Source of the DNA: Crocinitomicaceae bacterium
GTDB lineage: Bacteria > Bacteroidota > Bacteroidia > Flavobacteriales_G > Salibacteraceae
NCBI GenBank assembly: GCA_002705995.1
Contig: PAJI01000013.1
Location: 123,449-172,468 of the forward strand
Reading direction: 5' to 3'
Length of the DNA stretch: 49,020 bases
This document shows positions 1-49,020 of the stretch, one piece after another. The notes under the pieces were generated by a model, which ran no database searches, was not told the DNA's origin, and saw only the letters and a program-made list of their open reading frames with translations. Position 1 is the stretch's first letter, and every line of letters starts with the position of its first letter. The position numbers and the translations under genes were made by a program.

Positions 1-2
1 GG

Positions 3-608
3 TTGGCCATAATAAATGCACAATGGCTAGATAAACAGTATTCAGGTGAATCAAACCATCAAAGTATAGATAAACCATCCGGCACTATTGTTACAAACGA
101 TAAACATGCTTTGTTTTCAGCTGAGCAACCATATTTACTTCAAACTAATTTCAATAATAATCCTAAGTCTATTAATGAGCCATCTGCAGCTATACTAGCA
201 TGTAGAAAAGCTCAGTATTTAGTTAATCCACAATTTACTAGCAAAGGATCCTCTATTGATAACCCATGTTTTACATTGATTGCAAGAATGGATAAAAGAC
301 CACCATCAATAGTTACAACAGAACATATTGAATATGGTTACCCTGCAATTATTGTATTTGATGAAGATTCTGAAATCATGAAGAAAATAAAATACTTCAT
401 GGCGTACTTTGGAATTGCTGATATCAAAATGCGTATGCTTAAAATAGTTGAGCTAAAACGTATTCAAGGGTTTCCTGATGACTATGTATTACACGGTACT
501 CAGGCAGATCAAAAGAAGTTCATTGGAAATGCTGTACATTCTATAATACCTAAAATGTGGGTAGAAGCTATTTATTCTTCGTTAAGTAGGAAAATGGATT
601 TATCTTAA
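3..608 (+). CDS. C5-cytosine DNA methyltransferase, C-terminal part (5' truncated by window edge)
   Basis: This is the C-terminal about 200 residues of a DNA (cytosine-5) methyltransferase. The reading frame is open to the left edge, so the TTG at position 3 is probably not the start and the catalytic PC and ENV motifs lie outside the window. Visible family motifs are the RMLKIVELKRIQGFPDDY segment (motif IX) and FIGNAVHSIIPKM (motif X, the SAM-site closing helix). Between about residues 17 and 105 sits target-recognition-type sequence with three imperfect repeats (QSIDKPSGTIV, KSINEPSAAIL, SSIDNPCFTLI), each an SI-(D/N)-x-P unit. In a phage this enzyme most likely protects DNA against host restriction. 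It ends before a strong promoter, so it closes the upstream operon. The family is secure; specificity cannot be read. Confidence 0.9.
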   Translation: MAIINAQWLDKQYSGESNHQSIDKPSGTIVTNDKHALFSAEQPYLLQTNFNNNPKSINEPSAAILACRKAQYLVNPQFTSKGSSIDNPCFTLIARMDKRPPSIVTTEHIEYGYPAIIVFDEDSEIMKKIKYFMAYFGIADIKMRMLKIVELKRIQGFPDDYVLHGTQADQKKFIGNAVHSIIPKMWVEAIYSSLSRKMDLS

Positions 609-625
609 ATATTTAGGATTAATTA

Positions 626-657
626 TTTGTTTTTAATGGTAGTATATGCTACCTTTG
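626..657 (+). promoter_or_regulatory. Bacteroidetes-type promoter with GGTAG/CTACC operator palindrome
   Basis: TTTG at 626-629 (-33 box), a 20-nt spacer and TACCTTTG at 650-657 (-7 box, consensus TAnnTTTG). The palindrome GGTAG-TATATG-CTACC (638-653) overlaps the -7 box, an ideal repressor site. A near-identical promoter lies at 5773-5804 with the same spacing. Transcription would start after about 660, so the in-frame ATG at 646 cannot be the start of the next gene. Confidence 0.75.
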
Positions 658-678
658 TTTTATCAAACAAATGAAATT

Positions 679-993
679 ATGATAACCAAGAACGAAATCA
701 ATACACTGTTAGAAGACATTTTCAATCAAAACAATCTTAAAGAAGTAGACCTCATCAATATTGAGGTAATGGACAGAGATGATTGGGAATTCCAGTTTGA
801 AGAAGATGAAAATGATATTTGGGATTCAATTGAAAATTGCTACGATGACGGTGTAAAAAGAAAAGCAATAGTAATTGTTTCCTTCTCAGGTTATTCTGAT
901 TATGCAATAGTTCATGAACATATGAATATATCAGATGCCAAGCAAGAAATAGTGAATTGGTTAACTGATGTTGTTCACCTTCTTCCTGTTTAA
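679..993 (+). CDS. hypothetical acidic protein, 104 aa
   Basis: First gene after the promoter at 626-657. I chose ATG 679 because the upstream in-frame ATG (646) lies inside the -7 box, above the expected transcription start. The protein has an acidic stretch (about residues 31-47, EFQFEEDENDIWDSIENC) followed by a hydrophobic strand-like segment (AIVIVSFSGYSDYAIV). There is no recognisable domain, signal peptide or membrane segment. Its stop codon runs into the hairpin leader of the next gene. Small acidic early phage proteins can be inhibitors of host nucleases or transcription, but nothing here shows that. Confidence 0.7.
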   Translation: MITKNEINTLLEDIFNQNNLKEVDLINIEVMDRDDWEFQFEEDENDIWDSIENCYDDGVKRKAIVIVSFSGYSDYAIVHEHMNISDAKQEIVNWLTDVVHLLPV

Positions 994-1038
994 ATCATAC
1001 GGAATTTTTCCGTCTCTCAATTATAATATCTCAACTAT
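989..1038 (+). promoter_or_regulatory. leader module 1: hairpin plus two CTCAAYTAT repeats
   Basis: The 13-mer TTTAAATCATACG (989-1001) is also found at 16521-16533. Hairpin ACGGAA-TTT-TTCCGT (999-1013) is followed by CTCTCAATTATAA (1014-1026) and TCTCAACTAT running into the ATG at 1039. The same arrangement precedes five other genes in the window, with different hairpin arm sequences but conserved pairing. It is probably a shared 5' leader or promoter for early genes. No clear TAnnTTTG box is visible at this copy. Confidence 0.6.
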
Positions 1039-1515
1039 ATGAAAAATTTATCAATTCAAGAATTAGCCGACAAAATGGGCGGCAAGTACTGGGAAAAGTA
1101 CGGTAAAAAACGTGTTTATCTAGAAAAAGGGTTTAATACCAAAAAAATGTCAACAAATACATACATTGAAGAAGTTAATGGCCAATATGTTGTTAAATGC
1201 TTTATTGAATGTGAGAATCAACCCTATGAATTCATTAAATCTCAACAGGAAATTGTAATTCAAGGTGTAGAAGAAGATCTTGAAATTGCTCTAGCTACAG
1301 ATGTATATCTTATTAAAGATCAGTCAACAGGTTTATTTGTGAATTCAAGCCCAGATACTTTTGATAAGTTGGATATCTGTACAGAAGTATTCTATTCAGA
1401 AGAAAAAGCTGATACTTTCCTTGAAGATGAGGTCAAAGATTGGAATGCAAACTCCGGAAAAGATCTCATAGTAGTTAAAATGGATAAATCAGAATTCGAA
1501 ATTGCTATACAATGA
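1039..1515 (+). CDS. hypothetical protein, 158 aa
   Basis: The start is fixed by the repeated leader that runs straight into this ATG. The N-terminal about 75 residues (LADKMGGKYWEKYGKKRVYLEKGFNTKKMST...) are of a type I associate with small uncharacterised proteins of Bacteroidetes mobile elements, but I can assign no function. The C-terminal half is acidic (about residues 75-135) and ends in a VVKMDKSEFE segment. There are no membrane segments. It overlaps the next gene by 4 bp (ATGA), so the two are translationally coupled in one early operon that runs on into the SNF2/IbrAB block. Confidence 0.75.
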   Translation: MKNLSIQELADKMGGKYWEKYGKKRVYLEKGFNTKKMSTNTYIEEVNGQYVVKCFIECENQPYEFIKSQQEIVIQGVEEDLEIALATDVYLIKDQSTGLFVNSSPDTFDKLDICTEVFYSEEKADTFLEDEVKDWNANSGKDLIVVKMDKSEFEIAIQ

Positions 1516-1799
1516 TCATTGTAAAGGAGGTCAGAATAAAATTTGACCGTTTTTATCATGATACCGGTAAGGCTATTTTAATAGGTATTGGACGAAAAGA
1601 ACATTGGTTGCCCAAATACCTATGTAAAAACATAACTGTAAATAAAAAGCTTAAAGGGCATGTATGCCTTCCGGTATCAATATGCGATGAAAAGGGTATC
1701 TATTGGGATGAATCAGATGCTACTGTGAAAATAGAGAAGCATATTCCCGATAAAATAGAAATCACCAATCCTATTCCTGACAAAGACTTAAAAAGATGA
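1512..1799 (+). CDS. hypothetical protein, 95 aa
   Basis: A small, mildly basic protein (VKEVRIKFDRFYHDTGKAIL...) predicted mostly as beta strands. An 'AILIGIGRKEHWLPKYLC' stretch around residues 21-38 suggests a small beta-barrel-like core, but this is only an impression. It overlaps both neighbours by 4 bp (ATGA junctions), which implies tight co-translation with 1039-1515 and 1796-2188. An AAAGGAGGT run at about 1521-1529 lies just inside the coding start and is not positioned to serve its ATG. Function unknown. Confidence 0.75.
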   Translation: MIIVKEVRIKFDRFYHDTGKAILIGIGRKEHWLPKYLCKNITVNKKLKGHVCLPVSICDEKGIYWDESDATVKIEKHIPDKIEITNPIPDKDLKR

Positions 1800-2188
1800 A
1801 TTCACTGACATACATCTATGACTTTGATAAAGTAAGGAAGGGGAAGAAAAGTGTTTTGGTTAGGATTTTCTTTGATGTATATGAAGAAAAATTTCATTCA
1901 TATTGGGTTAGCCAAAAACAATGGGAAAAGCTCTGCTCAGCATGGGAAGAAAAGAAGAAAAGTAGAGTTGGTCCAGTTTCATTATTAGCAGTATTCGACA
2001 AGAATAGGTTTGTATGGTGTGGGTTAGAGTATCCTGATTATTCAGATAGAGAATTCTTGGAAGAAAATTTTGAAGCTGAATGGGTTGATGAATTTGAAGT
2101 TGTAGAAGTAAAGGAAAGCCATTTTCCTAAAGCATTAGAACCTGAAAATAAAGATCCTGATGAGAGTCTTATTAGAGGATCAGAGTAA
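1796..2188 (+). CDS. hypothetical protein, 130 aa
   Basis: Starts by a 4-bp overlap with the preceding gene, and its C-terminus overlaps the following helicase gene by 29 bp. It is lysine-, tryptophan- and aromatic-rich in the middle (SYWVSQKQWEKLCSAWEEKKK at about residues 37-57) with an acidic C-terminal third (about 80-130). No domain is recognised. Its position directly in front of an SNF2 ATPase in an overlapping operon suggests it acts with the DNA-metabolism block, but that is inferred from context only. Confidence 0.75.
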   Translation: MNSLTYIYDFDKVRKGKKSVLVRIFFDVYEEKFHSYWVSQKQWEKLCSAWEEKKKSRVGPVSLLAVFDKNRFVWCGLEYPDYSDREFLEENFEAEWVDEFEVVEVKESHFPKALEPENKDPDESLIRGSE

Positions 2189-3383
2189 AGCCATAAATAA
2201 ACTTAGTAAGTTCAAGGTAGGTGCTCTATTCATGGAGCCAGGTACAGGCAAAACAGCAACTGCATATGAATTTGCAAAAGGAATACCGGATGTAGATTAC
2301 ATATTATGGTTTGCACCATATAGAACAATTCATGCTCCGGAATATGAAAGTAGTCTTCCTTATGAACTTGAAAAGTGTGGTGGTATATGGACGAAATATG
2401 ATTTAGTAGGTATTGAGTCGATAAGTAATTCAAGTAGGATTTACTTAGAATTACATACTAAACTAAGTGAAGCCAAGAAACCTTTGATAATTGTTGATGA
2501 GAGCTTAAAAATAAAGAACTGGGAAGCAAAACGTACACAGAGGATCATAACGCTAGGTAAGTTAGCTGAATATAAGATGATACTCAATGGTACACCTATA
2601 AGCAGAAATTTACTTGATGTATGGTCACAACTAGAATTCTTAAGCCCTAAGATTCTTAAAATGAGTTTAGGTGAATTCAAACAAAACTATTGTGAGTATA
2701 CTACTGTAACAAAAAATGTGAACGGATATAAGGTTAAAAAGGAATTCATAACAGGATTTCACAATATTGATCATCTCTACTCTATCATTTCTCACTACGT
2801 GTATGAATGTGATCTGAAATTAGATGTTAAAAAGAGGTATAATAGTATTCGTTACACAGTTGGTGTAGAAGAGAAGAAAGAATATGAGTATTGGAAAGAA
2901 TTTTTCTTAAAGCTTGAAACCATGATGATGTATGACAATAATATTTTCATACGTATGGTTCAGAAGCTTCAACATTCATATTGTAAGACACAAGACAAGG
3001 TTGATAAACTATTTGATCTGTTTAATAAAACACATTCTCAGAATCAGACTATTATTTTCTGTAAGTATAGGGATAGTGCAGAACTATGTAGAAATTCATT
3101 TCCGGAATCATTAGTATTGACTTATGGTAAGCATACCTATGGGTTAAACCTGCAGAATAGGAATGTAACTGTATTTTTTGATAAAACATGGGATTATGCT
3201 CAGCGTTTGCAAGCTGAAAACAGAACGTATCGTAACGGTCAATTTGAAGATTGTTTGTTCTATGATTTGGATGGGAACATCAATCTCGATAATTTAATAG
3301 ATTCTAATATTGCACGTAAAGAGTCAATGTTGGAGTATTTTAGACGCGTTGGATTACGAGAGTTTAAGCGAACACACAGATGA
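2160..3383 (+). CDS. SNF2-type (superfamily 2) helicase/ATPase, 407 aa
   Basis: A compact superfamily-2 ATPase of the SNF2/phage helicase type that would translocate on double-stranded DNA using ATP. Motifs seen: Walker A EPGTGKT (residues 26-32), Walker B/DExx as VDES (112-115), motif III NGTPISR (about 143-149), and near the C-terminus a motif VI-like NRTYRNGQ, the RxxRxGQ signature of SNF2 proteins. Two RecA-like lobes fit in 407 aa with almost no accessory sequence, so it is near minimal size. It overlaps the gene before (29 bp) and after (4 bp) and lies in one operon with the GNAT-like, IbrA-like and IbrB-like genes. It could remodel DNA for replication or modification; its substrate is not evident. 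Confidence 0.9.
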   Translation: MRVLLEDQSKAINKLSKFKVGALFMEPGTGKTATAYEFAKGIPDVDYILWFAPYRTIHAPEYESSLPYELEKCGGIWTKYDLVGIESISNSSRIYLELHTKLSEAKKPLIIVDESLKIKNWEAKRTQRIITLGKLAEYKMILNGTPISRNLLDVWSQLEFLSPKILKMSLGEFKQNYCEYTTVTKNVNGYKVKKEFITGFHNIDHLYSIISHYVYECDLKLDVKKRYNSIRYTVGVEEKKEYEYWKEFFLKLETMMMYDNNIFIRMVQKLQHSYCKTQDKVDKLFDLFNKTHSQNQTIIFCKYRDSAELCRNSFPESLVLTYGKHTYGLNLQNRNVTVFFDKTWDYAQRLQAENRTYRNGQFEDCLFYDLDGNINLDNLIDSNIARKESMLEYFRRVGLREFKRTHR

Positions 3384-3823
3384 TCGAGAAAATAAAAGGT
3401 GATAGCCCTGATGTATACCGGTTGATAGCACCGTATGCAATGGATAGGAAATACATTCGAATGAATGACAATGTTATTACTACAAGCCCAAGTGATACAT
3501 GGTACCTATTACTAGGTGATAAAAATGAGCTATTAGCATTTTACGCTGTATTTGAACACAAGAATAATAGCATTAAAGCTCACTCCTATTTACCTGTAAA
3601 CATTGATTGGAAAAAAGGTCTAAATATCCTATTAAGTGAAATTGTTTCCGATTTCAAATCATCTGATCACAATAGACTTTATACTTTCGGGAAAGATGAG
3701 TACCTCAGCATTTACAAGAAATTAGGATTTAAAATTTCAAACCGAAGAAAAGAATGGCACACACTAGAATTGGTAAAACGTACAAGGAAAAAAACGTCTA
3801 CGAAGCAGCCAAAGAAAGAATAA
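3380..3823 (+). CDS. GNAT-like acetyltransferase-fold protein, 147 aa
   Basis: Resembles a small GNAT-fold protein: a central strand with a typical 'WYLLLGDKNELLAFYAVFEHKNNSIKAHSYLP' pattern (about residues 35-72) and the C-terminal 'YKKLGFKI' element (about 116-123) that closes many GNAT domains. The tail is strongly basic (KRTRKKTSTKQPKKE). The acetyl-CoA loop (R/QxxGxG/A) is not clear, so catalytic activity is uncertain. The phage Mu Mom DNA-modification protein has a GNAT-related fold, and together with the PP-loop and ParB-like genes next door this suggests a DNA-modification role, which is inference. It overlaps the helicase by 4 bp and IbrA by 70 bp. Confidence 0.6.
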   Translation: MIEKIKGDSPDVYRLIAPYAMDRKYIRMNDNVITTSPSDTWYLLLGDKNELLAFYAVFEHKNNSIKAHSYLPVNIDWKKGLNILLSEIVSDFKSSDHNRLYTFGKDEYLSIYKKLGFKISNRRKEWHTLELVKRTRKKTSTKQPKKE

Positions 3824-5070
3824 AGTTTCTTTTCAATGAGTTCGAACAGATCGTTGTTTCATTTTCAGGAGGTAAAGACAGTGGTATTGTTCTGAATATG
3901 GTTCTTGAGTATGCTAATGATAACTCTATGCTTGACAAGGTGTGTGTGTATCATATGGATTACGAAGCCCAATATCAGGCAACTACAGATTTTGTTACTG
4001 AAACTTTCAAAAGTCTACCCAAACAAGTCTCAAAATATTGGGTATGTCTTCCAATAAAAGCTCAATGTAGTACATCAATGTTCCAAACGTATTGGCAACC
4101 TTGGAAGAAAGAAGACCGGGATAAGTGGTGTAGAGAACTACCAGAGAACTGTATAAATGAAGATAACTTCCCATTTGATTTTGATTATGAGATTTCTGAT
4201 TATGACTTTAATCTCAAATTCGCTAAAGCTTTATCAAAGGAAAAACACACATGTTTCCTAATAGGTATTAGAACTCAAGAAAGTCTTCATAGATATAAAG
4301 CAGTAACAAAATTAGAGGACAACAACACTTATAAAGGAATTAACTACACAACTACAATAAATTCAAATTGTATCAATGCTTATCCAATATATGATTGGCT
4401 TGTAGATGATGTATGGATTGCATATGGTCGTTTTAATTGGAAGTATAACAATATTTATAACCTTATGCATTTAGCAGGCCTTACACCTCATCAAATGAGA
4501 GTGGCAAGTCCATTTAATGATGCTGCACAAGAAAGCTTGAAACTATATAAAGCTTTAGACCCTAATAATTGGGGTAAATTGATTGGTCGCGTTAATGGAG
4601 TGAACTTCACAGGTCTTTATGGTGGTACCACTGCAATGGGATGGAATAGTATTTCTAAACCTGATCATTTTACGTGGAAGGAGTACATGTATTTTCTGCT
4701 TGAAACATTACCTGAAGATATACGTGATAACTACCTCACTAAGCTAAAAACATCTTTTGCATATTGGTTAGAAAAAGGTGGGGCTCTTCCTGTTGAAACA
4801 TTCAATGAATTACCATCTGATTTAGAATTTGAAGATTTGGGAAAGCCTCAGACAAAGAGGAAATACACTCAAGAATATAGAGTAGTAAAATTCAAAGAAT
4901 ATCTAGATGAGATTGAAATTAAGAATCCAAACCTTCTACCTACCTATAAAAGAATGTGCATAGCTATTATGAAAAACGATACCAGTTGTAAAACTCTTGG
5001 ATTCGGACAAACAAAAGCTGAGCTGCAAAGAAGAAAAGATATTATGACAAAATACAAATCACTATTATGA
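3754..5070 (+). CDS. ibrA: IbrA-like PAPS-reductase-family PP-loop protein (DUF3440), 438 aa
   Basis: A member of the PAPS-reductase/PP-loop family with the DUF3440 extension, like IbrA of E. coli prophages. The N-terminus has the family signature NVYEAAKERI (about 14-23) followed by the PP-loop SFSGGKDSG (36-44), which binds the pyrophosphate of ATP or PAPS. The C-terminal half carries the family's long helical extension. Family proteins of this size are usual, so it looks complete. The start at 3754 lies inside the previous gene (70-bp overlap) but gives the expected short lead before NVYEAA. It overlaps the ParB-like ibrB gene by 4 bp, the usual ibrAB pairing. DndC, the PP-loop enzyme of DNA phosphorothioation, is a distant relative, so sulfur-based DNA modification is one possible role. 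Confidence 0.85.
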   Translation: MAHTRIGKTYKEKNVYEAAKERIKFLFNEFEQIVVSFSGGKDSGIVLNMVLEYANDNSMLDKVCVYHMDYEAQYQATTDFVTETFKSLPKQVSKYWVCLPIKAQCSTSMFQTYWQPWKKEDRDKWCRELPENCINEDNFPFDFDYEISDYDFNLKFAKALSKEKHTCFLIGIRTQESLHRYKAVTKLEDNNTYKGINYTTTINSNCINAYPIYDWLVDDVWIAYGRFNWKYNNIYNLMHLAGLTPHQMRVASPFNDAAQESLKLYKALDPNNWGKLIGRVNGVNFTGLYGGTTAMGWNSISKPDHFTWKEYMYFLLETLPEDIRDNYLTKLKTSFAYWLEKGGALPVETFNELPSDLEFEDLGKPQTKRKYTQEYRVVKFKEYLDEIEIKNPNLLPTYKRMCIAIMKNDTSCKTLGFGQTKAELQRRKDIMTKYKSLL

Positions 5071-5582
5071 AAAGCCCTGTATATAATGTTATCCCAGTAC
5101 CAATTGATAAGATTAGAGCAAATAGTTATAATCCAAATAGTGTAGCTCCTCCGGAGATGAAACTTCTTGAAACATCAATTTGGGAGGATGGGTATACAAT
5201 GCCTGTTGTTTGCTATTACATACCTGATGATGACATGTATGAAATTGTAGATGGGTTTCACCGGTATACTGTTCTTAAAACGAGTAAAAGGATTTATGAA
5301 CGTGAAGATGGTAAGCTTCCTGTTGTAGTTATTGATAAAGACGAAAGTAATAGAATGGCTTCCACTATACGTCACAACCGGGCCAGAGGAACTCATGATA
5401 TTTCTCTAATGGTAAATATTGTTGCAGAACTTAAGAAGGCTGGACAAGGTGATGCTTGGATAATGAAGCATATTGGAATGGATGCAGATGAACTACTTAG
5501 ACTTAAACAACTAAGCGGTTTGACAGAATTATTTAAAGATAAAGACTTTTCAAAATCATGGGAGTTAATAAGGAATCAATAG
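5067..5582 (+). CDS. ibrB: IbrB-like ParB/sulfiredoxin-fold protein, 171 aa
   Basis: A ParB-N-like protein. N-terminal 'VIPVPIDKIRANSYNPNSVAPPEMKLLETSI' (about 8-38) is the typical ParB entry, followed by the nucleotide-site motif 'IVDGFHRYTVL' (60-70) and a 'RHNRARGTHD' segment (about 108-117) corresponding to the ParB arginine-rich box. A helical C-terminal part (about 120-165) may bind DNA. It is paired with ibrA by a 4-bp overlap. In E. coli the IbrA/IbrB pair was described as a regulator of immunoglobulin-binding eib genes; the biochemical activity is not settled. The DGFHR motif resembles the DGQHR motif of DndB. It overlaps the next small gene by 25 bp. Confidence 0.85.
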   Translation: MKSPVYNVIPVPIDKIRANSYNPNSVAPPEMKLLETSIWEDGYTMPVVCYYIPDDDMYEIVDGFHRYTVLKTSKRIYEREDGKLPVVVIDKDESNRMASTIRHNRARGTHDISLMVNIVAELKKAGQGDAWIMKHIGMDADELLRLKQLSGLTELFKDKDFSKSWELIRNQ

Positions 5583-5770
5583 AAGAGCTTAATAAACAGC
5601 AGCTTCAAATTAAAGCCAAGGAAATCTCGAATGAACTTGGAATAACAAGAGATGAGCTTAGTGAACGTTTTGGTTACGGTAGTTGGCGTAGTTTTTCAAG
5701 GTCTGCTGCATTCGTTAAAAGAATGAATGGTATTGTCTGGATTTATGATGAACTAAAAAAAACTAATTAA
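5558..5770 (+). CDS. small hypothetical protein, possible HTH, 70 aa
   Basis: A short, helical protein in which 'AKEISNELGITRDELSERFGYGSWRSFSR' (about residues 20-48) reads like a helix-turn-helix: helix, LGIT turn, then a recognition-type helix. It overlaps the 3' end of ibrB by 25 bp and is the last gene of the early operon, since the next promoter (5773) begins 3 bp after its stop. It may regulate the operon or assist IbrAB DNA contact. No family was recognised with confidence. Confidence 0.6.
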   Translation: MGVNKESIEELNKQQLQIKAKEISNELGITRDELSERFGYGSWRSFSRSAAFVKRMNGIVWIYDELKKTN

Positions 5771-5772
5771 CT

Positions 5773-5804
5773 ATTGTTTTTTAAGGTAGTGTGTGCTACC
5801 TTTG
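5773..5804 (+). promoter_or_regulatory. second promoter with the GGTAG/CTACC operator
   Basis: ATTG at 5773-5776, a 20-nt spacer and TACCTTTG at 5797-5804. The palindrome AAGGTAG-TGTGTG-CTACCTT covers 5783-5802. The bases after the -7 box (TTTGATTCATCAAACAAAC) also match those after the promoter at 626-657 (TTTGTTTTATCAAACAAAT). The two promoters are probably co-regulated by one dimeric DNA-binding protein. Confidence 0.75.
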
Positions 5805-5830
5805 ATTCATCAAACAAACCTATTAAAGCA

Positions 5831-6232
5831 ATGATGGATATCACAGTAAATCAATTTAGAAGTTGGAATGGGAAGAATTACAACGGTTCAATCTACATCG
5901 ATGGAGTGAAGATAGAAAATGCTACAAAATTTTTGACAGCTCAAAAAATGCAAAAAGAATACTACTCTTTTTTAGAGGGTATAAAAAATTATTACGGTGA
6001 TAGTAATTTGTTTTCACAAGTAAAAAATCTTGTAGAAAAATATTGTGAACCATTAATAATTGCATTTGTAAACGAACTTTCTGAAAATTTCAACGATGAT
6101 GGAGGGTTATTGGCGAGAACTGTACAGCAAAGAATTGATTACATCATTGGCAATAAAATTATGCCTCTAGAATCTGTAACAGTAGATTATATTGTCAAAT
6201 CTGTATTAGGTTCTTACATGTATTCAGAATAA
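5831..6232 (+). CDS. hypothetical protein, 133 aa
   Basis: ATG 5831 (or 5834) was chosen because the longer frame begins within the promoter at 5773-5804, upstream of any likely transcript start. The protein (MMDITVNQFRSWNGKNYNGS...) is lysine- and aromatic-rich, with predicted helices around residues 35-75 and 95-125. No domain is recognised. It is the first gene of the transcription unit driven by the second operator-type promoter, so it is likely expressed with 679-993. Function unknown. Confidence 0.7.
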   Translation: MMDITVNQFRSWNGKNYNGSIYIDGVKIENATKFLTAQKMQKEYYSFLEGIKNYYGDSNLFSQVKNLVEKYCEPLIIAFVNELSENFNDDGGLLARTVQQRIDYIIGNKIMPLESVTVDYIVKSVLGSYMYSE

Positions 6233-6252
6233 ACAAAACAAAACAAATCATC

Positions 6253-6516
6253 ATGAAATTAACTGAAATGAAAATAGAAAGAGCTGAGGAAGTTCTATTT
6301 GACATAGTAACTATATCTATGGCAGTACAATTTGAAAATAAAGAACTCATAGGTAGGATTTTATCCGGTGATAAATTGATCACATCAATAAAGGAGGTTA
6401 AATCTGTTTCTGATGATGTAGAAGGTAACTCTTATGGTTTTATAAGAGATAGACAGTTGAAGCATTTTAAAGATGATATTAACAATGTTAATACATTTTT
6501 TAAGCAACTTAATTAA
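6253..6516 (+). CDS. hypothetical protein, 87 aa
   Basis: Starts 20 bp after the previous stop, behind an A-rich stretch (AAACAAAACAAATCATC) typical of Bacteroidetes ribosome sites. It is a mainly helical, mixed-charge protein (KLTEMKIERAEEVLFDIV...) without Cys pairs, membrane segments or known motifs. It follows the 133-aa gene in the same unit. Function unknown. Confidence 0.65.
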   Translation: MKLTEMKIERAEEVLFDIVTISMAVQFENKELIGRILSGDKLITSIKEVKSVSDDVEGNSYGFIRDRQLKHFKDDINNVNTFFKQLN

Positions 6517-6544
6517 ACACTGAACCAATAAATAAACTATTAAA

Positions 6545-6895
6545 GTGGAAAGATTAACACTAAAGGATTTAGCGATAGAACACGATTATTATTGCAGTGG
6601 AAGTAATTACTACAGTAATGAGCCAGAAATGAGCTTTGAAACTTTTGCTGAGTTTTATGAAGAGTTTCACGATGCAGATGTAGATATGAACTTAGTTTTT
6701 AGATGGGATTTGCGCAAGAGTGAGGAAAGCGAAATACATTACTTGGAAATATTTATGATGCAACAACGAAGAGGGATATTTAAACCTATACAAATAGAGT
6801 CGTTTTATGAAAGCGATATTGAACTTTTTGTTAAATACTTGAAGCCACATATTGAAAAACTAAAAGCGATTTGGAAACCGTTTGAATTAAATTAG
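6545..6895 (+). CDS. hypothetical acidic protein, 116 aa (GTG start)
   Basis: The frame opens at a GTG (6545) preceded by AATAAACTATTAAA; no ATG occurs before well into the protein. It is an acidic, tyrosine- and phenylalanine-rich protein (EPEMSFETFAEFYEEFHDADVDM at about residues 27-49) ending in a basic-aromatic segment (IEKLKAIWKPFELN). No recognisable domain. It is the last gene of this unit; a TGCGAA-repeat region follows at once. Confidence 0.6.
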   Translation: MERLTLKDLAIEHDYYCSGSNYYSNEPEMSFETFAEFYEEFHDADVDMNLVFRWDLRKSEESEIHYLEIFMMQQRRGIFKPIQIESFYESDIELFVKYLKPHIEKLKAIWKPFELN

Positions 6896-6902
6896 CATCA
6901 TA

Positions 6903-6995
6903 TGCGAATTTTTTTCGCAATCATAAAAACCACAATTACAAAACGTTATAGTTCTATTTGCGAAGTCTGCAAACATCATTTTCGCAAAGTTCGCA
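6903..6995. repeat. cluster of five TGCGAA/TTCGCA boxes
   Basis: Five copies of the hexamer in about 90 bp: TGCGAA at 6903 and 6959, TTCGCA at 6914, 6981 and 6990. The first two form the hairpin TGCGAA-TTTTT-TTCGCA (6903-6919); the last two are direct repeats three bases apart. This non-coding gap between two small-gene blocks could be a protein-binding array (operator, ParB-like site or origin element) or in part a terminator. Confidence 0.55.
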
Positions 6996-7038
6996 GAGAT
7001 TCAATAAATTCTGATTCTTCCATCGTAAAATTTGAGAA

Positions 7039-7977
7039 GTGTCAGAAATCGATCCCAAAAAAGCACTATCAGCCATTTGGCTAAATGAATACAGCGTTAA
7101 GGTTATTGTTCCTAAAAACCTTGTGTTCAAAGTGCGTCTTCTAAAGAAGATGTGGGAAAGCCTTAATAACATCGATTCTAAAACAGAAAGAGATAAACTT
7201 CTAGGTAGTGTATGTCAAGGTTCTTCAACTAGAGCTATTCAAGGGTATAGAAAAACTAATTGGAAAGTTGAAGAGAATAGCCGTGTTAAAATCAATCATG
7301 AAGATTGGAATCAATCATTTGACGTATACCTCACCTCTGTTGATCGTAAGAAACGATATTCATTCACATTCAATGATCAAGTCGAGTCCCTTAAAATATC
7401 CGATACTGTAGAGGAAAAAGTAAATGCAATAACGATCCAAAAGGTAGCAGAGCGCAAAAGACAAATTGAGGAAAGCTATCAGGAAATTGAAATTAATTCA
7501 GAAGAAGAACGAGAAGAGATTGCAAGAAATATACTTCTTGACTACTCTACCGGTATGATGGATATAACAGAGGCGTGTATGCGAAATAACCTACGTTATA
7601 GTGTTTTCACTCAATGGATATTCACGTCACCTGTTATTAGGGAAATGTTCAATGAGGCAAGAAATATTCTAAGTGCAGTATTCACTGTACGAATGGAAAG
7701 AAATATTGATAGACTGATATTAGAGAAGCTTGAAACCGGATTTACTAAGGTCGAAAGAATCAAATATGATTATGTGACAGATACAGAATCACTTGAAACT
7801 ATTCCAGTAGAAGAAAGTAAAATAGAGGAGCATAAAGAGATCACAATTACTGAGTTAACAAATCTACGTAAGTTGCTAGGTGACTATGATCCTCTCAAAT
7901 CTAAATTACCTAACGAATTCAAAGATTGGTCAGAAGAGAAGCTTAAAAAGTTTATTGGAGAGTCAAGCAATAAATAA
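7039..7977 (+). CDS. candidate terminase small subunit (HTH protein), 312 aa
   Basis: The central segment 'ILLDYSTGMMDITEACMRNNLRYSVFTQWIFTSPVIREMFNEARNI' (about residues 170-215) matches the pattern of phage small-terminase HTH domains: helix, glycine, 'acy...g', then W, then 'F..AR'. It is preceded by a charged coiled-coil-like stretch (about 130-168) and followed by an acidic region (about 245-275). GTG 7039 is the likely start; ATG 7150 is an alternative. A small terminase subunit recognises the packaging site and feeds DNA to TerL. Its distance (10 kb) from TerL at 17788 is unusual, so it could instead be another HTH DNA-binding protein. Confidence 0.55.
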   Translation: MSEIDPKKALSAIWLNEYSVKVIVPKNLVFKVRLLKKMWESLNNIDSKTERDKLLGSVCQGSSTRAIQGYRKTNWKVEENSRVKINHEDWNQSFDVYLTSVDRKKRYSFTFNDQVESLKISDTVEEKVNAITIQKVAERKRQIEESYQEIEINSEEEREEIARNILLDYSTGMMDITEACMRNNLRYSVFTQWIFTSPVIREMFNEARNILSAVFTVRMERNIDRLILEKLETGFTKVERIKYDYVTDTESLETIPVEESKIEEHKEITITELTNLRKLLGDYDPLKSKLPNEFKDWSEEKLKKFIGESSNK

Positions 7978-7986
7978 TTATTGTTG

Positions 7987-8051
7987 TTGTTGCAAAATAC
8001 ACAAGATTGTGTATTTTTGAGTCAAGTTAATCAATTATAACTCTCAACTAT
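7987..8051 (+). promoter_or_regulatory. leader module 2: promoter with AAATACACAA palindrome
   Basis: TTGTTG (7987-7992), a 19-nt spacer and TATTTTTG (8012-8019) form a Bacteroidetes promoter. A perfect 10-bp-arm palindrome AAATACACAA-GA-TTGTGTATTT (7995-8016) overlaps it; followed by a T run it could also act as terminator of the upstream gene. Then come the CAATTATAA and CTCTCAACTAT repeats, and ATG 8052. The TTGTGTATTTTTG core recurs at 46690-46702. Confidence 0.7.
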
Positions 8052-8522
8052 ATGATAGCTAGACCATTTTCAGAATTGGCAAACACTGAATATCCAGTTC
8101 TTACATACCCAGATAGAGGAAAAGAAAAAACGGATAAAGTACTTCATTTATTTACTAGGTTTCAAGATTTACAAAGAACATTCACAGAAGGGCTTTCAAA
8201 AGATAAGTTTATAAGGACTTTCGAAGGTTTTAAAGGGCTAAATAAGTTGCCAGAAGGTATTTTGCCAATTGGTGAGTTTAATATCCCTAACGGGGCTTTT
8301 GCTGTAATAAGTGAAGATGGCAAAACACTTATCTATATAACACAGAGAACTATTGATTTTGGGTGCCGTAGAAGTTCTAAAGTACCTTTTGAATTAAAGT
8401 TCACTACTTCTTTCCTATATCAGAATGGATGTATTGATTTAGATACATTCATACATGCATGTAGGCAGGTGAAAAACTGCTCCCTTACATTCACATTAGA
8501 TTTTACTAAACGCTTTTTGTAA
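8052..8522 (+). CDS. hypothetical protein, 156 aa
   Basis: The start is set by the repeated leader that runs into ATG 8052. It is a soluble mixed alpha/beta-looking protein (ARPFSELANTEYPVLTYPDRGKEKTDKVLHLF...) with three cysteines in the last third, not in zinc-finger spacing. No domain recognised. Its stop codon lies inside the hairpin of the next leader (8510-8528), so its 3' end and the regulatory element of the next gene are superimposed. Confidence 0.7.
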   Translation: MIARPFSELANTEYPVLTYPDRGKEKTDKVLHLFTRFQDLQRTFTEGLSKDKFIRTFEGFKGLNKLPEGILPIGEFNIPNGAFAVISEDGKTLIYITQRTIDFGCRRSSKVPFELKFTTSFLYQNGCIDLDTFIHACRQVKNCSLTFTLDFTKRFL

Positions 8523-8565
8523 AGGCGTAACAATTCTCTCAATTATAAATTCTCAATTATTAAAC
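8510..8565 (+). promoter_or_regulatory. leader module 3: hairpin plus CTCAATTAT repeats
   Basis: Hairpin ACGCTTTT-TGT-AAAGGCGT (8510-8528) overlaps the stop codon of the preceding gene. It is followed by CTCTCAATTATAA (8536-8548) and TCTCAATTAT (8551-8560), then ATG 8566. The ACG...CGT closing pairs are kept as in modules 1 and 5, while inner arm bases differ with pairing retained. Confidence 0.6.
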
Positions 8566-8796
8566 ATGGCAGTACTAACTGTAAATGTTTCGCTTATATG
8601 CCGCGAATCGAAAAAGAAAATAGAAGGTTTTACAAGTCAAATGACAAGAGATGAGGTTTTAGAACACCTCAACATGTACAAAAAAACATTTGACATGCAT
8701 TCGAAATGCTTCTACAAACTAGATGGAGGCGTGGAAATATTCTTACTCAATAAGCAATACATTATCATAGGTAAGGCCTTAAAATTAACAACATGA
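8566..8796 (+). CDS. hypothetical protein, 76 aa
   Basis: The start is fixed by leader module 3. It is a small protein opening with a hydrophobic strand (AVLTVNVSLICRES), followed by a helix with basic residues and a C-terminal strand (YIIIGKALKLTT). Two cysteines lie outside any CxxC motif. It overlaps the next gene by 4 bp (ATGA). It is too short to assign a fold; function unknown. Confidence 0.65.
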   Translation: MAVLTVNVSLICRESKKKIEGFTSQMTRDEVLEHLNMYKKTFDMHSKCFYKLDGGVEIFLLNKQYIIIGKALKLTT

Positions 8797-9002
8797 TCAT
8801 GTCGTTAGAAACAAAGATCAGAACTATTGATAAAGCTGTATTTGTTCTGGTAACCGTATTGATATTTTTTGCAGCGTATATCCATAATTATGCAATTACC
8901 ACCATTCGAAACCCATTAGAATGGCCTTTGCCACTTTTCGTATTGACAATAGTGTTAGTCGCTGTTGTAGCATATGCAGCATACATTTTAATCGTGAAAT
9001 AA
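8793..9002 (+). CDS. small inner-membrane protein with two TM helices, 69 aa
   Basis: Two hydrophobic segments are evident: about residues 15-33 (AVFVLVTVLIFFAAYIHNY) and about 45-67 (LPLFVLTIVLVAVVAYAAYIL), joined by a short loop with R-N-P-L-E-W. The N-terminus carries K/R residues, suggesting it stays in the cytoplasm. The size fits a holin, superinfection-exclusion protein or other small phage membrane protein. The early-region position and absence of a lysin neighbour argue mildly against holin, and a clearer holin lies at 44811. It is coupled to both neighbours by overlaps (ATGA, and 1 bp). Confidence 0.7.
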   Translation: MIMSLETKIRTIDKAVFVLVTVLIFFAAYIHNYAITTIRNPLEWPLPLFVLTIVLVAVVAYAAYILIVK

Positions 9003-9265
9003 TGAGGATAATCACACCGGCACAAGCTACAGTGAAACTAAAAGGATTCATTGAACGTGTAGATAGAATCAAAGCAGATTCATACAAGAGAAAGGCTTCT
9101 AAAACATACGACAAGAAAACGATACTGTGGGAAATGAGTAGAGTTGGTTTATGGGCTTCAATAGCAAAGTTTAGTAAGAATTCAGACAATGCACAAAATG
9201 TAATAGATAGAGTGAAAAATGCTCACCTATTTGTCTCAAATATGATTTTCGATGGAGAGCTTTGA
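9002..9265 (+). CDS. hypothetical basic helical protein, 87 aa
   Basis: ATG 9002 overlaps the stop of the membrane-protein gene by one base, so it is preferred over an upstream ATG (8921) that would force a long overlap and poor N-terminal sequence. The protein is basic and helical (AQATVKLKGFIERVDRIKADSYKRK...). No known domain. Its last 14 bp overlap the start of the helicase-methyltransferase gene, so it is translated just ahead of it and may be an accessory factor. Confidence 0.65.
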   Translation: MRIITPAQATVKLKGFIERVDRIKADSYKRKASKTYDKKTILWEMSRVGLWASIAKFSKNSDNAQNVIDRVKNAHLFVSNMIFDGEL

Positions 9266-11756
9266 TAAAAACATACTCTATAAACAGTTTCTTGAATCTA
9301 AGATTATCACAACCCAAAACTATGGGTTTGTTCCTGATACATTACACTCCTCATTATATCCACATCAAAAAGATGTTGTCACGTGGTCATTAGAAGGAGG
9401 TAGACGAGCTATATTTTGCAGCTTTGGGCTAGGTAAAACAGCCATGCAACTAGAAATAGGAAGACAGGTTGTTAAGTATACTAAAAAGCACTTCCTAATA
9501 GGAATACCTCTTGGTGTACTTGGTGAATTTAAAGATGATGCCAAAGATCTGTTTGGTATGAACATTCACTATGTAAGGGATATGGATGATGTGTTCATGA
9601 TAAATGAACCTTCAATTCTGATAAGTAATTACGAAAGGATCCGTGAAGGTAAATTTACACCTGATATTTTCGGAGGTGTTTCCTTTGATGAAGGAGATGC
9701 AATCAGAAATCTTGATACAAAGACTTCTGACTATATCATAAATGAAATGTCAAGAATTCCTTTGCGATTTATTGCTACTGCTACTCCAGCACCAAATGAA
9801 TACACTGAAATTCTAAATTATGCTCATTTCCTAGGTGTGTGTGATAGAGGTCAGGCATTGACTAGGTTTTTTCAACGTGATAGTAAAAAGGCAGGTAATC
9901 TCACCTTATACCCTCATAAAGAACATGAATTTTGGTTATGGGTTAGAAGTTGGGCAATATTCATAGAATATCCTTCTGATTTAGGTTATTCAGATGAAGG
10001 TTATAAACTACCTGATTTCAAGATACACTATCATCAAATTGAATTAAAAGATAGGAAGCTGATTGTTGATCGAGATGATCAGATTAAAATGTTTGCGGAT
10101 GCTAGTAAAGGCCTTTCTGAAGCTGCTAGAGAAAAGAGAGAAAGCTTGTTTGCTCGATGTGTTAAGTCTGTTGAAATAGTAAATAAACATCAGAATGATC
10201 ATTTTATCCTCTGGCATGATTTAGAAGATGAAAGAAAAGTTATTCAAAACTTACTGCCTGGTGTTAATACTGTTTATGGTTCTCAGAAGAATGAGCAAAA
10301 AGAGGAGTTACTAAATCAATTCAAGCACGGTAAATACCAATATCTAGCAACTAAACCTAGTATTGCTGGTGCAGGTTGTAACTTTCAGAAACATTGTCAC
10401 AATGTTGTGTTTGTTGGAATAGGATATAAGTTCAAAGATTTTATTCAAGCAATTCACAGAGTACTTCGATTTGGTCAAATTTTTAACGTTAACATTCATC
10501 TTGTTTATACTGATGCTGAGGTTGAGGTCCTAAAGAAATTAGAATCTAAATGGACCAAGCATAAAGAAATGATTGCTGAAATGACCAACCTTATGCGTAA
10601 ATATGGATTATCACAGCGTGATGCTATCAATGATCTAAAGAGAACTATACAAATAGATCGTGAAGAGGTTTCCGGAGATAAATTCACTTGCATTCATAAT
10701 GATGCTGTTGAAGAGGTTAAAAATATGTCGGATAACAGCTTAGATATGATCTGTTCGTCTATTCCATTTTCTGATCAGTATGAATATTGTGAAAGCTACA
10801 GAGACTTTGGCCACAATAATGGTAATGAAGGGTTCTTCAAGCAAATGGACTACTTAACTCCAGAGCTTTTGAGAATAACTAAACCCGGTAGAGTTGCTGC
10901 AATACATGTGAAGGATAGGATCCAGTACAGTTATCAAAATGGAGTTGGTTTCACATCATTAATAGATTTCTCTGGTTTAACGGTTCAACATTTTGTTAAG
11001 CATGGTTGGCACTTATTAGGTAAACACATTATCACAACAGATGTAGTAAGTGAGAATAACCAAACATATCGATTAGGATGGTCAGAACAATGTAAAGACG
11101 GTACCAAGATGGGTGCCGGTTCTCCTGAATACTTATTGATATTCAGAAAGCCTCCAACTGATATGAGTAATGCATATGCTGATGATCGTGTAGTAAAAGA
11201 TAAGAAGCATTATTCAAGGGGTAAATGGCAATTGGATGCACATGCTCACTGGCATTCTAATGGTAATAGATTATTGACACCTGAAGAATTGAGAAAGATG
11301 AACCTTTCACAAATCGGTAAATGGTGGAAACAATATTGTCAGGAAAATCCCTATGATTACGATACACATGTTAAGCTGTGTGAAACTCTTGATGAAATAG
11401 GTAAGCTACCTTCTAAGTTTATGGCCATACCTCCTCCTAGTAAAAGTGATGGTGTTTGGACTGATATAAACCGTATGCACACTCTTAACACAAGTCAAAC
11501 TAATAGGAAGCAAGAAAAACATGTATGTCCATTGCAGTTTGATATTGTTGACCGGTCAATTATTAGATATAGCAATGAAGGAGATACTGTTTATGATCCT
11601 TTCGGTGGTGTTATGACAGTTCCTTTCAGATGTATCAAATTAAATCGAATTGGAATAGCTACAGAGCTTAATAAAGGGTATTGGAAAGATGGTGTTAACT
11701 ACTGCAGGGAAGCAGAGTACAAAAACTCAATACCCACTCTATTTGACACATTTTGA
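9252..11756 (+). CDS. SNF2-type helicase / DNA methyltransferase fusion, 834 aa
   Basis: A two-enzyme polypeptide. The N-terminal half is a superfamily-2 SNF2-like ATPase: YPHQKDVV (about 36-43), Walker A SFGLGKT (57-63), DEGD (146-149), ATATPAP (about 175-181) and motif VI QAIHRVLRFGQ (399-409). The C-terminal half is an amino-methyltransferase (N6-adenine or N4-cytosine class) with permuted order: catalytic motif IV as SSIPF (502-506) rather than the usual (D/S)PP(Y/F), KPGRVAAIHVKDRI around 558-571, and the SAM-binding motif I DPFGG near the end (782-786). This arrangement is known in phages and mobile elements. It probably modifies phage DNA while tracking along it; target unknown. It overlaps the 87-aa gene by 14 bp. 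Confidence 0.9.
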   Translation: MESFDKNILYKQFLESKIITTQNYGFVPDTLHSSLYPHQKDVVTWSLEGGRRAIFCSFGLGKTAMQLEIGRQVVKYTKKHFLIGIPLGVLGEFKDDAKDLFGMNIHYVRDMDDVFMINEPSILISNYERIREGKFTPDIFGGVSFDEGDAIRNLDTKTSDYIINEMSRIPLRFIATATPAPNEYTEILNYAHFLGVCDRGQALTRFFQRDSKKAGNLTLYPHKEHEFWLWVRSWAIFIEYPSDLGYSDEGYKLPDFKIHYHQIELKDRKLIVDRDDQIKMFADASKGLSEAAREKRESLFARCVKSVEIVNKHQNDHFILWHDLEDERKVIQNLLPGVNTVYGSQKNEQKEELLNQFKHGKYQYLATKPSIAGAGCNFQKHCHNVVFVGIGYKFKDFIQAIHRVLRFGQIFNVNIHLVYTDAEVEVLKKLESKWTKHKEMIAEMTNLMRKYGLSQRDAINDLKRTIQIDREEVSGDKFTCIHNDAVEEVKNMSDNSLDMICSSIPFSDQYEYCESYRDFGHNNGNEGFFKQMDYLTPELLRITKPGRVAAIHVKDRIQYSYQNGVGFTSLIDFSGLTVQHFVKHGWHLLGKHIITTDVVSENNQTYRLGWSEQCKDGTKMGAGSPEYLLIFRKPPTDMSNAYADDRVVKDKKHYSRGKWQLDAHAHWHSNGNRLLTPEELRKMNLSQIGKWWKQYCQENPYDYDTHVKLCETLDEIGKLPSKFMAIPPPSKSDGVWTDINRMHTLNTSQTNRKQEKHVCPLQFDIVDRSIIRYSNEGDTVYDPFGGVMTVPFRCIKLNRIGIATELNKGYWKDGVNYCREAEYKNSIPTLFDTF

Positions 11757-11783
11757 AATTTCAAACTAATAAAACTGATTTAC

Positions 11784-11867
11784 ATGGAATGTGTCATTCA
11801 CGGAGGTCTAGACGAAAACATTGTGGATGAAAAACAACGAGCCTTGCAACTAACGTGCCTAGTATAA
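11784..11867 (+). pseudogene. 27-codon ORF cut off inside the first attC-like element
   Basis: ATG GAA TGT GTC ... codes for MECVIHGGLDENIVDEKQRA and a few more residues, then reaches TAA (11865-11867) in the 5' arm of the stem-loop. The amino-acid pattern looks like the start of a genuine soluble protein. Either an ordinary gene was truncated when the cassette-like array arrived, or it is a remnant cassette ORF, since cassette ORFs often stop inside attC. I cannot find the missing remainder downstream of the array. Confidence 0.4.
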
Positions 11868-11976
11868 AAGCTGGCGGGGAATGAACGGCAAACACTTTCC
11901 CGAAAGCTCAAAACTTACTTAAACATCCGAAGCGGTCAAAAAGACACTGCAACCCCGCTTGATTTTATACTGTGTT
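11852..11976 (+). repeat. attC-like stem-loop 1
   Basis: AAC (11852-11854), a 6-nt spacer, AGTATAAAA (11861-11869) pairing with TTTTATACT (11963-11971), inner CGGGG (11875-11879) pairing with CCCCG (11953-11957), a long imperfect interior, then GTTG (11974-11977). The order AAC / A-rich stem / GC stem / loop / stem / GTTG is shared with two further elements at about 12196-12288 and 15403-15499. It is more GC-rich than its surroundings. Confidence 0.7.
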
Positions 11977-11992
11977 GTGGTGCGTTTTTATT

Positions 11993-12193
11993 ATGGGAAA
12001 AGGATTTGCAATTTTAATTTGGGACGATTGGGGTTCAGGATTGGTCAGAATAAACCCACGACTGTTAGACAATGGGCACACTGACATATATGGCAACCCA
12101 AACAACTGGTTTCCCTACAAAACGGAAGAACAGAAGCAAGAAATGATTAAAGAATTGGTTGGTGATAGTAAATACTATGTTGTGATTGACTAA
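11993..12193 (+). CDS. cassette ORF: hypothetical protein, 66 aa
   Basis: A single small gene between attC-like elements 1 and 2. ATG 11993 lies 16 bp after the GTTG of element 1 and the stop is just before the complementary block of element 2, as expected for a one-gene integron-type cassette. The protein is tryptophan-rich (GKGFAILIWDDWGSGLVRINP...) with a small beta-like N-terminus and an acidic/basic C-terminal helix (EEQKQEMIKELV). No family recognised. The flanking decamers GTTGTGGTGC (11974-11983) and GCACCACAAC (12196-12205) are perfect reverse complements. Confidence 0.7.
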   Translation: MGKGFAILIWDDWGSGLVRINPRLLDNGHTDIYGNPNNWFPYKTEEQKQEMIKELVGDSKYYVVID

Positions 12194-12195
12194 AT

Positions 12196-12288
12196 GCACC
12201 ACAACGGCCTTGATAAAAAATCGGGCGCAAACCTGAACCTTGGAAACTGAGCGCAAACGCTGCCTGCGCCTGTTTTTTATCTTTTGTT
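12196..12288 (+). repeat. attC-like stem-loop 2
   Basis: GCACCACAAC (12196-12205), a 6-nt spacer, GATAAAAAA (12212-12220) pairing with TTTTTTATC (12273-12281), GGCGCA (12224-12229) pairing with TGCGCC (12265-12270), a 4-nt spacer and GTTG (12286-12289). The loop contains a small AGCG-CAAA-CGCT hairpin (about 12250-12261). The 5' decamer is the exact reverse complement of the start of the preceding cassette, which assigns this element to the 66-aa cassette. Confidence 0.75.
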
Positions 12289-12309
12289 GGCAGCAGTTAA
12301 TTCAAGATT

Positions 12310-13146
12310 ATGGAAACATTGAAATTACATCACATTGCACCTTACTTGCCTTATAAGTTAAAGTGCCTAACAGTTGATAAAGGTGAAATAGTAATATCTG
12401 AGCTTAACGCTGCATATTCTGACAACTCCTATACGTTTATGAATATCGTAGAATCTTATAAAGGATTTGAAGACATTAAACCATTATTGAAACCCATGAG
12501 TGCTTTTGATAATGGTTATGTAGCAGAATTAGCTAGATATGTATCTACTATTGACGATAAGTACACTATTGAAAGTGCTTGGACAATGATTGAGGAACGA
12601 ATATCAAAGCCTTTGAATATGCCTTACGTTATTGTTAAGAGATTACTCCGATGGAAATTTGATGTATTTGGATTAATTGATAAAGGTCTTGCTTTGAATT
12701 CAGACTTATTTGTTAATGATCATATTAAAGAGGAAGATTCCGTCTACATTAGGTCAGACAATTACCCTAATACTATCGATCAATTCAAAGCAATTGTTTC
12801 ACCGTATCAGTTTATTGGTAATGAAGTTCGGCCTCAAGATCCTGACGAACACAAGTATGATGAGTGTATAGATAAAACACAATCTAATTCAGATATGGTT
12901 GAAAAGAAAACATGGCCAGAATTCAGGAGTACTGGTCTAGTTTTGATTATTAATCAATTATTACATGTTTTTGGTTGGTCCATTGTTTTTGAAATAGAAA
13001 ATGATGAAGTGAGAAGTGTTTATCCTGCAAGGGTTAAATTTAGAGGGTTTGATAACAAGACTACTTCTTACAATTATCAAAAAGTTAGCGAATACCTAAA
13101 AGAACATGCAAAAGAGCTGCATAATGAAGTAAAAGATCACATTTAA
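12310..13146 (+). CDS. conserved phage hypothetical protein, 278 aa
   Basis: Begins 'LKLHHIAPYLPYKLKCLT', an opening I associate with uncharacterised proteins of Bacteroidetes phages and prophages. A central region (about 85-190) is mixed and charged. The C-terminal part (about 200-275: STGLVLIINQLLHVFGWSIVFEIENDEVRSVYPARVKFRGF) looks like a compact alpha/beta domain. No catalytic motif, signal or membrane segment. It starts 20 bp after attC-like element 2, so it is the first gene of a large cassette-like block; the AT-rich coding style matches the rest of the phage. Function unknown. Confidence 0.75.
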   Translation: METLKLHHIAPYLPYKLKCLTVDKGEIVISELNAAYSDNSYTFMNIVESYKGFEDIKPLLKPMSAFDNGYVAELARYVSTIDDKYTIESAWTMIEERISKPLNMPYVIVKRLLRWKFDVFGLIDKGLALNSDLFVNDHIKEEDSVYIRSDNYPNTIDQFKAIVSPYQFIGNEVRPQDPDEHKYDECIDKTQSNSDMVEKKTWPEFRSTGLVLIINQLLHVFGWSIVFEIENDEVRSVYPARVKFRGFDNKTTSYNYQKVSEYLKEHAKELHNEVKDHI

Positions 13147-13161
13147 ATGTAATTTCATCTT

Positions 13162-13536
13162 ATGAAATATGAATTGATCCACAATGAAAAACAAGAAGGT
13201 GATATATCCGGAGTAGATTTATTACCAATTGAAACTTTCGTGTCTGTTGATATAAAAGAATATGCTCAACATTTTGTGTTTTCTGAATTAAGAGAAGGTA
13301 GCATTTGGACCTACACAATTGAACTTTTAATTTCTGGCCGAAATTGCAAATCAATAGTTAAGGTAACTAACTTTACCCATCCATTGGGAAATGACGAGTC
13401 ATATAGGACTTACGGGGGTGGTACTCAATTAAACTGGATAATCGATGTAGAGGATGATATGATATATTACTTGCAAAATTTAGCAGCTGAAGCTTTGAAT
13501 TATTTCATAAGTGAAACAATGCCAGCCAGTTTTTAA
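13162..13536 (+). CDS. hypothetical protein, 124 aa
   Basis: Follows the 278-aa gene after 15 bp. It is a soluble, beta-rich-looking protein (LPIETFVSVDIKEYAQHFVFSELREGSIWTYTIELLISGRN...) with a conserved-looking 'GGGTQLNWIIDVEDDMIYYLQNLAAEALNYFI' C-terminal segment. It has no assignable family and is part of the same small-gene operon inside the cassette-like block. Confidence 0.65.
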   Translation: MKYELIHNEKQEGDISGVDLLPIETFVSVDIKEYAQHFVFSELREGSIWTYTIELLISGRNCKSIVKVTNFTHPLGNDESYRTYGGGTQLNWIIDVEDDMIYYLQNLAAEALNYFISETMPASF

Positions 13537-13664
13537 AAGCAAAGGAGAATAAAACAGAATCATATCAAAAAATTGATTATATCTATAAGAAGTTGAAATA
13601 CTTGGCAGATTTTTAGATTACTGGGGCACATCAAACGTTAATTTCCTTGGAAAAAGGAGGTGAA
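13537..13664 (+). other. 128-bp gap with an AUG-less open frame
   Basis: One frame from about 13534 to 13615 reads KAKENKTESYQKIDYIYKKL and a few more residues before a stop, which looks coding, but has no ATG, GTG or TTG in a sensible position. It may be a gene remnant or a frameshifted tail of 13162-13536. The gap ends with a strong Shine-Dalgarno (AAAAAGGAGGTGAA, 13651-13664) for the next small gene, rare in this window. Confidence 0.35.
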
Positions 13665-13817
13665 ATGGTTCTAGCAAGTCAAAACCCGCAAGAGTCAAAA
13701 GAAATTTTCAAGCGATTTACAGGCCGTGAAATTGATCTTATTCCAGATGGTGAAAGTGTTGGTTTCATTGTTAAGTTGATTCCAGATAAAAAATGTACAC
13801 AATCGAAAAGCAAATAG
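13665..13817 (+). CDS. very small hypothetical protein, 50 aa
   Basis: ATG 13665 is preceded by AAAAAGGAGGTGAA, one of the best Shine-Dalgarno sequences in the window, in a phage that otherwise relies on AT-rich leaders. The product is MVLASQNPQESKEIFKRFTG then a beta-like segment (REIDLIPDGESVGFIVKLIP) and a basic tail. Its last 25 bp overlap the start of the next small ORF. No function assignable; the ribosome site and codon pattern make it credible as a gene. Confidence 0.55.
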   Translation: MVLASQNPQESKEIFKRFTGREIDLIPDGESVGFIVKLIPDKKCTQSKSK

Positions 13818-13966
13818 CTGATAAGTGGCATTTCGAAGCTTACGAATATGAACTCGAAATTGCTATAGCTAAGTGCAACGAATTGTTTGAAGCATCGCCC
13901 GGACGTTACCGCGTTTTCTCTACTAGAACCAAGAAAAATGTATACAATGTAACCAACGACTTTTAA
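13793..13966 (+). CDS. very small hypothetical protein, 57 aa
   Basis: Overlaps the previous small gene by 25 bp in another frame. The product (MYTIEKQIADKWHFEAYEYE...) is a helical N-terminal half followed by a basic, strand-like segment (PGRYRVFSTRTKKNVYNVTNDF). The pattern of amphipathic helix and ordered C-terminus looks coding rather than random. It ends in TAA before a long AT-rich gap leading to leader module 4. Function unknown. Confidence 0.55.
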   Translation: MYTIEKQIADKWHFEAYEYELEIAIAKCNELFEASPGRYRVFSTRTKKNVYNVTNDF

Positions 13967-14062
13967 ACGTTTCTGAATTCTGCATTGATGCTTTACAATT
14001 AACAGACTTCATTAAACAGGTGACTATTATTTGGATTTTTTTTTCAAAAAACACATCCATTA

Positions 14063-14130
14063 TACACATAATTGTGTAATTTAGCGACACAATTAACAAC
14101 TCTCAACTATAACTCTTAATTATTATTCTT
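14063..14130 (+). promoter_or_regulatory. leader module 4: TACACA palindrome plus CTCAACTAT repeats
   Basis: Palindrome TACACA-TAAT-TGTGTA (14063-14078), then a weak -7-like TAATTTAG (14078-14085), CTCTCAACTATAA (14100-14112) and CTCTTAATTAT (about 14113-14123), ATG 14131. No good -33 box lies at the right distance. The arrangement matches modules 2 and 6 (TTGTGTA core) with slightly diverged repeats. Confidence 0.55.
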
Positions 14131-14352
14131 ATGAAATCTCACTCAAGAGCTAACATTCTTGATGTTATTCAAAAAGTTCAAGAAGCTCAAATTCAAAACG
14201 AAGGTTTATCTCCTCATTTCAATAGAGAAAAATACTGTGGAACTTGTTTGTCACATGATAAAGCAGCTCACCCTGAAACAGATAAGTGCTTTCATTGTGA
14301 TTCTGATAATTGGATAAGTCAACAAGAGTATAATTCAAGATTAGCTAAGTAA
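14131..14352 (+). CDS. small zinc-ribbon-like protein, 73 aa
   Basis: Contains two cysteine knuckles, C-G-T-C at about residues 29-32 and C-F-H-C at about 50-53, with a linker of 17 residues. This is a typical zinc-ribbon layout for a DNA-, RNA- or protein-binding module. The N-terminal 25 residues form a helix (SRANILDVIQKVQEAQIQ). The start is set by leader module 4, and the last base of its stop overlaps the ATG of the next gene. It may be a small phage transcription or nucleic-acid-binding factor; the family is not identified. Confidence 0.7.
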   Translation: MKSHSRANILDVIQKVQEAQIQNEGLSPHFNREKYCGTCLSHDKAAHPETDKCFHCDSDNWISQQEYNSRLAK

Positions 14353-14702
14353 TGGGACAACCAAAAAACGGTGAACTGTGGCTTTTAGAGTTTAAAAGCG
14401 ATGGTGCTAAAACAGCTATGTTCTACAACAATGGACATTGGTATTCACGTGATAATCATTCTACAGCATGGGATGAGCAATTTGAACTTGTTGAAAAGCT
14501 TAAGGATGCTCCAAATAACAAACCAAAAGACAAAGAAGTCTGGCTAGTAGAAAATAAAGGAAGGATGGCATTTGCTGTTTACAACGCCAATTCAAAAAGA
14601 TTATACACAACATTCACTAAAGATGGAGATCTATCATTCGAGCTTAGTAAAACTACTAGTCCCGTTAAACTACTTTTTAAAAGCTTGGAGGATGTGATAT
14701 GA
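14352..14702 (+). CDS. hypothetical protein, 116 aa, with internal duplication
   Basis: The two halves look like copies of one small module: 'PKNGELWLLEFKSDGAKTAMFYNNGHWYSRD' (about 3-33) and 'PKDKEVWLVENKGRMAFAVYNANSKRLYTTF' (about 59-89) share the P-K-x-x-E-(L/V)-W-L-(L/V)-E core and spacing. It is beta-rich. It overlaps the previous gene by 1 bp and the next by 4 bp. A duplicated small beta module suggests a binding protein; function unknown. Confidence 0.7.
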   Translation: MGQPKNGELWLLEFKSDGAKTAMFYNNGHWYSRDNHSTAWDEQFELVEKLKDAPNNKPKDKEVWLVENKGRMAFAVYNANSKRLYTTFTKDGDLSFELSKTTSPVKLLFKSLEDVI

Positions 14703-14986
14703 TGATTTTTAAATTTGATATCAATCTAAAAGTATACTCATCTAATGTTTTGCCGGTTCCATCTGCAGATGATACAAAATATAGTGTAGATGTGGTAATA
14801 GTAGATGAAGATAATATGTCTGGTCTAGCATTTTATTCATTTTCTAAAGGTGAATGGAAATTTCATACAGATACAATGTGTGATGATCATGAAAATGGTA
14901 AACCAAAACAATTCTGGTGGTACTATCCCCCTATCCTTAAAACAACTGGAAAAGCTCAGTTGATTGTAAATCCAAAACATGTTTAA
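14699..14986 (+). CDS. hypothetical protein, 95 aa
   Basis: Coupled by a 4-bp overlap to the preceding gene and an 8-bp overlap to the following one. It is beta-rich, with 'LAFYSFSKGEWKFHTDTMCDDH' and 'PKQFWWYYPPIL' segments, aromatic like its upstream neighbour's modules. No domain recognised. It belongs to the cassette-block small-gene operon. Confidence 0.65.
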   Translation: MMIFKFDINLKVYSSNVLPVPSADDTKYSVDVVIVDEDNMSGLAFYSFSKGEWKFHTDTMCDDHENGKPKQFWWYYPPILKTTGKAQLIVNPKHV

Positions 14987-15209
14987 AATGGATCATTTGA
15001 CTATAAAGATAAATGGTATTGAGCTAGAGGTTGGTTACAAATTCATAACTGGCACACCGAATAGTGAATGGACTGGTGATGGAGCTACGCCAGGTATTCC
15101 GGATAGCGTAGAAATACAAGAAGTGTACCTACAAGACGAAGACATAACAAGCTTAATTAACAAAGAATCATTTTCCTCAATTGAGGAAGAGGTTTTGAAA
15201 ATGCATTGA
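14979..15209 (+). CDS. hypothetical protein, 76 aa
   Basis: Starts at 14979 by an 8-bp overlap; MDHLTIKINGIEL from ATG 14988 is an equally possible start. The protein (LTIKINGIELEVGYKFITGTP...PDSVEIQEVYLQDEDITSLI) resembles small beta-rich Bacteroidetes phage proteins with an IxVNGxxLxV opening and a 'VEIxxVxLxxxDIT' middle. Function unknown. It ends directly at the next start codon (0-bp gap). Confidence 0.65.
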   Translation: MFKMDHLTIKINGIELEVGYKFITGTPNSEWTGDGATPGIPDSVEIQEVYLQDEDITSLINKESFSSIEEEVLKMH

Positions 15210-15398
15210 ATGATGGATAAAGAATCTCAATTTGTAGAACTTATGCGAACTTCAAACAGAATAGCAGTTGCTAAAAACCACTGCAAAATTAATCCTGTAT
15301 TCTCAGATAAAATTAAACCATTTAAAAATCGTACATACAATAGATTGACTCAAATGCAAGAGTCAATAGGCGTGCAAGTAAATGAGTTGTATTGGTAG
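15210..15398 (+). CDS. hypothetical protein, 62 aa
   Basis: Begins immediately after the previous stop. It is a small basic helical protein (KESQFVELMRTSNRIAVAKNHCKINP...RTYNRLTQMQESIGVQVNELYW). Its stop lies 4 bp before the TGCTGCCAAC block of attC-like element 3, so it is the last gene of the large cassette-like block. No family recognised. Confidence 0.6.
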   Translation: MMDKESQFVELMRTSNRIAVAKNHCKINPVFSDKIKPFKNRTYNRLTQMQESIGVQVNELYW

Positions 15399-15402
15399 TT
15401 AT

Positions 15403-15499
15403 TGCTGCCAACCTGTTCTAATAAACACATGTGGCGCAACTCACGCCACTTTAATAGGATGCAAAACGACAACTTGCGCCGTTGGGTTTATTTATTGTT
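15403..15499 (+). repeat. attC-like stem-loop 3
   Basis: TGCTGCCAAC (15403-15412), a 7-nt spacer, AATAAAC (15420-15426) pairing with GTTTATT (15486-15492), GGCGCAA (15433-15439) pairing with TTGCGCC (15474-15480), a 4-nt spacer and GTTG (15497-15500). A nested hairpin GTGGCG-CAACTCA-CGCCAC lies at 15431-15449. The 5' decamer is a perfect reverse complement of GTTGGCAGCA at 12286-12295, the start of the block that begins after element 2, 3.1 kb upstream. Confidence 0.75.
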
Positions 15500-15518
15500 G
15501 GGATTTCGTTTTTGAGCG

Positions 15519-15746
15519 ATGGGATTAAATGGACAGCAAGTAATTAGAGGATTGAAAAGAGATAGCGACAACTATGTAAAGCACTATCTCGGTAATATTT
15601 GCCTACACAACAATGAAGGCGACAATTTAGGGCAAATTAGCTATAGAGTATTTGACAACTTACTAAAGAAAGGCGAAATTAAACGAGTAGCCTTATCTAA
15701 GGAATTTTGGTCTGATGGATACTATCAACTGAGCGTGGGCAAATGA
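15519..15746 (+). CDS. cassette ORF: hypothetical protein, 75 aa
   Basis: A single small gene following attC-like element 3. The protein (GLNGQQVIRGLKRDSDNYVKHYLGNICLHNNEGDNLGQISYRVFDNLLKKGEIKR...) looks like a small winged-helix-type or beta-hairpin protein, with 'VFDNLLKKGEIK' resembling the end of a wHTH, but no family is secure. It is bounded by GTTGGGATT (15497-15505) and AATGCCAAC (15746-15754), reverse complements at 8 of 9 positions, as expected for its own cassette ends. Confidence 0.7.
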   Translation: MGLNGQQVIRGLKRDSDNYVKHYLGNICLHNNEGDNLGQISYRVFDNLLKKGEIKRVALSKEFWSDGYYQLSVGK

Positions 15747-15808
15747 ATGCCAACGGTTTAGCTATGCTATAGCACCATTATAACTCACAGATAAACAGAC
15801 ATGCTAAA
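15746..15808 (+). repeat. degenerate attC-like element 4
   Basis: AATGCCAAC (15746-15754) is followed by TTTAGC (15758-15763) that can pair with GCTAAA (15803-15808). The expected 3' GTTG after a 4-nt spacer is absent, so this looks like the decayed or recombined right end of the cassette array. Confidence 0.45.
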
Positions 15809-15925
15809 TAAGTGTATAATAAAATGAAACTACACTTTGAAATAGAGTTGTTTAAATAATGCTACTTCTAATTTTAGAATTAGTGGCAATAAACAATATT
15901 TTGCTATTTTTTTATAAGTAAATAC

Positions 15926-15945
15926 AAGTAAAGTAAAGTAAAGTG
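15926..15945. repeat. AAGTA tandem repeat (four units)
   Basis: AAGTA AAGTA AAGTA AAGTG at 15926-15945, just upstream of a TATATTTG (15948-15955) that matches the -7 promoter consensus. No -33 box lies at the right distance, so I do not call a promoter. It may be a simple-sequence tract or a small iteron array. Confidence 0.5.
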
Positions 15946-15967
15946 AATATATTTGTCCCGTATTAAT

Positions 15968-16001
15968 AAAAAAAGACCGAGCTCCAACAGAACTCGATCT
16001 T
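15968..16001 (-). terminator. rho-independent terminator reading leftward
   Basis: On the minus strand, AAGATCGAG...CTCGGTCTT (9 pairs counting one G-U) is followed by a run of seven T. Plus-strand coordinates of the arms are 15973-15981 and 15993-16001, A-run 15968-15974. No minus-strand protein gene precedes it, so it must end an RNA coming from the right. Confidence 0.7.
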
Positions 16002-16032
16002 AGCATTACTGAATGTATGTCTAAAGACATTT

Positions 16033-16067
16033 AAAAGCGAATTCTGAGCCTAAAAGGATTCGCTTTT
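16033..16067. terminator. 10-bp perfect hairpin, probably bidirectional terminator
   Basis: AAAAGCGAAT (16033-16042) and ATTCGCTTTT (16058-16067) pair perfectly around a 15-nt loop. A/T tracts at both arm ends fit termination in either direction. It separates the cassette array from the following intergenic region. Confidence 0.6.
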
Positions 16068-16520
16068 ATCGTTATGGACTTAGGCCTAAACATCACTAGA
16101 ATAGGCAAGGCCATTTTAACTGCATCAAAATGTTCGATTATAAAATCAAACATTGACACTTCACTTTATCCTTCTCAAAATATATACAGTGCATGATGTT
16201 GGCTTTGCACTATAATATTCTAAGTGAATATTCATTGGTAAAAACATTAAACACAAATATACAGGATTAATAGGCTTATTCTACCCTGTATGATCTTCAG
16301 CATTCATATTTCCCCTTAAACTATAATTATTGTTAATAAATAGCGATTGATATACATGACTATTAATTCGTCATTAATGCCTATATTAGCGTCATATCTC
16401 GATCATAAATACTCAATCACATGTTAATTACTGAAGGTTTTCAACTGTTGTGCACATTATCGCATTTTTATCAACATTCCTATTGTTCATTTCTAGTTAA
16501 ACAATATACTGTTTATGTAT
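16068..16520. other. gene-free stretch with small hairpins
   Basis: No credible ORF on either strand. It holds hairpins AGTGCA/TGCACT (16188-16193, 16206-16211) and ATACAGG/CCTGTAT (16259-16265, 16285-16291). CAAATATA (16255-16260 region) is a minus-strand TATATTTG, a possible -7 box, but without a matching -33. With the leftward terminator at 15968-16001 it could encode a minus-strand small RNA of a few hundred nucleotides. Confidence 0.4.
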
Positions 16521-16574
16521 TTTAAATCATACGCATTTTCATGTGCGTCTCTCGACTATAAACTATCAATTATT
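16521..16574 (+). promoter_or_regulatory. leader module 5: hairpin plus CTCGACTAT/ATCAATTAT
   Basis: TTTAAATCATACG (16521-16533) is identical to the start of module 1. Hairpin ACGCA...TGCGT (16531-16548), CTCTCGACTATAA (16549-16561), TATCAATTATT and ATG 16575. Arm bases differ from module 1 in a compensatory way. Confidence 0.6.
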
Positions 16575-17012
16575 ATGAAAAAAATGACCTATGCCCAAGC
16601 GCGGGAATGGGTTAAACTTAATCTAAAGCCAATTGGTATTAACACCAAGAAGAAGTTCATTGATTATATGACTTCAAATGGATACTTACCAGAAGGTTTT
16701 CCTAAATCACCTTATTATCATTTCAAGTCCAAACATAAGGACCCGCGCAATGTGTCTTGGATAAGCTGGAAAGACTTCTTGTCATATGGTGAACAACCAA
16801 TTCAATCAAAGGAAATAATAGAATTTGATAGAAAGTATCTTATCACTTCTTCCGGTGAAATTATTAGTAACAGAAAAAGCCAAAAAGGACGAAAGCTTAA
16901 GGTCTATTACTCAAAAAAAGGAGAGCCTAAAGTAAAAATCAGGCTAAACTATGCAAAGTATGCTGTTATTGATATCAATCAGCTTATGCAAAAGTATTTC
17001 CCTAAAGAATAG
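16575..17012 (+). CDS. integrase-repeat / NUMOD4-like DNA-binding protein, 145 aa
   Basis: ATG 16575 is set by leader module 5; the longer frame begins upstream of the leader hairpin. Residues about 3-73 (TYAQAREWVKLNLKPIGINTKKKF...LPEGFPKSPYYHFK...WISWKDFL) match the phage 'integrase repeat unit' pattern with its closing W-x-x-W-x-D-F-L. Residues about 83-140 (FDRKYLITSSGEIISNRK...VKIRL...INQLMQKYFP) match the NUMOD4 / HNH-associated recognition domain, but the HNH catalytic histidines and asparagine are missing. This suggests a sequence-specific DNA-binding protein, perhaps a regulator or a domesticated homing-endonuclease remnant. It precedes the late gene block. Confidence 0.65.
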   Translation: MKKMTYAQAREWVKLNLKPIGINTKKKFIDYMTSNGYLPEGFPKSPYYHFKSKHKDPRNVSWISWKDFLSYGEQPIQSKEIIEFDRKYLITSSGEIISNRKSQKGRKLKVYYSKKGEPKVKIRLNYAKYAVIDINQLMQKYFPKE

Positions 17013-17015
17013 AGC

Positions 17016-17351
17016 ATGTCCAGATACACTCAATATTTCCTCATTAATTATTACATGAAAAATGAATGTAATAAATGCTTTCTGTATCGACAGAATGAGA
17101 GTATTGACGAAGTGATGAATATGGTGTTCGATATCAATTCGAATATTGAAAATAAGTATGTGGACTGTCATATTTCACTATTAGGTTCTTGGGAATACTA
17201 TCAATTAATTGATCATTTAATCACAATTGATTCACCACAGGAGGCTTATATAACAATTATTAAAGAGTTTAAATCCAGAAGGAACTATGTTGGTACAAGT
17301 ATTAAACGTAAAAGACGCATTTGGCCAGTTCTTAAAAAGTCTTGCATATAG
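17016..17351 (+). CDS. hypothetical protein, 111 aa
   Basis: Starts 3 bp after the previous stop. It is a neutral protein with cysteines (KNECNKCFLYRQ at about residues 16-27, a CxxC) and a very basic C-terminal end (EFKSRRNYVGTSIKRKRR). The last 65 bp overlap the start of the next gene in another frame, an unusually long overlap, so the gene is either translationally coupled or its C-terminus is degenerate. No family recognised. Confidence 0.55.
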   Translation: MSRYTQYFLINYYMKNECNKCFLYRQNESIDEVMNMVFDINSNIENKYVDCHISLLGSWEYYQLIDHLITIDSPQEAYITIIKEFKSRRNYVGTSIKRKRRIWPVLKKSCI

Positions 17352-17712
17352 TAGGTACAAGAAAGGAACTGTAGGAAGTTGGGTGACAAGATTCAATAAT
17401 AATGAGTTAAAGATTGAATTCATGCATGATAAGCTTATTGAGAACGGATATATTCGAACTGATCAAGGATATATTCAGCCTCCTGACAAAACTATTGCAT
17501 TGAATAAGATTAGATCTCTATCTAATGACATTGTAAACCCTCAATGGTTCAGTAATAAAGTAAGCTCAATATTATTATTGAATGAAAGTGAATTCATAGA
17601 ACTGCGTGATATGTATGTGGAAGATTATGAAGGGATAGAAAATTCTAATTTCCTAATGCTTGAGTACGGTGAAGATGATGTGTTTGTAATTCTTAATAGT
17701 GATAGGTTATGA
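17287..17712 (+). CDS. hypothetical protein upstream of TerL, 141 aa
   Basis: ATG 17287 gives a sensible N-terminus (MLVQVLNVKDAFGQFLKSLAYSRYKKGTVGSWVTRF) of helical, basic character, followed by an acidic C-terminal half (about 95-141). It lies directly ahead of the large terminase, a usual place for a small terminase subunit or a late regulator. I cannot see a clear small-terminase HTH signature, and 7039-7977 is a better match. Function open. Confidence 0.65.
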   Translation: MLVQVLNVKDAFGQFLKSLAYSRYKKGTVGSWVTRFNNNELKIEFMHDKLIENGYIRTDQGYIQPPDKTIALNKIRSLSNDIVNPQWFSNKVSSILLLNESEFIELRDMYVEDYEGIENSNFLMLEYGEDDVFVILNSDRL

Positions 17713-17750
17713 GTAAGTCTATTAATCTTTAACACATAAACTTCCATACC

Positions 17751-17782
17751 TTTTTGTTGAAGCAACACATTTTCAACAAAAA
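17751..17782 (+). promoter_or_regulatory. 11-bp hairpin just before the TerL start
   Basis: TTTTTGTTGAA (17751-17761) pairs perfectly with TTCAACAAAAA (17772-17782) around a 10-nt loop, ending 5 nt before the TTG start at 17788. It could be a terminator/attenuator or a translational gate on terminase synthesis. TACCTTTTTG at its left edge resembles but does not match the -7 box. Confidence 0.6.
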
Positions 17783-17787
17783 GACAA

Positions 17788-19437
17788 TTGTTTTTATTCG
17801 AAACTAAATTACATCGGGCTAAACGTGAGTTAGCGAGTAGGGTTAGTAATAAATTCTACCAAAAGGATCCTATTGCTTGGTACTGTGATAAGTTCGGAGA
17901 GGATATTAAGAATCTAAAATGGTCTGAATATCATTTTTACGATGGCCATGTATGGGATGGTACTCCGGATCCTTTCTATCAAACTTTCGTTTCATTGGCT
18001 GAAAAGCGTTGGGTAGGTATTGAATCTGCAACCTCAACCGGTAAAACCTATATGCTTCCACGTATTCTAATGTGGTTTCTAGATGTTTTCCCAGAAGCTT
18101 CTGTAATTACTACAGCTCCTAAAGAAGGACAGCTAAAAAATATCCTTTGGAAAGAAATAGGAAGAGCTTATCCAAAATTCAATAGAATACGTCCACATTC
18201 AGAACTGCTTACATTACGTCTTAAAGTTGACACCAGAAGAGCTAAAGAGCAATTTGAAGATGAAGTCGTTTACAATCTTAATGTAGGGCATGAAGCTATA
18301 GGATTTGTTTCGGGTGTAGGAGCTGGTGAAGAATCAGCAGTTAAAATGCAAGGTTTTCATGCGGAAAACATGCTATTTGTTCTTGATGAAATGGCTGGTA
18401 TTCATCCAGCAGTATTAAAAGCGATTATTAATACATCCACTGGTTCAAATAACCTTGTAATTGGAATGGGTAACCCGGATAGTCAGATTGATCCATTACA
18501 TGAGTTCTGTGATTTAGATAAAACGGACCATATCATTATTAGTGGTTATGATCATCCTAATATTGTCAATAAGGAAAAAAGGGAAATTATACCTGGAGCT
18601 GTTAGTCAACAATCAATTGATTTAAGAGAATCAGAGTATGGAAAAGAAAGCCCATTTTTCAAGTCTAGGGTTAGAGGGATAGCGCCAACTCAAGGAACTG
18701 ATTCTTTATTTAGATTAGAATGGCTAGAAAAATGCCTCATTGATGATGAAAAATTCCATGGCAAAAAACGTAGATATGGTTATGATGCATTAGCCATTGA
18801 TGTAGCACAATCAGAAGCAGGTGATAAAGCAAGTTACGGTGCCGGAAAATCAAATGAGATTTTGTATTTAGATAGTTTTCCATGTCCTAATGCATTGCAT
18901 CTTGCATTTAACTTTATGATGGAAAACCATGATCTAGATGCTAAAGAATACCATAATTATGATGTTATAAAGGTTAAAGACTTTAATCTGTACTCACACA
19001 ATATAGGTGTTGATTCTGTTGGTGTAGGTGCTGCAACTGTTGACGGTTTCTTAGAAAAGGGTGTTGAGGTAATTGGTTTAAATGGAGGCCAATTAGAAGA
19101 TGCTATTCCTTTGGATAATGAGGAAAAGCCTTTGTATCAATTTAACAGCCTAAGAGCACAGATGTATTGGCAATTGAGAATTGATCTTGAAAGAAATGAA
19201 GTAATAGTCAATTTACTTTCTCATCCAAATTACATTAACATCATTAAGCAACTGAAAAAAGAGCTTGTTCAAATTAAGTACCATATTAAAAGCGGTAAGA
19301 TTGGTATTGAATCAAAAGATGATATCAAAAAACGTTTAGGAGGTAAATCACCTGATCTATTGGACGCTTTTGTGTATTGGAATTGGATGCGTCATAACTT
19401 CTACGATAATTCAGGAATAGGTATTGTTTCGGCTTAA
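17788..19437 (+). CDS. terL: terminase large subunit, 549 aa
   Basis: The ATP-driven DNA-packaging motor with C-terminal nuclease. The ATPase domain has Walker A ESATSTGKT (79-87) and Walker B LFVLDEM (196-202, catalytic E after D). 'IGMGNP' (about 225-230) is the coupling-motif region. The RNase-H-like nuclease begins at about residue 330, with D338 in 'LAIDVAQSEAGDK', a second acidic cluster at 'IGVDSVGVG' (about 407-415), and a final acidic 'SPDLLDAFVYW' near 528-538. The frame opens at TTG 17788 and no other start precedes Walker A, so TTG is used. Length is normal for the family. It is the first gene of the late operon, right behind a strong hairpin. Confidence 0.93.
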   Translation: MFLFETKLHRAKRELASRVSNKFYQKDPIAWYCDKFGEDIKNLKWSEYHFYDGHVWDGTPDPFYQTFVSLAEKRWVGIESATSTGKTYMLPRILMWFLDVFPEASVITTAPKEGQLKNILWKEIGRAYPKFNRIRPHSELLTLRLKVDTRRAKEQFEDEVVYNLNVGHEAIGFVSGVGAGEESAVKMQGFHAENMLFVLDEMAGIHPAVLKAIINTSTGSNNLVIGMGNPDSQIDPLHEFCDLDKTDHIIISGYDHPNIVNKEKREIIPGAVSQQSIDLRESEYGKESPFFKSRVRGIAPTQGTDSLFRLEWLEKCLIDDEKFHGKKRRYGYDALAIDVAQSEAGDKASYGAGKSNEILYLDSFPCPNALHLAFNFMMENHDLDAKEYHNYDVIKVKDFNLYSHNIGVDSVGVGAATVDGFLEKGVEVIGLNGGQLEDAIPLDNEEKPLYQFNSLRAQMYWQLRIDLERNEVIVNLLSHPNYINIIKQLKKELVQIKYHIKSGKIGIESKDDIKKRLGGKSPDLLDAFVYWNWMRHNFYDNSGIGIVSA

Positions 19438-19459
19438 ATTAACGTTGAACTCGTTAATT
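19437..19459 (+). promoter_or_regulatory. 8-bp hairpin before the portal gene
   Basis: AATTAACG (19437-19444) pairs with CGTTAATT (19452-19459) around TTGAACT, ending 8 nt before the portal ATG and starting at the TerL stop. One of a series of start-proximal hairpins in the late operon. Confidence 0.55.
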
Positions 19460-19467
19460 ATTTTCAA

Positions 19468-21834
19468 ATGGCATTATTTCCGGATATTGACACAAGCAAC
19501 TTAAATAGTAGATCATCAAACAAATCTAAAAATACAGAAGAAGTTGCCAATATTGTTTCAAGTGGTAGGTCTTCTATACCTGACTACCCTACTCTAGGAT
19601 CAGTAAGTAATAAAATTGAAATTACTCCAGAGTTCAATATCAATATTCTGGAAACCATGGAGTATTTAGCTGTAACAAATGGGAGTTTTACTCAAGCCCT
19701 AGACAACATTGTTCAGTTAGGTAACACCGATCATGAAATTGAATTCTCCAATAATGCGTCTGACTCTATTCAAAGAGAAATTATTGATATTCTTGATGAA
19801 GCTGAAAATAGATGGTATGAATTTGCAGAAGGTAACCAGTCATTAAAAGGAGATTTACTAGCTCAAATGGTAATCAATGGATGTTTATCTGCTGAATTTA
19901 TACCAGATAAATTTGCTTTAAAACGAATTGAAAACATAGTTAGAGTAAGACCAAAAAACATTCGATTCGTTTACAATCCTGATACTACAAAACATGACCC
20001 TTATCAAAGATTAGGTTTTTCAAGTAGTGAAGTAAATGGATTGAATAAGTTGAATACTCTTACTTATACGTACATAGCATTAAGGCGTTATTTTGAGTCA
20101 CCATACCCTACTCCTCCATTTTTAGCTTCTATACGTTCCTTAATGATCAAGGATGCAATGATTAACAACTTCGAAACTATCATGAAGATGATGGGGATGT
20201 TTGGAATCGTATCAGTTGAGGTTAAAAAGCCACCTAAAAAAATCAGTGGAGAATCAGATGAACAATACTTGGATAGATGTTATCAGCATTTAGAAAACAG
20301 GATTAATCCCAATGTTAAAAAAATGCTTTCATCTGGATTTATTACTGGTTACAAGGATGACATGGTAATGAATGTTAATTCTGCAAGTAATAATGCAAAA
20401 GGTGCAGCTGAAATGATGAAGCTCATTGACCTAACTATTCTGCATGCATTAAAGCAGGACCCAAACATGAACGGCCTTAATTTCTCTACCACTGAAACAT
20501 TTGGTAAAATCATCATGGAGAAAATGGTATCACAAACCGGTGAATATCAAAATGCAATTGATGGGTTTTTTAGAAAGGGTTATAAGCTTGAACTTCTTCT
20601 TCATGGAATAGACCCACGATTAATAAAAAATGTAAAATCTAAGGCACCTAGAGTAAGAGACGAGAAAGCTAAAGCTGAAGCAGATGAAATTAATCAACGG
20701 GTATGGTTGGGAGACTATAATCAAGGTTTAATTGGTCAACAAACTTTAGCTAGATTAAGAGGGTACGACAAACCAGATCAAGAAGGGCCAAGAACTAATG
20801 CTTCTGGTACTAACGAAGAAGATCATGAAAAAGAAACGCAAGATGAAGAGGATGAAGAATCAAACATGTCAAGTAGATTCAGAGTATTAACAGAATACCA
20901 ATATGAAATACCTACTTCATGTAATGATCATGATGAAATTTCATTTGCAAAGGTGTTACCAGGCAATAAAGGTGATTTGTACCGTAAGTATCTTAAAGAC
21001 TCTTTAAAACACTTCTCTAATGCGATTGATAGTGTATCAGATATTGTAATTGATAATTTATCAAAACTCGATATACTGCCATCTAAAAGTGAAACTGCAA
21101 AACTCGTATTTGACACGATATTAAATAATTGGGAAACTCAGTATATCGCAAATCAGGATATAACAACAAGTAATTATATACCTCAACTATGGGACCAGTT
21201 TAGAAAGGATAAATCGTGTTTTGGTGTAAAGACAAACTCATTTGCAGAAAACTTTGAAATTCCGGATGCTGTTTTTGATATGGATGATTTCCGAGCAATG
21301 CAATATTTCACAGATTCAGATCAGCTCTATTTAGGTAAATTCATCAACGATAAAGCAACCAAGAAAAGATTATATCAATTCATTTTCGATGAACATGTTA
21401 ATGGATCAATTCCTATTGGAGAAGATCCTAGTGCAAAATTCAAAAATAAATTCAAAGACTTATTAAACGGGGAGTCTTATAAGATCAGTCGCATTATTGA
21501 TACTACTGCTAATCGAATAAGAAACAATTCTGCAATCTATTACATGGATCAAGCTGGAGTTGAAGATTACAGGATAAATGAGATTAATGATAACCTAACA
21601 TGTGAGCACTGTTCAGTAATGGACGGAAAGAAGTTTGAAGTTGGTAAAACTAAAAGCAAGCTAAAGGATGTTATGGAATCAAAACCTGAAGATGTTTCAA
21701 TCAAAAGTCCATTCGCTACTACAATTGGAATAGATGAATTACGTGGAATGACAACTAAGGAAATGGAAAAAGCAGGCATTGACGTTCCTACCTATCACCC
21801 TAAATGTAGAGGGTTTGTTACGGCTGTACTGTAA
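19468..21834 (+). CDS. portal protein fused to MuF-like head morphogenesis domain, 788 aa
   Basis: The N-terminal about 440 residues read as a portal protein (ITPEFNINILETMEYLAVTNGSF..., then alternating helices and the 'PYPTPPFLASIRSLMIKDAMINNFETIMKMMGMF' segment). An acidic linker follows at about 445-470 (NEEDHEKETQDEEDEE). The C-terminal part (about 560-788) carries the MuF/SPP1 gp7 head-morphogenesis signature: C-E-H-C-S-V-M-D-G-K-K-F at about 712-723 and Y-H-P-K-C-R-G near 778-784, the conserved Cys/His set. Portal and MuF are usually separate adjacent genes; here they are one polypeptide, which would place a MuF domain at the portal inside the capsid. Residue 1 is the ATG after the hairpin. 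Confidence 0.85.
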   Translation: MALFPDIDTSNLNSRSSNKSKNTEEVANIVSSGRSSIPDYPTLGSVSNKIEITPEFNINILETMEYLAVTNGSFTQALDNIVQLGNTDHEIEFSNNASDSIQREIIDILDEAENRWYEFAEGNQSLKGDLLAQMVINGCLSAEFIPDKFALKRIENIVRVRPKNIRFVYNPDTTKHDPYQRLGFSSSEVNGLNKLNTLTYTYIALRRYFESPYPTPPFLASIRSLMIKDAMINNFETIMKMMGMFGIVSVEVKKPPKKISGESDEQYLDRCYQHLENRINPNVKKMLSSGFITGYKDDMVMNVNSASNNAKGAAEMMKLIDLTILHALKQDPNMNGLNFSTTETFGKIIMEKMVSQTGEYQNAIDGFFRKGYKLELLLHGIDPRLIKNVKSKAPRVRDEKAKAEADEINQRVWLGDYNQGLIGQQTLARLRGYDKPDQEGPRTNASGTNEEDHEKETQDEEDEESNMSSRFRVLTEYQYEIPTSCNDHDEISFAKVLPGNKGDLYRKYLKDSLKHFSNAIDSVSDIVIDNLSKLDILPSKSETAKLVFDTILNNWETQYIANQDITTSNYIPQLWDQFRKDKSCFGVKTNSFAENFEIPDAVFDMDDFRAMQYFTDSDQLYLGKFINDKATKKRLYQFIFDEHVNGSIPIGEDPSAKFKNKFKDLLNGESYKISRIIDTTANRIRNNSAIYYMDQAGVEDYRINEINDNLTCEHCSVMDGKKFEVGKTKSKLKDVMESKPEDVSIKSPFATTIGIDELRGMTTKEMEKAGIDVPTYHPKCRGFVTAVL

Positions 21835-21849
21835 ATTACAGTAAACAGC
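21824..21849 (+). promoter_or_regulatory. bulged hairpin plus T-run between portal and protease genes
   Basis: GCTGT-ACTGTA pairs with TACAGT-aa-ACAGC (2-nt bulge) around AAT, overlapping the portal stop codon and followed by TAATATTTTTT. It has the shape of a weak rho-independent terminator or an mRNA processing/stability element between two late genes that must both be expressed. Confidence 0.55.
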
Positions 21850-21863
21850 TAATATTTTTTACA

Positions 21864-23402
21864 ATGCCGACAAAAATATCTAAGCTGACCTTATTTGCTC
21901 CTCCTAGTAGGTATGTAAAGGTTGGTGAATCAGGAAATGATAAAAATTTCAAACCATCATTCAGTTGGGATAATGAGGATTATCGTCAAAACAAAGTCAA
22001 TAAGGATGGTAAAGATTTAGCTATTCCAACAGAAGATGACTATGTGAAAATTCCTATTCGTCATTTATCTGCCGGCATTGTGGCTGGAGGTACATGGAGA
22101 TCAACGGAGTTTCCGGAAAAGATCCTTAAGAAATCTGCATCATTATTGAAGCATAAACCAATGTATGTTAACCATGCAATTGAAATTGGTAACAATGTTG
22201 GATTAGTTGGTGATGTTGTTTGGGTGCCTTCTAAGAAAGAAGTTGATAAGGTTATTCCTGGGGGGCTTGAAGCTCCAGCTATTATTGATTCTAAGTTGCA
22301 CACTGATTTATGTAGAAAGCTTTTAGCATGGCCAGTTCCTCATATTCAAAGCGTGTCTGTAACTGTAATCTATGAATGGGAGCCATCGCACGAATTCAAA
22401 AACGCTGAAGGTGACTATGATTGGTTTGAATTTGACAGGCATGTAGGAAAGATTGTTAAAGGGAAAATGGTCCGTAGAATAGCTACTAAGATCATTGATT
22501 ATATAGAATCATCTTTTGTCTACTTAGGAGCTGATCCATATGCTAAAATTAAAATCGGTGATGATCTATTCAATATCGATTGGCCTTCTGTAGTTAATCC
22601 AGAAGCTTTCGAAACTGATTCAACAAGAGAGTTGTACGAAAAATCAGGCCATTACTTTGTTTCACTTGAAAAGGAAAGCTGGACAAGTCATATTTCACAT
22701 AACTTAAATGTAGAAGGGTTGTCAAAAAATACAAAGACGCCAATAGAACCATTTAAAAGTAGCGATCAAAATATCAGTGTAATGGAAAAAGAAATTTTAG
22801 AATTACTATCAAAACTAACAGGTGTTCCACAAGATGAAATTACACCTGATGTGCTTAAAAAGTATTCGTTTATTAAGAAAACATCATTTTCAAGCCTTCC
22901 TGAGATTAAAGGGATTGATTCCAATATCACCGGAATGGAATCTTTGAAAACTGCAATCGAAGGTGTTAATGCTAGAATTGAAGCATTAGAAAAAGATAAT
23001 AAAGATAAATCTGAAATTATCGAAGTGCTAACTGAAAAAGATGCAGAAGGTAAATCACTTCCTTTCACTAAAACTACTGCACAAGAGCTTATAGATAAAG
23101 CTAACTACGGTTCAAAGCTTGTTGATTCAAATAAGAAAGAATGTGAGAGGCTTTACAAGGTGTCTGTTGGAGAAGGTAAAGAGGATCCTGAAATTATTAA
23201 GTTGATCAATAAGTCAACTCCTGTTGAAGTTGTTTCCCTTTTGAAACAATATGGAGGAAAAGCAGCAGAAGAGTTTAGTATTAAAATTGAAGAAGACGGT
23301 AGTCATTCATTCCGTCAATCAACTCCTGAAGGTGGAAATGGTTCTGGTGATGAACAATCCGACCAGTATCAAGCAACTTATTTAGGAGATTATCATTTGT
23401 AA
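21864..23402 (+). CDS. prohead protease fused to scaffold, 512 aa
   Basis: The position between portal and capsid, and the layout, indicate a prohead protease with scaffolding C-terminus. Residues about 50-300 form a compact domain with 'YVKIPIRHLSAGIVAGGTWRS', 'HKPMYVNHAIEIGNNVGLVGDVVWV' (H-A and G-D candidates) and 'LAWPVPHIQSVSVTVIYEWEP', where S-V-S near the H could be the catalytic serine region. Residues about 307-512 are acidic, helical and coiled-coil rich (IEALEKDNKDKSEIIEVL), ending with the short ordered tail typical of scaffold proteins (QYQATYLGDYHL). An in-frame ATG at 22782 (residue 307) opens exactly at the scaffold part, as in phages with nested scaffold genes. Confidence 0.7.
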   Translation: MPTKISKLTLFAPPSRYVKVGESGNDKNFKPSFSWDNEDYRQNKVNKDGKDLAIPTEDDYVKIPIRHLSAGIVAGGTWRSTEFPEKILKKSASLLKHKPMYVNHAIEIGNNVGLVGDVVWVPSKKEVDKVIPGGLEAPAIIDSKLHTDLCRKLLAWPVPHIQSVSVTVIYEWEPSHEFKNAEGDYDWFEFDRHVGKIVKGKMVRRIATKIIDYIESSFVYLGADPYAKIKIGDDLFNIDWPSVVNPEAFETDSTRELYEKSGHYFVSLEKESWTSHISHNLNVEGLSKNTKTPIEPFKSSDQNISVMEKEILELLSKLTGVPQDEITPDVLKKYSFIKKTSFSSLPEIKGIDSNITGMESLKTAIEGVNARIEALEKDNKDKSEIIEVLTEKDAEGKSLPFTKTTAQELIDKANYGSKLVDSNKKECERLYKVSVGEGKEDPEIIKLINKSTPVEVVSLLKQYGGKAAEEFSIKIEEDGSHSFRQSTPEGGNGSGDEQSDQYQATYLGDYHL

Positions 23403-23420
23403 ACCAAAAAACTTAATAAA

Positions 23421-23864
23421 ATGACAGGATCTATTCATAATGCGTCAGTTACAGTATTCCAAGATCAAAAACATGACGCGTTACAACTTGGATTCACTAA
23501 TGATAGTGGAGGTGATTTAGTTAAAGGCCAAGAAGTTTATTTAAAGTCTGCTGGTGGAGTGGATAAACGGACGGACGGTTCTACAATACCGTTAGGCGTA
23601 GTTATAGTTGGTGCGGAAGATGGTGAAAAGGTTACAGTTAGAACATTTTTCACCGTATCAGTTACCGGTGTAGCAAAAACAAATGCTCTTAATTATGGTG
23701 TAGCAGTAGTTCCTAATGGCACTGTAGATTCATCAGGTAGACCGGAGTATGTGGCAGCTGGTGCCTCAGTAAATTATTGTGCAATTACAATCAAAGGTGG
23801 TGCAGCCGATAGTGAAATATTGGTGGGTATTTTGGATTCTTTCCATACTACTCCATCTGCTTAA
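23421..23864 (+). CDS. head decoration protein (DUF2190-like), 147 aa
   Basis: A small beta-rich protein with the pattern of capsid decoration proteins: 'LQLGFTNDSGGDLVKGQEVYLKSAGGVDKRTDGS...PLGVVIVGAEDGEKVTVRTFFTVSVTGVA'. It lies between the protease-scaffold gene and the major capsid gene, the canonical place. Its length fits capsid-stabilising spikes such as those of DUF2190 or gpD type. No signal peptide. It would bind the outside of the mature capsid. Confidence 0.75.
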   Translation: MTGSIHNASVTVFQDQKHDALQLGFTNDSGGDLVKGQEVYLKSAGGVDKRTDGSTIPLGVVIVGAEDGEKVTVRTFFTVSVTGVAKTNALNYGVAVVPNGTVDSSGRPEYVAAGASVNYCAITIKGGAADSEILVGILDSFHTTPSA

Positions 23865-23885
23865 TAACTTAAAAATTGAATAAAA

Positions 23886-25184
23886 ATGCCTAGAGTAGAG
23901 AAGGAGAAGTTGAAGAAGGTGTTCGAGCACAACCGTAAAGTTGCTGCTGGATCAATGGGTAGTATGAAGCCTACAGAAGTTAGAGATATCGTTGAAAAAG
24001 ATATGGAAGACTTGAGTAGATTAGTGCATTTGACTAGGTCAGGAAAAGCAGTAGATTCAAAAGGTAATCAAGTACCTGCAGATGATGTTTCATTGTCAGT
24101 TGCTGTTAAGAATCGATATGGTTTTGATAGTGTAAATCAATATCTTAAATCAATCGGCATTTACACGAATGCAATGACTTTGAACCAGGCAGCAAGACAA
24201 CTAGGACATGATAACTTAACAGAATCAAGTCTTGAAAACTTGTTGATTTCCAATTCTAGTATCGCTTTGGCAAGTGATACCTCGGAAGTACCATCAGAAT
24301 ACAGATTTATTATCCCTGAGTTATTCATGGAGGCCATTCGTATTGGTTATGAACATTCAAGTTTAAATCAAAACTGGATTGCCAATACCATTCAATTGAC
24401 TCAAAAGGATGTTAAAATGCCACAAATCAAACGTGGTAACATGACACCTAGAAGAATTGGTGAAGCTGAAAGTATCCCATTTGGTTCATTGCAATTTGGC
24501 CTTAAATCAGCATCTACTTTCAAAATAGGTATTGGTTATAAGATAACTGATGAGTTGGTTGCTTCAAGTAGAATTGACATGATGAATCAATCATTAAGAG
24601 AACTTGGAAATGATATGTCTATTGCTGCTGATGTTGAAGCAATCAATATTCTTATCAATGGTGAGCAAGAAGACGGTTCAGAAAGTGCACCAGTGATTGG
24701 AGTTGAAAATACAACAAACAACATTGCGTATGTTGATTTGATTACTGCCGTTTCTCGTATGAGACGTCTTAAAAAAGAACCGGGTAGATTGATTACCAAT
24801 GAACAAGATTCCATTGATATAAATTTATTGGACGAGTTTAAAGGTTTTGATGGCGTTGCAGTACTCGCATTGATGAACAGCATCACAAAGAAACTTCCGA
24901 AATTTGAAAACGATTTGTTTTTAATGCCAGAAGATCAAATCATGTTGCTCAATAAGGCAACTGCTATGTCTAAGTTTAAATGGATCGGCATGAAAATGGA
25001 AAAACGTAGAAATCCACAAACACAAGAAGATGAGATGTTTGTTAGTGATTATCTAGGTTATGGCATTATCAATAGAGATGGAAGATTGATTATCGATGGA
25101 TCTCTTGCTTATGCATCTAATGGGTTTCCTGACTACATGGATGTTGATTCCAGAATTAACCAACAATTTAAAACTATCAATTAA
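23886..25184 (+). CDS. major capsid protein (HK97 fold), 432 aa
   Basis: Gene order (terminase, portal, protease, decoration, this gene) and size identify the major capsid protein. An N-terminal charged helical region (about 1-120, EKEKLKKVFEHNRK...) is of the scaffold-like delta-domain kind and might be removed by the protease. The HK97 core would begin near 'EVPSEYRFIIPELFMEAIRIG' (about 136-156), with an E-loop around 'MPQIKRGNMTPRRIGEAESIPFGS' (about 178-201). The C-terminal part has 'MRRLKKEPGRLITNEQDS' and 'SDYLGYGIINRDGRLIIDG' as in P-domain and A-domain strands. No decoration or Ig domain is fused. Confidence 0.85.
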   Translation: MPRVEKEKLKKVFEHNRKVAAGSMGSMKPTEVRDIVEKDMEDLSRLVHLTRSGKAVDSKGNQVPADDVSLSVAVKNRYGFDSVNQYLKSIGIYTNAMTLNQAARQLGHDNLTESSLENLLISNSSIALASDTSEVPSEYRFIIPELFMEAIRIGYEHSSLNQNWIANTIQLTQKDVKMPQIKRGNMTPRRIGEAESIPFGSLQFGLKSASTFKIGIGYKITDELVASSRIDMMNQSLRELGNDMSIAADVEAINILINGEQEDGSESAPVIGVENTTNNIAYVDLITAVSRMRRLKKEPGRLITNEQDSIDINLLDEFKGFDGVAVLALMNSITKKLPKFENDLFLMPEDQIMLLNKATAMSKFKWIGMKMEKRRNPQTQEDEMFVSDYLGYGIINRDGRLIIDGSLAYASNGFPDYMDVDSRINQQFKTIN

Positions 25185-25191
25185 TTGAGTT

Positions 25192-25644
25192 ATGGCTAAA
25201 ATTTATGTAAAAAACGCGGCTAATTCACATATGTATTATGAAGGTGGTGTTAAAGTTGCCGGTAACAATGTGGTTGAAGTTGAAGAAACCGATTTAATTA
25301 AAAAAGCTTTAAAAAAAGGTAGACTGGACAAAACAGATAAAGCTGATTTTGAAAAGGCTAAAAAAGCTAATGCAGGAAAACCTGTTGATTCAGAAACATC
25401 TTCTTCAAATACTATTGTTAAGGAGGTGGAAGTTGAAAAAGAAGTTGATCTTACTTCATTTATCAAACTTGTCAAAAAAGGACTTGAGTCTGGTACTTTG
25501 AAATCTGAAAAAGGTGGGTGGATCAAATTAGATGACCTCAACCTTGGTAGAACAGAAGAAGAAGCCGCTAAAAAGGTTTATTCAGATCCTTCATTATTTG
25601 AAAAACTAGCAGATTCATTTTCACTTGAAAAAAGTGATAGTTAA
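25192..25644 (+). CDS. hypothetical head-region protein, 150 aa
   Basis: Follows the capsid gene after 7 bp. The first about 40 residues (AKIYVKNAANSHMYYEGGVKVAGNNVVEVEETDLI) look like a small beta domain, the middle is lysine-rich and low-complexity (KKALKKGRLDKTDKADFEKAKKANAG), and the C-terminal about 50 residues are an acidic helical region. By position it is a head fibre, completion or connector-type accessory protein. A terminator follows, so it ends the capsid transcription segment. Confidence 0.65.
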   Translation: MAKIYVKNAANSHMYYEGGVKVAGNNVVEVEETDLIKKALKKGRLDKTDKADFEKAKKANAGKPVDSETSSSNTIVKEVEVEKEVDLTSFIKLVKKGLESGTLKSEKGGWIKLDDLNLGRTEEEAAKKVYSDPSLFEKLADSFSLEKSDS

Positions 25645-25691
25645 TAAAAATTTGTCACCTAATCTCTCTAAAGGTGTCATTTGTGTGTAAT

Positions 25692-25718
25692 AAAAGCCGT
25701 TCATTTTGAGCGGCTTTT
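25692..25718 (+). terminator. rho-independent terminator after the capsid segment
   Basis: AAAAGCCG (25692-25699) pairs with CGGCTTTT (25711-25718) with extra TCA/TGA closing, followed by TTTTTATATTT. It separates the capsid genes from the lipoprotein gene. TATATTTG at 25719-25726 directly after the terminator matches a -7 box for the lipoprotein gene, without a clear -33 box. Confidence 0.75.
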
Positions 25719-25753
25719 TATATTTGGTACAATAACTGATACAAAAACAAACC

Positions 25754-26173
25754 ATGAAAATATATATCCTAATAACGTTAGTATTATCTCTGTTGACAAT
25801 AACATCCTGCGTATTAACCGGAGAAAATGATGTTGTGATAAATGAGTTAGAATTGAACCAAGAAGTGAATTTAACTTTAGGAGGTTTTCAAGGGTTGACA
25901 AATGTTAGAATTAATTCAGTTTCCGGAAATAACATTTATATCGATGCTTATACATCTGAAGATTTATCGAAAGAATCTGCAAAAGAGTTGGGAGATTCTG
26001 TTATAAGACAATACATCATGAATGCTGAACCAGAATCTAAATTAGGTAAGGAGTTTGGTCCTACATCTTACACCTACATTGTTCGCGTATTTGATAATGG
26101 TAATGATATCATTGTTAAAGGTGAGAAAAGAAGATTTAACGATGTTATAGATTGGGACTGCTCTATCTGTTAG
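25754..26173 (+). CDS. phage-encoded lipoprotein, 139 aa (moron candidate)
   Basis: Starts with a lipoprotein signal peptide: K-I then a hydrophobic core (YILITLVLSLLT) and lipobox I-T-S-C with Cys19. The mature protein is 121 aa, beginning CVLTGENDVVINELEL, beta-rich with no enzyme motif. It should be exported and lipid-anchored to a membrane; the sequence does not decide whether inner or outer. It is an oddity within the head gene cluster: it sits between a terminator and an 11-bp hairpin with its own possible -7 box, the layout of a moron expressed from the prophage. Surface lipoproteins of prophages often block superinfection (exclusion), but that role is inference. Confidence 0.75.
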   Translation: MKIYILITLVLSLLTITSCVLTGENDVVINELELNQEVNLTLGGFQGLTNVRINSVSGNNIYIDAYTSEDLSKESAKELGDSVIRQYIMNAEPESKLGKEFGPTSYTYIVRVFDNGNDIIVKGEKRRFNDVIDWDCSIC

Positions 26174-26179
26174 TTGTGT

Positions 26180-26206
26180 ATATTAAGTGAAACACTCACT
26201 TAATAT
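26180..26206 (+). promoter_or_regulatory. 11-bp perfect hairpin just before the connector gene
   Basis: ATATTAAGTGA (26180-26190) and TCACTTAATAT (26196-26206) pair perfectly around AACAC, 4 nt before ATG 26211. There is no T-run, so a terminator is unlikely; a translational control, RNase-processing or protein-binding site is likelier. Confidence 0.6.
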
Positions 26207-26210
26207 TACA

Positions 26211-26690
26211 ATGGCAACAACATTTGATGTAAATAATCTAGTATATTCAACATTACCATTTCTAGTTAATAGTACAGAGACTGATGATCTAATCGAAGTA
26301 TTTAAGACCAAATCAATAAGTCTCATTGAGAGTCAACTTGATTTAGATGATCCTTATGATGAATCAAGCTATTCTAATCTTCAGATTTCTTTTATTTCTG
26401 AATTAACATCCTATGAACTTGTTAACCGCAAGATATTAGAAAATACTGGCGGTATTAATGGTGAAACAACTACCGGTGCAAAAGGTGTTAAGAAAGCTAA
26501 AGCTGACGTAGTTGAGGTGGAATATGAATTCTTCAAAACAGGTGTTAATTTAACAGAAGAAGCATCTAAGATAGTATCAAGACTATCAAAATCAATTTGC
26601 CAAACTGCTACAGTTTTAAATATATCACTTCCTATGTGTTCTACTCAAGATACAACAGGAGGAATATTCATGTTTAATACTTTCAACTAA
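26211..26690 (+). CDS. probable head-tail connector protein, 159 aa
   Basis: ATG 26211 is used; the longer frame would start inside the hairpin. By position (after capsid, before virion-morphogenesis and sheath genes) it fits a head completion or connector protein. The sequence is helical at the N-terminus with 'DDLIEVFKTKSISLIESQLDLDDPYDESSYSNLQISFISELTSYELVNRKI' (about 18-68), like gp6-type connectors, then ends in a glycine/threonine segment. It abuts the next gene (1-bp overlap). Confidence 0.6.
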   Translation: MATTFDVNNLVYSTLPFLVNSTETDDLIEVFKTKSISLIESQLDLDDPYDESSYSNLQISFISELTSYELVNRKILENTGGINGETTTGAKGVKKAKADVVEVEYEFFKTGVNLTEEASKIVSRLSKSICQTATVLNISLPMCSTQDTTGGIFMFNTFN

Positions 26691-27133
26691 TGGCTGAATT
26701 ATTCGGTGATAGTGTATTCAATGACATACTTAGTAGTGTTGGAGATGTTATGGATTCTTTTGCTAAAAGAGATGTACATATAGAGTATTCAACTGTTGCG
26801 CAATTCTCAAGGGATGGTAGGGATAATACTAACGATTTAAACGTGACCTTGCCAGCAGTTATTAAGTGGGAAAATAGCTCTGATACCGGTAAATCAAAGA
26901 TTGACAAGAAAGGTAAGATTGACGATTATGATGGTTATTGCCTTATTGATTATGCCAAGTTTAAAGATAATGGTTTAGTTGAAGATGGTGCAAAATTCAT
27001 CATTGATGAGGGTAACTCAAAAATAACTGTAGATAGTAGGATTTGTCAAATACTATCTATTATTCCTGTTGGGCACACTGGAGATACATACGCGTTGATT
27101 AAAATTTATTTTCAAAAGTTAATCGATGCTTAG
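26690..27133 (+). CDS. probable neck / head-tail joining protein, 147 aa
   Basis: A beta-rich mid-size protein (VTLPAVIKWENSSDTGKSKIDKKGKIDDYDGYCLIDYAKFKDNGL...) with 'DGAKFIIDEGNSKITVDSRICQILSIIPVGHTGDTYALIKIYF' resembling head-tail joining (gp7/FII-like) adaptors. It overlaps the following gene by 8 bp. Assignment rests mainly on gene order; no decisive motif. Confidence 0.5.
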   Translation: MAELFGDSVFNDILSSVGDVMDSFAKRDVHIEYSTVAQFSRDGRDNTNDLNVTLPAVIKWENSSDTGKSKIDKKGKIDDYDGYCLIDYAKFKDNGLVEDGAKFIIDEGNSKITVDSRICQILSIIPVGHTGDTYALIKIYFQKLIDA

Positions 27134-27623
27134 TGTTGGTAAAAGTGGAGATTGGGCCAAAGCAAAGCTTTTAAGTACTACACTTAAAAGCACAATGAAA
27201 TTAAGTGCGGATCCGGGTTTTTCTTCTCTGGCATTGAAAGGGGAATCACTGATGAAAAGGTATATACGTAAACAACCTACTTCATGGCCAGCTTTAAGTA
27301 CAAAATATAAACAGGGTAAATTGAGGCAAGGTAAGTCTGATAAGATGTTAATCAGAACCTCATCAATGTTGCTTTCCATTAAAGGATTTTCAGCCAATAG
27401 TAATGCTTACATAGGTGTTAAAAGAAATGCAGAGAATGATGAAGGAGAAAAGTTAGCGAACATCGCTGCAATTATGGAAAAAGGGTCAAAGGTTAGAAAC
27501 ATACCTGCAAGACCTTTTATAGAGCCAGTTTACAAGCACTTAATAAGAAGAATAGAAAAAGATGGGTTATTCCATAAATATCTTAAGATGGAAATGGAGC
27601 GTAAATACGGGATAAAGCTATGA
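27126..27623 (+). CDS. phage virion morphogenesis / tail completion protein (gpG-like), 165 aa
   Basis: Matches the HK97-gp10/Mu-gpG-like tail completion pattern: 'SLALKGESLMKRYIRKQPTSWPALSTKYKQGK' (about 36-67), 'LIRTSSMLLSIKGFSANSNAYIGVKR' and the hallmark 'IAAIMEKGSKVRNIPARPFIEPVYKHL' (about 115-141), where the G-x-x-x-R-x-I-P-A-R-P-F segment is typical. It would sit at the head-tail interface. Overlaps both neighbours (8 bp and 4 bp). Confidence 0.75.
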   Translation: MLSVGKSGDWAKAKLLSTTLKSTMKLSADPGFSSLALKGESLMKRYIRKQPTSWPALSTKYKQGKLRQGKSDKMLIRTSSMLLSIKGFSANSNAYIGVKRNAENDEGEKLANIAAIMEKGSKVRNIPARPFIEPVYKHLIRRIEKDGLFHKYLKMEMERKYGIKL

Positions 27624-28282
27624 GAGTTTCAGTTAAACAGGTAATTGATGGGTTATATGAGACAATTAGGTTGAAGTTGGTTGAATTAGGTAGATTGCCA
27701 GATGTTAAATCATACCTTCCTTCAAATCCTGTTGGCTACAAAACAGAATTGGACACATTACGTGAAAATGGTGAATTAATTTACATAGTGAATGATTCTC
27801 ATCACACTGAAAGAGGTAAGGTAAAACAGAATACAATTTTTATTTCCTATAAAGATTTAGAATCTGCAGATAATGGACGTCTATCTGATTACCTATTTAC
27901 TAAAATAGAAGATTCTAGTGAGGATTATCACTACGAGAAATACAAGACACCAAATGGAGTTTATGATGTGTTAATAGATGTTAGATTTGAGACATACAGT
28001 ACAACTATAAGTTACTTCATAGATGAATTATTAATTGATTTGTTTAAATCTCAAATTGTTAAACCTTACGATATGGATAGTGATGTGTATTTAGAACAAC
28101 ATCTTGAATGCATTAGAGAAAACCCATACAACGTAAGTGATGTTAGCTTCATTGAAAAAGGTTCTCAGTATAGGGTAAAAGATGTTGACATCATTGGAAA
28201 TGTTCTAATAAGAGATGATGTTGCTGTTACTTCTGATTTCAAATTATCAACAGATCCTCAAGTAGATTCAATAGAAGATTAG
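27620..28282 (+). CDS. hypothetical tail-terminator-position protein, 220 aa
   Basis: By order (directly before the sheath) it should be a tail terminator or connector; its N-terminus (MRVSVKQVIDGLYETIRLKL) is helical and coupled to the previous gene by a 4-bp overlap. It has long acidic segments but no recognisable fold. A 42-bp gap to the sheath gene contains no clear hairpin. Confidence 0.5.
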   Translation: MRVSVKQVIDGLYETIRLKLVELGRLPDVKSYLPSNPVGYKTELDTLRENGELIYIVNDSHHTERGKVKQNTIFISYKDLESADNGRLSDYLFTKIEDSSEDYHYEKYKTPNGVYDVLIDVRFETYSTTISYFIDELLIDLFKSQIVKPYDMDSDVYLEQHLECIRENPYNVSDVSFIEKGSQYRVKDVDIIGNVLIRDDVAVTSDFKLSTDPQVDSIED

Positions 28283-28324
28283 GTAAATTATTGTCACGGT
28301 ATTAATAAAAATCAAAAGTAAACC

Positions 28325-30253
28325 ATGGCAAAACAAAATCTTGCAGGTGCACCAGGTACTTACATGCAGATTGTAGACCTGTCTCAAATACAAGCAAACA
28401 TTCTTAAGGGTATTATTTGTACTCAAGGAATTACAAGCCGAGGCGAACCCGGCAAGAACTACTTAATAGGTTCATGGGCTGAATACAAAGCAGAGCTTGG
28501 AGGGTATGTTGAAGGTGATGACTTCGCTAAATATGCTAAAAGAGCAATTCAAGGAGGAGCAACATTAAGAATTACACCAGTTTATCATTTTGATGACATT
28601 GATGATATCACCTCTATAGAAGGAGTTAAGGCTACTGGAAAAGTACTAACAACAGCTGAGGTATTAGCAACCACACCAGGAGAAATAACAGCTATGGGTA
28701 CAGCTGGAGATTCTGTAACATTGAGTGTTGATTTAAATGATGGTAATGGAGCTATACAAATTGGAACGTACACTAAGTTGTCAGGAGATTCTGAGTCAGT
28801 AACAGCTGCTGCATTAATCCAAAATGTTAATGACAATACAGCAACTCATGGTTTTACCGGTAGTGTGAATTCTGCTGAGTTTACAATTACAGCTCCTTCT
28901 GGTACCGGTTCATCAGGTAACACTTACGATGCATCAATAGTAGTTACGGGTACATTAACAGCAACAGTAGTGCAAGATTTCACAGGAGGAATTGATGAAG
29001 AGTCTATTGAATTTGAAGCAGTTGTTCCATCTGAGGGTTATAATGGGACTACAATTGTTGTCAGTGATGCTAAAAGTGGTGATTCATCAAAATGTGATTT
29101 GAAAATCTCTTTGTATGAAAGCCCTATTTCTCAAGAAATTTTGAGTGTGAATAGAACGCTTACAGCTCAAAATGTAACTGACCTTAACAATAAGTTGAAT
29201 CAATTAAAAATCACTACTGCTCAAGGTGGACCATTAACAAATGGAACATATTCTATGTCAGGTGGATCTAGAACTATTAGTAATGTAACTGATGTTGACT
29301 GGAAAGGATCTGATATTACAAAAACAGGGTGGCATGCATTTGATGATGTTGAAGATTCAATGAGAATTGTTCTTTTCCTAGATAATAATGCGAATAGAGA
29401 AGCAGATTTAGGAATCTACCTCACTAATAGAGGAGATATGGTAGCACATGTACCGGTTCCGTTAAATCTTAGCATTTCAGAAATAAATGATTATCGCGAT
29501 GGTACTGGAGCTTATGCGCATTCTCCTTTGAACAATGAGTTTGTTAGGATGGTGGTGTCTGATATGGATATTTCTGATGATGAAGACACCGATATCAGAC
29601 GAATAATGTATGGTACTGCTGACATTGCTGCAATTCAATCCAAAAAGGATAATGACTTTGGAGAATGGTTTTCTGGCGCAGGTTATTCTAGAGGTTTAAT
29701 TCCAAACAAAAATAATGGGGTTAGAATTAATCTAGCAGGTAAAGGTAATAAGACACAGTTTGATCAAATATATGAGAAAGGAGTTAATGCTATTGTTGTG
29801 AATAGCAAACAAACTATGTATTGGGGCAACAGAACTACACTATTAGATAAAACATCTCTTCTTTCAAAAGAGAATGTTGTTGACTTATGTGTATTTATTG
29901 TAAGGGTAATTGAAAGTATTGCTAAGAAGATGGCTTTTGAACCAAATGACCCTATTATGTGGAATCAATTATACAGAGAAGTAAGGCCATTCATTACAGA
30001 TACATTATGTGCCAATAGAGCGATTCATTCTAATGACTCTCAATCTAAAGGTGAAAATGAACTTTGGTTTTGGGAAGGAGATCAATTTGCAAAAGACGTA
30101 AATGATATTTCTTACAATGTTAAGTCAGAAATTAATGCAGGTAAATACAGAGCTAGATTTGTATTTATTCCAATTGTAGCTACAGAGTATATAGGGATAG
30201 AAGTCTCTCCTACTGATTCTGGAACTATGGCAACAATTATTCAAAATCCATAA
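28325..30253 (+). CDS. contractile tail sheath protein, 642 aa
   Basis: Identified by size, order (directly ahead of the tail tube) and sequence: N-terminal 'GAPGTYMQIVDLSQIQANILKGIICTQGITSRGEPGKNYLIGSWAEYKAELGG' (about 8-60) is the usual sheath opening. The C-terminal about 200 residues contain 'FGEWFSGAGYSRGLIPNKNNGVRINLAGK', 'NAIVVNSKQTMYWGNRTTLLDKTSLLSKENVVDLCVFIVRVIESIAKKMAFEPNDPIMW', i.e. the conserved sheath domain with the helix that contacts the tube. A variable insertion (about 90-240, threonine/glycine-rich beta domain) decorates the outside. This gene shows the phage is a myovirus. Confidence 0.9.
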   Translation: MAKQNLAGAPGTYMQIVDLSQIQANILKGIICTQGITSRGEPGKNYLIGSWAEYKAELGGYVEGDDFAKYAKRAIQGGATLRITPVYHFDDIDDITSIEGVKATGKVLTTAEVLATTPGEITAMGTAGDSVTLSVDLNDGNGAIQIGTYTKLSGDSESVTAAALIQNVNDNTATHGFTGSVNSAEFTITAPSGTGSSGNTYDASIVVTGTLTATVVQDFTGGIDEESIEFEAVVPSEGYNGTTIVVSDAKSGDSSKCDLKISLYESPISQEILSVNRTLTAQNVTDLNNKLNQLKITTAQGGPLTNGTYSMSGGSRTISNVTDVDWKGSDITKTGWHAFDDVEDSMRIVLFLDNNANREADLGIYLTNRGDMVAHVPVPLNLSISEINDYRDGTGAYAHSPLNNEFVRMVVSDMDISDDEDTDIRRIMYGTADIAAIQSKKDNDFGEWFSGAGYSRGLIPNKNNGVRINLAGKGNKTQFDQIYEKGVNAIVVNSKQTMYWGNRTTLLDKTSLLSKENVVDLCVFIVRVIESIAKKMAFEPNDPIMWNQLYREVRPFITDTLCANRAIHSNDSQSKGENELWFWEGDQFAKDVNDISYNVKSEINAGKYRARFVFIPIVATEYIGIEVSPTDSGTMATIIQNP

Positions 30254-30267
30254 ATTTTTAGTTAGTC

Positions 30268-30705
30268 ATGAGTGTTTTAACAAATTATAGATTCGGAATT
30301 GAAATTGCTGGTGTAATTCAAGCATATTGTCAAACAGTTCAACCGCCAGTTGTTGAACATAAAGAATTGCAATATGGAACTCCTGGAAATAGTACTAATA
30401 CGAAAGTGCCTGGTGGTAAAACTGTTGGCGATCTTGTATTGACATCAGTAGTGCCAGAAACTGGGAGTGATCCACTTATCTGGACAATGTTTGAAGCTGG
30501 TATAGCAGGTTTAAGACCGGTGTATATTTCTAGTGGGTTTTTGATTCAATACAATTCACAAATGATTGAAACGGAGAGATATTTATGTGAAGACATATGG
30601 ATTAAAAAGCTTGAGACAAGTGAGTTTAATTCAAATAAAGAGAATTCAGAAAAGACAATCAGGACTATGACATGGTCTGTAGGTGATTATTACCGAGTTG
30701 TTTAA
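30268..30705 (+). CDS. tail tube protein, 145 aa
   Basis: A small beta-barrel tail tube protein of the T4 gp19/contractile-tail family: 'NYRFGIEIAGVIQAYCQTVQPPVVEHKELQYGTPGNSTNTKVPGGKTVGDLVLTSVVPE' is the classic tube pattern, with W-x-x-F around 'IWTMFEAGIAG'. It lies right after the sheath, as always. It forms the inner tube through which DNA passes. Confidence 0.87.
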   Translation: MSVLTNYRFGIEIAGVIQAYCQTVQPPVVEHKELQYGTPGNSTNTKVPGGKTVGDLVLTSVVPETGSDPLIWTMFEAGIAGLRPVYISSGFLIQYNSQMIETERYLCEDIWIKKLETSEFNSNKENSEKTIRTMTWSVGDYYRVV

Positions 30706-30736
30706 AATTTTTCTTGATAGCTTAGGTCGAATTAGT

Positions 30737-30794
30737 AGTGTGAGAGGCCCTGTCCGTAAATGGATGTGGCTTTTCTGTAATTTATAGTTAATCA
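30737..30794 (+). terminator. attenuator-like hairpins after the tail tube gene
   Basis: An inner hairpin AGAGGCC (30743-30749) with GGCTTTT (30768-30774, with G-U pairs) and an outer closing AGTGTGA/TCACACT (about 30737-30743 and 30790-30797) lie in the 107-bp gap before the chaperone gene. This would limit read-through after the abundant sheath and tube. Confidence 0.5.
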
Positions 30795-30812
30795 CACTTA
30801 AAAATAATAAAC

Positions 30813-31736
30813 ATGAGCAACTTTAATGCATTCAAGAAATTAGCAAGAACAGCGTCATTTATACTTCCAAGTGGTATTGAAGCTGAGATAAAAGAGCCGA
30901 TGGGCTCACACCAATCTTTGATTACAAAGTCAGATTCTAATAAGAAGAAAAAGGGTATTATGAAAATGCTTCAAGATTCTATTGTTAGGATTGGGGACAA
31001 AACGCACATTGACAATGTATTCTTTAAGAAGCTTTTATCAGAAGATGTAAACTTCTTGTTATTTAGGTTAGGATTACTTTCAAATCCTGATAAAGTTGAA
31101 GAAGGCGAAGTAGAGACACTTCGTTTCAATTACGAATTCCCTGTAAAGGGCGGACGTAAAGTTGTAGAACAAGTTGAAATTGAAATTGACGATGAGAATT
31201 TTCCAATTCAACCTTACTCATGGGTTAAGCCATTGATGATAGCTCAATGGAAAGAGGATAATGAAGTTGATGAATCAATTAAGTTATCTGAAGATCAAGA
31301 ACTAGAAGTCTTTAAAAATGGGTTTATTCCAGTGTATGATTCCTATGAAGAAATGCTAGAAGATCAATATGAGAGGGTATATACTATCTCTGGTGATGAT
31401 ATTGAAAACATTGATGTTGACTGGAAATTGTTAAACATGAAGACTCAAGAAGAAAACGGAAGATTATTGGAGTCAGATGATGTAAACATTAACACCATTT
31501 TGAAAATGAGGAAGCCAACTTATTTAATGGAAACAGAAGGTGGACCAACAAGAACATCATTGCCGATAGATTCAATTCCAAGTCATATTGTAGAAGGTCT
31601 TCGGAAAGATATTCTTAAAACAGAAGCAAATATCAATACAACTTTTGTTGTAGGTAGTAAATCAGATCCTTCACTTCAACAACAGTTGAATCTGATTAGT
31701 ACACCGGCTTTTTTCTTCCGCAGTTTGGGGATATAG
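30813..31736 (+). CDS. tail assembly chaperone (short form), 307 aa
   Basis: The gpG-like tail assembly chaperone, placed between tail tube and tape measure as in all long-tailed phages. It has no catalytic motif; it starts with 'FNAFKKLARTASFILPSGIEAEIKEPMG' and is highly charged. It would coat the tape-measure protein during tail assembly. The frame ends at TAG 31734-31736, but the downstream about 150 bp code in the -1 frame. A slippery heptamer near the end gives a longer fusion, described separately. Confidence 0.75.
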   Translation: MSNFNAFKKLARTASFILPSGIEAEIKEPMGSHQSLITKSDSNKKKKGIMKMLQDSIVRIGDKTHIDNVFFKKLLSEDVNFLLFRLGLLSNPDKVEEGEVETLRFNYEFPVKGGRKVVEQVEIEIDDENFPIQPYSWVKPLMIAQWKEDNEVDESIKLSEDQELEVFKNGFIPVYDSYEEMLEDQYERVYTISGDDIENIDVDWKLLNMKTQEENGRLLESDDVNINTILKMRKPTYLMETEGGPTRTSLPIDSIPSHIVEGLRKDILKTEANINTTFVVGSKSDPSLQQQLNLISTPAFFFRSLGI

Positions 31737-31891
31737 AAGATGTCTTTTTCAATTTGAATTACTCCGGATTAGGTATTTCACTAGACGAAGTTTTGGAGCT
31801 TCCATATTCTGTTATTCTGCATCACATTAACAGAATGACAGAGCAAAAAGAGAGGGAGAACAATGAGATGAGAAAGAATACAGGAAGATAG
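30813..31891 (+). CDS. tail assembly chaperone, -1 frameshift product (359 aa)
   Basis: A U-UUU-UUC slippery heptamer (31709-31715), in the correct phase (GCT TTT TTC in frame 0), precedes the short-form stop. A -1 shift after codon 301 enters the frame starting CTT CCG CAG TTT GGG and runs 58 codons to TAG at 31889-31891, just before the tape-measure ATG at 31892. The extension reads ...ISLDEVLELPYSVILHHINR... with a highly charged tail, coherent protein sequence matching the T half of G-T chaperones. This conserved -1 programmed frameshift is well known in lambda (G/GT) and many other long-tailed phages. The product is 301 + 58 residues. Confidence 0.8.
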
Positions 31892-34414
31892 ATGGTTTTT
31901 GGAGGTGGAAATATAGGGGGGTCAACCTTAATTGGTGCTGGAATTGTATTCACATTGAAAGACATGTTTTCCCGGACTGCGGATAATATAATGCGCAAAT
32001 TCGGAAATCTAGAAGGTGTAACTGATAGAATGGTTACACGAGTGGAACGAAATGCAAAACGTCTTAAAGCAGGATTAACTGCTATGGCTTTAGGAGGGGC
32101 ATTGTTAATGCCCTTTAGCAAAGCCACTCAGACATCTATGGAATTTAATTCTGTAATGTCTGAAGTAATTTCCAAAACACATGAAGGTGCCAAATATGCT
32201 GATCAACTTAAGAATAAGGCAATAGAGTTAGGTAAGGCTACTAAGTTTTCAGCAATGGAAGCTGGACAAGGTATGACCTATCTAGCAATGGCAGGTTTTG
32301 ATGCAGAAGAACAGATGCAAGCTATGCCAGGTTTATTGAGTTTAGCAGCTGCAGGAAATACTGATCTAGCCTTATCTGCTGACATTGTATCAGACACTTT
32401 AACTGCAATGGGGTTGAAGGCAAAAGATACAGGGGATATTGCAGATATCATGGCTTTAGGAGCCAATAGAGCAAACACATCCATTTCATTAATGGGTGAA
32501 ACATTTAAATACGCTACTGCTACAGCAAATCAACTTGGAGTTAGTATGTCTGAACTAACTGCAATGACAGGCATGTTAGGTGACATTGGTTTAAAGGGTT
32601 CTATGGCTGGAACCGCAATTAATCAAATGTTATTGGGCTTAACTCAAATAGGTGGTTCAGAAAAGGCACAAAAAGCTCTTGGTAAATTAGGGTTAACAAT
32701 GTCTGATTTAACCGATTCTAATGGTAATTTAAAGCGTGTAACAGATATCATTCCACTACTTGCAAATAGACTAAAAGGTATAGAGGGCAATGTCACTCAA
32801 ACTAATATCATGCAAGATATTTTTGGTATTAGAGGAGCTAAAGGCTTTGCAGCGTTTACAAAAGAAGGGGCTAAAGATTTCAACGCATTTGTAGAAGAAT
32901 TGAGAAATAGCTCTGGTTCAGCAAATCGTATTGCAGAAGAGATGCTTGATAATTTAGCTGGAGATGTTACAATATTCAAATCTACTTTAGAATCTACAAT
33001 GATTACTATAGGTAGTAAACTTGAACCTATACTACGGCCAGTTGTGAAAATGTTTACAGGTCTGGTTGATTTAGTTGGTAGATTCATTGAAACTCCAATT
33101 GGCAGATTTGTAATGTACCTAGTTGTTGCATTTGGAGCTTTGTTATTAGTTGGCGGAGCTTTGATTTCAGTAGTTGCAGTGTTGGGGATGTTATCTGCTC
33201 AAGCTGCTATCGGTTTTGGTGCAATGGGAATGGCTGAAGTTTCAGCAGCTTTTGCGACCGGAGGTTTAACGGCTGGAATGTCTGCGCTTGGTGTTGCAAT
33301 TTGGACAGCATTAGCTCCATTGTTGCCTTTTATTGCAGCTATAGTAGGTGTGATAGCTGTTGTGGGAGGTGCTGTTGTTGCAGCCAAGAAAGCAAATAAT
33401 GAATTCCAGAAAGTACTTGAAGATAATACCAAAGCTGAAAAAGGATTTAAAGGATTTGTTCAACGTGTTGGAGGAGTATTTGAGGGTATAAAACATATTT
33501 GGAGAAGTGCAACAGAAGAAGGATTTACATTAAGTGACAAAATGCATAGTGCATTAGAAAGTCTTGGTATACTTGATTTTGTTGTAAACCTTGGAACATG
33601 GATTGTAAGGATAAAGAACTTTTTCAGAGGAATCAAAGAGACATTCACAGATGCTTGGGATATGGTGAAAATGTTTGCTAAACAAGCATGGTCTTATTTA
33701 AAACCTTTGATAAATAATGTGTTTGACAAGCTTGGATTCTCATTAGATAAAGCAACTTCCAAAATGGAATATTGGAAGAAAGCAGGTAAAGCAGTTGGTG
33801 TTGCCTTGTTGATTTTCTTAGCTCCTGTGTTTTTGACATTGCTATCTATAGCTATTACATTAACAATTACAATAGGATCTGTTGTTTTAGCGATGTATCT
33901 AATATACAAAGCAGCAATGTTTGTTTGGTCTGGGTTTAAATTTATGTTTAAAAACATCGCTATTGGGTTTCAGCTCGTTTGGGACATTATTAAATCTTTT
34001 TATCAATTCTTCGTTGATATTTGGAACGGTGAAGGAGTTAAAGAAGCAGGCAGTAACCTTGTAAATAATCTATTGAATGGAATCAAAGGAGCTTGGGGTA
34101 AGCTTAAATCAAATTTGATACAATTGGTTTCAGAACTTCCTTTTGGTGATAAAATACTCGGTTCATTAGGTGTTGAAACTGATAATGAGTTGTCTAATGT
34201 TACCAAAACAACAGATCCTGAAGGTGGTCCAATTGAAAAATTGAAGAATGCTACTACAGAGAACAATAATTTAAGATCGGAAAAAACTCAACCGCAATTT
34301 ATTGACCGTACGATAACTAAAGAAAGGTTAGTTAATCAAACTATCTTACTTGATGGAGATCGTATCGCTAAAAAAGTAACAGAGAAGATTCAAGAAGAAG
34401 TAACTAGAGGATAA
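31892..34414 (+). CDS. tape measure protein (TP901-like), 840 aa
   Basis: The tape-measure protein, which sets tail length and escorts DNA. N-terminal 'GGGNIGGSTLIGAGIVFTLKDMFSRTADNIMRKFGNLEGVTDRM' then a TP901-type core: 'MEFNSVMSEVISKTHEGAKYADQLKNKAIELGKATKFSAMEAGQGMTYLAMAGFDAEEQMQAMPGLLSLAAAGNTDLALSADIVSDTLTAMGL' (about 86-180). The centre carries transmembrane-like hydrophobic segments (about 403-490 and 630-670), which insert at injection. The C-terminal about 90 residues are charged. 840 aa is short for a contractile tail, implying a fairly short tail. It starts 0 bp after the frameshift product's stop. Confidence 0.88.
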   Translation: MVFGGGNIGGSTLIGAGIVFTLKDMFSRTADNIMRKFGNLEGVTDRMVTRVERNAKRLKAGLTAMALGGALLMPFSKATQTSMEFNSVMSEVISKTHEGAKYADQLKNKAIELGKATKFSAMEAGQGMTYLAMAGFDAEEQMQAMPGLLSLAAAGNTDLALSADIVSDTLTAMGLKAKDTGDIADIMALGANRANTSISLMGETFKYATATANQLGVSMSELTAMTGMLGDIGLKGSMAGTAINQMLLGLTQIGGSEKAQKALGKLGLTMSDLTDSNGNLKRVTDIIPLLANRLKGIEGNVTQTNIMQDIFGIRGAKGFAAFTKEGAKDFNAFVEELRNSSGSANRIAEEMLDNLAGDVTIFKSTLESTMITIGSKLEPILRPVVKMFTGLVDLVGRFIETPIGRFVMYLVVAFGALLLVGGALISVVAVLGMLSAQAAIGFGAMGMAEVSAAFATGGLTAGMSALGVAIWTALAPLLPFIAAIVGVIAVVGGAVVAAKKANNEFQKVLEDNTKAEKGFKGFVQRVGGVFEGIKHIWRSATEEGFTLSDKMHSALESLGILDFVVNLGTWIVRIKNFFRGIKETFTDAWDMVKMFAKQAWSYLKPLINNVFDKLGFSLDKATSKMEYWKKAGKAVGVALLIFLAPVFLTLLSIAITLTITIGSVVLAMYLIYKAAMFVWSGFKFMFKNIAIGFQLVWDIIKSFYQFFVDIWNGEGVKEAGSNLVNNLLNGIKGAWGKLKSNLIQLVSELPFGDKILGSLGVETDNELSNVTKTTDPEGGPIEKLKNATTENNNLRSEKTQPQFIDRTITKERLVNQTILLDGDRIAKKVTEKIQEEVTRG

Positions 34415-34887
34415 TGGGGTTTAACACTACAAATAATGAACTGATATTAGTTGAATTAACGGAACCATTCGAAAGATTGTTCATTCAATTTGTACCCCAT
34501 AAGATTGAACCTCATCGAACTGCAAATTATGCATCTATTGCTCCTGTAGGGAGAAACAATGCTCTTATGCATTATACAGGAGGGGCTGATACCTTACCAT
34601 TATCGCTTGACTTTTATTCTGATGATGAAAAGCGACAAGATGTAATCAAGAGTGTCAAATGGCTACAGTCTTTAGCTATGAATAATGGCTACTTGAGTCC
34701 AGCACCTAAGGTTAAATTAATCATGGGTGATTTATTTGAATATGAAGTTTGGAGAGTAACTTCAGTTAAAGCATCAATGGAAGCTTTTGATCAAGGTAAT
34801 GGATGGCTTCCAATGAGAGCATCGGTACAACTACAGTTACAATTAGTAACAGATTTCAATTTAGAATTTGAAGATGTTAGAAGATGA
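34414..34887 (+). CDS. CIS-tube-like baseplate/tail protein, 157 aa
   Basis: Resembles the 'contractile injection system tube' N-terminal domain seen in afp7/Pvc7-like proteins: 'FIQFVPHKIEPHRTANYASIAPVGRNNALMHYTGGADTLPLSLDFYSDDE' (about 24-73) with the typical P-x-E/K, A-N-Y, G-R, and Y-T-G-G segments. It likely joins the tail tube to the baseplate hub. It overlaps the tape-measure stop by 1 bp and the LysM-type gene by 4 bp. Confidence 0.75.
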   Translation: MGFNTTNNELILVELTEPFERLFIQFVPHKIEPHRTANYASIAPVGRNNALMHYTGGADTLPLSLDFYSDDEKRQDVIKSVKWLQSLAMNNGYLSPAPKVKLIMGDLFEYEVWRVTSVKASMEAFDQGNGWLPMRASVQLQLQLVTDFNLEFEDVRR

Positions 34888-35198
34888 GTGTAAAGGTCAG
34901 ACAACATGAGCTATATTATGACGCTGAATTGATTCAGTTACCAGATGGTGAATTTATTCTGGAACGAGTGCCAATTGAATATGAAAATAGTATTAATGAT
35001 CGTTACCACTCTGTTAAAATAGAAGATTCACTTGATCATATATCATGGAGTTATTACAAAGAACTTGTCGATAAATCAGAATATTATTGGTGGGTTATTG
35101 CTGAAGTTAATGACATTGAAAATCCTTTTGATTTGACTGACTACATAGGTCAGAAAATATTAATTCCAGACATTCTAAAAATCATCATACAACGTTAA
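34884..35198 (+). CDS. LysM-type baseplate protein, 104 aa
   Basis: Shows the phage baseplate LysM/gp53 pattern: 'DSLDHISWSYYKELVDKSEYYWWVIAEVNDIENPFDLTDYIGQKILIPDI' (about 48-98), with the W-W-V-I-A-x-V-N and (I/L)-x-I-P-D elements. It supports baseplate assembly rather than cell-wall lysis. Overlaps its neighbours by 4 bp and 1 bp. Confidence 0.75.
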   Translation: MSVKVRQHELYYDAELIQLPDGEFILERVPIEYENSINDRYHSVKIEDSLDHISWSYYKELVDKSEYYWWVIAEVNDIENPFDLTDYIGQKILIPDILKIIIQR

Positions 35199-36373
35199 TG
35201 GCATCTCCTTTTTACAGAATAGAAACAGAATCAGGTATTGATATTACTGACTTAGTAGATAGTATAGATTTTGATGATTCGTCAGAGAAGGATAACATGA
35301 TGAGTATTCCTTTAAAGGGAATTTCAAAGGATGAATTCAGTAAAGAAGATTATCAAAAAGGAAAAGAGATCACCTTCTATTTTGGTTATTTATCTGGAAA
35401 ACGATCAAGAACAAGAAGAGTAGTTATAGATTCAAGGTCATTTTCATACGTAGGTGAAAATTCAGTCACTTTAAAATGCAGAGATCATGGATCGCTCTTG
35501 AAGAAAAATACTTCTTCTAAAGTATTTAAGGAAAAGACAATTAGTCAAATTGTTAAGTTAATTGCAGATGATTATGGGTTTGATTCTGAGATTGATGAAA
35601 CACAAAAGGTTTATGATAGTCTAAGTGTAGGTAACAAAGATTACTACAGCTTTTTGTGTGATTTAGCTCTTAAGGCCTCAACTGATACAAAAGCAATTCA
35701 ATTCAAGCTTGTTGACAATAAAATATTCTTTACGTCTAGAGATATCAGTAAAGAACCAATCAAAACATTTACATACCAGAGTGACGGGTTTGTATCATTT
35801 AAAATTGACGAAAAATCAGATGATGATTCATCAGGAGTGTCGGTAACCTCTTCAAATATTGATGATTCAACTGGTGAAACTATTTCTTCATCAAGTGAAG
35901 ACTCCGGAAATGAGGTTTCAACAGGTAAATACAAAATGTCTTATGATGTGGATGGAAAAGGAAAAAAGATAGTTGATAAGGCAGTTGAAGTTGGAAAAAA
36001 AATCATTGTATCAGGAAATGATAAATCTGAATTGAAATCAGCAGTATCAAAAACAAATAAAGATGCAGAACTAGATTCAGAAAATGGAACTATGGAAGTT
36101 CCTGGTGATCCATATTTAGAACCAGATGAGATTATCACATTATCAAACTTATCAGATATACATTCCGGAAACTGGAGAATCAAATCTGTTAGGCATACAA
36201 TACAAGGAGGTGGTTATTTGAGCGTGATTACAGTATCTCGAAATGGTAGCAAAGTAGAAAGTGGTAATAGTAGAGTAAACACTACGGTTAATGATAATAT
36301 TGGTCCAGATGATACCGATCAATCTAAAGAATTAAAAACACATGTATACAATGTGAATGGAGTGGAACAATAA
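35198..36373 (+). CDS. baseplate hub protein (gpD / T4 gp27-like), 391 aa
   Basis: Late-control-D-like hub protein: N-terminal 'YRIETESGIDITDLVDSIDFDDSSEKDNMMSIPLKG' , then 'GKEITFYFGYLSGKRSRTRRVVIDSRSFSYVGENSVTLKCRDHGSLLKKNTSSKVFKEKTISQIVKLIADDYGFD' (about 57-130), matching gp27/VgrG-type hub barrels. A low-complexity serine/aspartate stretch (about 205-245) is unusual. The C-terminal part is beta-rich with 'GDPYLEPDEIITLSNLSDIHSGNWRIKSVRHTIQGGGYLSVI', typical of hub proteins. It would hold the spike. Confidence 0.82.
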   Translation: MASPFYRIETESGIDITDLVDSIDFDDSSEKDNMMSIPLKGISKDEFSKEDYQKGKEITFYFGYLSGKRSRTRRVVIDSRSFSYVGENSVTLKCRDHGSLLKKNTSSKVFKEKTISQIVKLIADDYGFDSEIDETQKVYDSLSVGNKDYYSFLCDLALKASTDTKAIQFKLVDNKIFFTSRDISKEPIKTFTYQSDGFVSFKIDEKSDDDSSGVSVTSSNIDDSTGETISSSSEDSGNEVSTGKYKMSYDVDGKGKKIVDKAVEVGKKIIVSGNDKSELKSAVSKTNKDAELDSENGTMEVPGDPYLEPDEIITLSNLSDIHSGNWRIKSVRHTIQGGGYLSVITVSRNGSKVESGNSRVNTTVNDNIGPDDTDQSKELKTHVYNVNGVEQ

Positions 36374-37089
36374 TGAATTTTATCAAATTTTTCAATGAAT
36401 TCACAAGACGAGGACTCGAATATTTTGGGTTATACTACTCGAAGTATAGGGGGGTTGTTACATCTGTAGATGATCCAGAATCAAGAGGTAGACTTAAGGT
36501 AAATTGTCCATCAGTATTTGGAGATTCAGAAAGTGATTGGTGTTTACCGTGTGGAATGTTTTCAGGAAATAACATAGGCGCATGGGCTTTACCACAAAAG
36601 GGTGACATGGTATGGATAGAATTTGAAGCAGGAAATGTAAATCATGCTATTTGGTCATATGGATGGCATACTAAAACATCTACACCTCAAGAATCATTAA
36701 AAACTAATTATCACATTAAAACATCTGGTGGTCATTCAATTCTAGTTAATGATGTAGATGGTATAATTCAAATAAAAATTGAGGGAGGTAAAACTTTTAC
36801 TATAGACGAAAAAACCATAGTTCACGGTAACGGCAATGAGCCGGCTGTTCTTGGAAATAAAAATGAAGATGCTTTGAACTTACTTAGTACACAAGTATCT
36901 CAAATATATACGTCAATTATGACTTTTTGTGCAGCTCAATCAGCTGCTTCATCATCAGGTGTACTAAATCCTCTCAATGCTGGTTACACAAGTTTGAATA
37001 CTTCATTAACTACTTATAGTAATGCTTTCACAACAGAAAAAGACACCACCATTTCAGCAACCAAAAGCGAGATTGTAAAGCTTGATTAA
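36373..37089 (+). CDS. baseplate spike protein (gpV/gp5-like OB-fold), 238 aa
   Basis: An OB-fold at residues about 25-105 ('YRGVVTSVDDPESRGRLKVNCPSVFGDSESDWCLPCGMFSGNNIGAWALPQKGDMVWIEFEAG') marks it as a gp5/VgrG/gpV-type spike. It is followed by short beta-helix-like segments ('KTSGGHSILVNDVDGIIQIKIEGGKTFTIDEKTIVHGNG') that form the needle, and a C-terminal serine/threonine-rich helix. No lysozyme domain is inserted. It overlaps the hub stop by 1 bp. Confidence 0.85.
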   Translation: MNFIKFFNEFTRRGLEYFGLYYSKYRGVVTSVDDPESRGRLKVNCPSVFGDSESDWCLPCGMFSGNNIGAWALPQKGDMVWIEFEAGNVNHAIWSYGWHTKTSTPQESLKTNYHIKTSGGHSILVNDVDGIIQIKIEGGKTFTIDEKTIVHGNGNEPAVLGNKNEDALNLLSTQVSQIYTSIMTFCAAQSAASSSGVLNPLNAGYTSLNTSLTTYSNAFTTEKDTTISATKSEIVKLD

Positions 37090-37096
37090 ACCCTTT

Positions 37097-37122
37097 AATT
37101 TATTGGTAATAACCAGTAAATT
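37097..37122 (+). promoter_or_regulatory. 11-bp hairpin directly before the gp25 start
   Basis: AATTTATTGGT (37097-37107) pairs with ACCAGTAAATT (37112-37122, one G-U) around AATA, 2 nt before ATG 37125. One of the repeated start-proximal hairpins of the late operon, likely to gate translation. Confidence 0.6.
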
Positions 37123-37124
37123 TT

Positions 37125-37514
37125 ATGAAGGGAATTGATTATTTCTTTGGAGTCAGTTATCTATATCCGAGAGAATTTAATGAAGACGGAAGTATTGCGT
37201 TAGCTGGTGGACTGGAGTCTGTAAATCAAAGTATATACAGTAGGTTAATAACTCCAAAAGGTTCAAGGTTTATGAGTAGGGAGTATGGAAGTTATCTTCA
37301 TTTACTTGCCTTTGAACCAAATGATGCTGTGTTACATGGATTGTTGAAATATTTCATTCCAGAAGCATTGTCAGGTGAGAAAAGAATCAGGTTCAGATCA
37401 GTTGACATTGTTAATTCTTCTGAAAATCAAGTTGATTGTTATGTGAATTATACACTGAGATCAACTCAAGAACAAGGAACACTAATTTATCCATTTTATA
37501 AAGGAGATCAATGA
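37125..37514 (+). CDS. baseplate wedge protein gp25/gpW-like, 129 aa
   Basis: Clear gp25-like pattern: 'LESVNQSIYSRLITPKGSRFMSREYGSYLHLLAFEPND' (about 30-67), with the I-x-x-R-L-x-T-P-x-G-x-R-(F/L) and E-(Y/F)-G motifs. It forms the baseplate wedge. It overlaps the J gene by 4 bp. Confidence 0.9.
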   Translation: MKGIDYFFGVSYLYPREFNEDGSIALAGGLESVNQSIYSRLITPKGSRFMSREYGSYLHLLAFEPNDAVLHGLLKYFIPEALSGEKRIRFRSVDIVNSSENQVDCYVNYTLRSTQEQGTLIYPFYKGDQ

Positions 37515-39148
37515 GTTGGGTAGGTTATAAAGTTAGAAGTGCACAACAGATTTTTGAAAATCTTAAATCAAAAATATCAAATCCAACTTCAGGATTACCG
37601 GAAGTAACAGATTATACTGAAAGCAATTCATTAATTAAGGAGTTGTTAATATGGTCTGGAATAGCTGAACACCTCAACTATTACATAGATTTCAAGGCAA
37701 GGGAGACATTTCTTATTCATCAAAAACTTTATAAGAATGCTTGGGCCAAGGCTCAGGAATATGACTATAGAATTAAAGGAGTTTCAGCAGCATCCGGAGA
37801 AGTACGATTCTTTATTAATCAATCTTCACTTGTTGATATTACAATACCATATGGTACTGAATTAGAATCTGATTTAGGTGAAATTGTACTTACAATTGAG
37901 TCATGCATTATTTATGCGGGGGAATTATATGCAGACTGTAGAGTAAAACAATGGGTCAAAAAATCAAATGAGGTTATAGGACAAAGTGATGGTACTGCTA
38001 ATCAAAGTTTTGTAATAGCTTCAAATGTTGTTGATCAATCTATCAGTCTTAGTGCTGGTTCAATACCATACGAAACTGTTGAAAGTTTTGTTTTTTCTGA
38101 TTCTGATGATTATCACTTTAGGTCCACACTAAATATTGATAGAGATATTATTGTTGAGTTGGGAGACGGCATTAATGGTAAAATACCACAAAGCGGTGAT
38201 GATATTACAGTTGATTACTATGTAAGCAATGGTGAAAATATTGGAATAGGGAGAATTAACAAAATAAATACAAGCCCTACTCTACCAACCGGAATTGAAA
38301 TATCGGTATCTAATATTTATGAAATAACAGGCGGAGGTGATAGGGAAGGTTTAACAGATATTCAAGCTAATATACCAAAGCAAAATAGAACCAATAATAG
38401 AGCTGTTTCAGATCAAGATTACATTGATATAGCAGAATTATATACCGGTGTTGAGTTAGCAGGTATTGGTGATAAATGTGGTAAAACATTCAAACTGTAC
38501 ATTTATCCTGAAGGAGGTGGAATAGCATCTCAAACACTTCGTGATGAAGTATATAACTACTTTGATGATAAGAGAATGAATACAAGTAAACTTGTTGTTT
38601 ATTCTGCTGGAGAGGTAATTGTACAATACAATGTTGATGTAGTTGTACTCAATAATTTTAATCAAACAGCAACTGAAAACAATGTGATTAGTGCATTACT
38701 GGACTACCATTCAGAAATAAGAAAGGTAGGAGGTGTACTAAGACAAGGCAATATTTACCAATTAATTGAAAGTGTTACTGGTGTAGATTATTGCATAATT
38801 AATGAAATAATTGCTATTCCATCACCTATACCTTATGATTCAAGTACACCAGATATTAGCTGGGATGTTCAAATTGATTCTAGTATTATTTCATCTACTT
38901 GGAAAATCAAATTTGATTCTACTACAGGATTCAAAGTGTTTACTGGTACCCAATTTATTGGTTCTTTCCAAGTTGGAGATGTTGTTGAAAAACATGGTTT
39001 GACTTTTTCAATTCTTCAAAATTATCAATCTGGAAACACATGGACTTTCAATACTTATGAAGTGTCTACAGGTTTAGAGTTGGATGAACCTTCGGTATTG
39101 AATACAAATACAGCTTCAATAACTCTAAATATGTCAGGAGGTATATAG
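37511..39148 (+). CDS. baseplate J-like protein, 545 aa
   Basis: The baseplate J / gp6-like wedge protein, in the fixed order after gp25. It has the pattern 'YDYRIKGVSAASGEVRFFINQSSLVDITIPYGTELESDLGEIVLT' (about 85-129) and the conserved 'GITDIQANIPKQNRTNNRAVSDQDYIDIAE...GVELAGIGDKCGKTFKLYIYPEGGG' type region (about 280-340) seen here as 'REGLTDIQANIPKQNRTNNRAVSDQDY'. The C-terminal about 130 residues form an additional beta domain of uncertain role. It overlaps gpI by 1 bp. Confidence 0.87.
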   Translation: MSWVGYKVRSAQQIFENLKSKISNPTSGLPEVTDYTESNSLIKELLIWSGIAEHLNYYIDFKARETFLIHQKLYKNAWAKAQEYDYRIKGVSAASGEVRFFINQSSLVDITIPYGTELESDLGEIVLTIESCIIYAGELYADCRVKQWVKKSNEVIGQSDGTANQSFVIASNVVDQSISLSAGSIPYETVESFVFSDSDDYHFRSTLNIDRDIIVELGDGINGKIPQSGDDITVDYYVSNGENIGIGRINKINTSPTLPTGIEISVSNIYEITGGGDREGLTDIQANIPKQNRTNNRAVSDQDYIDIAELYTGVELAGIGDKCGKTFKLYIYPEGGGIASQTLRDEVYNYFDDKRMNTSKLVVYSAGEVIVQYNVDVVVLNNFNQTATENNVISALLDYHSEIRKVGGVLRQGNIYQLIESVTGVDYCIINEIIAIPSPIPYDSSTPDISWDVQIDSSIISSTWKIKFDSTTGFKVFTGTQFIGSFQVGDVVEKHGLTFSILQNYQSGNTWTFNTYEVSTGLELDEPSVLNTNTASITLNMSGGI

Positions 39149-39822
39149 TGGGGATATTGAAAGATAAAATATTCAGCTTTTTTGATTACAGGGATGATGT
39201 AGAGGATCTGTATCCGGTAGATGGTAAAGGTTTTGAGCAACGATTTCAGGAGTTAATAGCAGGTGAAATTGATGATAACGAAGTTGATTCAATTGACAAT
39301 TTCAATGATAACTTAATTATCCCTGAACAAATGATAAACTCATACTTGATAGATAAACAAGTAGAGAAAGGTATTGATATTGGAATTTCAAATGATGATG
39401 ATGTCAATAGAAAACTAATACGATACTCCCAAAGTATCATAAGCATCAAGGGAACTAAAAAAAGCTATAAGGTACTATTTAAGCTATTGGGATTAGAATG
39501 CGATATCATAGAACATAATATTGTTTCAGGTTTTGATTCTGGCAATTTAGACAACCCGTTACGAAGATTTGATAGTAAATGTGCTAGTTGTAGCGATTAC
39601 ACGGTAATTATTTATTCTACTAAAACACCTCAACTGGAAAGAGCTGTAAATAAAATAATTGATTTCTGTGAACCAATTGATGCAAAACTTAGAGAGCTTA
39701 TATTCTCAAGTTCAGGTCTGCAAACTGGTGGAATAAATTCAAATCTTCAAAACTTCCCAACTGTACATTTAGGAGGAAATAACACTGTAAATATTAGTGC
39801 AACACTTCAAACTGGTAATTAA
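39148..39822 (+). CDS. gpI-like tail protein, 224 aa (GTG start)
   Basis: By order (after J, before fibres) and sequence ('DRIMNS'-type segment here as 'EQMINSYLIDKQVEKGIDIGISNDDDVNRKLIRYSQSIISIKGTKKSYKVLFKLLGLECDIIE', about 58-120) it is the P2-gpI-like tail protein linking the baseplate to fibres. It begins at GTG directly on the J stop. The last about 40 residues are a low-complexity asparagine/glycine tail (NSNLQNFPTVHLGGNNTVN) that may bind the fibre protein. Confidence 0.7.
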   Translation: MGILKDKIFSFFDYRDDVEDLYPVDGKGFEQRFQELIAGEIDDNEVDSIDNFNDNLIIPEQMINSYLIDKQVEKGIDIGISNDDDVNRKLIRYSQSIISIKGTKKSYKVLFKLLGLECDIIEHNIVSGFDSGNLDNPLRRFDSKCASCSDYTVIIYSTKTPQLERAVNKIIDFCEPIDAKLRELIFSSSGLQTGGINSNLQNFPTVHLGGNNTVNISATLQTGN

Positions 39823-40829
39823 TGCAAGCACAAAACGTCAGAAGAATAGAAAAATACACCACTACTTCGGGTGAATCAGCGACTATTCCATCTAGTAATG
39901 ATCATACAGATGGGACATGGATACCTACTGATATTTATGAAGGAGAGTTGTTTATAAACCTAATTGACGGAATTGTATTTACCCGTGAAGGAAGTAACAT
40001 AATTGCTTTAGGAAGAATAGTTAAAACACAAAATTCAATTACTGTTACAGGTCAAGATATAGGTGGTTATTCTGATGGTGATATTATTCCTATTGGCACT
40101 AATTTAGAAACAATTTTAAAGACAATCCTTACTACTGTTATTCCGGCAGTATATGTACAACCTACAGCATCAATAGTACTGAGTGGAGTATCTACTACAG
40201 TTGAAGTAGGAGAAGAATTTGACGCAGAACTTACTGTTACATTTAATCAAAATGATGCTGGATCATTAGACAATATTGATTATTTGGCAAATGCAGTTGT
40301 CATCGAATCTAGTGCTGTTTTGAATTATACTCATTTGGCCCAAAAAGAAACAATACCTACAACTATAACATATAAGGCAGATGTAGAATATTTAATTGGT
40401 CCTCAGAAAAATGACAACCTTGGTAATCCATCCGGTATTCCAATAGCAGCAGGTACAATATCTACTAACTCTATTAGTATTAAAGTAAGGTACAAAACAT
40501 GGTATCAGAAAAATATTGCTGCACCATTAGATTCAACAGAAGTTAGGTCAATGACAAGTAATGTATGGGATAATGTAAATACCATAAACATAGCTATTGT
40601 ATCCGGTGATAGTAGTGTGTGTTTTGTTATACCGCCTAATAAGACACTTGATTCTGTGATGTTTCAAGGTACGTTAACGGTTGATCAGACAAGTGTTTTC
40701 CAAGCTACAGAAGTTTTGATTGATGTTACTGGAGCTGATGGTAATAATCCAGTAACATATAAGATGTACAGATATGAGCCATCATCTGCATTTGGTAGTA
40801 GTGCAAATTATGAAATCACATTATCATGA
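39822..40829 (+). CDS. tail fibre / baseplate-associated protein, 335 aa
   Basis: Starts on the gpI stop (1-bp overlap). N-terminal 'RIEKYTTTSGESATIPSSNDHTDGTWIPTDIYEGELFINLIDGIVFTREGSNIIALG' is the common N-terminus of proteins that attach fibres to phage baseplates. The rest is a beta-rich domain (about 95-335) that looks like Ig or jelly-roll type without a catalytic motif. Likely a short fibre or host-contact protein. It is followed by a second fibre gene with a 4-bp overlap. Confidence 0.65.
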   Translation: MQAQNVRRIEKYTTTSGESATIPSSNDHTDGTWIPTDIYEGELFINLIDGIVFTREGSNIIALGRIVKTQNSITVTGQDIGGYSDGDIIPIGTNLETILKTILTTVIPAVYVQPTASIVLSGVSTTVEVGEEFDAELTVTFNQNDAGSLDNIDYLANAVVIESSAVLNYTHLAQKETIPTTITYKADVEYLIGPQKNDNLGNPSGIPIAAGTISTNSISIKVRYKTWYQKNIAAPLDSTEVRSMTSNVWDNVNTINIAIVSGDSSVCFVIPPNKTLDSVMFQGTLTVDQTSVFQATEVLIDVTGADGNNPVTYKMYRYEPSSAFGSSANYEITLS

Positions 40830-41644
40830 GTAATAATATAGCTAAAGCAGACTTCCCGGGTCAAATAAGTAGAGTTGAAGCTGTACCTCTACAACCACAT
40901 GAAATAGTTGGAGACCTATCTATTTGTGAGTTTAGTTCTAAAGAAGATATTCCATCATCTATTAGGTATATAGGAATGGAAACTACCGAGATAATTACCG
41001 GTGTAGAAAAAAAATATCGATTAAAAACAGGTATTCTAAATTCAAATTGGGAACCTGATCTTAATAAAGATGATGTTGGTTTAGACCAGGTTGATAATAC
41101 CAGTGATATCGATAAACCTGTATCAACAGCTACACAATTAGCTCTAAATAACAAAGTGAATATATTCCAATCAACTAGTGTTATACATGATGTTACCGGT
41201 GGAATAACTCTTGATTTTGATTCATTTCAATTTTATGAAATCAGTATGGAAACAGATATTACTTCACTTTCTATTACTGGTGGTAATGTAGGAATGATTT
41301 ATCAATTTTTGATTACTCAATCATCTGGGGGTAATCATTTACTTGATTTAGCATCACCATACCCTTCTACTGGAACAAATATTTCCCAAGGTGAATTGTA
41401 CATACATGAGTACTTAGATGGTAATGGGTATATAGAAATGACTAGGGTATATTCTGTCGTTTCTGATTATTCAACTATTGATATTGATACAGATATTGAT
41501 AATGGAGATTTAATTCCTGTTTATTTTTTACCTGATGGAGTTAAACCATTTCTATCAACTATTGAGGGAAGAAAAGACATGTTTTCAATAACAGTAGTAG
41601 GTGTTGGGAAATATGTCATTACTCAAACAAGTTCAAATATGTAA
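40826..41644 (+). CDS. tail fibre protein, 272 aa
   Basis: Contains the tail-fibre shaft motif 'VGLDQVDNTSDIDKPVSTATQLALNNK' (about 89-115), the repeat common in fibre proteins of many phages. The N-terminal part (to about 80) is an attachment domain similar in style to its neighbour. The C-terminal about 150 residues are a beta-rich tip of unknown fold. No chaperone is fused. Confidence 0.75.
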   Translation: MSNNIAKADFPGQISRVEAVPLQPHEIVGDLSICEFSSKEDIPSSIRYIGMETTEIITGVEKKYRLKTGILNSNWEPDLNKDDVGLDQVDNTSDIDKPVSTATQLALNNKVNIFQSTSVIHDVTGGITLDFDSFQFYEISMETDITSLSITGGNVGMIYQFLITQSSGGNHLLDLASPYPSTGTNISQGELYIHEYLDGNGYIEMTRVYSVVSDYSTIDIDTDIDNGDLIPVYFLPDGVKPFLSTIEGRKDMFSITVVGVGKYVITQTSSNM

Positions 41645-44223
41645 TGAAATATCCAAAACTACCATATCCACGCTTTGGTATAGCAGAATGGTTTGGCCGA
41701 AAATGGCACACAGCTGCTATTGATGGCCGCATTGAAAGTCATGTAGGACAACGATCTGGAGAAGTGTTCCCTGGGAGGTGTTATCAGGGCGAAACAGGAG
41801 CTTACATTGATGTGAGTAGCTTTGTTACAGGAACACTAACTGTAAAATGTTGGTGGAAAAAAGAAAGCGGAGTTGTGCATGCGAATAGCTTAGCATATAA
41901 TGCAATTGATGCGATTGTTAAAAATGCTAATCCTATAGCTGCGACTAATCCTCCAATTGAGTTAACTACAGAAGTAGATGATGTGAATAAACACATCGTT
42001 CTAACGGATAGTGACTTATATTACGGATTGCATGTTTACGATTCAGGTGTTTTGGCAGCTATCTATCTAGGTGAAGAAGGTGCTGGCTTTGTTGCTTACG
42101 ACTCTCTAGGTAATTTAAACCAAGGCGCATTGGTGAATATTACATTGGCTGTGTGGCACTCTACAGATGCAGCTATTCCTTATAGTTCTCTTAATTCGTT
42201 AGGTTATAATATTGGTGAAGTTCCTGCATTGTTAGAGAACATGAATTTAGACGCTTTGGGGGGAGCTGCTAATAATATTGGGCAAATTCGCTATGCTTTA
42301 CAGCTAGTGAATAGTTGGTGTTTAGAAAGCGATGGCGTTTGGGAGTTGCAAGTAGATTATGAGCCAATTGCAATCATAGTTAACAATATTGATGAGTTTG
42401 CCAATTGTACCATTACAAACAATGGTAATGGTACCTGGAACGTTCTATTCCCAACGTCTCTACAGGTGTTTAATCTGTTGATTAATGGCGCTTTTCATTA
42501 TCCAGTAGCCGATGGTGATGCGGCTACTACAGTTGAGAGTTCTAATACGATTAGTATTGCCACCATTGTGAATGGCACTTATGCGCCAACTTCAATTTGG
42601 CAACGCCAAGATGAGTATCATTGGAATGCTTACCAATCATTTGCAACGACTAAGGCTCTAGCATCTACGGTTGAAAGCGAACTTCAATTTCCTGAATGTC
42701 CAGCTGTTCGTTCAACAGGAATAGACCCTTCGGTAAGTTATTCAGTTGCTGAAATTCAAAATAAAATCAGCAGTTCGTTATTTGCGATGAACGCCAATGA
42801 CTATTTGGTAAGATTGGTTTTAAGTTCTGGGTTGAAATTGGATGAATTTTGCTTAGACTTCACCGATGGCGATACGATTAGCTTTAATTCGTCTAATACA
42901 TGGAACTCTGTTTCTTTTTCCGGCACCGCCCAAATCACCATCGATTTAGTTGCGCGGGAAATTACATGCACGGTTTCTGGTACAATATTCAATATTAAAG
43001 TTTTCAATGCTTCCGGAGAACTCATTGAATGGTATCCGTGCTGTGAAGGCGTTGGTACTACTATTCATGATGTTATTAGTTATTTTGATGCGGCTGTAAG
43101 TGGTAATTCTTGGAGCACACAGACTCAACTCATCTACTCATCTACATACGGCTATGCTTTCGATAAGAGTTTGAATGTTGACGCTTCCAATGTGTATGTA
43201 GCTATGGTTACTGCAGATTCACTCACTAATAGATTAGCGAGGTTTCGCTATTCTGACAATGGTATATTATACCGACTATATATGGAGTGTGATGGTGCTG
43301 GAGCTGGAGATACAGTCAATGATCCTAATGGAGACGCGCAAGGTTTTGTGACTATTAACTCTAATGATGTGCTGAATATCTATATGGGGAATTCCCAATC
43401 TGATGTTGAAATGGGGGGCTCTACATTTTTCTCCATCGATTCTGGTTTTGGTTCCGGTCGCATATACTTATTGGTAGATGTATTGGCTGGTGATCCTTTT
43501 CATGAAATTGAAATTCAAGACAATAGTCTTTCTGATAGTTTTATAGCTGCTTTTCAATCTTATTATTCGACAAGTGATAGTCCGTATGATTCTATCACTA
43601 CGATAGAAGAACTATTCAACTCGCTGAATGGAGGTGTAGCTACTTCAGGCACAAGCTTCCCGAACGGGGCTGATGACAACTACCCATCAGTAACACTAGG
43701 TATGACAGGTGTAACTTCAACAGAATTGCGTACTATTCTAGATGGTGTGTTTTCAATCGCTAATTGTACGCAATTTCTACAGGCATTATATGATGATTCT
43801 GTTCATCAATCTACTTCAAATGCACGATCTGCGTTAACACGTAGATTTTTTGGCACCTTGAATAAGGTGCTGCTATCAGGAACGTTGTATGAGCTAGAGA
43901 TGAGTGTTGATAATTTGCTGGCGACTCAAGCTGGAGGTGGTGGTGGCTCTGAATTTTTCTCAAATTATGAACGCACGCTTCAGCACTTTGACACGATTAT
44001 ATTCAGAACTGCAGGTAATTCAGAAAACAATGTAGATCAATGGGTTCACATTCATCAACTTACTGTTGATAGCACGGCCAAAATACCTGCAAAATATATG
44101 TCAACTCTGGAACTGGCCACTGAAGATGTGAAAGGAAATAGTATTCAAAATACCAATGCGTTGAATTCAACTGGCCATCACTGCCGAAGCTTGTTGAATT
44201 ACACCAAACAGAAAAGCTTATGA
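41644..44223 (+). CDS. large tail fibre / receptor-binding protein, 859 aa
   Basis: The largest fibre-region protein; begins 1 bp into the previous stop. The N-terminus ('PRFGIAEWFGRKWHTAAIDGRIESHVGQRSGEVFPGRCYQG') is unlike the other fibres, with several 'Y-x-x-x-N-S-L-G-Y' and 'TITTNNGNGTWNV'-like beta repeats. The C-terminal about 100 residues end in a helical region. Coding sequence here uses noticeably more G/C third bases than its neighbours (many GCG, CGC, ACG), suggesting recent exchange of the host-range module. Probable receptor-binding protein. Confidence 0.6.
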   Translation: MKYPKLPYPRFGIAEWFGRKWHTAAIDGRIESHVGQRSGEVFPGRCYQGETGAYIDVSSFVTGTLTVKCWWKKESGVVHANSLAYNAIDAIVKNANPIAATNPPIELTTEVDDVNKHIVLTDSDLYYGLHVYDSGVLAAIYLGEEGAGFVAYDSLGNLNQGALVNITLAVWHSTDAAIPYSSLNSLGYNIGEVPALLENMNLDALGGAANNIGQIRYALQLVNSWCLESDGVWELQVDYEPIAIIVNNIDEFANCTITNNGNGTWNVLFPTSLQVFNLLINGAFHYPVADGDAATTVESSNTISIATIVNGTYAPTSIWQRQDEYHWNAYQSFATTKALASTVESELQFPECPAVRSTGIDPSVSYSVAEIQNKISSSLFAMNANDYLVRLVLSSGLKLDEFCLDFTDGDTISFNSSNTWNSVSFSGTAQITIDLVAREITCTVSGTIFNIKVFNASGELIEWYPCCEGVGTTIHDVISYFDAAVSGNSWSTQTQLIYSSTYGYAFDKSLNVDASNVYVAMVTADSLTNRLARFRYSDNGILYRLYMECDGAGAGDTVNDPNGDAQGFVTINSNDVLNIYMGNSQSDVEMGGSTFFSIDSGFGSGRIYLLVDVLAGDPFHEIEIQDNSLSDSFIAAFQSYYSTSDSPYDSITTIEELFNSLNGGVATSGTSFPNGADDNYPSVTLGMTGVTSTELRTILDGVFSIANCTQFLQALYDDSVHQSTSNARSALTRRFFGTLNKVLLSGTLYELEMSVDNLLATQAGGGGGSEFFSNYERTLQHFDTIIFRTAGNSENNVDQWVHIHQLTVDSTAKIPAKYMSTLELATEDVKGNSIQNTNALNSTGHHCRSLLNYTKQKSL

Positions 44224-44780
44224 TTATAATCTATTCCACCAGACGCGCAATTTTAGATGAGATTGACGGCTTACCCAATCCATTTAAGCAAATGATAATT
44301 GACTTAAAGCAGTTCGCGAATGAATGTGAAGAAATCAGTATTGCAGATCCAGATTACCAAGGCTTCCGAATTCCAGAAAAAGTGTTCAGAAAATATGTCA
44401 ACATGAAAGGTTATGACTATTGGGAGCAGCTATTTCTGATCGCTGATGCTTGTATTGCTTCAACCTTTCCAAGTAGTTCACTTAGTGGAGTTTTTCTAGC
44501 GATTCATGCAGATGCATCTGTATTGGGAGCAAATGTTCCTGAAACATTACCGCAAGCCACGTATACTGATGAGGAGTTAAATATTCAGCATAGAACTTTC
44601 TCAGACTGGTATCCAGATGGAGTGAAAACATTACCAGAAAACAAAGTTCTATTATTGACAAATGTGGCAGGAGAAAGGTTGTCAGACAACCAAATGATAG
44701 CCTTGAAAGCATTTGCAGATAATAATCCTCAATATGCTATTGAATGGTGTAATAAGGAGATGTATGAAGCATTGACATAA
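44220..44780 (+). CDS. hypothetical protein near fibre genes, 186 aa
   Basis: Overlaps the fibre gene by 4 bp. It is a helical/mixed protein (IYSTRRAILDEIDGLPNPFKQMIIDLKQFANECEEISIADPDYQGFRIPEKVFRKYVNMKGYDYWEQLFLIADACIASTF...) with no motif I recognise. By position it could be a tail-fibre assembly chaperone, which are often small and unrelated in sequence. It ends the baseplate-fibre block before the holin hairpin. Confidence 0.5.
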   Translation: MIIIYSTRRAILDEIDGLPNPFKQMIIDLKQFANECEEISIADPDYQGFRIPEKVFRKYVNMKGYDYWEQLFLIADACIASTFPSSSLSGVFLAIHADASVLGANVPETLPQATYTDEELNIQHRTFSDWYPDGVKTLPENKVLLLTNVAGERLSDNQMIALKAFADNNPQYAIEWCNKEMYEALT

Positions 44781-44788
44781 TTATTAAA

Positions 44789-44810
44789 TTTCTGTGTAAC
44801 CATACAGAAA
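44789..44810 (+). promoter_or_regulatory. hairpin abutting the holin start codon
   Basis: TTTCTGTGT (44789-44797) pairs with ATACAGAAA (44802-44810, one G-U) around AACC; the next base is the A of ATG 44811. Such a structure would block initiation until melted or bound, a plausible clock for lysis timing. Confidence 0.6.
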
Positions 44811-45362
44811 ATGAAAAAGCTGATAGATGATTTCAAAGACTACTTCATTGAAAATTTCATTAACCAATTTGGTTTTGAAAGTATTATAGAATTTCTGTAT
44901 TCAACATTTTGGAGTCATCATAAGTTAGCTGGTATTCTTTCTGTAACTCTAACATTAGCACATATATATGTTGATGCATTCCTAAATGATGTTTTTGGTT
45001 TAGAGACAAGAATGTTTTTAGCATTTATCATGCTAATTGTACTTGAATTCTATTCCGGTGTAAGAGTTAGTTTGAAAGTAAATCAAGAACAGTTAAGTAG
45101 TAGAAAGTTTGGTAGAATGATGATAAAACTTCTAACATATCTTTCAGTGCTACACATCACAAAATCATATGATCTATACAATGACACTGAAATTTATGGA
45201 GTATCAATTAATTCAGCATTAAATGTATTGGCATTCAATTTTATTTTCATTCACTTGCTGATATCGTGGATGGAAAACCTTGATAAATTGGGACATAAGT
45301 GGGCTGGTAAAATACTAGCTTATATCAATAGATTATTGAATAAAAAATTATCCTCAAAGTGA
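44811..45362 (+). CDS. holin, 183 aa
   Basis: A multi-span membrane protein with about four hydrophobic segments: around residues 43-60 (LAGILSVTLTLAHIYVDA), 68-86 (FLAFIMLIVLEFYSGVRVS), 104-122 (KLLTYLSVLHITKSYDL, weaker) and 138-156 (NVLAFNFIFIHLLISWMEN), with a basic C-terminus (INRLLNKKLSSK). The 'FYSGVRVSLK' loop resembles the phage_holin_4 (toxin secretion/lysis holin) family. It forms the lesions that release endolysin. No endolysin gene lies next to it in the window. Overlaps the next gene by 4 bp. Confidence 0.7.
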   Translation: MKKLIDDFKDYFIENFINQFGFESIIEFLYSTFWSHHKLAGILSVTLTLAHIYVDAFLNDVFGLETRMFLAFIMLIVLEFYSGVRVSLKVNQEQLSSRKFGRMMIKLLTYLSVLHITKSYDLYNDTEIYGVSINSALNVLAFNFIFIHLLISWMENLDKLGHKWAGKILAYINRLLNKKLSSK

Positions 45363-46687
45363 GCATATATCAACATTTTAATTTTCAAGATGATGACTCT
45401 ACAGAGAGTCTAAACCTTAGAGATTTAGGGATTTTACCCCATGGGTTATACCGTGGTTTTGATGCCGTAATGACTAACTCCATGGTTCTTGAATTAAATC
45501 ATGCTTCTACTGGATTGGACCAGGTATTGTCAGATAATGTAACAACTGAAACTGTAGGTGTTGTTAGATCAAAACAGGGGGCAATAATTCGTTCATCAGA
45601 TACTCATCTAGTACAAATTTCAGCCGCTGATCCTAATTTACCTAGAATTGATTTAGTTGTTGTTGAATTTGAATATGAGCAAATTCAAGGAGGAGGTAAT
45701 ACAGTAATTTACTCTATAGATGGAACTCCAGCTTCTTCACCTGTATCACCTTCATTAACGTTTCCGACTAAACAAGTTATTATAGGTGAACTTTATATTC
45801 CTTCCGGAGTAAATAGTTTAAATGATTCAGGTGTGAATTACACACGTCCAGAATCACCTTTTTTCAATGATGATCCTATTCCAAGTGATATTGCAAGATT
45901 AAATGAAGAACAAAGCTTCACTAAATTACAAAGCTTTGCATATTTAGCCGCTACGTATAATTCATCTCAATATTCAATTGATATTCAATCAGCAAACACA
46001 AATCTTTTACTACTAATAAATAGTACCACAGAGATTAGGTTTATTTCGAACTCATTATCTGGGACTATATTGAATTTCATTGTTGATTTATTTGGATCAG
46101 GTACCCGTAATTTCAAGTTAATTCATGATTACAGTGGTACAATACCGTCAGGGTATTCCAAATTATACATACCCGGAGAAAAAAATATAGAGGTTGCCGA
46201 TGAGCGTGGTTCATTCGAGGTAATTAAAACTTCAACAGATTACTATTATTTAGGCCATTGTAGTTTCACTTCTCCCAAAATTGGTGATTGGATAAATGTT
46301 GGAGACACAAATGCTCCTGCACCTAATATCGGATGGAAATTACCAAGTAGCTCGGTATATTCTGCTGATTTTCTCAGATTTAGAAAAGACCTTAGAACAG
46401 GTAAAGTTGATATTCAAGGAGCTATTGAAGTTGACAATACAGGACCTCTTACTCTAGGTGCTACAATGTTTACTCTACCTTCCGAATATACATCTAGTGT
46501 TAGAACTCACATTCAAGCAACTATTTATCAACTTGTAGGTTCATCAAATGAAATTCCTGTTTCAAATGCTTCATGTCAAATACTTCCATCTGGAGAAGTA
46601 CAAGTGTTTACTGACGATACTAATATTTCTTTAGTTGAAGGAACGATTGTAAGTTTTAATACATCTTTTACGCTATATAATACATAG
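45359..46687 (+). CDS. tail fibre-like protein, 442 aa (GTG start)
   Basis: Begins at GTG 45359 overlapping the holin stop. N-terminal 'MSIYQHFNFQDDDSTESLNLRDLGILPHGLYRGFDAVMTNSMVLELNHASTG' and 'GVVRSKQGAIIRSSDTHLVQISAADPNLPRIDLVVVEFEYEQ' read like a fibre or baseplate-associated host-binding protein. The rest is beta-rich with serine/threonine repeats. Its position after the holin is unusual for a fibre and may mark a separately acquired module. Function not certain. Confidence 0.6.
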   Translation: MSIYQHFNFQDDDSTESLNLRDLGILPHGLYRGFDAVMTNSMVLELNHASTGLDQVLSDNVTTETVGVVRSKQGAIIRSSDTHLVQISAADPNLPRIDLVVVEFEYEQIQGGGNTVIYSIDGTPASSPVSPSLTFPTKQVIIGELYIPSGVNSLNDSGVNYTRPESPFFNDDPIPSDIARLNEEQSFTKLQSFAYLAATYNSSQYSIDIQSANTNLLLLINSTTEIRFISNSLSGTILNFIVDLFGSGTRNFKLIHDYSGTIPSGYSKLYIPGEKNIEVADERGSFEVIKTSTDYYYLGHCSFTSPKIGDWINVGDTNAPAPNIGWKLPSSSVYSADFLRFRKDLRTGKVDIQGAIEVDNTGPLTLGATMFTLPSEYTSSVRTHIQATIYQLVGSSNEIPVSNASCQILPSGEVQVFTDDTNISLVEGTIVSFNTSFTLYNT

Positions 46688-46732
46688 TCTTGTGTATTTT
46701 TGTTCCATCTCTTAACTATAATTCTTGATCAT
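46681..46732 (+). promoter_or_regulatory. leader module 6: promoter and CTTAACTAT/CTTGATCAT
   Basis: TATTTTTG at 46695-46702 is a -7 box; the TTGTGTATTTTTG core (46690-46702) is identical to the one at 8007-8019. AATACATAG-TC-TTGTGTATT (about 46678-46697) is a 7-of-9-pair version of the module 2 palindrome. Then CTCTTAACTATAA (46709-46721), TTCTTGATCAT and ATG 46733. It overlaps the stop of the preceding fibre-like gene, and gives the following SNF2 gene its own early-type promoter at the far end of the late operon. Confidence 0.65.
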
Positions 46733-48859
46733 ATGGAACAATATCCCGAGCTTAAAAAAGCTCTTATGGCTTTTAGGGAATTATTAATTGAAAAAAAAAT
46801 TCCTACTTCATCAATAGCTCAATACAGAGGGCTCTTACACAGTTTAAGAAAACAAGACTTTTGGAAAGAATCAGATGCAAGAACTTTGATTAAGATTCTT
46901 CAACCTCATAATTTGGTATTGAATAAAGTAAAAGGTATTCAAATAAATGATCTCAAAATATCATCTGATTTTAAATCTAATAATACCTTTTTCAATCAGA
47001 GTTCATACAAGACAATATCCTACTATGAAAATGGATTTGTTGTTAACTTTCAATATGATCGTCTAATAGTTAATGAGATTAGAAAAATACCTGGTGCAGC
47101 TTTTCAAGCTGATAGATCATGGTTAATTCCAGTAACATCTGTTAGTGATCTCATACGATTAAAGGATAAATATGATTTTAGGGTTGGTGATTCTGCAAAA
47201 AGGATGATGCATAATATAAATGGTAATCTTGAAGCATCTTACACAGCAGAATACATTGAATTAAATCTTCCTCTAAAAAAGCAATTATATCCTTTTCAAA
47301 CCGGTGGAGTTGATTACACAATAAGAAATATGAAAGTACTCATTGGTGATCAAATGGGACTAGGTAAAACTCCACAAAGTATAGGTGCAGTTATAGGAAT
47401 ACATGAAAAGGTTCAACCAGCCTTTCCATGTTTAGTCGTATCACCAAAGTCTTTACGATACAATTGGAAGTTAGAATGGGATGGATGGACAAATAAAAAA
47501 GCGCATGTATTAGACAAGAAATTATTTAGGCAACTTAATAGATACCTAGAGTTAGATATTCTTGATGTTGGTATAGTTAACTATGATGGACTTAAAACTT
47601 TATTTCTAGATAGTATTGATGAATACCTAACGCCTATGCTAGTATCTCCAAAAAAGAAAGCTCAATTAGCAAGAAAACGAGAACTACTTAAGAAAGAATT
47701 CAAACTGTATCAAAAAAATTCAAAAAATCAATCCTTGTCAAAGGAGGATTTAGAAAAATGGGATAGAGAACTTAAAGAAAAGATTAAAGAATATAAAATG
47801 AAGGTTGTGAAGAGAGTCAACCTAAAACCTGAGATCAAACTTTTTAAGAGTATCATATTCGATGAGATACATGAGTGTCGCAATAAAAACACTTTAAAAT
47901 TTAAACTATCAAAAGCTGCTGCAGAAGGTAAAGATGTTAGGATTGGTTTATCTGGAACTCCAATTGTTACCGGGCCCAAAGACTTAGCTTCAATCCTTGA
48001 AATATTAGGAAGAATAGAAGAGTTTGGAGGACATTATAAGTTCATCAAAACATATACAGATATGAAATCATCATCCTTTAATTCTGGTACAGATCAACCG
48101 ATGAACTTACGAGAATTAAATACTAAGTTGAGATCACTATGTTTTATTAGAAGAGAGAAGTTTCAAGTATTAAAAGACCTTCCTGAAAAATTCCGTCAAA
48201 TTGTAAATGTTGACATTGATAACCAATCAGAGTATGATCATGCATTTAACTTTTTTCAAGATTATTTGAACACATTGAATTTATCAAGTGAACAAATTGA
48301 TAGGGCTATGAGAGCAGAAATGCTTGTACAAATTAATAAGCTCAAACAAATTTCAGCAAAAGGAAAATTATCAGCTGTAAAAAACTTCGTTGAAGATGTA
48401 TTGAACTCCGGTGAAAAACTTGTTGTTTTTACTTGGTTCAAAGACACAGCCTATTTCATCAAGAACAATTTTGAAAATGTTGTAAGTATTACAGGTGATG
48501 ATAGTGATGAAGAAATTCAAGAGAATAAAATAAGGTTTCAAGAAGGTGACGCTAAAATTATTGTGTGTACATATCAGAAAGCATATGCTGGACACACATT
48601 AACAGCAGCATCTAAATTTCTTTCAATAGAATTGCCATGGACTTCAAGTTATGCAGATCAGGCAGAAGACAGATGTCATAGAATTGGACAGAAAAACGAT
48701 GTTGATTGTTATTATTTCTTAGGTAGAAATACAATTGATGAAAAGATTTATTCTTTGATTGATCAGAGGCGTAATTTGGAAAAGGAAGCTACTGGAGGTG
48801 AAACTGAAATTCAAACTTCAGTGTTCAATGAATTGAGTAAAGTACTCCTAAAGAAATAA
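46733..48859 (+). CDS. HARP/SMARCAL1-type SNF2 helicase, 708 aa
   Basis: An SNF2-family dsDNA translocase. A HARP-like domain lies at about residues 96-150 ('YYENGFVVNFQYDRLIVNEIRKIPGAAFQADRSWLIPV'), the signature of annealing helicases such as SMARCAL1. ATPase motifs: Walker A DQMGLGKT (206-213), DEIH (377-380), SGTPI (about 408-412) and C-terminal 'QAEDRCHRIGQ' motif VI. A lysine-rich coiled-coil insertion (about 305-365) separates motif Ia from II. ATG 46733 follows the repeated leader; the upstream ATG 46700 lies inside the -7 box. As the last prophage gene, under an early-type promoter, it could act in replication restart or in defence; the role is open. Confidence 0.9.
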   Translation: MEQYPELKKALMAFRELLIEKKIPTSSIAQYRGLLHSLRKQDFWKESDARTLIKILQPHNLVLNKVKGIQINDLKISSDFKSNNTFFNQSSYKTISYYENGFVVNFQYDRLIVNEIRKIPGAAFQADRSWLIPVTSVSDLIRLKDKYDFRVGDSAKRMMHNINGNLEASYTAEYIELNLPLKKQLYPFQTGGVDYTIRNMKVLIGDQMGLGKTPQSIGAVIGIHEKVQPAFPCLVVSPKSLRYNWKLEWDGWTNKKAHVLDKKLFRQLNRYLELDILDVGIVNYDGLKTLFLDSIDEYLTPMLVSPKKKAQLARKRELLKKEFKLYQKNSKNQSLSKEDLEKWDRELKEKIKEYKMKVVKRVNLKPEIKLFKSIIFDEIHECRNKNTLKFKLSKAAAEGKDVRIGLSGTPIVTGPKDLASILEILGRIEEFGGHYKFIKTYTDMKSSSFNSGTDQPMNLRELNTKLRSLCFIRREKFQVLKDLPEKFRQIVNVDIDNQSEYDHAFNFFQDYLNTLNLSSEQIDRAMRAEMLVQINKLKQISAKGKLSAVKNFVEDVLNSGEKLVVFTWFKDTAYFIKNNFENVVSITGDDSDEEIQENKIRFQEGDAKIIVCTYQKAYAGHTLTAASKFLSIELPWTSSYADQAEDRCHRIGQKNDVDCYYFLGRNTIDEKIYSLIDQRRNLEKEATGGETEIQTSVFNELSKVLLKK

Positions 48860-48875
48860 TCAAATTTTTAGTTTC

Positions 48876-48928
48876 GTACCCCAACCTGTACCCCTATAAA
48901 AATAATATTCAGTGTTTTCAAGGGGTAC
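48876..48928. repeat. GTACCCC direct and inverted repeats at the prophage edge
   Basis: GTACCCC (48876-48882) and GTACCCCT (48888-48895) are direct repeats; AGGGGTAC (48921-48928) is the inverse of the latter, across a 25-nt spacer. They lie between the last prophage gene and the tmRNA 3' end (48942). Such repeats are common as arm-type or accessory binding sites for an integrase, but they could also form a terminator for the SNF2 gene. Confidence 0.5.
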
Positions 48929-48941
48929 AAGGGTGTAAAAG

Positions 48942-49020
48942 TGGAGCCGGAGGGATTCGAACCCTCGTCCAAACAGGGAAACCCCATGCCTTCTACAAGC
49001 TTAGTCTCCGTAAATTTTTC
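48942..49020 (-). ncRNA. ssrA: tmRNA (ssrA), 3' end, cut by window edge
   Basis: Read on the minus strand the sequence contains GGAGACTAAGCTTGTAGAAG, then GGACGAGGGTTCGAATCCCTC (tRNA-like T-arm with GTTCGAATC) and the acceptor end CGGCTCCA, the standard 3' half of tmRNA. The discriminator A is at 48942, then C and T-T, so CCA is not fully encoded, acceptable in Bacteroidetes. The 5' half, tag ORF and acceptor 5' strand lie beyond the window. tmRNA rescues stalled ribosomes. Its 3' end is a common integration site, so this marks the right end (attR or attL) of the prophage. Confidence 0.85.

Follow-up and report, generated by a model that had tools for sequence, protein, structure and literature searches.

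Are the three hairpins that separate small genes in a Bacteroidia prophage the recombination sites of an integron and, if so, what kind of recombinase would have moved the genes between them? Integrons are viewed mainly as bacterial gene-capture platforms, and their integrase is defined by a special domain. The window analysed here, i.e. the whole stretch of 49,020 nucleotides (G000:C13:123449-172468, to which all positions below refer), is part of a 4.49-Mb draft genome and holds a prophage with PHROGs-assigned terminase, portal, head protease and helicase genes, which is also present in IMG/VR as a 71-kb viral contig. The assignment of the host to Bacteroidia rests on inference from its relatives. 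The hairpins sit between a helicase/DNA methyltransferase gene (9252..11756, + strand) and the gene for the terminase large subunit (17788..19437, + strand), the latter being followed by the portal and head protease genes. We conclude, with a probability of about 0.9, that the three hairpins are attC sites and that the intervening DNA consists of integron cassettes in a prophage without an integrase (CALIN), belonging to a phage-specific pool.

Architecture of the three sites

The three hairpins have a common layout, i.e. AAC, 6-7 nt, an A-rich stem, a GC stem, a loop, the matching stems, 2-4 nt and GTTG, and each has the inverted R''/R' boxes (AAC end, GTT start) around a second paired region that define an attC. 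Site 1 (11845..11983, + strand) has the R'' box TGCAACTAAC and the R' box GTTGTGGTGC, spacers of 6 and 2 nt, and stems formed by AGTATAAAA and TTTTATACT plus a GC stem; sites 2 (12196..12295, + strand) and 3 (15403..15506, + strand) have spacers of 6/4 and 7/4 nt, respectively. With three sites within 3.7 kb, the locus meets the site count for a CALIN (at least two attC within a few kb). The R' boxes (GTTGTGG, GTTGGCA and GTTGGGA) do not satisfy GTTRRRY and fit it only loosely; those of related phage arrays are likewise variable past GTTA/GTTG.

The first bases of each cassette are complementary to its own downstream R''. In cassette 1 (232 bp; 11974..12205, + strand), GTTGTGGTGC at 11974 pairs with GCACCACAAC at 12196-12205 (10/10), and in cassette 2 (3.1 kb; 12286..15412, + strand) the outer ends GTTGGCAGCA (12286) and TGCTGCCAAC (15403-15412) do so equally well (10/10). 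The third segment (15497..15754, + strand) has the ends GTTGGGATT (15497) and AATGCCAAC (15746-15754), which are complementary at 8 of 9 positions; it was missed by our finder at its 6/7 threshold, no recognisable attC lies downstream of it, and it is at best a truncated cassette. A first-pass annotation of this DNA had described the three stem-loops, this complementarity with the same match counts and the loose fit of the core heptamers; all of this holds, with the R boxes extending the spans slightly.

A score combining the 7-nt end match with the two flanking stems reached 25 and 24 for cassettes 1 and 2; the best value in 120 dinucleotide-shuffled strands was 22, so that none of the 120 attained either. 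For the custom finder, thresholds were set by eye and then checked against shuffles. Hairpin stability alone was not significant (fold z-scores of -0.7 to -2.0); the signal is one of architecture, not of folding energy.

The cassettes and their genes

The annotation had given one small unknown ORF to each of two cassettes. These ORFs, of 66 and 75 aa, are present; as qualifications, the middle cassette is no single-gene cassette, extending over 3.1 kb with about nine ORFs, and the third is truncated. The 66-aa ORF of cassette 1 (11993..12193, + strand), of unknown function, has no match in Pfam, PHROG or PADLOC; its relative in viral contig L011, at 59% identity, is carried by a 233-bp cassette (4292-4524), compared with 232 bp in the window. 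The ends of the L011 cassette, GTTATAAAAC and GTTTTATAAC, differ in sequence from their window counterparts, GTTGTGGTGC and GCACCACAAC, and yet retain the self-pairing. The 75-aa ORF of cassette 3 (15519..15746, + strand), also of unknown function, gave a sub-threshold Pfam match only, with no relative found except in the same prophage.

Cassette 2 opens with a 278-aa ORF (12310..13146, + strand), followed by about seven more before the matching R''. Residues 1-130 of its product are 82% identical to the product of a cassette gene in viral contig L014, and residues 191-276 resemble the phage family phrog_16397; the ORF thus looks like a fusion of an L014-type gene with another phage domain. 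In L014, whose array comprises two cassettes with clear full attCs, the gene matching the 130-aa N-terminus is a single-gene cassette of 0.5 kb (GTTAGCTAC...GTAGCTAAC). The simplest reading, which is an inference, is that cassette 2 is a roughly 0.5-kb cassette to which phage DNA has added about 2.7 kb. A 27-aa ORF entering site 1 (11785..11868, + strand), for which there is no relative among the fetched loci, is possibly the 5' stub of an interrupted gene. Except for the 278-aa ORF in PHROGs, the cassette ORFs matched nothing in PHROGs or PADLOC; against phage records they gave nothing beyond a 37% match in an Aeromonas phage, and a scan of genome contigs for the cassette proteins of 66 and 130 aa gave no relatives.

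Independent covariance support

R1, a covariance model based on the window's own three elements, found no further copies in the 4.49-Mb host genome, nor anything beyond the window elements in 42 genomes of the order and 396 of the phylum; R1 was judged too narrow, and the phylum run scored only 12 candidates per genome. For the model R2, 54 attCs from other phages were used instead, and the window was excluded. At each of eight stem pairs in this set, pairing is preserved through 12-29 double-sided changes. The sole match of R2 on the window is site 1 (E=1.5e-8), and there was no match on 20 control regions. With filters off, the three top-ranking places in a 6-kb stretch are the three sites at their exact coordinates, i.e. 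site 1 (E 1.8e-9), site 3 (E 0.1) and site 2 (E 0.3); individual support is strong for site 1 and weak for sites 2 and 3. R2 also detects the attCs of chromosomal arrays in Bacteroidia, with E values down to 2e-15, whereas those of canonical IntI integrons score only weakly (E 0.002-0.5).

Phage arrays beside an insert-less recombinase

A pattern search led to L067, a 54-kb viral contig in which a run of about eleven cassettes, one of them with the core GTTGTGGTGC identical to that in the window, precedes the gene for a 267-aa tyrosine recombinase. Recombinases related to this one at 55-100% identity were found in 99 viral contigs of up to 362 kb, 80 of which were kept; the phage proteins, of 260-270 aa, are related to IntI and are without the IntI-specific insert. 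Of the kept contigs, 50 extend more than 2.5 kb upstream of the recombinase gene, and 35 of these have a chained array there, which typically stops 44-74 nt short of the start codon; downstream, the figure is 1 of 61. In a control, the finder made 1/150 calls on shuffled sequence, compared with 25/30 at real loci. The arrays, several neighbours of which are of phage type (helicase, RNA ligase/tail-fibre attachment and ThyX genes), yield 178 distinct attCs and 260 cassettes, the median length of the latter being 308 bp. An RNase R-like gene was rejected as a general insertion target, being seen only in the L067 phage (two contigs); the integrases of phages Freya and Ingeline are 37% relatives and are without arrays.

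Cassette turnover is apparent among these relatives. Around one site, contigs L231 and L242 have 99.7-99.9% identity; there L242 has about 1 kb extra, the breakpoint falling exactly at the GTT of the R' box, and L241 has three cassettes in common with L231 and three with L242. The difference between L231 and L242 is the footprint of the excision or insertion of a cassette at G/TT (the slash marking the junction). Cassette gain or loss at G/TT is thus met with in the related arrays (L231, L242 and L241); for the phage of the window itself, no close relative with which to compare cassette content was found in the collections.

Sister integrons on Bacteroidia chromosomes

The recombinase profile A6 splits its matches in 396 genomes of the class into two groups, with about 155 matches of at least 385 bits among those listed and Xer-like matches near 1e-45. 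Those A6 proteins that were tested have a Phage_int_SAM_4 and a Phage_integrase domain; the IntI-specific insert is missing in alignment, and they therefore do not meet the additional-domain definition of an integron integrase. The phage and Bacteroidia recombinases score 152.6-211.3 bits with TIGR02249, the cut-off of which is 265 bits, and in the tree the A6 proteins stand apart from Xer and from the IntI clade (100% support).

At 19 of 27 loci there is a TATA...GTTR site no more than about 110 nt from the stop codon of the integrase gene, mostly 91-106 nt downstream of it, with a consensus near GGGTATAAACAA/GTTAGC. Where the sequence continues far enough downstream, the GTT of this site and the 7 nt that follow pair, at most loci, with an R'' 0.3-3.8 kb further on. 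We read this arrangement as a putative attI followed by the first cassette. Chromosomal arrays were seen in L136, L137, L146, L155 and L156, the last of which (genome G008) is from the same family as the window's host and has the integrase and the putative attI in cis. For 12 of the 20 top integrases fetched, the contig stops no more than about 3.3 kb from the 3' side of the gene, as would be expected of repetitive arrays that break assemblies.

In the host genome itself there is no TIGR02249 match over the cut-off and no L067-type integrase, so that the definition of a complete integron, which requires both integrase and attI in cis, is not fulfilled; CALIN is thus the right term, and the cassettes are stranded. 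Neither a XerD-like gene on contig C26 nor the other matches to TIGR02249 in the host, all of them sub-threshold, were accepted as IntI, given that they group with Xer and match the family profile at about 1e-49. The suggestion, made from the sequence of the window, that this is a diverged or CALIN-type system carried by a phage and without a visible intI is therefore supported by R2, the phage arrays and the lack of an integron integrase of either kind in the host. The two checks proposed with it also came out in its favour, in that a covariance model independent of the window recovers the elements, and related phages show cassette gain or loss exactly at G/TT in their arrays.

Gene polarity and a possible mechanism

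Along the direction of the gene, the 5' spacer is short and the 3' spacer longer in chromosomal cassettes, whereas in phage cassettes the order is reversed. The phage arrangement holds in 196 of 199 attCs, with genes on the integrase strand in a ratio of 148:12, and is shown by the window (6/2, 6/4 and 7/4), L011, L014, L067 and Polaribacter phage P12002L; the strand of the R2 match agrees on polarity for both the window and the chromosomal arrays. Because attC polarity was directed away from the integrase in all the arrays examined, it is the genes, not the attCs, that are turned, and the spacers of the window place its cassettes in the phage pool.

There are no bench data, and recombinase activity on the window's sites, the route by which the cassettes entered and their present mobility are inferences. 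By analogy with integrons, the recombinase would cut folded attC DNA at G/TT in the R' box and so excise or insert cassettes; a cut at this point would leave the first bases of each cassette paired with its own R''. Genes that run opposite to the usual attC polarity would be aligned with the direction of phage transcription. Probably the recombinase was provided by a cell in which the cassettes of the window were gained, or by a co-infecting phage from which they came; without it they would now be stranded.

We regard it as likely, though with less assurance than the identification of the sites, that there is a separate integron lineage, common to phages and Bacteroidia, with an integrase that works without the insert, that the phages have their own pool of inverted genes read towards the integrase, and that the window's cassettes are stranded members of it. 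The system that mobilized these cassettes is probably this lineage.

Weighing other explanations

The most serious rival, which we nevertheless consider improbable, is a canonical IntI integron, i.e. that a host IntI captured the cassettes and the phage took up a fragment of a chromosomal integron. Canonical arrays have the same geometry, IntI1 is able to recombine phage attCs (PMC9892861), and true IntI, scoring over the TIGR02249 cut-off, is frequent in other parts of the phylum, where 105 of 396 genomes have it. Just one such IntI was found in the class of the window, however, and none in the host genome; moreover, the weak R2 scores of canonical attCs relative to those of phages and Bacteroidia, and a gene polarity that fits phage and not chromosomal arrays, both speak against this rival. 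Several observations do count against our own reading, namely the weak R2 support for sites 2 and 3, the loose fit to GTTRRRY and the absence of a host integrase, as well as the missing outer attC after cassette 3 and the unusual length of cassette 2.

That the hairpins are simply intrinsic transcription terminators between small phage genes, with coincidental complementarity of the ends, seems very unlikely to us. GC stems are followed by T-rich stretches (e.g. GCGCCTGTTTTTTATC in site 2), and attC sites have been reported to act as weak terminators (PMC9892861), but a terminator scan gave no excess over shuffles and none at sites 1 and 2, and the self-complementary ends, the compensated ends in L011 and the match to phage integron attCs would all be left unexplained. 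Least credible of all is that the hairpins are the ends of IS200/IS605- or REP/RAYT-like elements moved by a Y1 transposase. Short imperfect hairpins adjoining the fixed tetranucleotide GTTG are reminiscent of such elements, which, however, give no reason to expect that each segment would start with 7-10 bases able to pair with those before its own downstream hairpin; there are no copies elsewhere in the host genome, and the arrays of relatives are tied to a tyrosine recombinase and have junctions at G/TT.

Relation to known integrons

Phages with CALINs, including P12002L, are known (Qi et al. 2023, PMC9892861), and IntI1 recombined 5 of the 6 phage attCs tested (PMC9892861). These resemble the present locus in having small cassettes bounded by attCs in phages without an integrase; they differ in that the sites were found by standard tools and a bacterial IntI was invoked (PMC9892861). 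That work does not contain an insert-less phage recombinase, arrays upstream of a recombinase or the reversal of gene relative to attC polarity. The cassette array, complementary R''/R', attI, tyrosine recombinase and G/TT junction are all as in canonical IntI integrons, whereas the recombinases of phages and Bacteroidia are insert-less, fall below the TIGR02249 cut-off and form a separate branch, and the attI of chromosomal Bacteroidia loci lies 3' of the integrase gene. Archaeal integrons likewise have attI immediately downstream of intI and many CALINs (Ghaly et al. 2022, PMC9668308), but their IntIs retain the additional domain, described as necessary for IntI (PMC9668308), which those of phages and Bacteroidia do not. 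In the literature searched (preprints and most subscription papers being outside its scope), we found no description of the insert-less integrase or the polarity reversal; phage CALINs are known, and the wider context, i.e. the arrays, insert-less recombinase, turnover and sister integrons, appears undescribed there.

An IntegronFinder 2.0 survey gave one complete integron in Bacteroidetes (PMC9024848), compared with the roughly 155 A6 matches of at least 385 bits among those listed in 396 genomes of the class, which suggests that standard integron detection misses a system widespread in Bacteroidia. Phages appear to trade genes via an integron-like system of their own, in that dozens of phage contigs, mostly large and some of more than 300 kb, have cassette arrays beside an integrase without the additional domain. 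Both the need for this domain in folded-attC recombination and the exchange of small genes between phages through cassettes are thereby made testable. As to P12002L, divergent attC directions have been noted in this phage (PMC9892861), and its attC hairpin contains ACGGTCGTTTTAATGCCGTTTT, as do those of L014 and L067.

Integrons on Bacteroidia chromosomes

Complete, non-canonical integrons occur among 27 loci of Bacteroidia genomes (L132-L158), for example L146, L155 and L156. Their integrases, of 350-400 aa, lack the IntI insert and carry an additional N-terminal domain of ~90 aa; an attI-like site, GGGTATAAACAA|GTTAGC, lies ~100 nt past the integrase stop codon and is followed by co-oriented cassettes. 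In the phylum-wide search, canonical IntI scoring over the TIGR02249 cut-off was found in 105 of 396 genomes, almost all of them from outside the class of the window's host, with G078 the exception seen.

Features of the viral contigs and the prophage

A 22-nt attC hairpin core, ACGGTCGTTTTAATGCCGTTTT, is identical in 40 viral contigs (L182-L219, L067 and L072), which derive from many metagenomes. At L067 57-8626, the array together with its recombinase (7.2 kb) is inserted within a phage RNase R-like gene (phrog_13933), which it interrupts between profile positions 542 and 554; L220/L221 are identical to this stretch of L067. The insertion is present in two viral contigs that are independent of each other, one 54 kb long and the other 168 kb. 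At L067 10672-12811, an RNA ligase gene (phrog_548) is present as two halves flanking a homing endonuclease gene (phrog_314).

Among the genes of the window's prophage is one that resembles phosphoadenosine phosphosulfate reductase (window 3754-5070; phrog_2302, E 4.6e-97). At the window's right edge, the 3' part of a tmRNA gene lies on the minus strand (48939-49020), and it is possible that this gene is the attachment site of the prophage.
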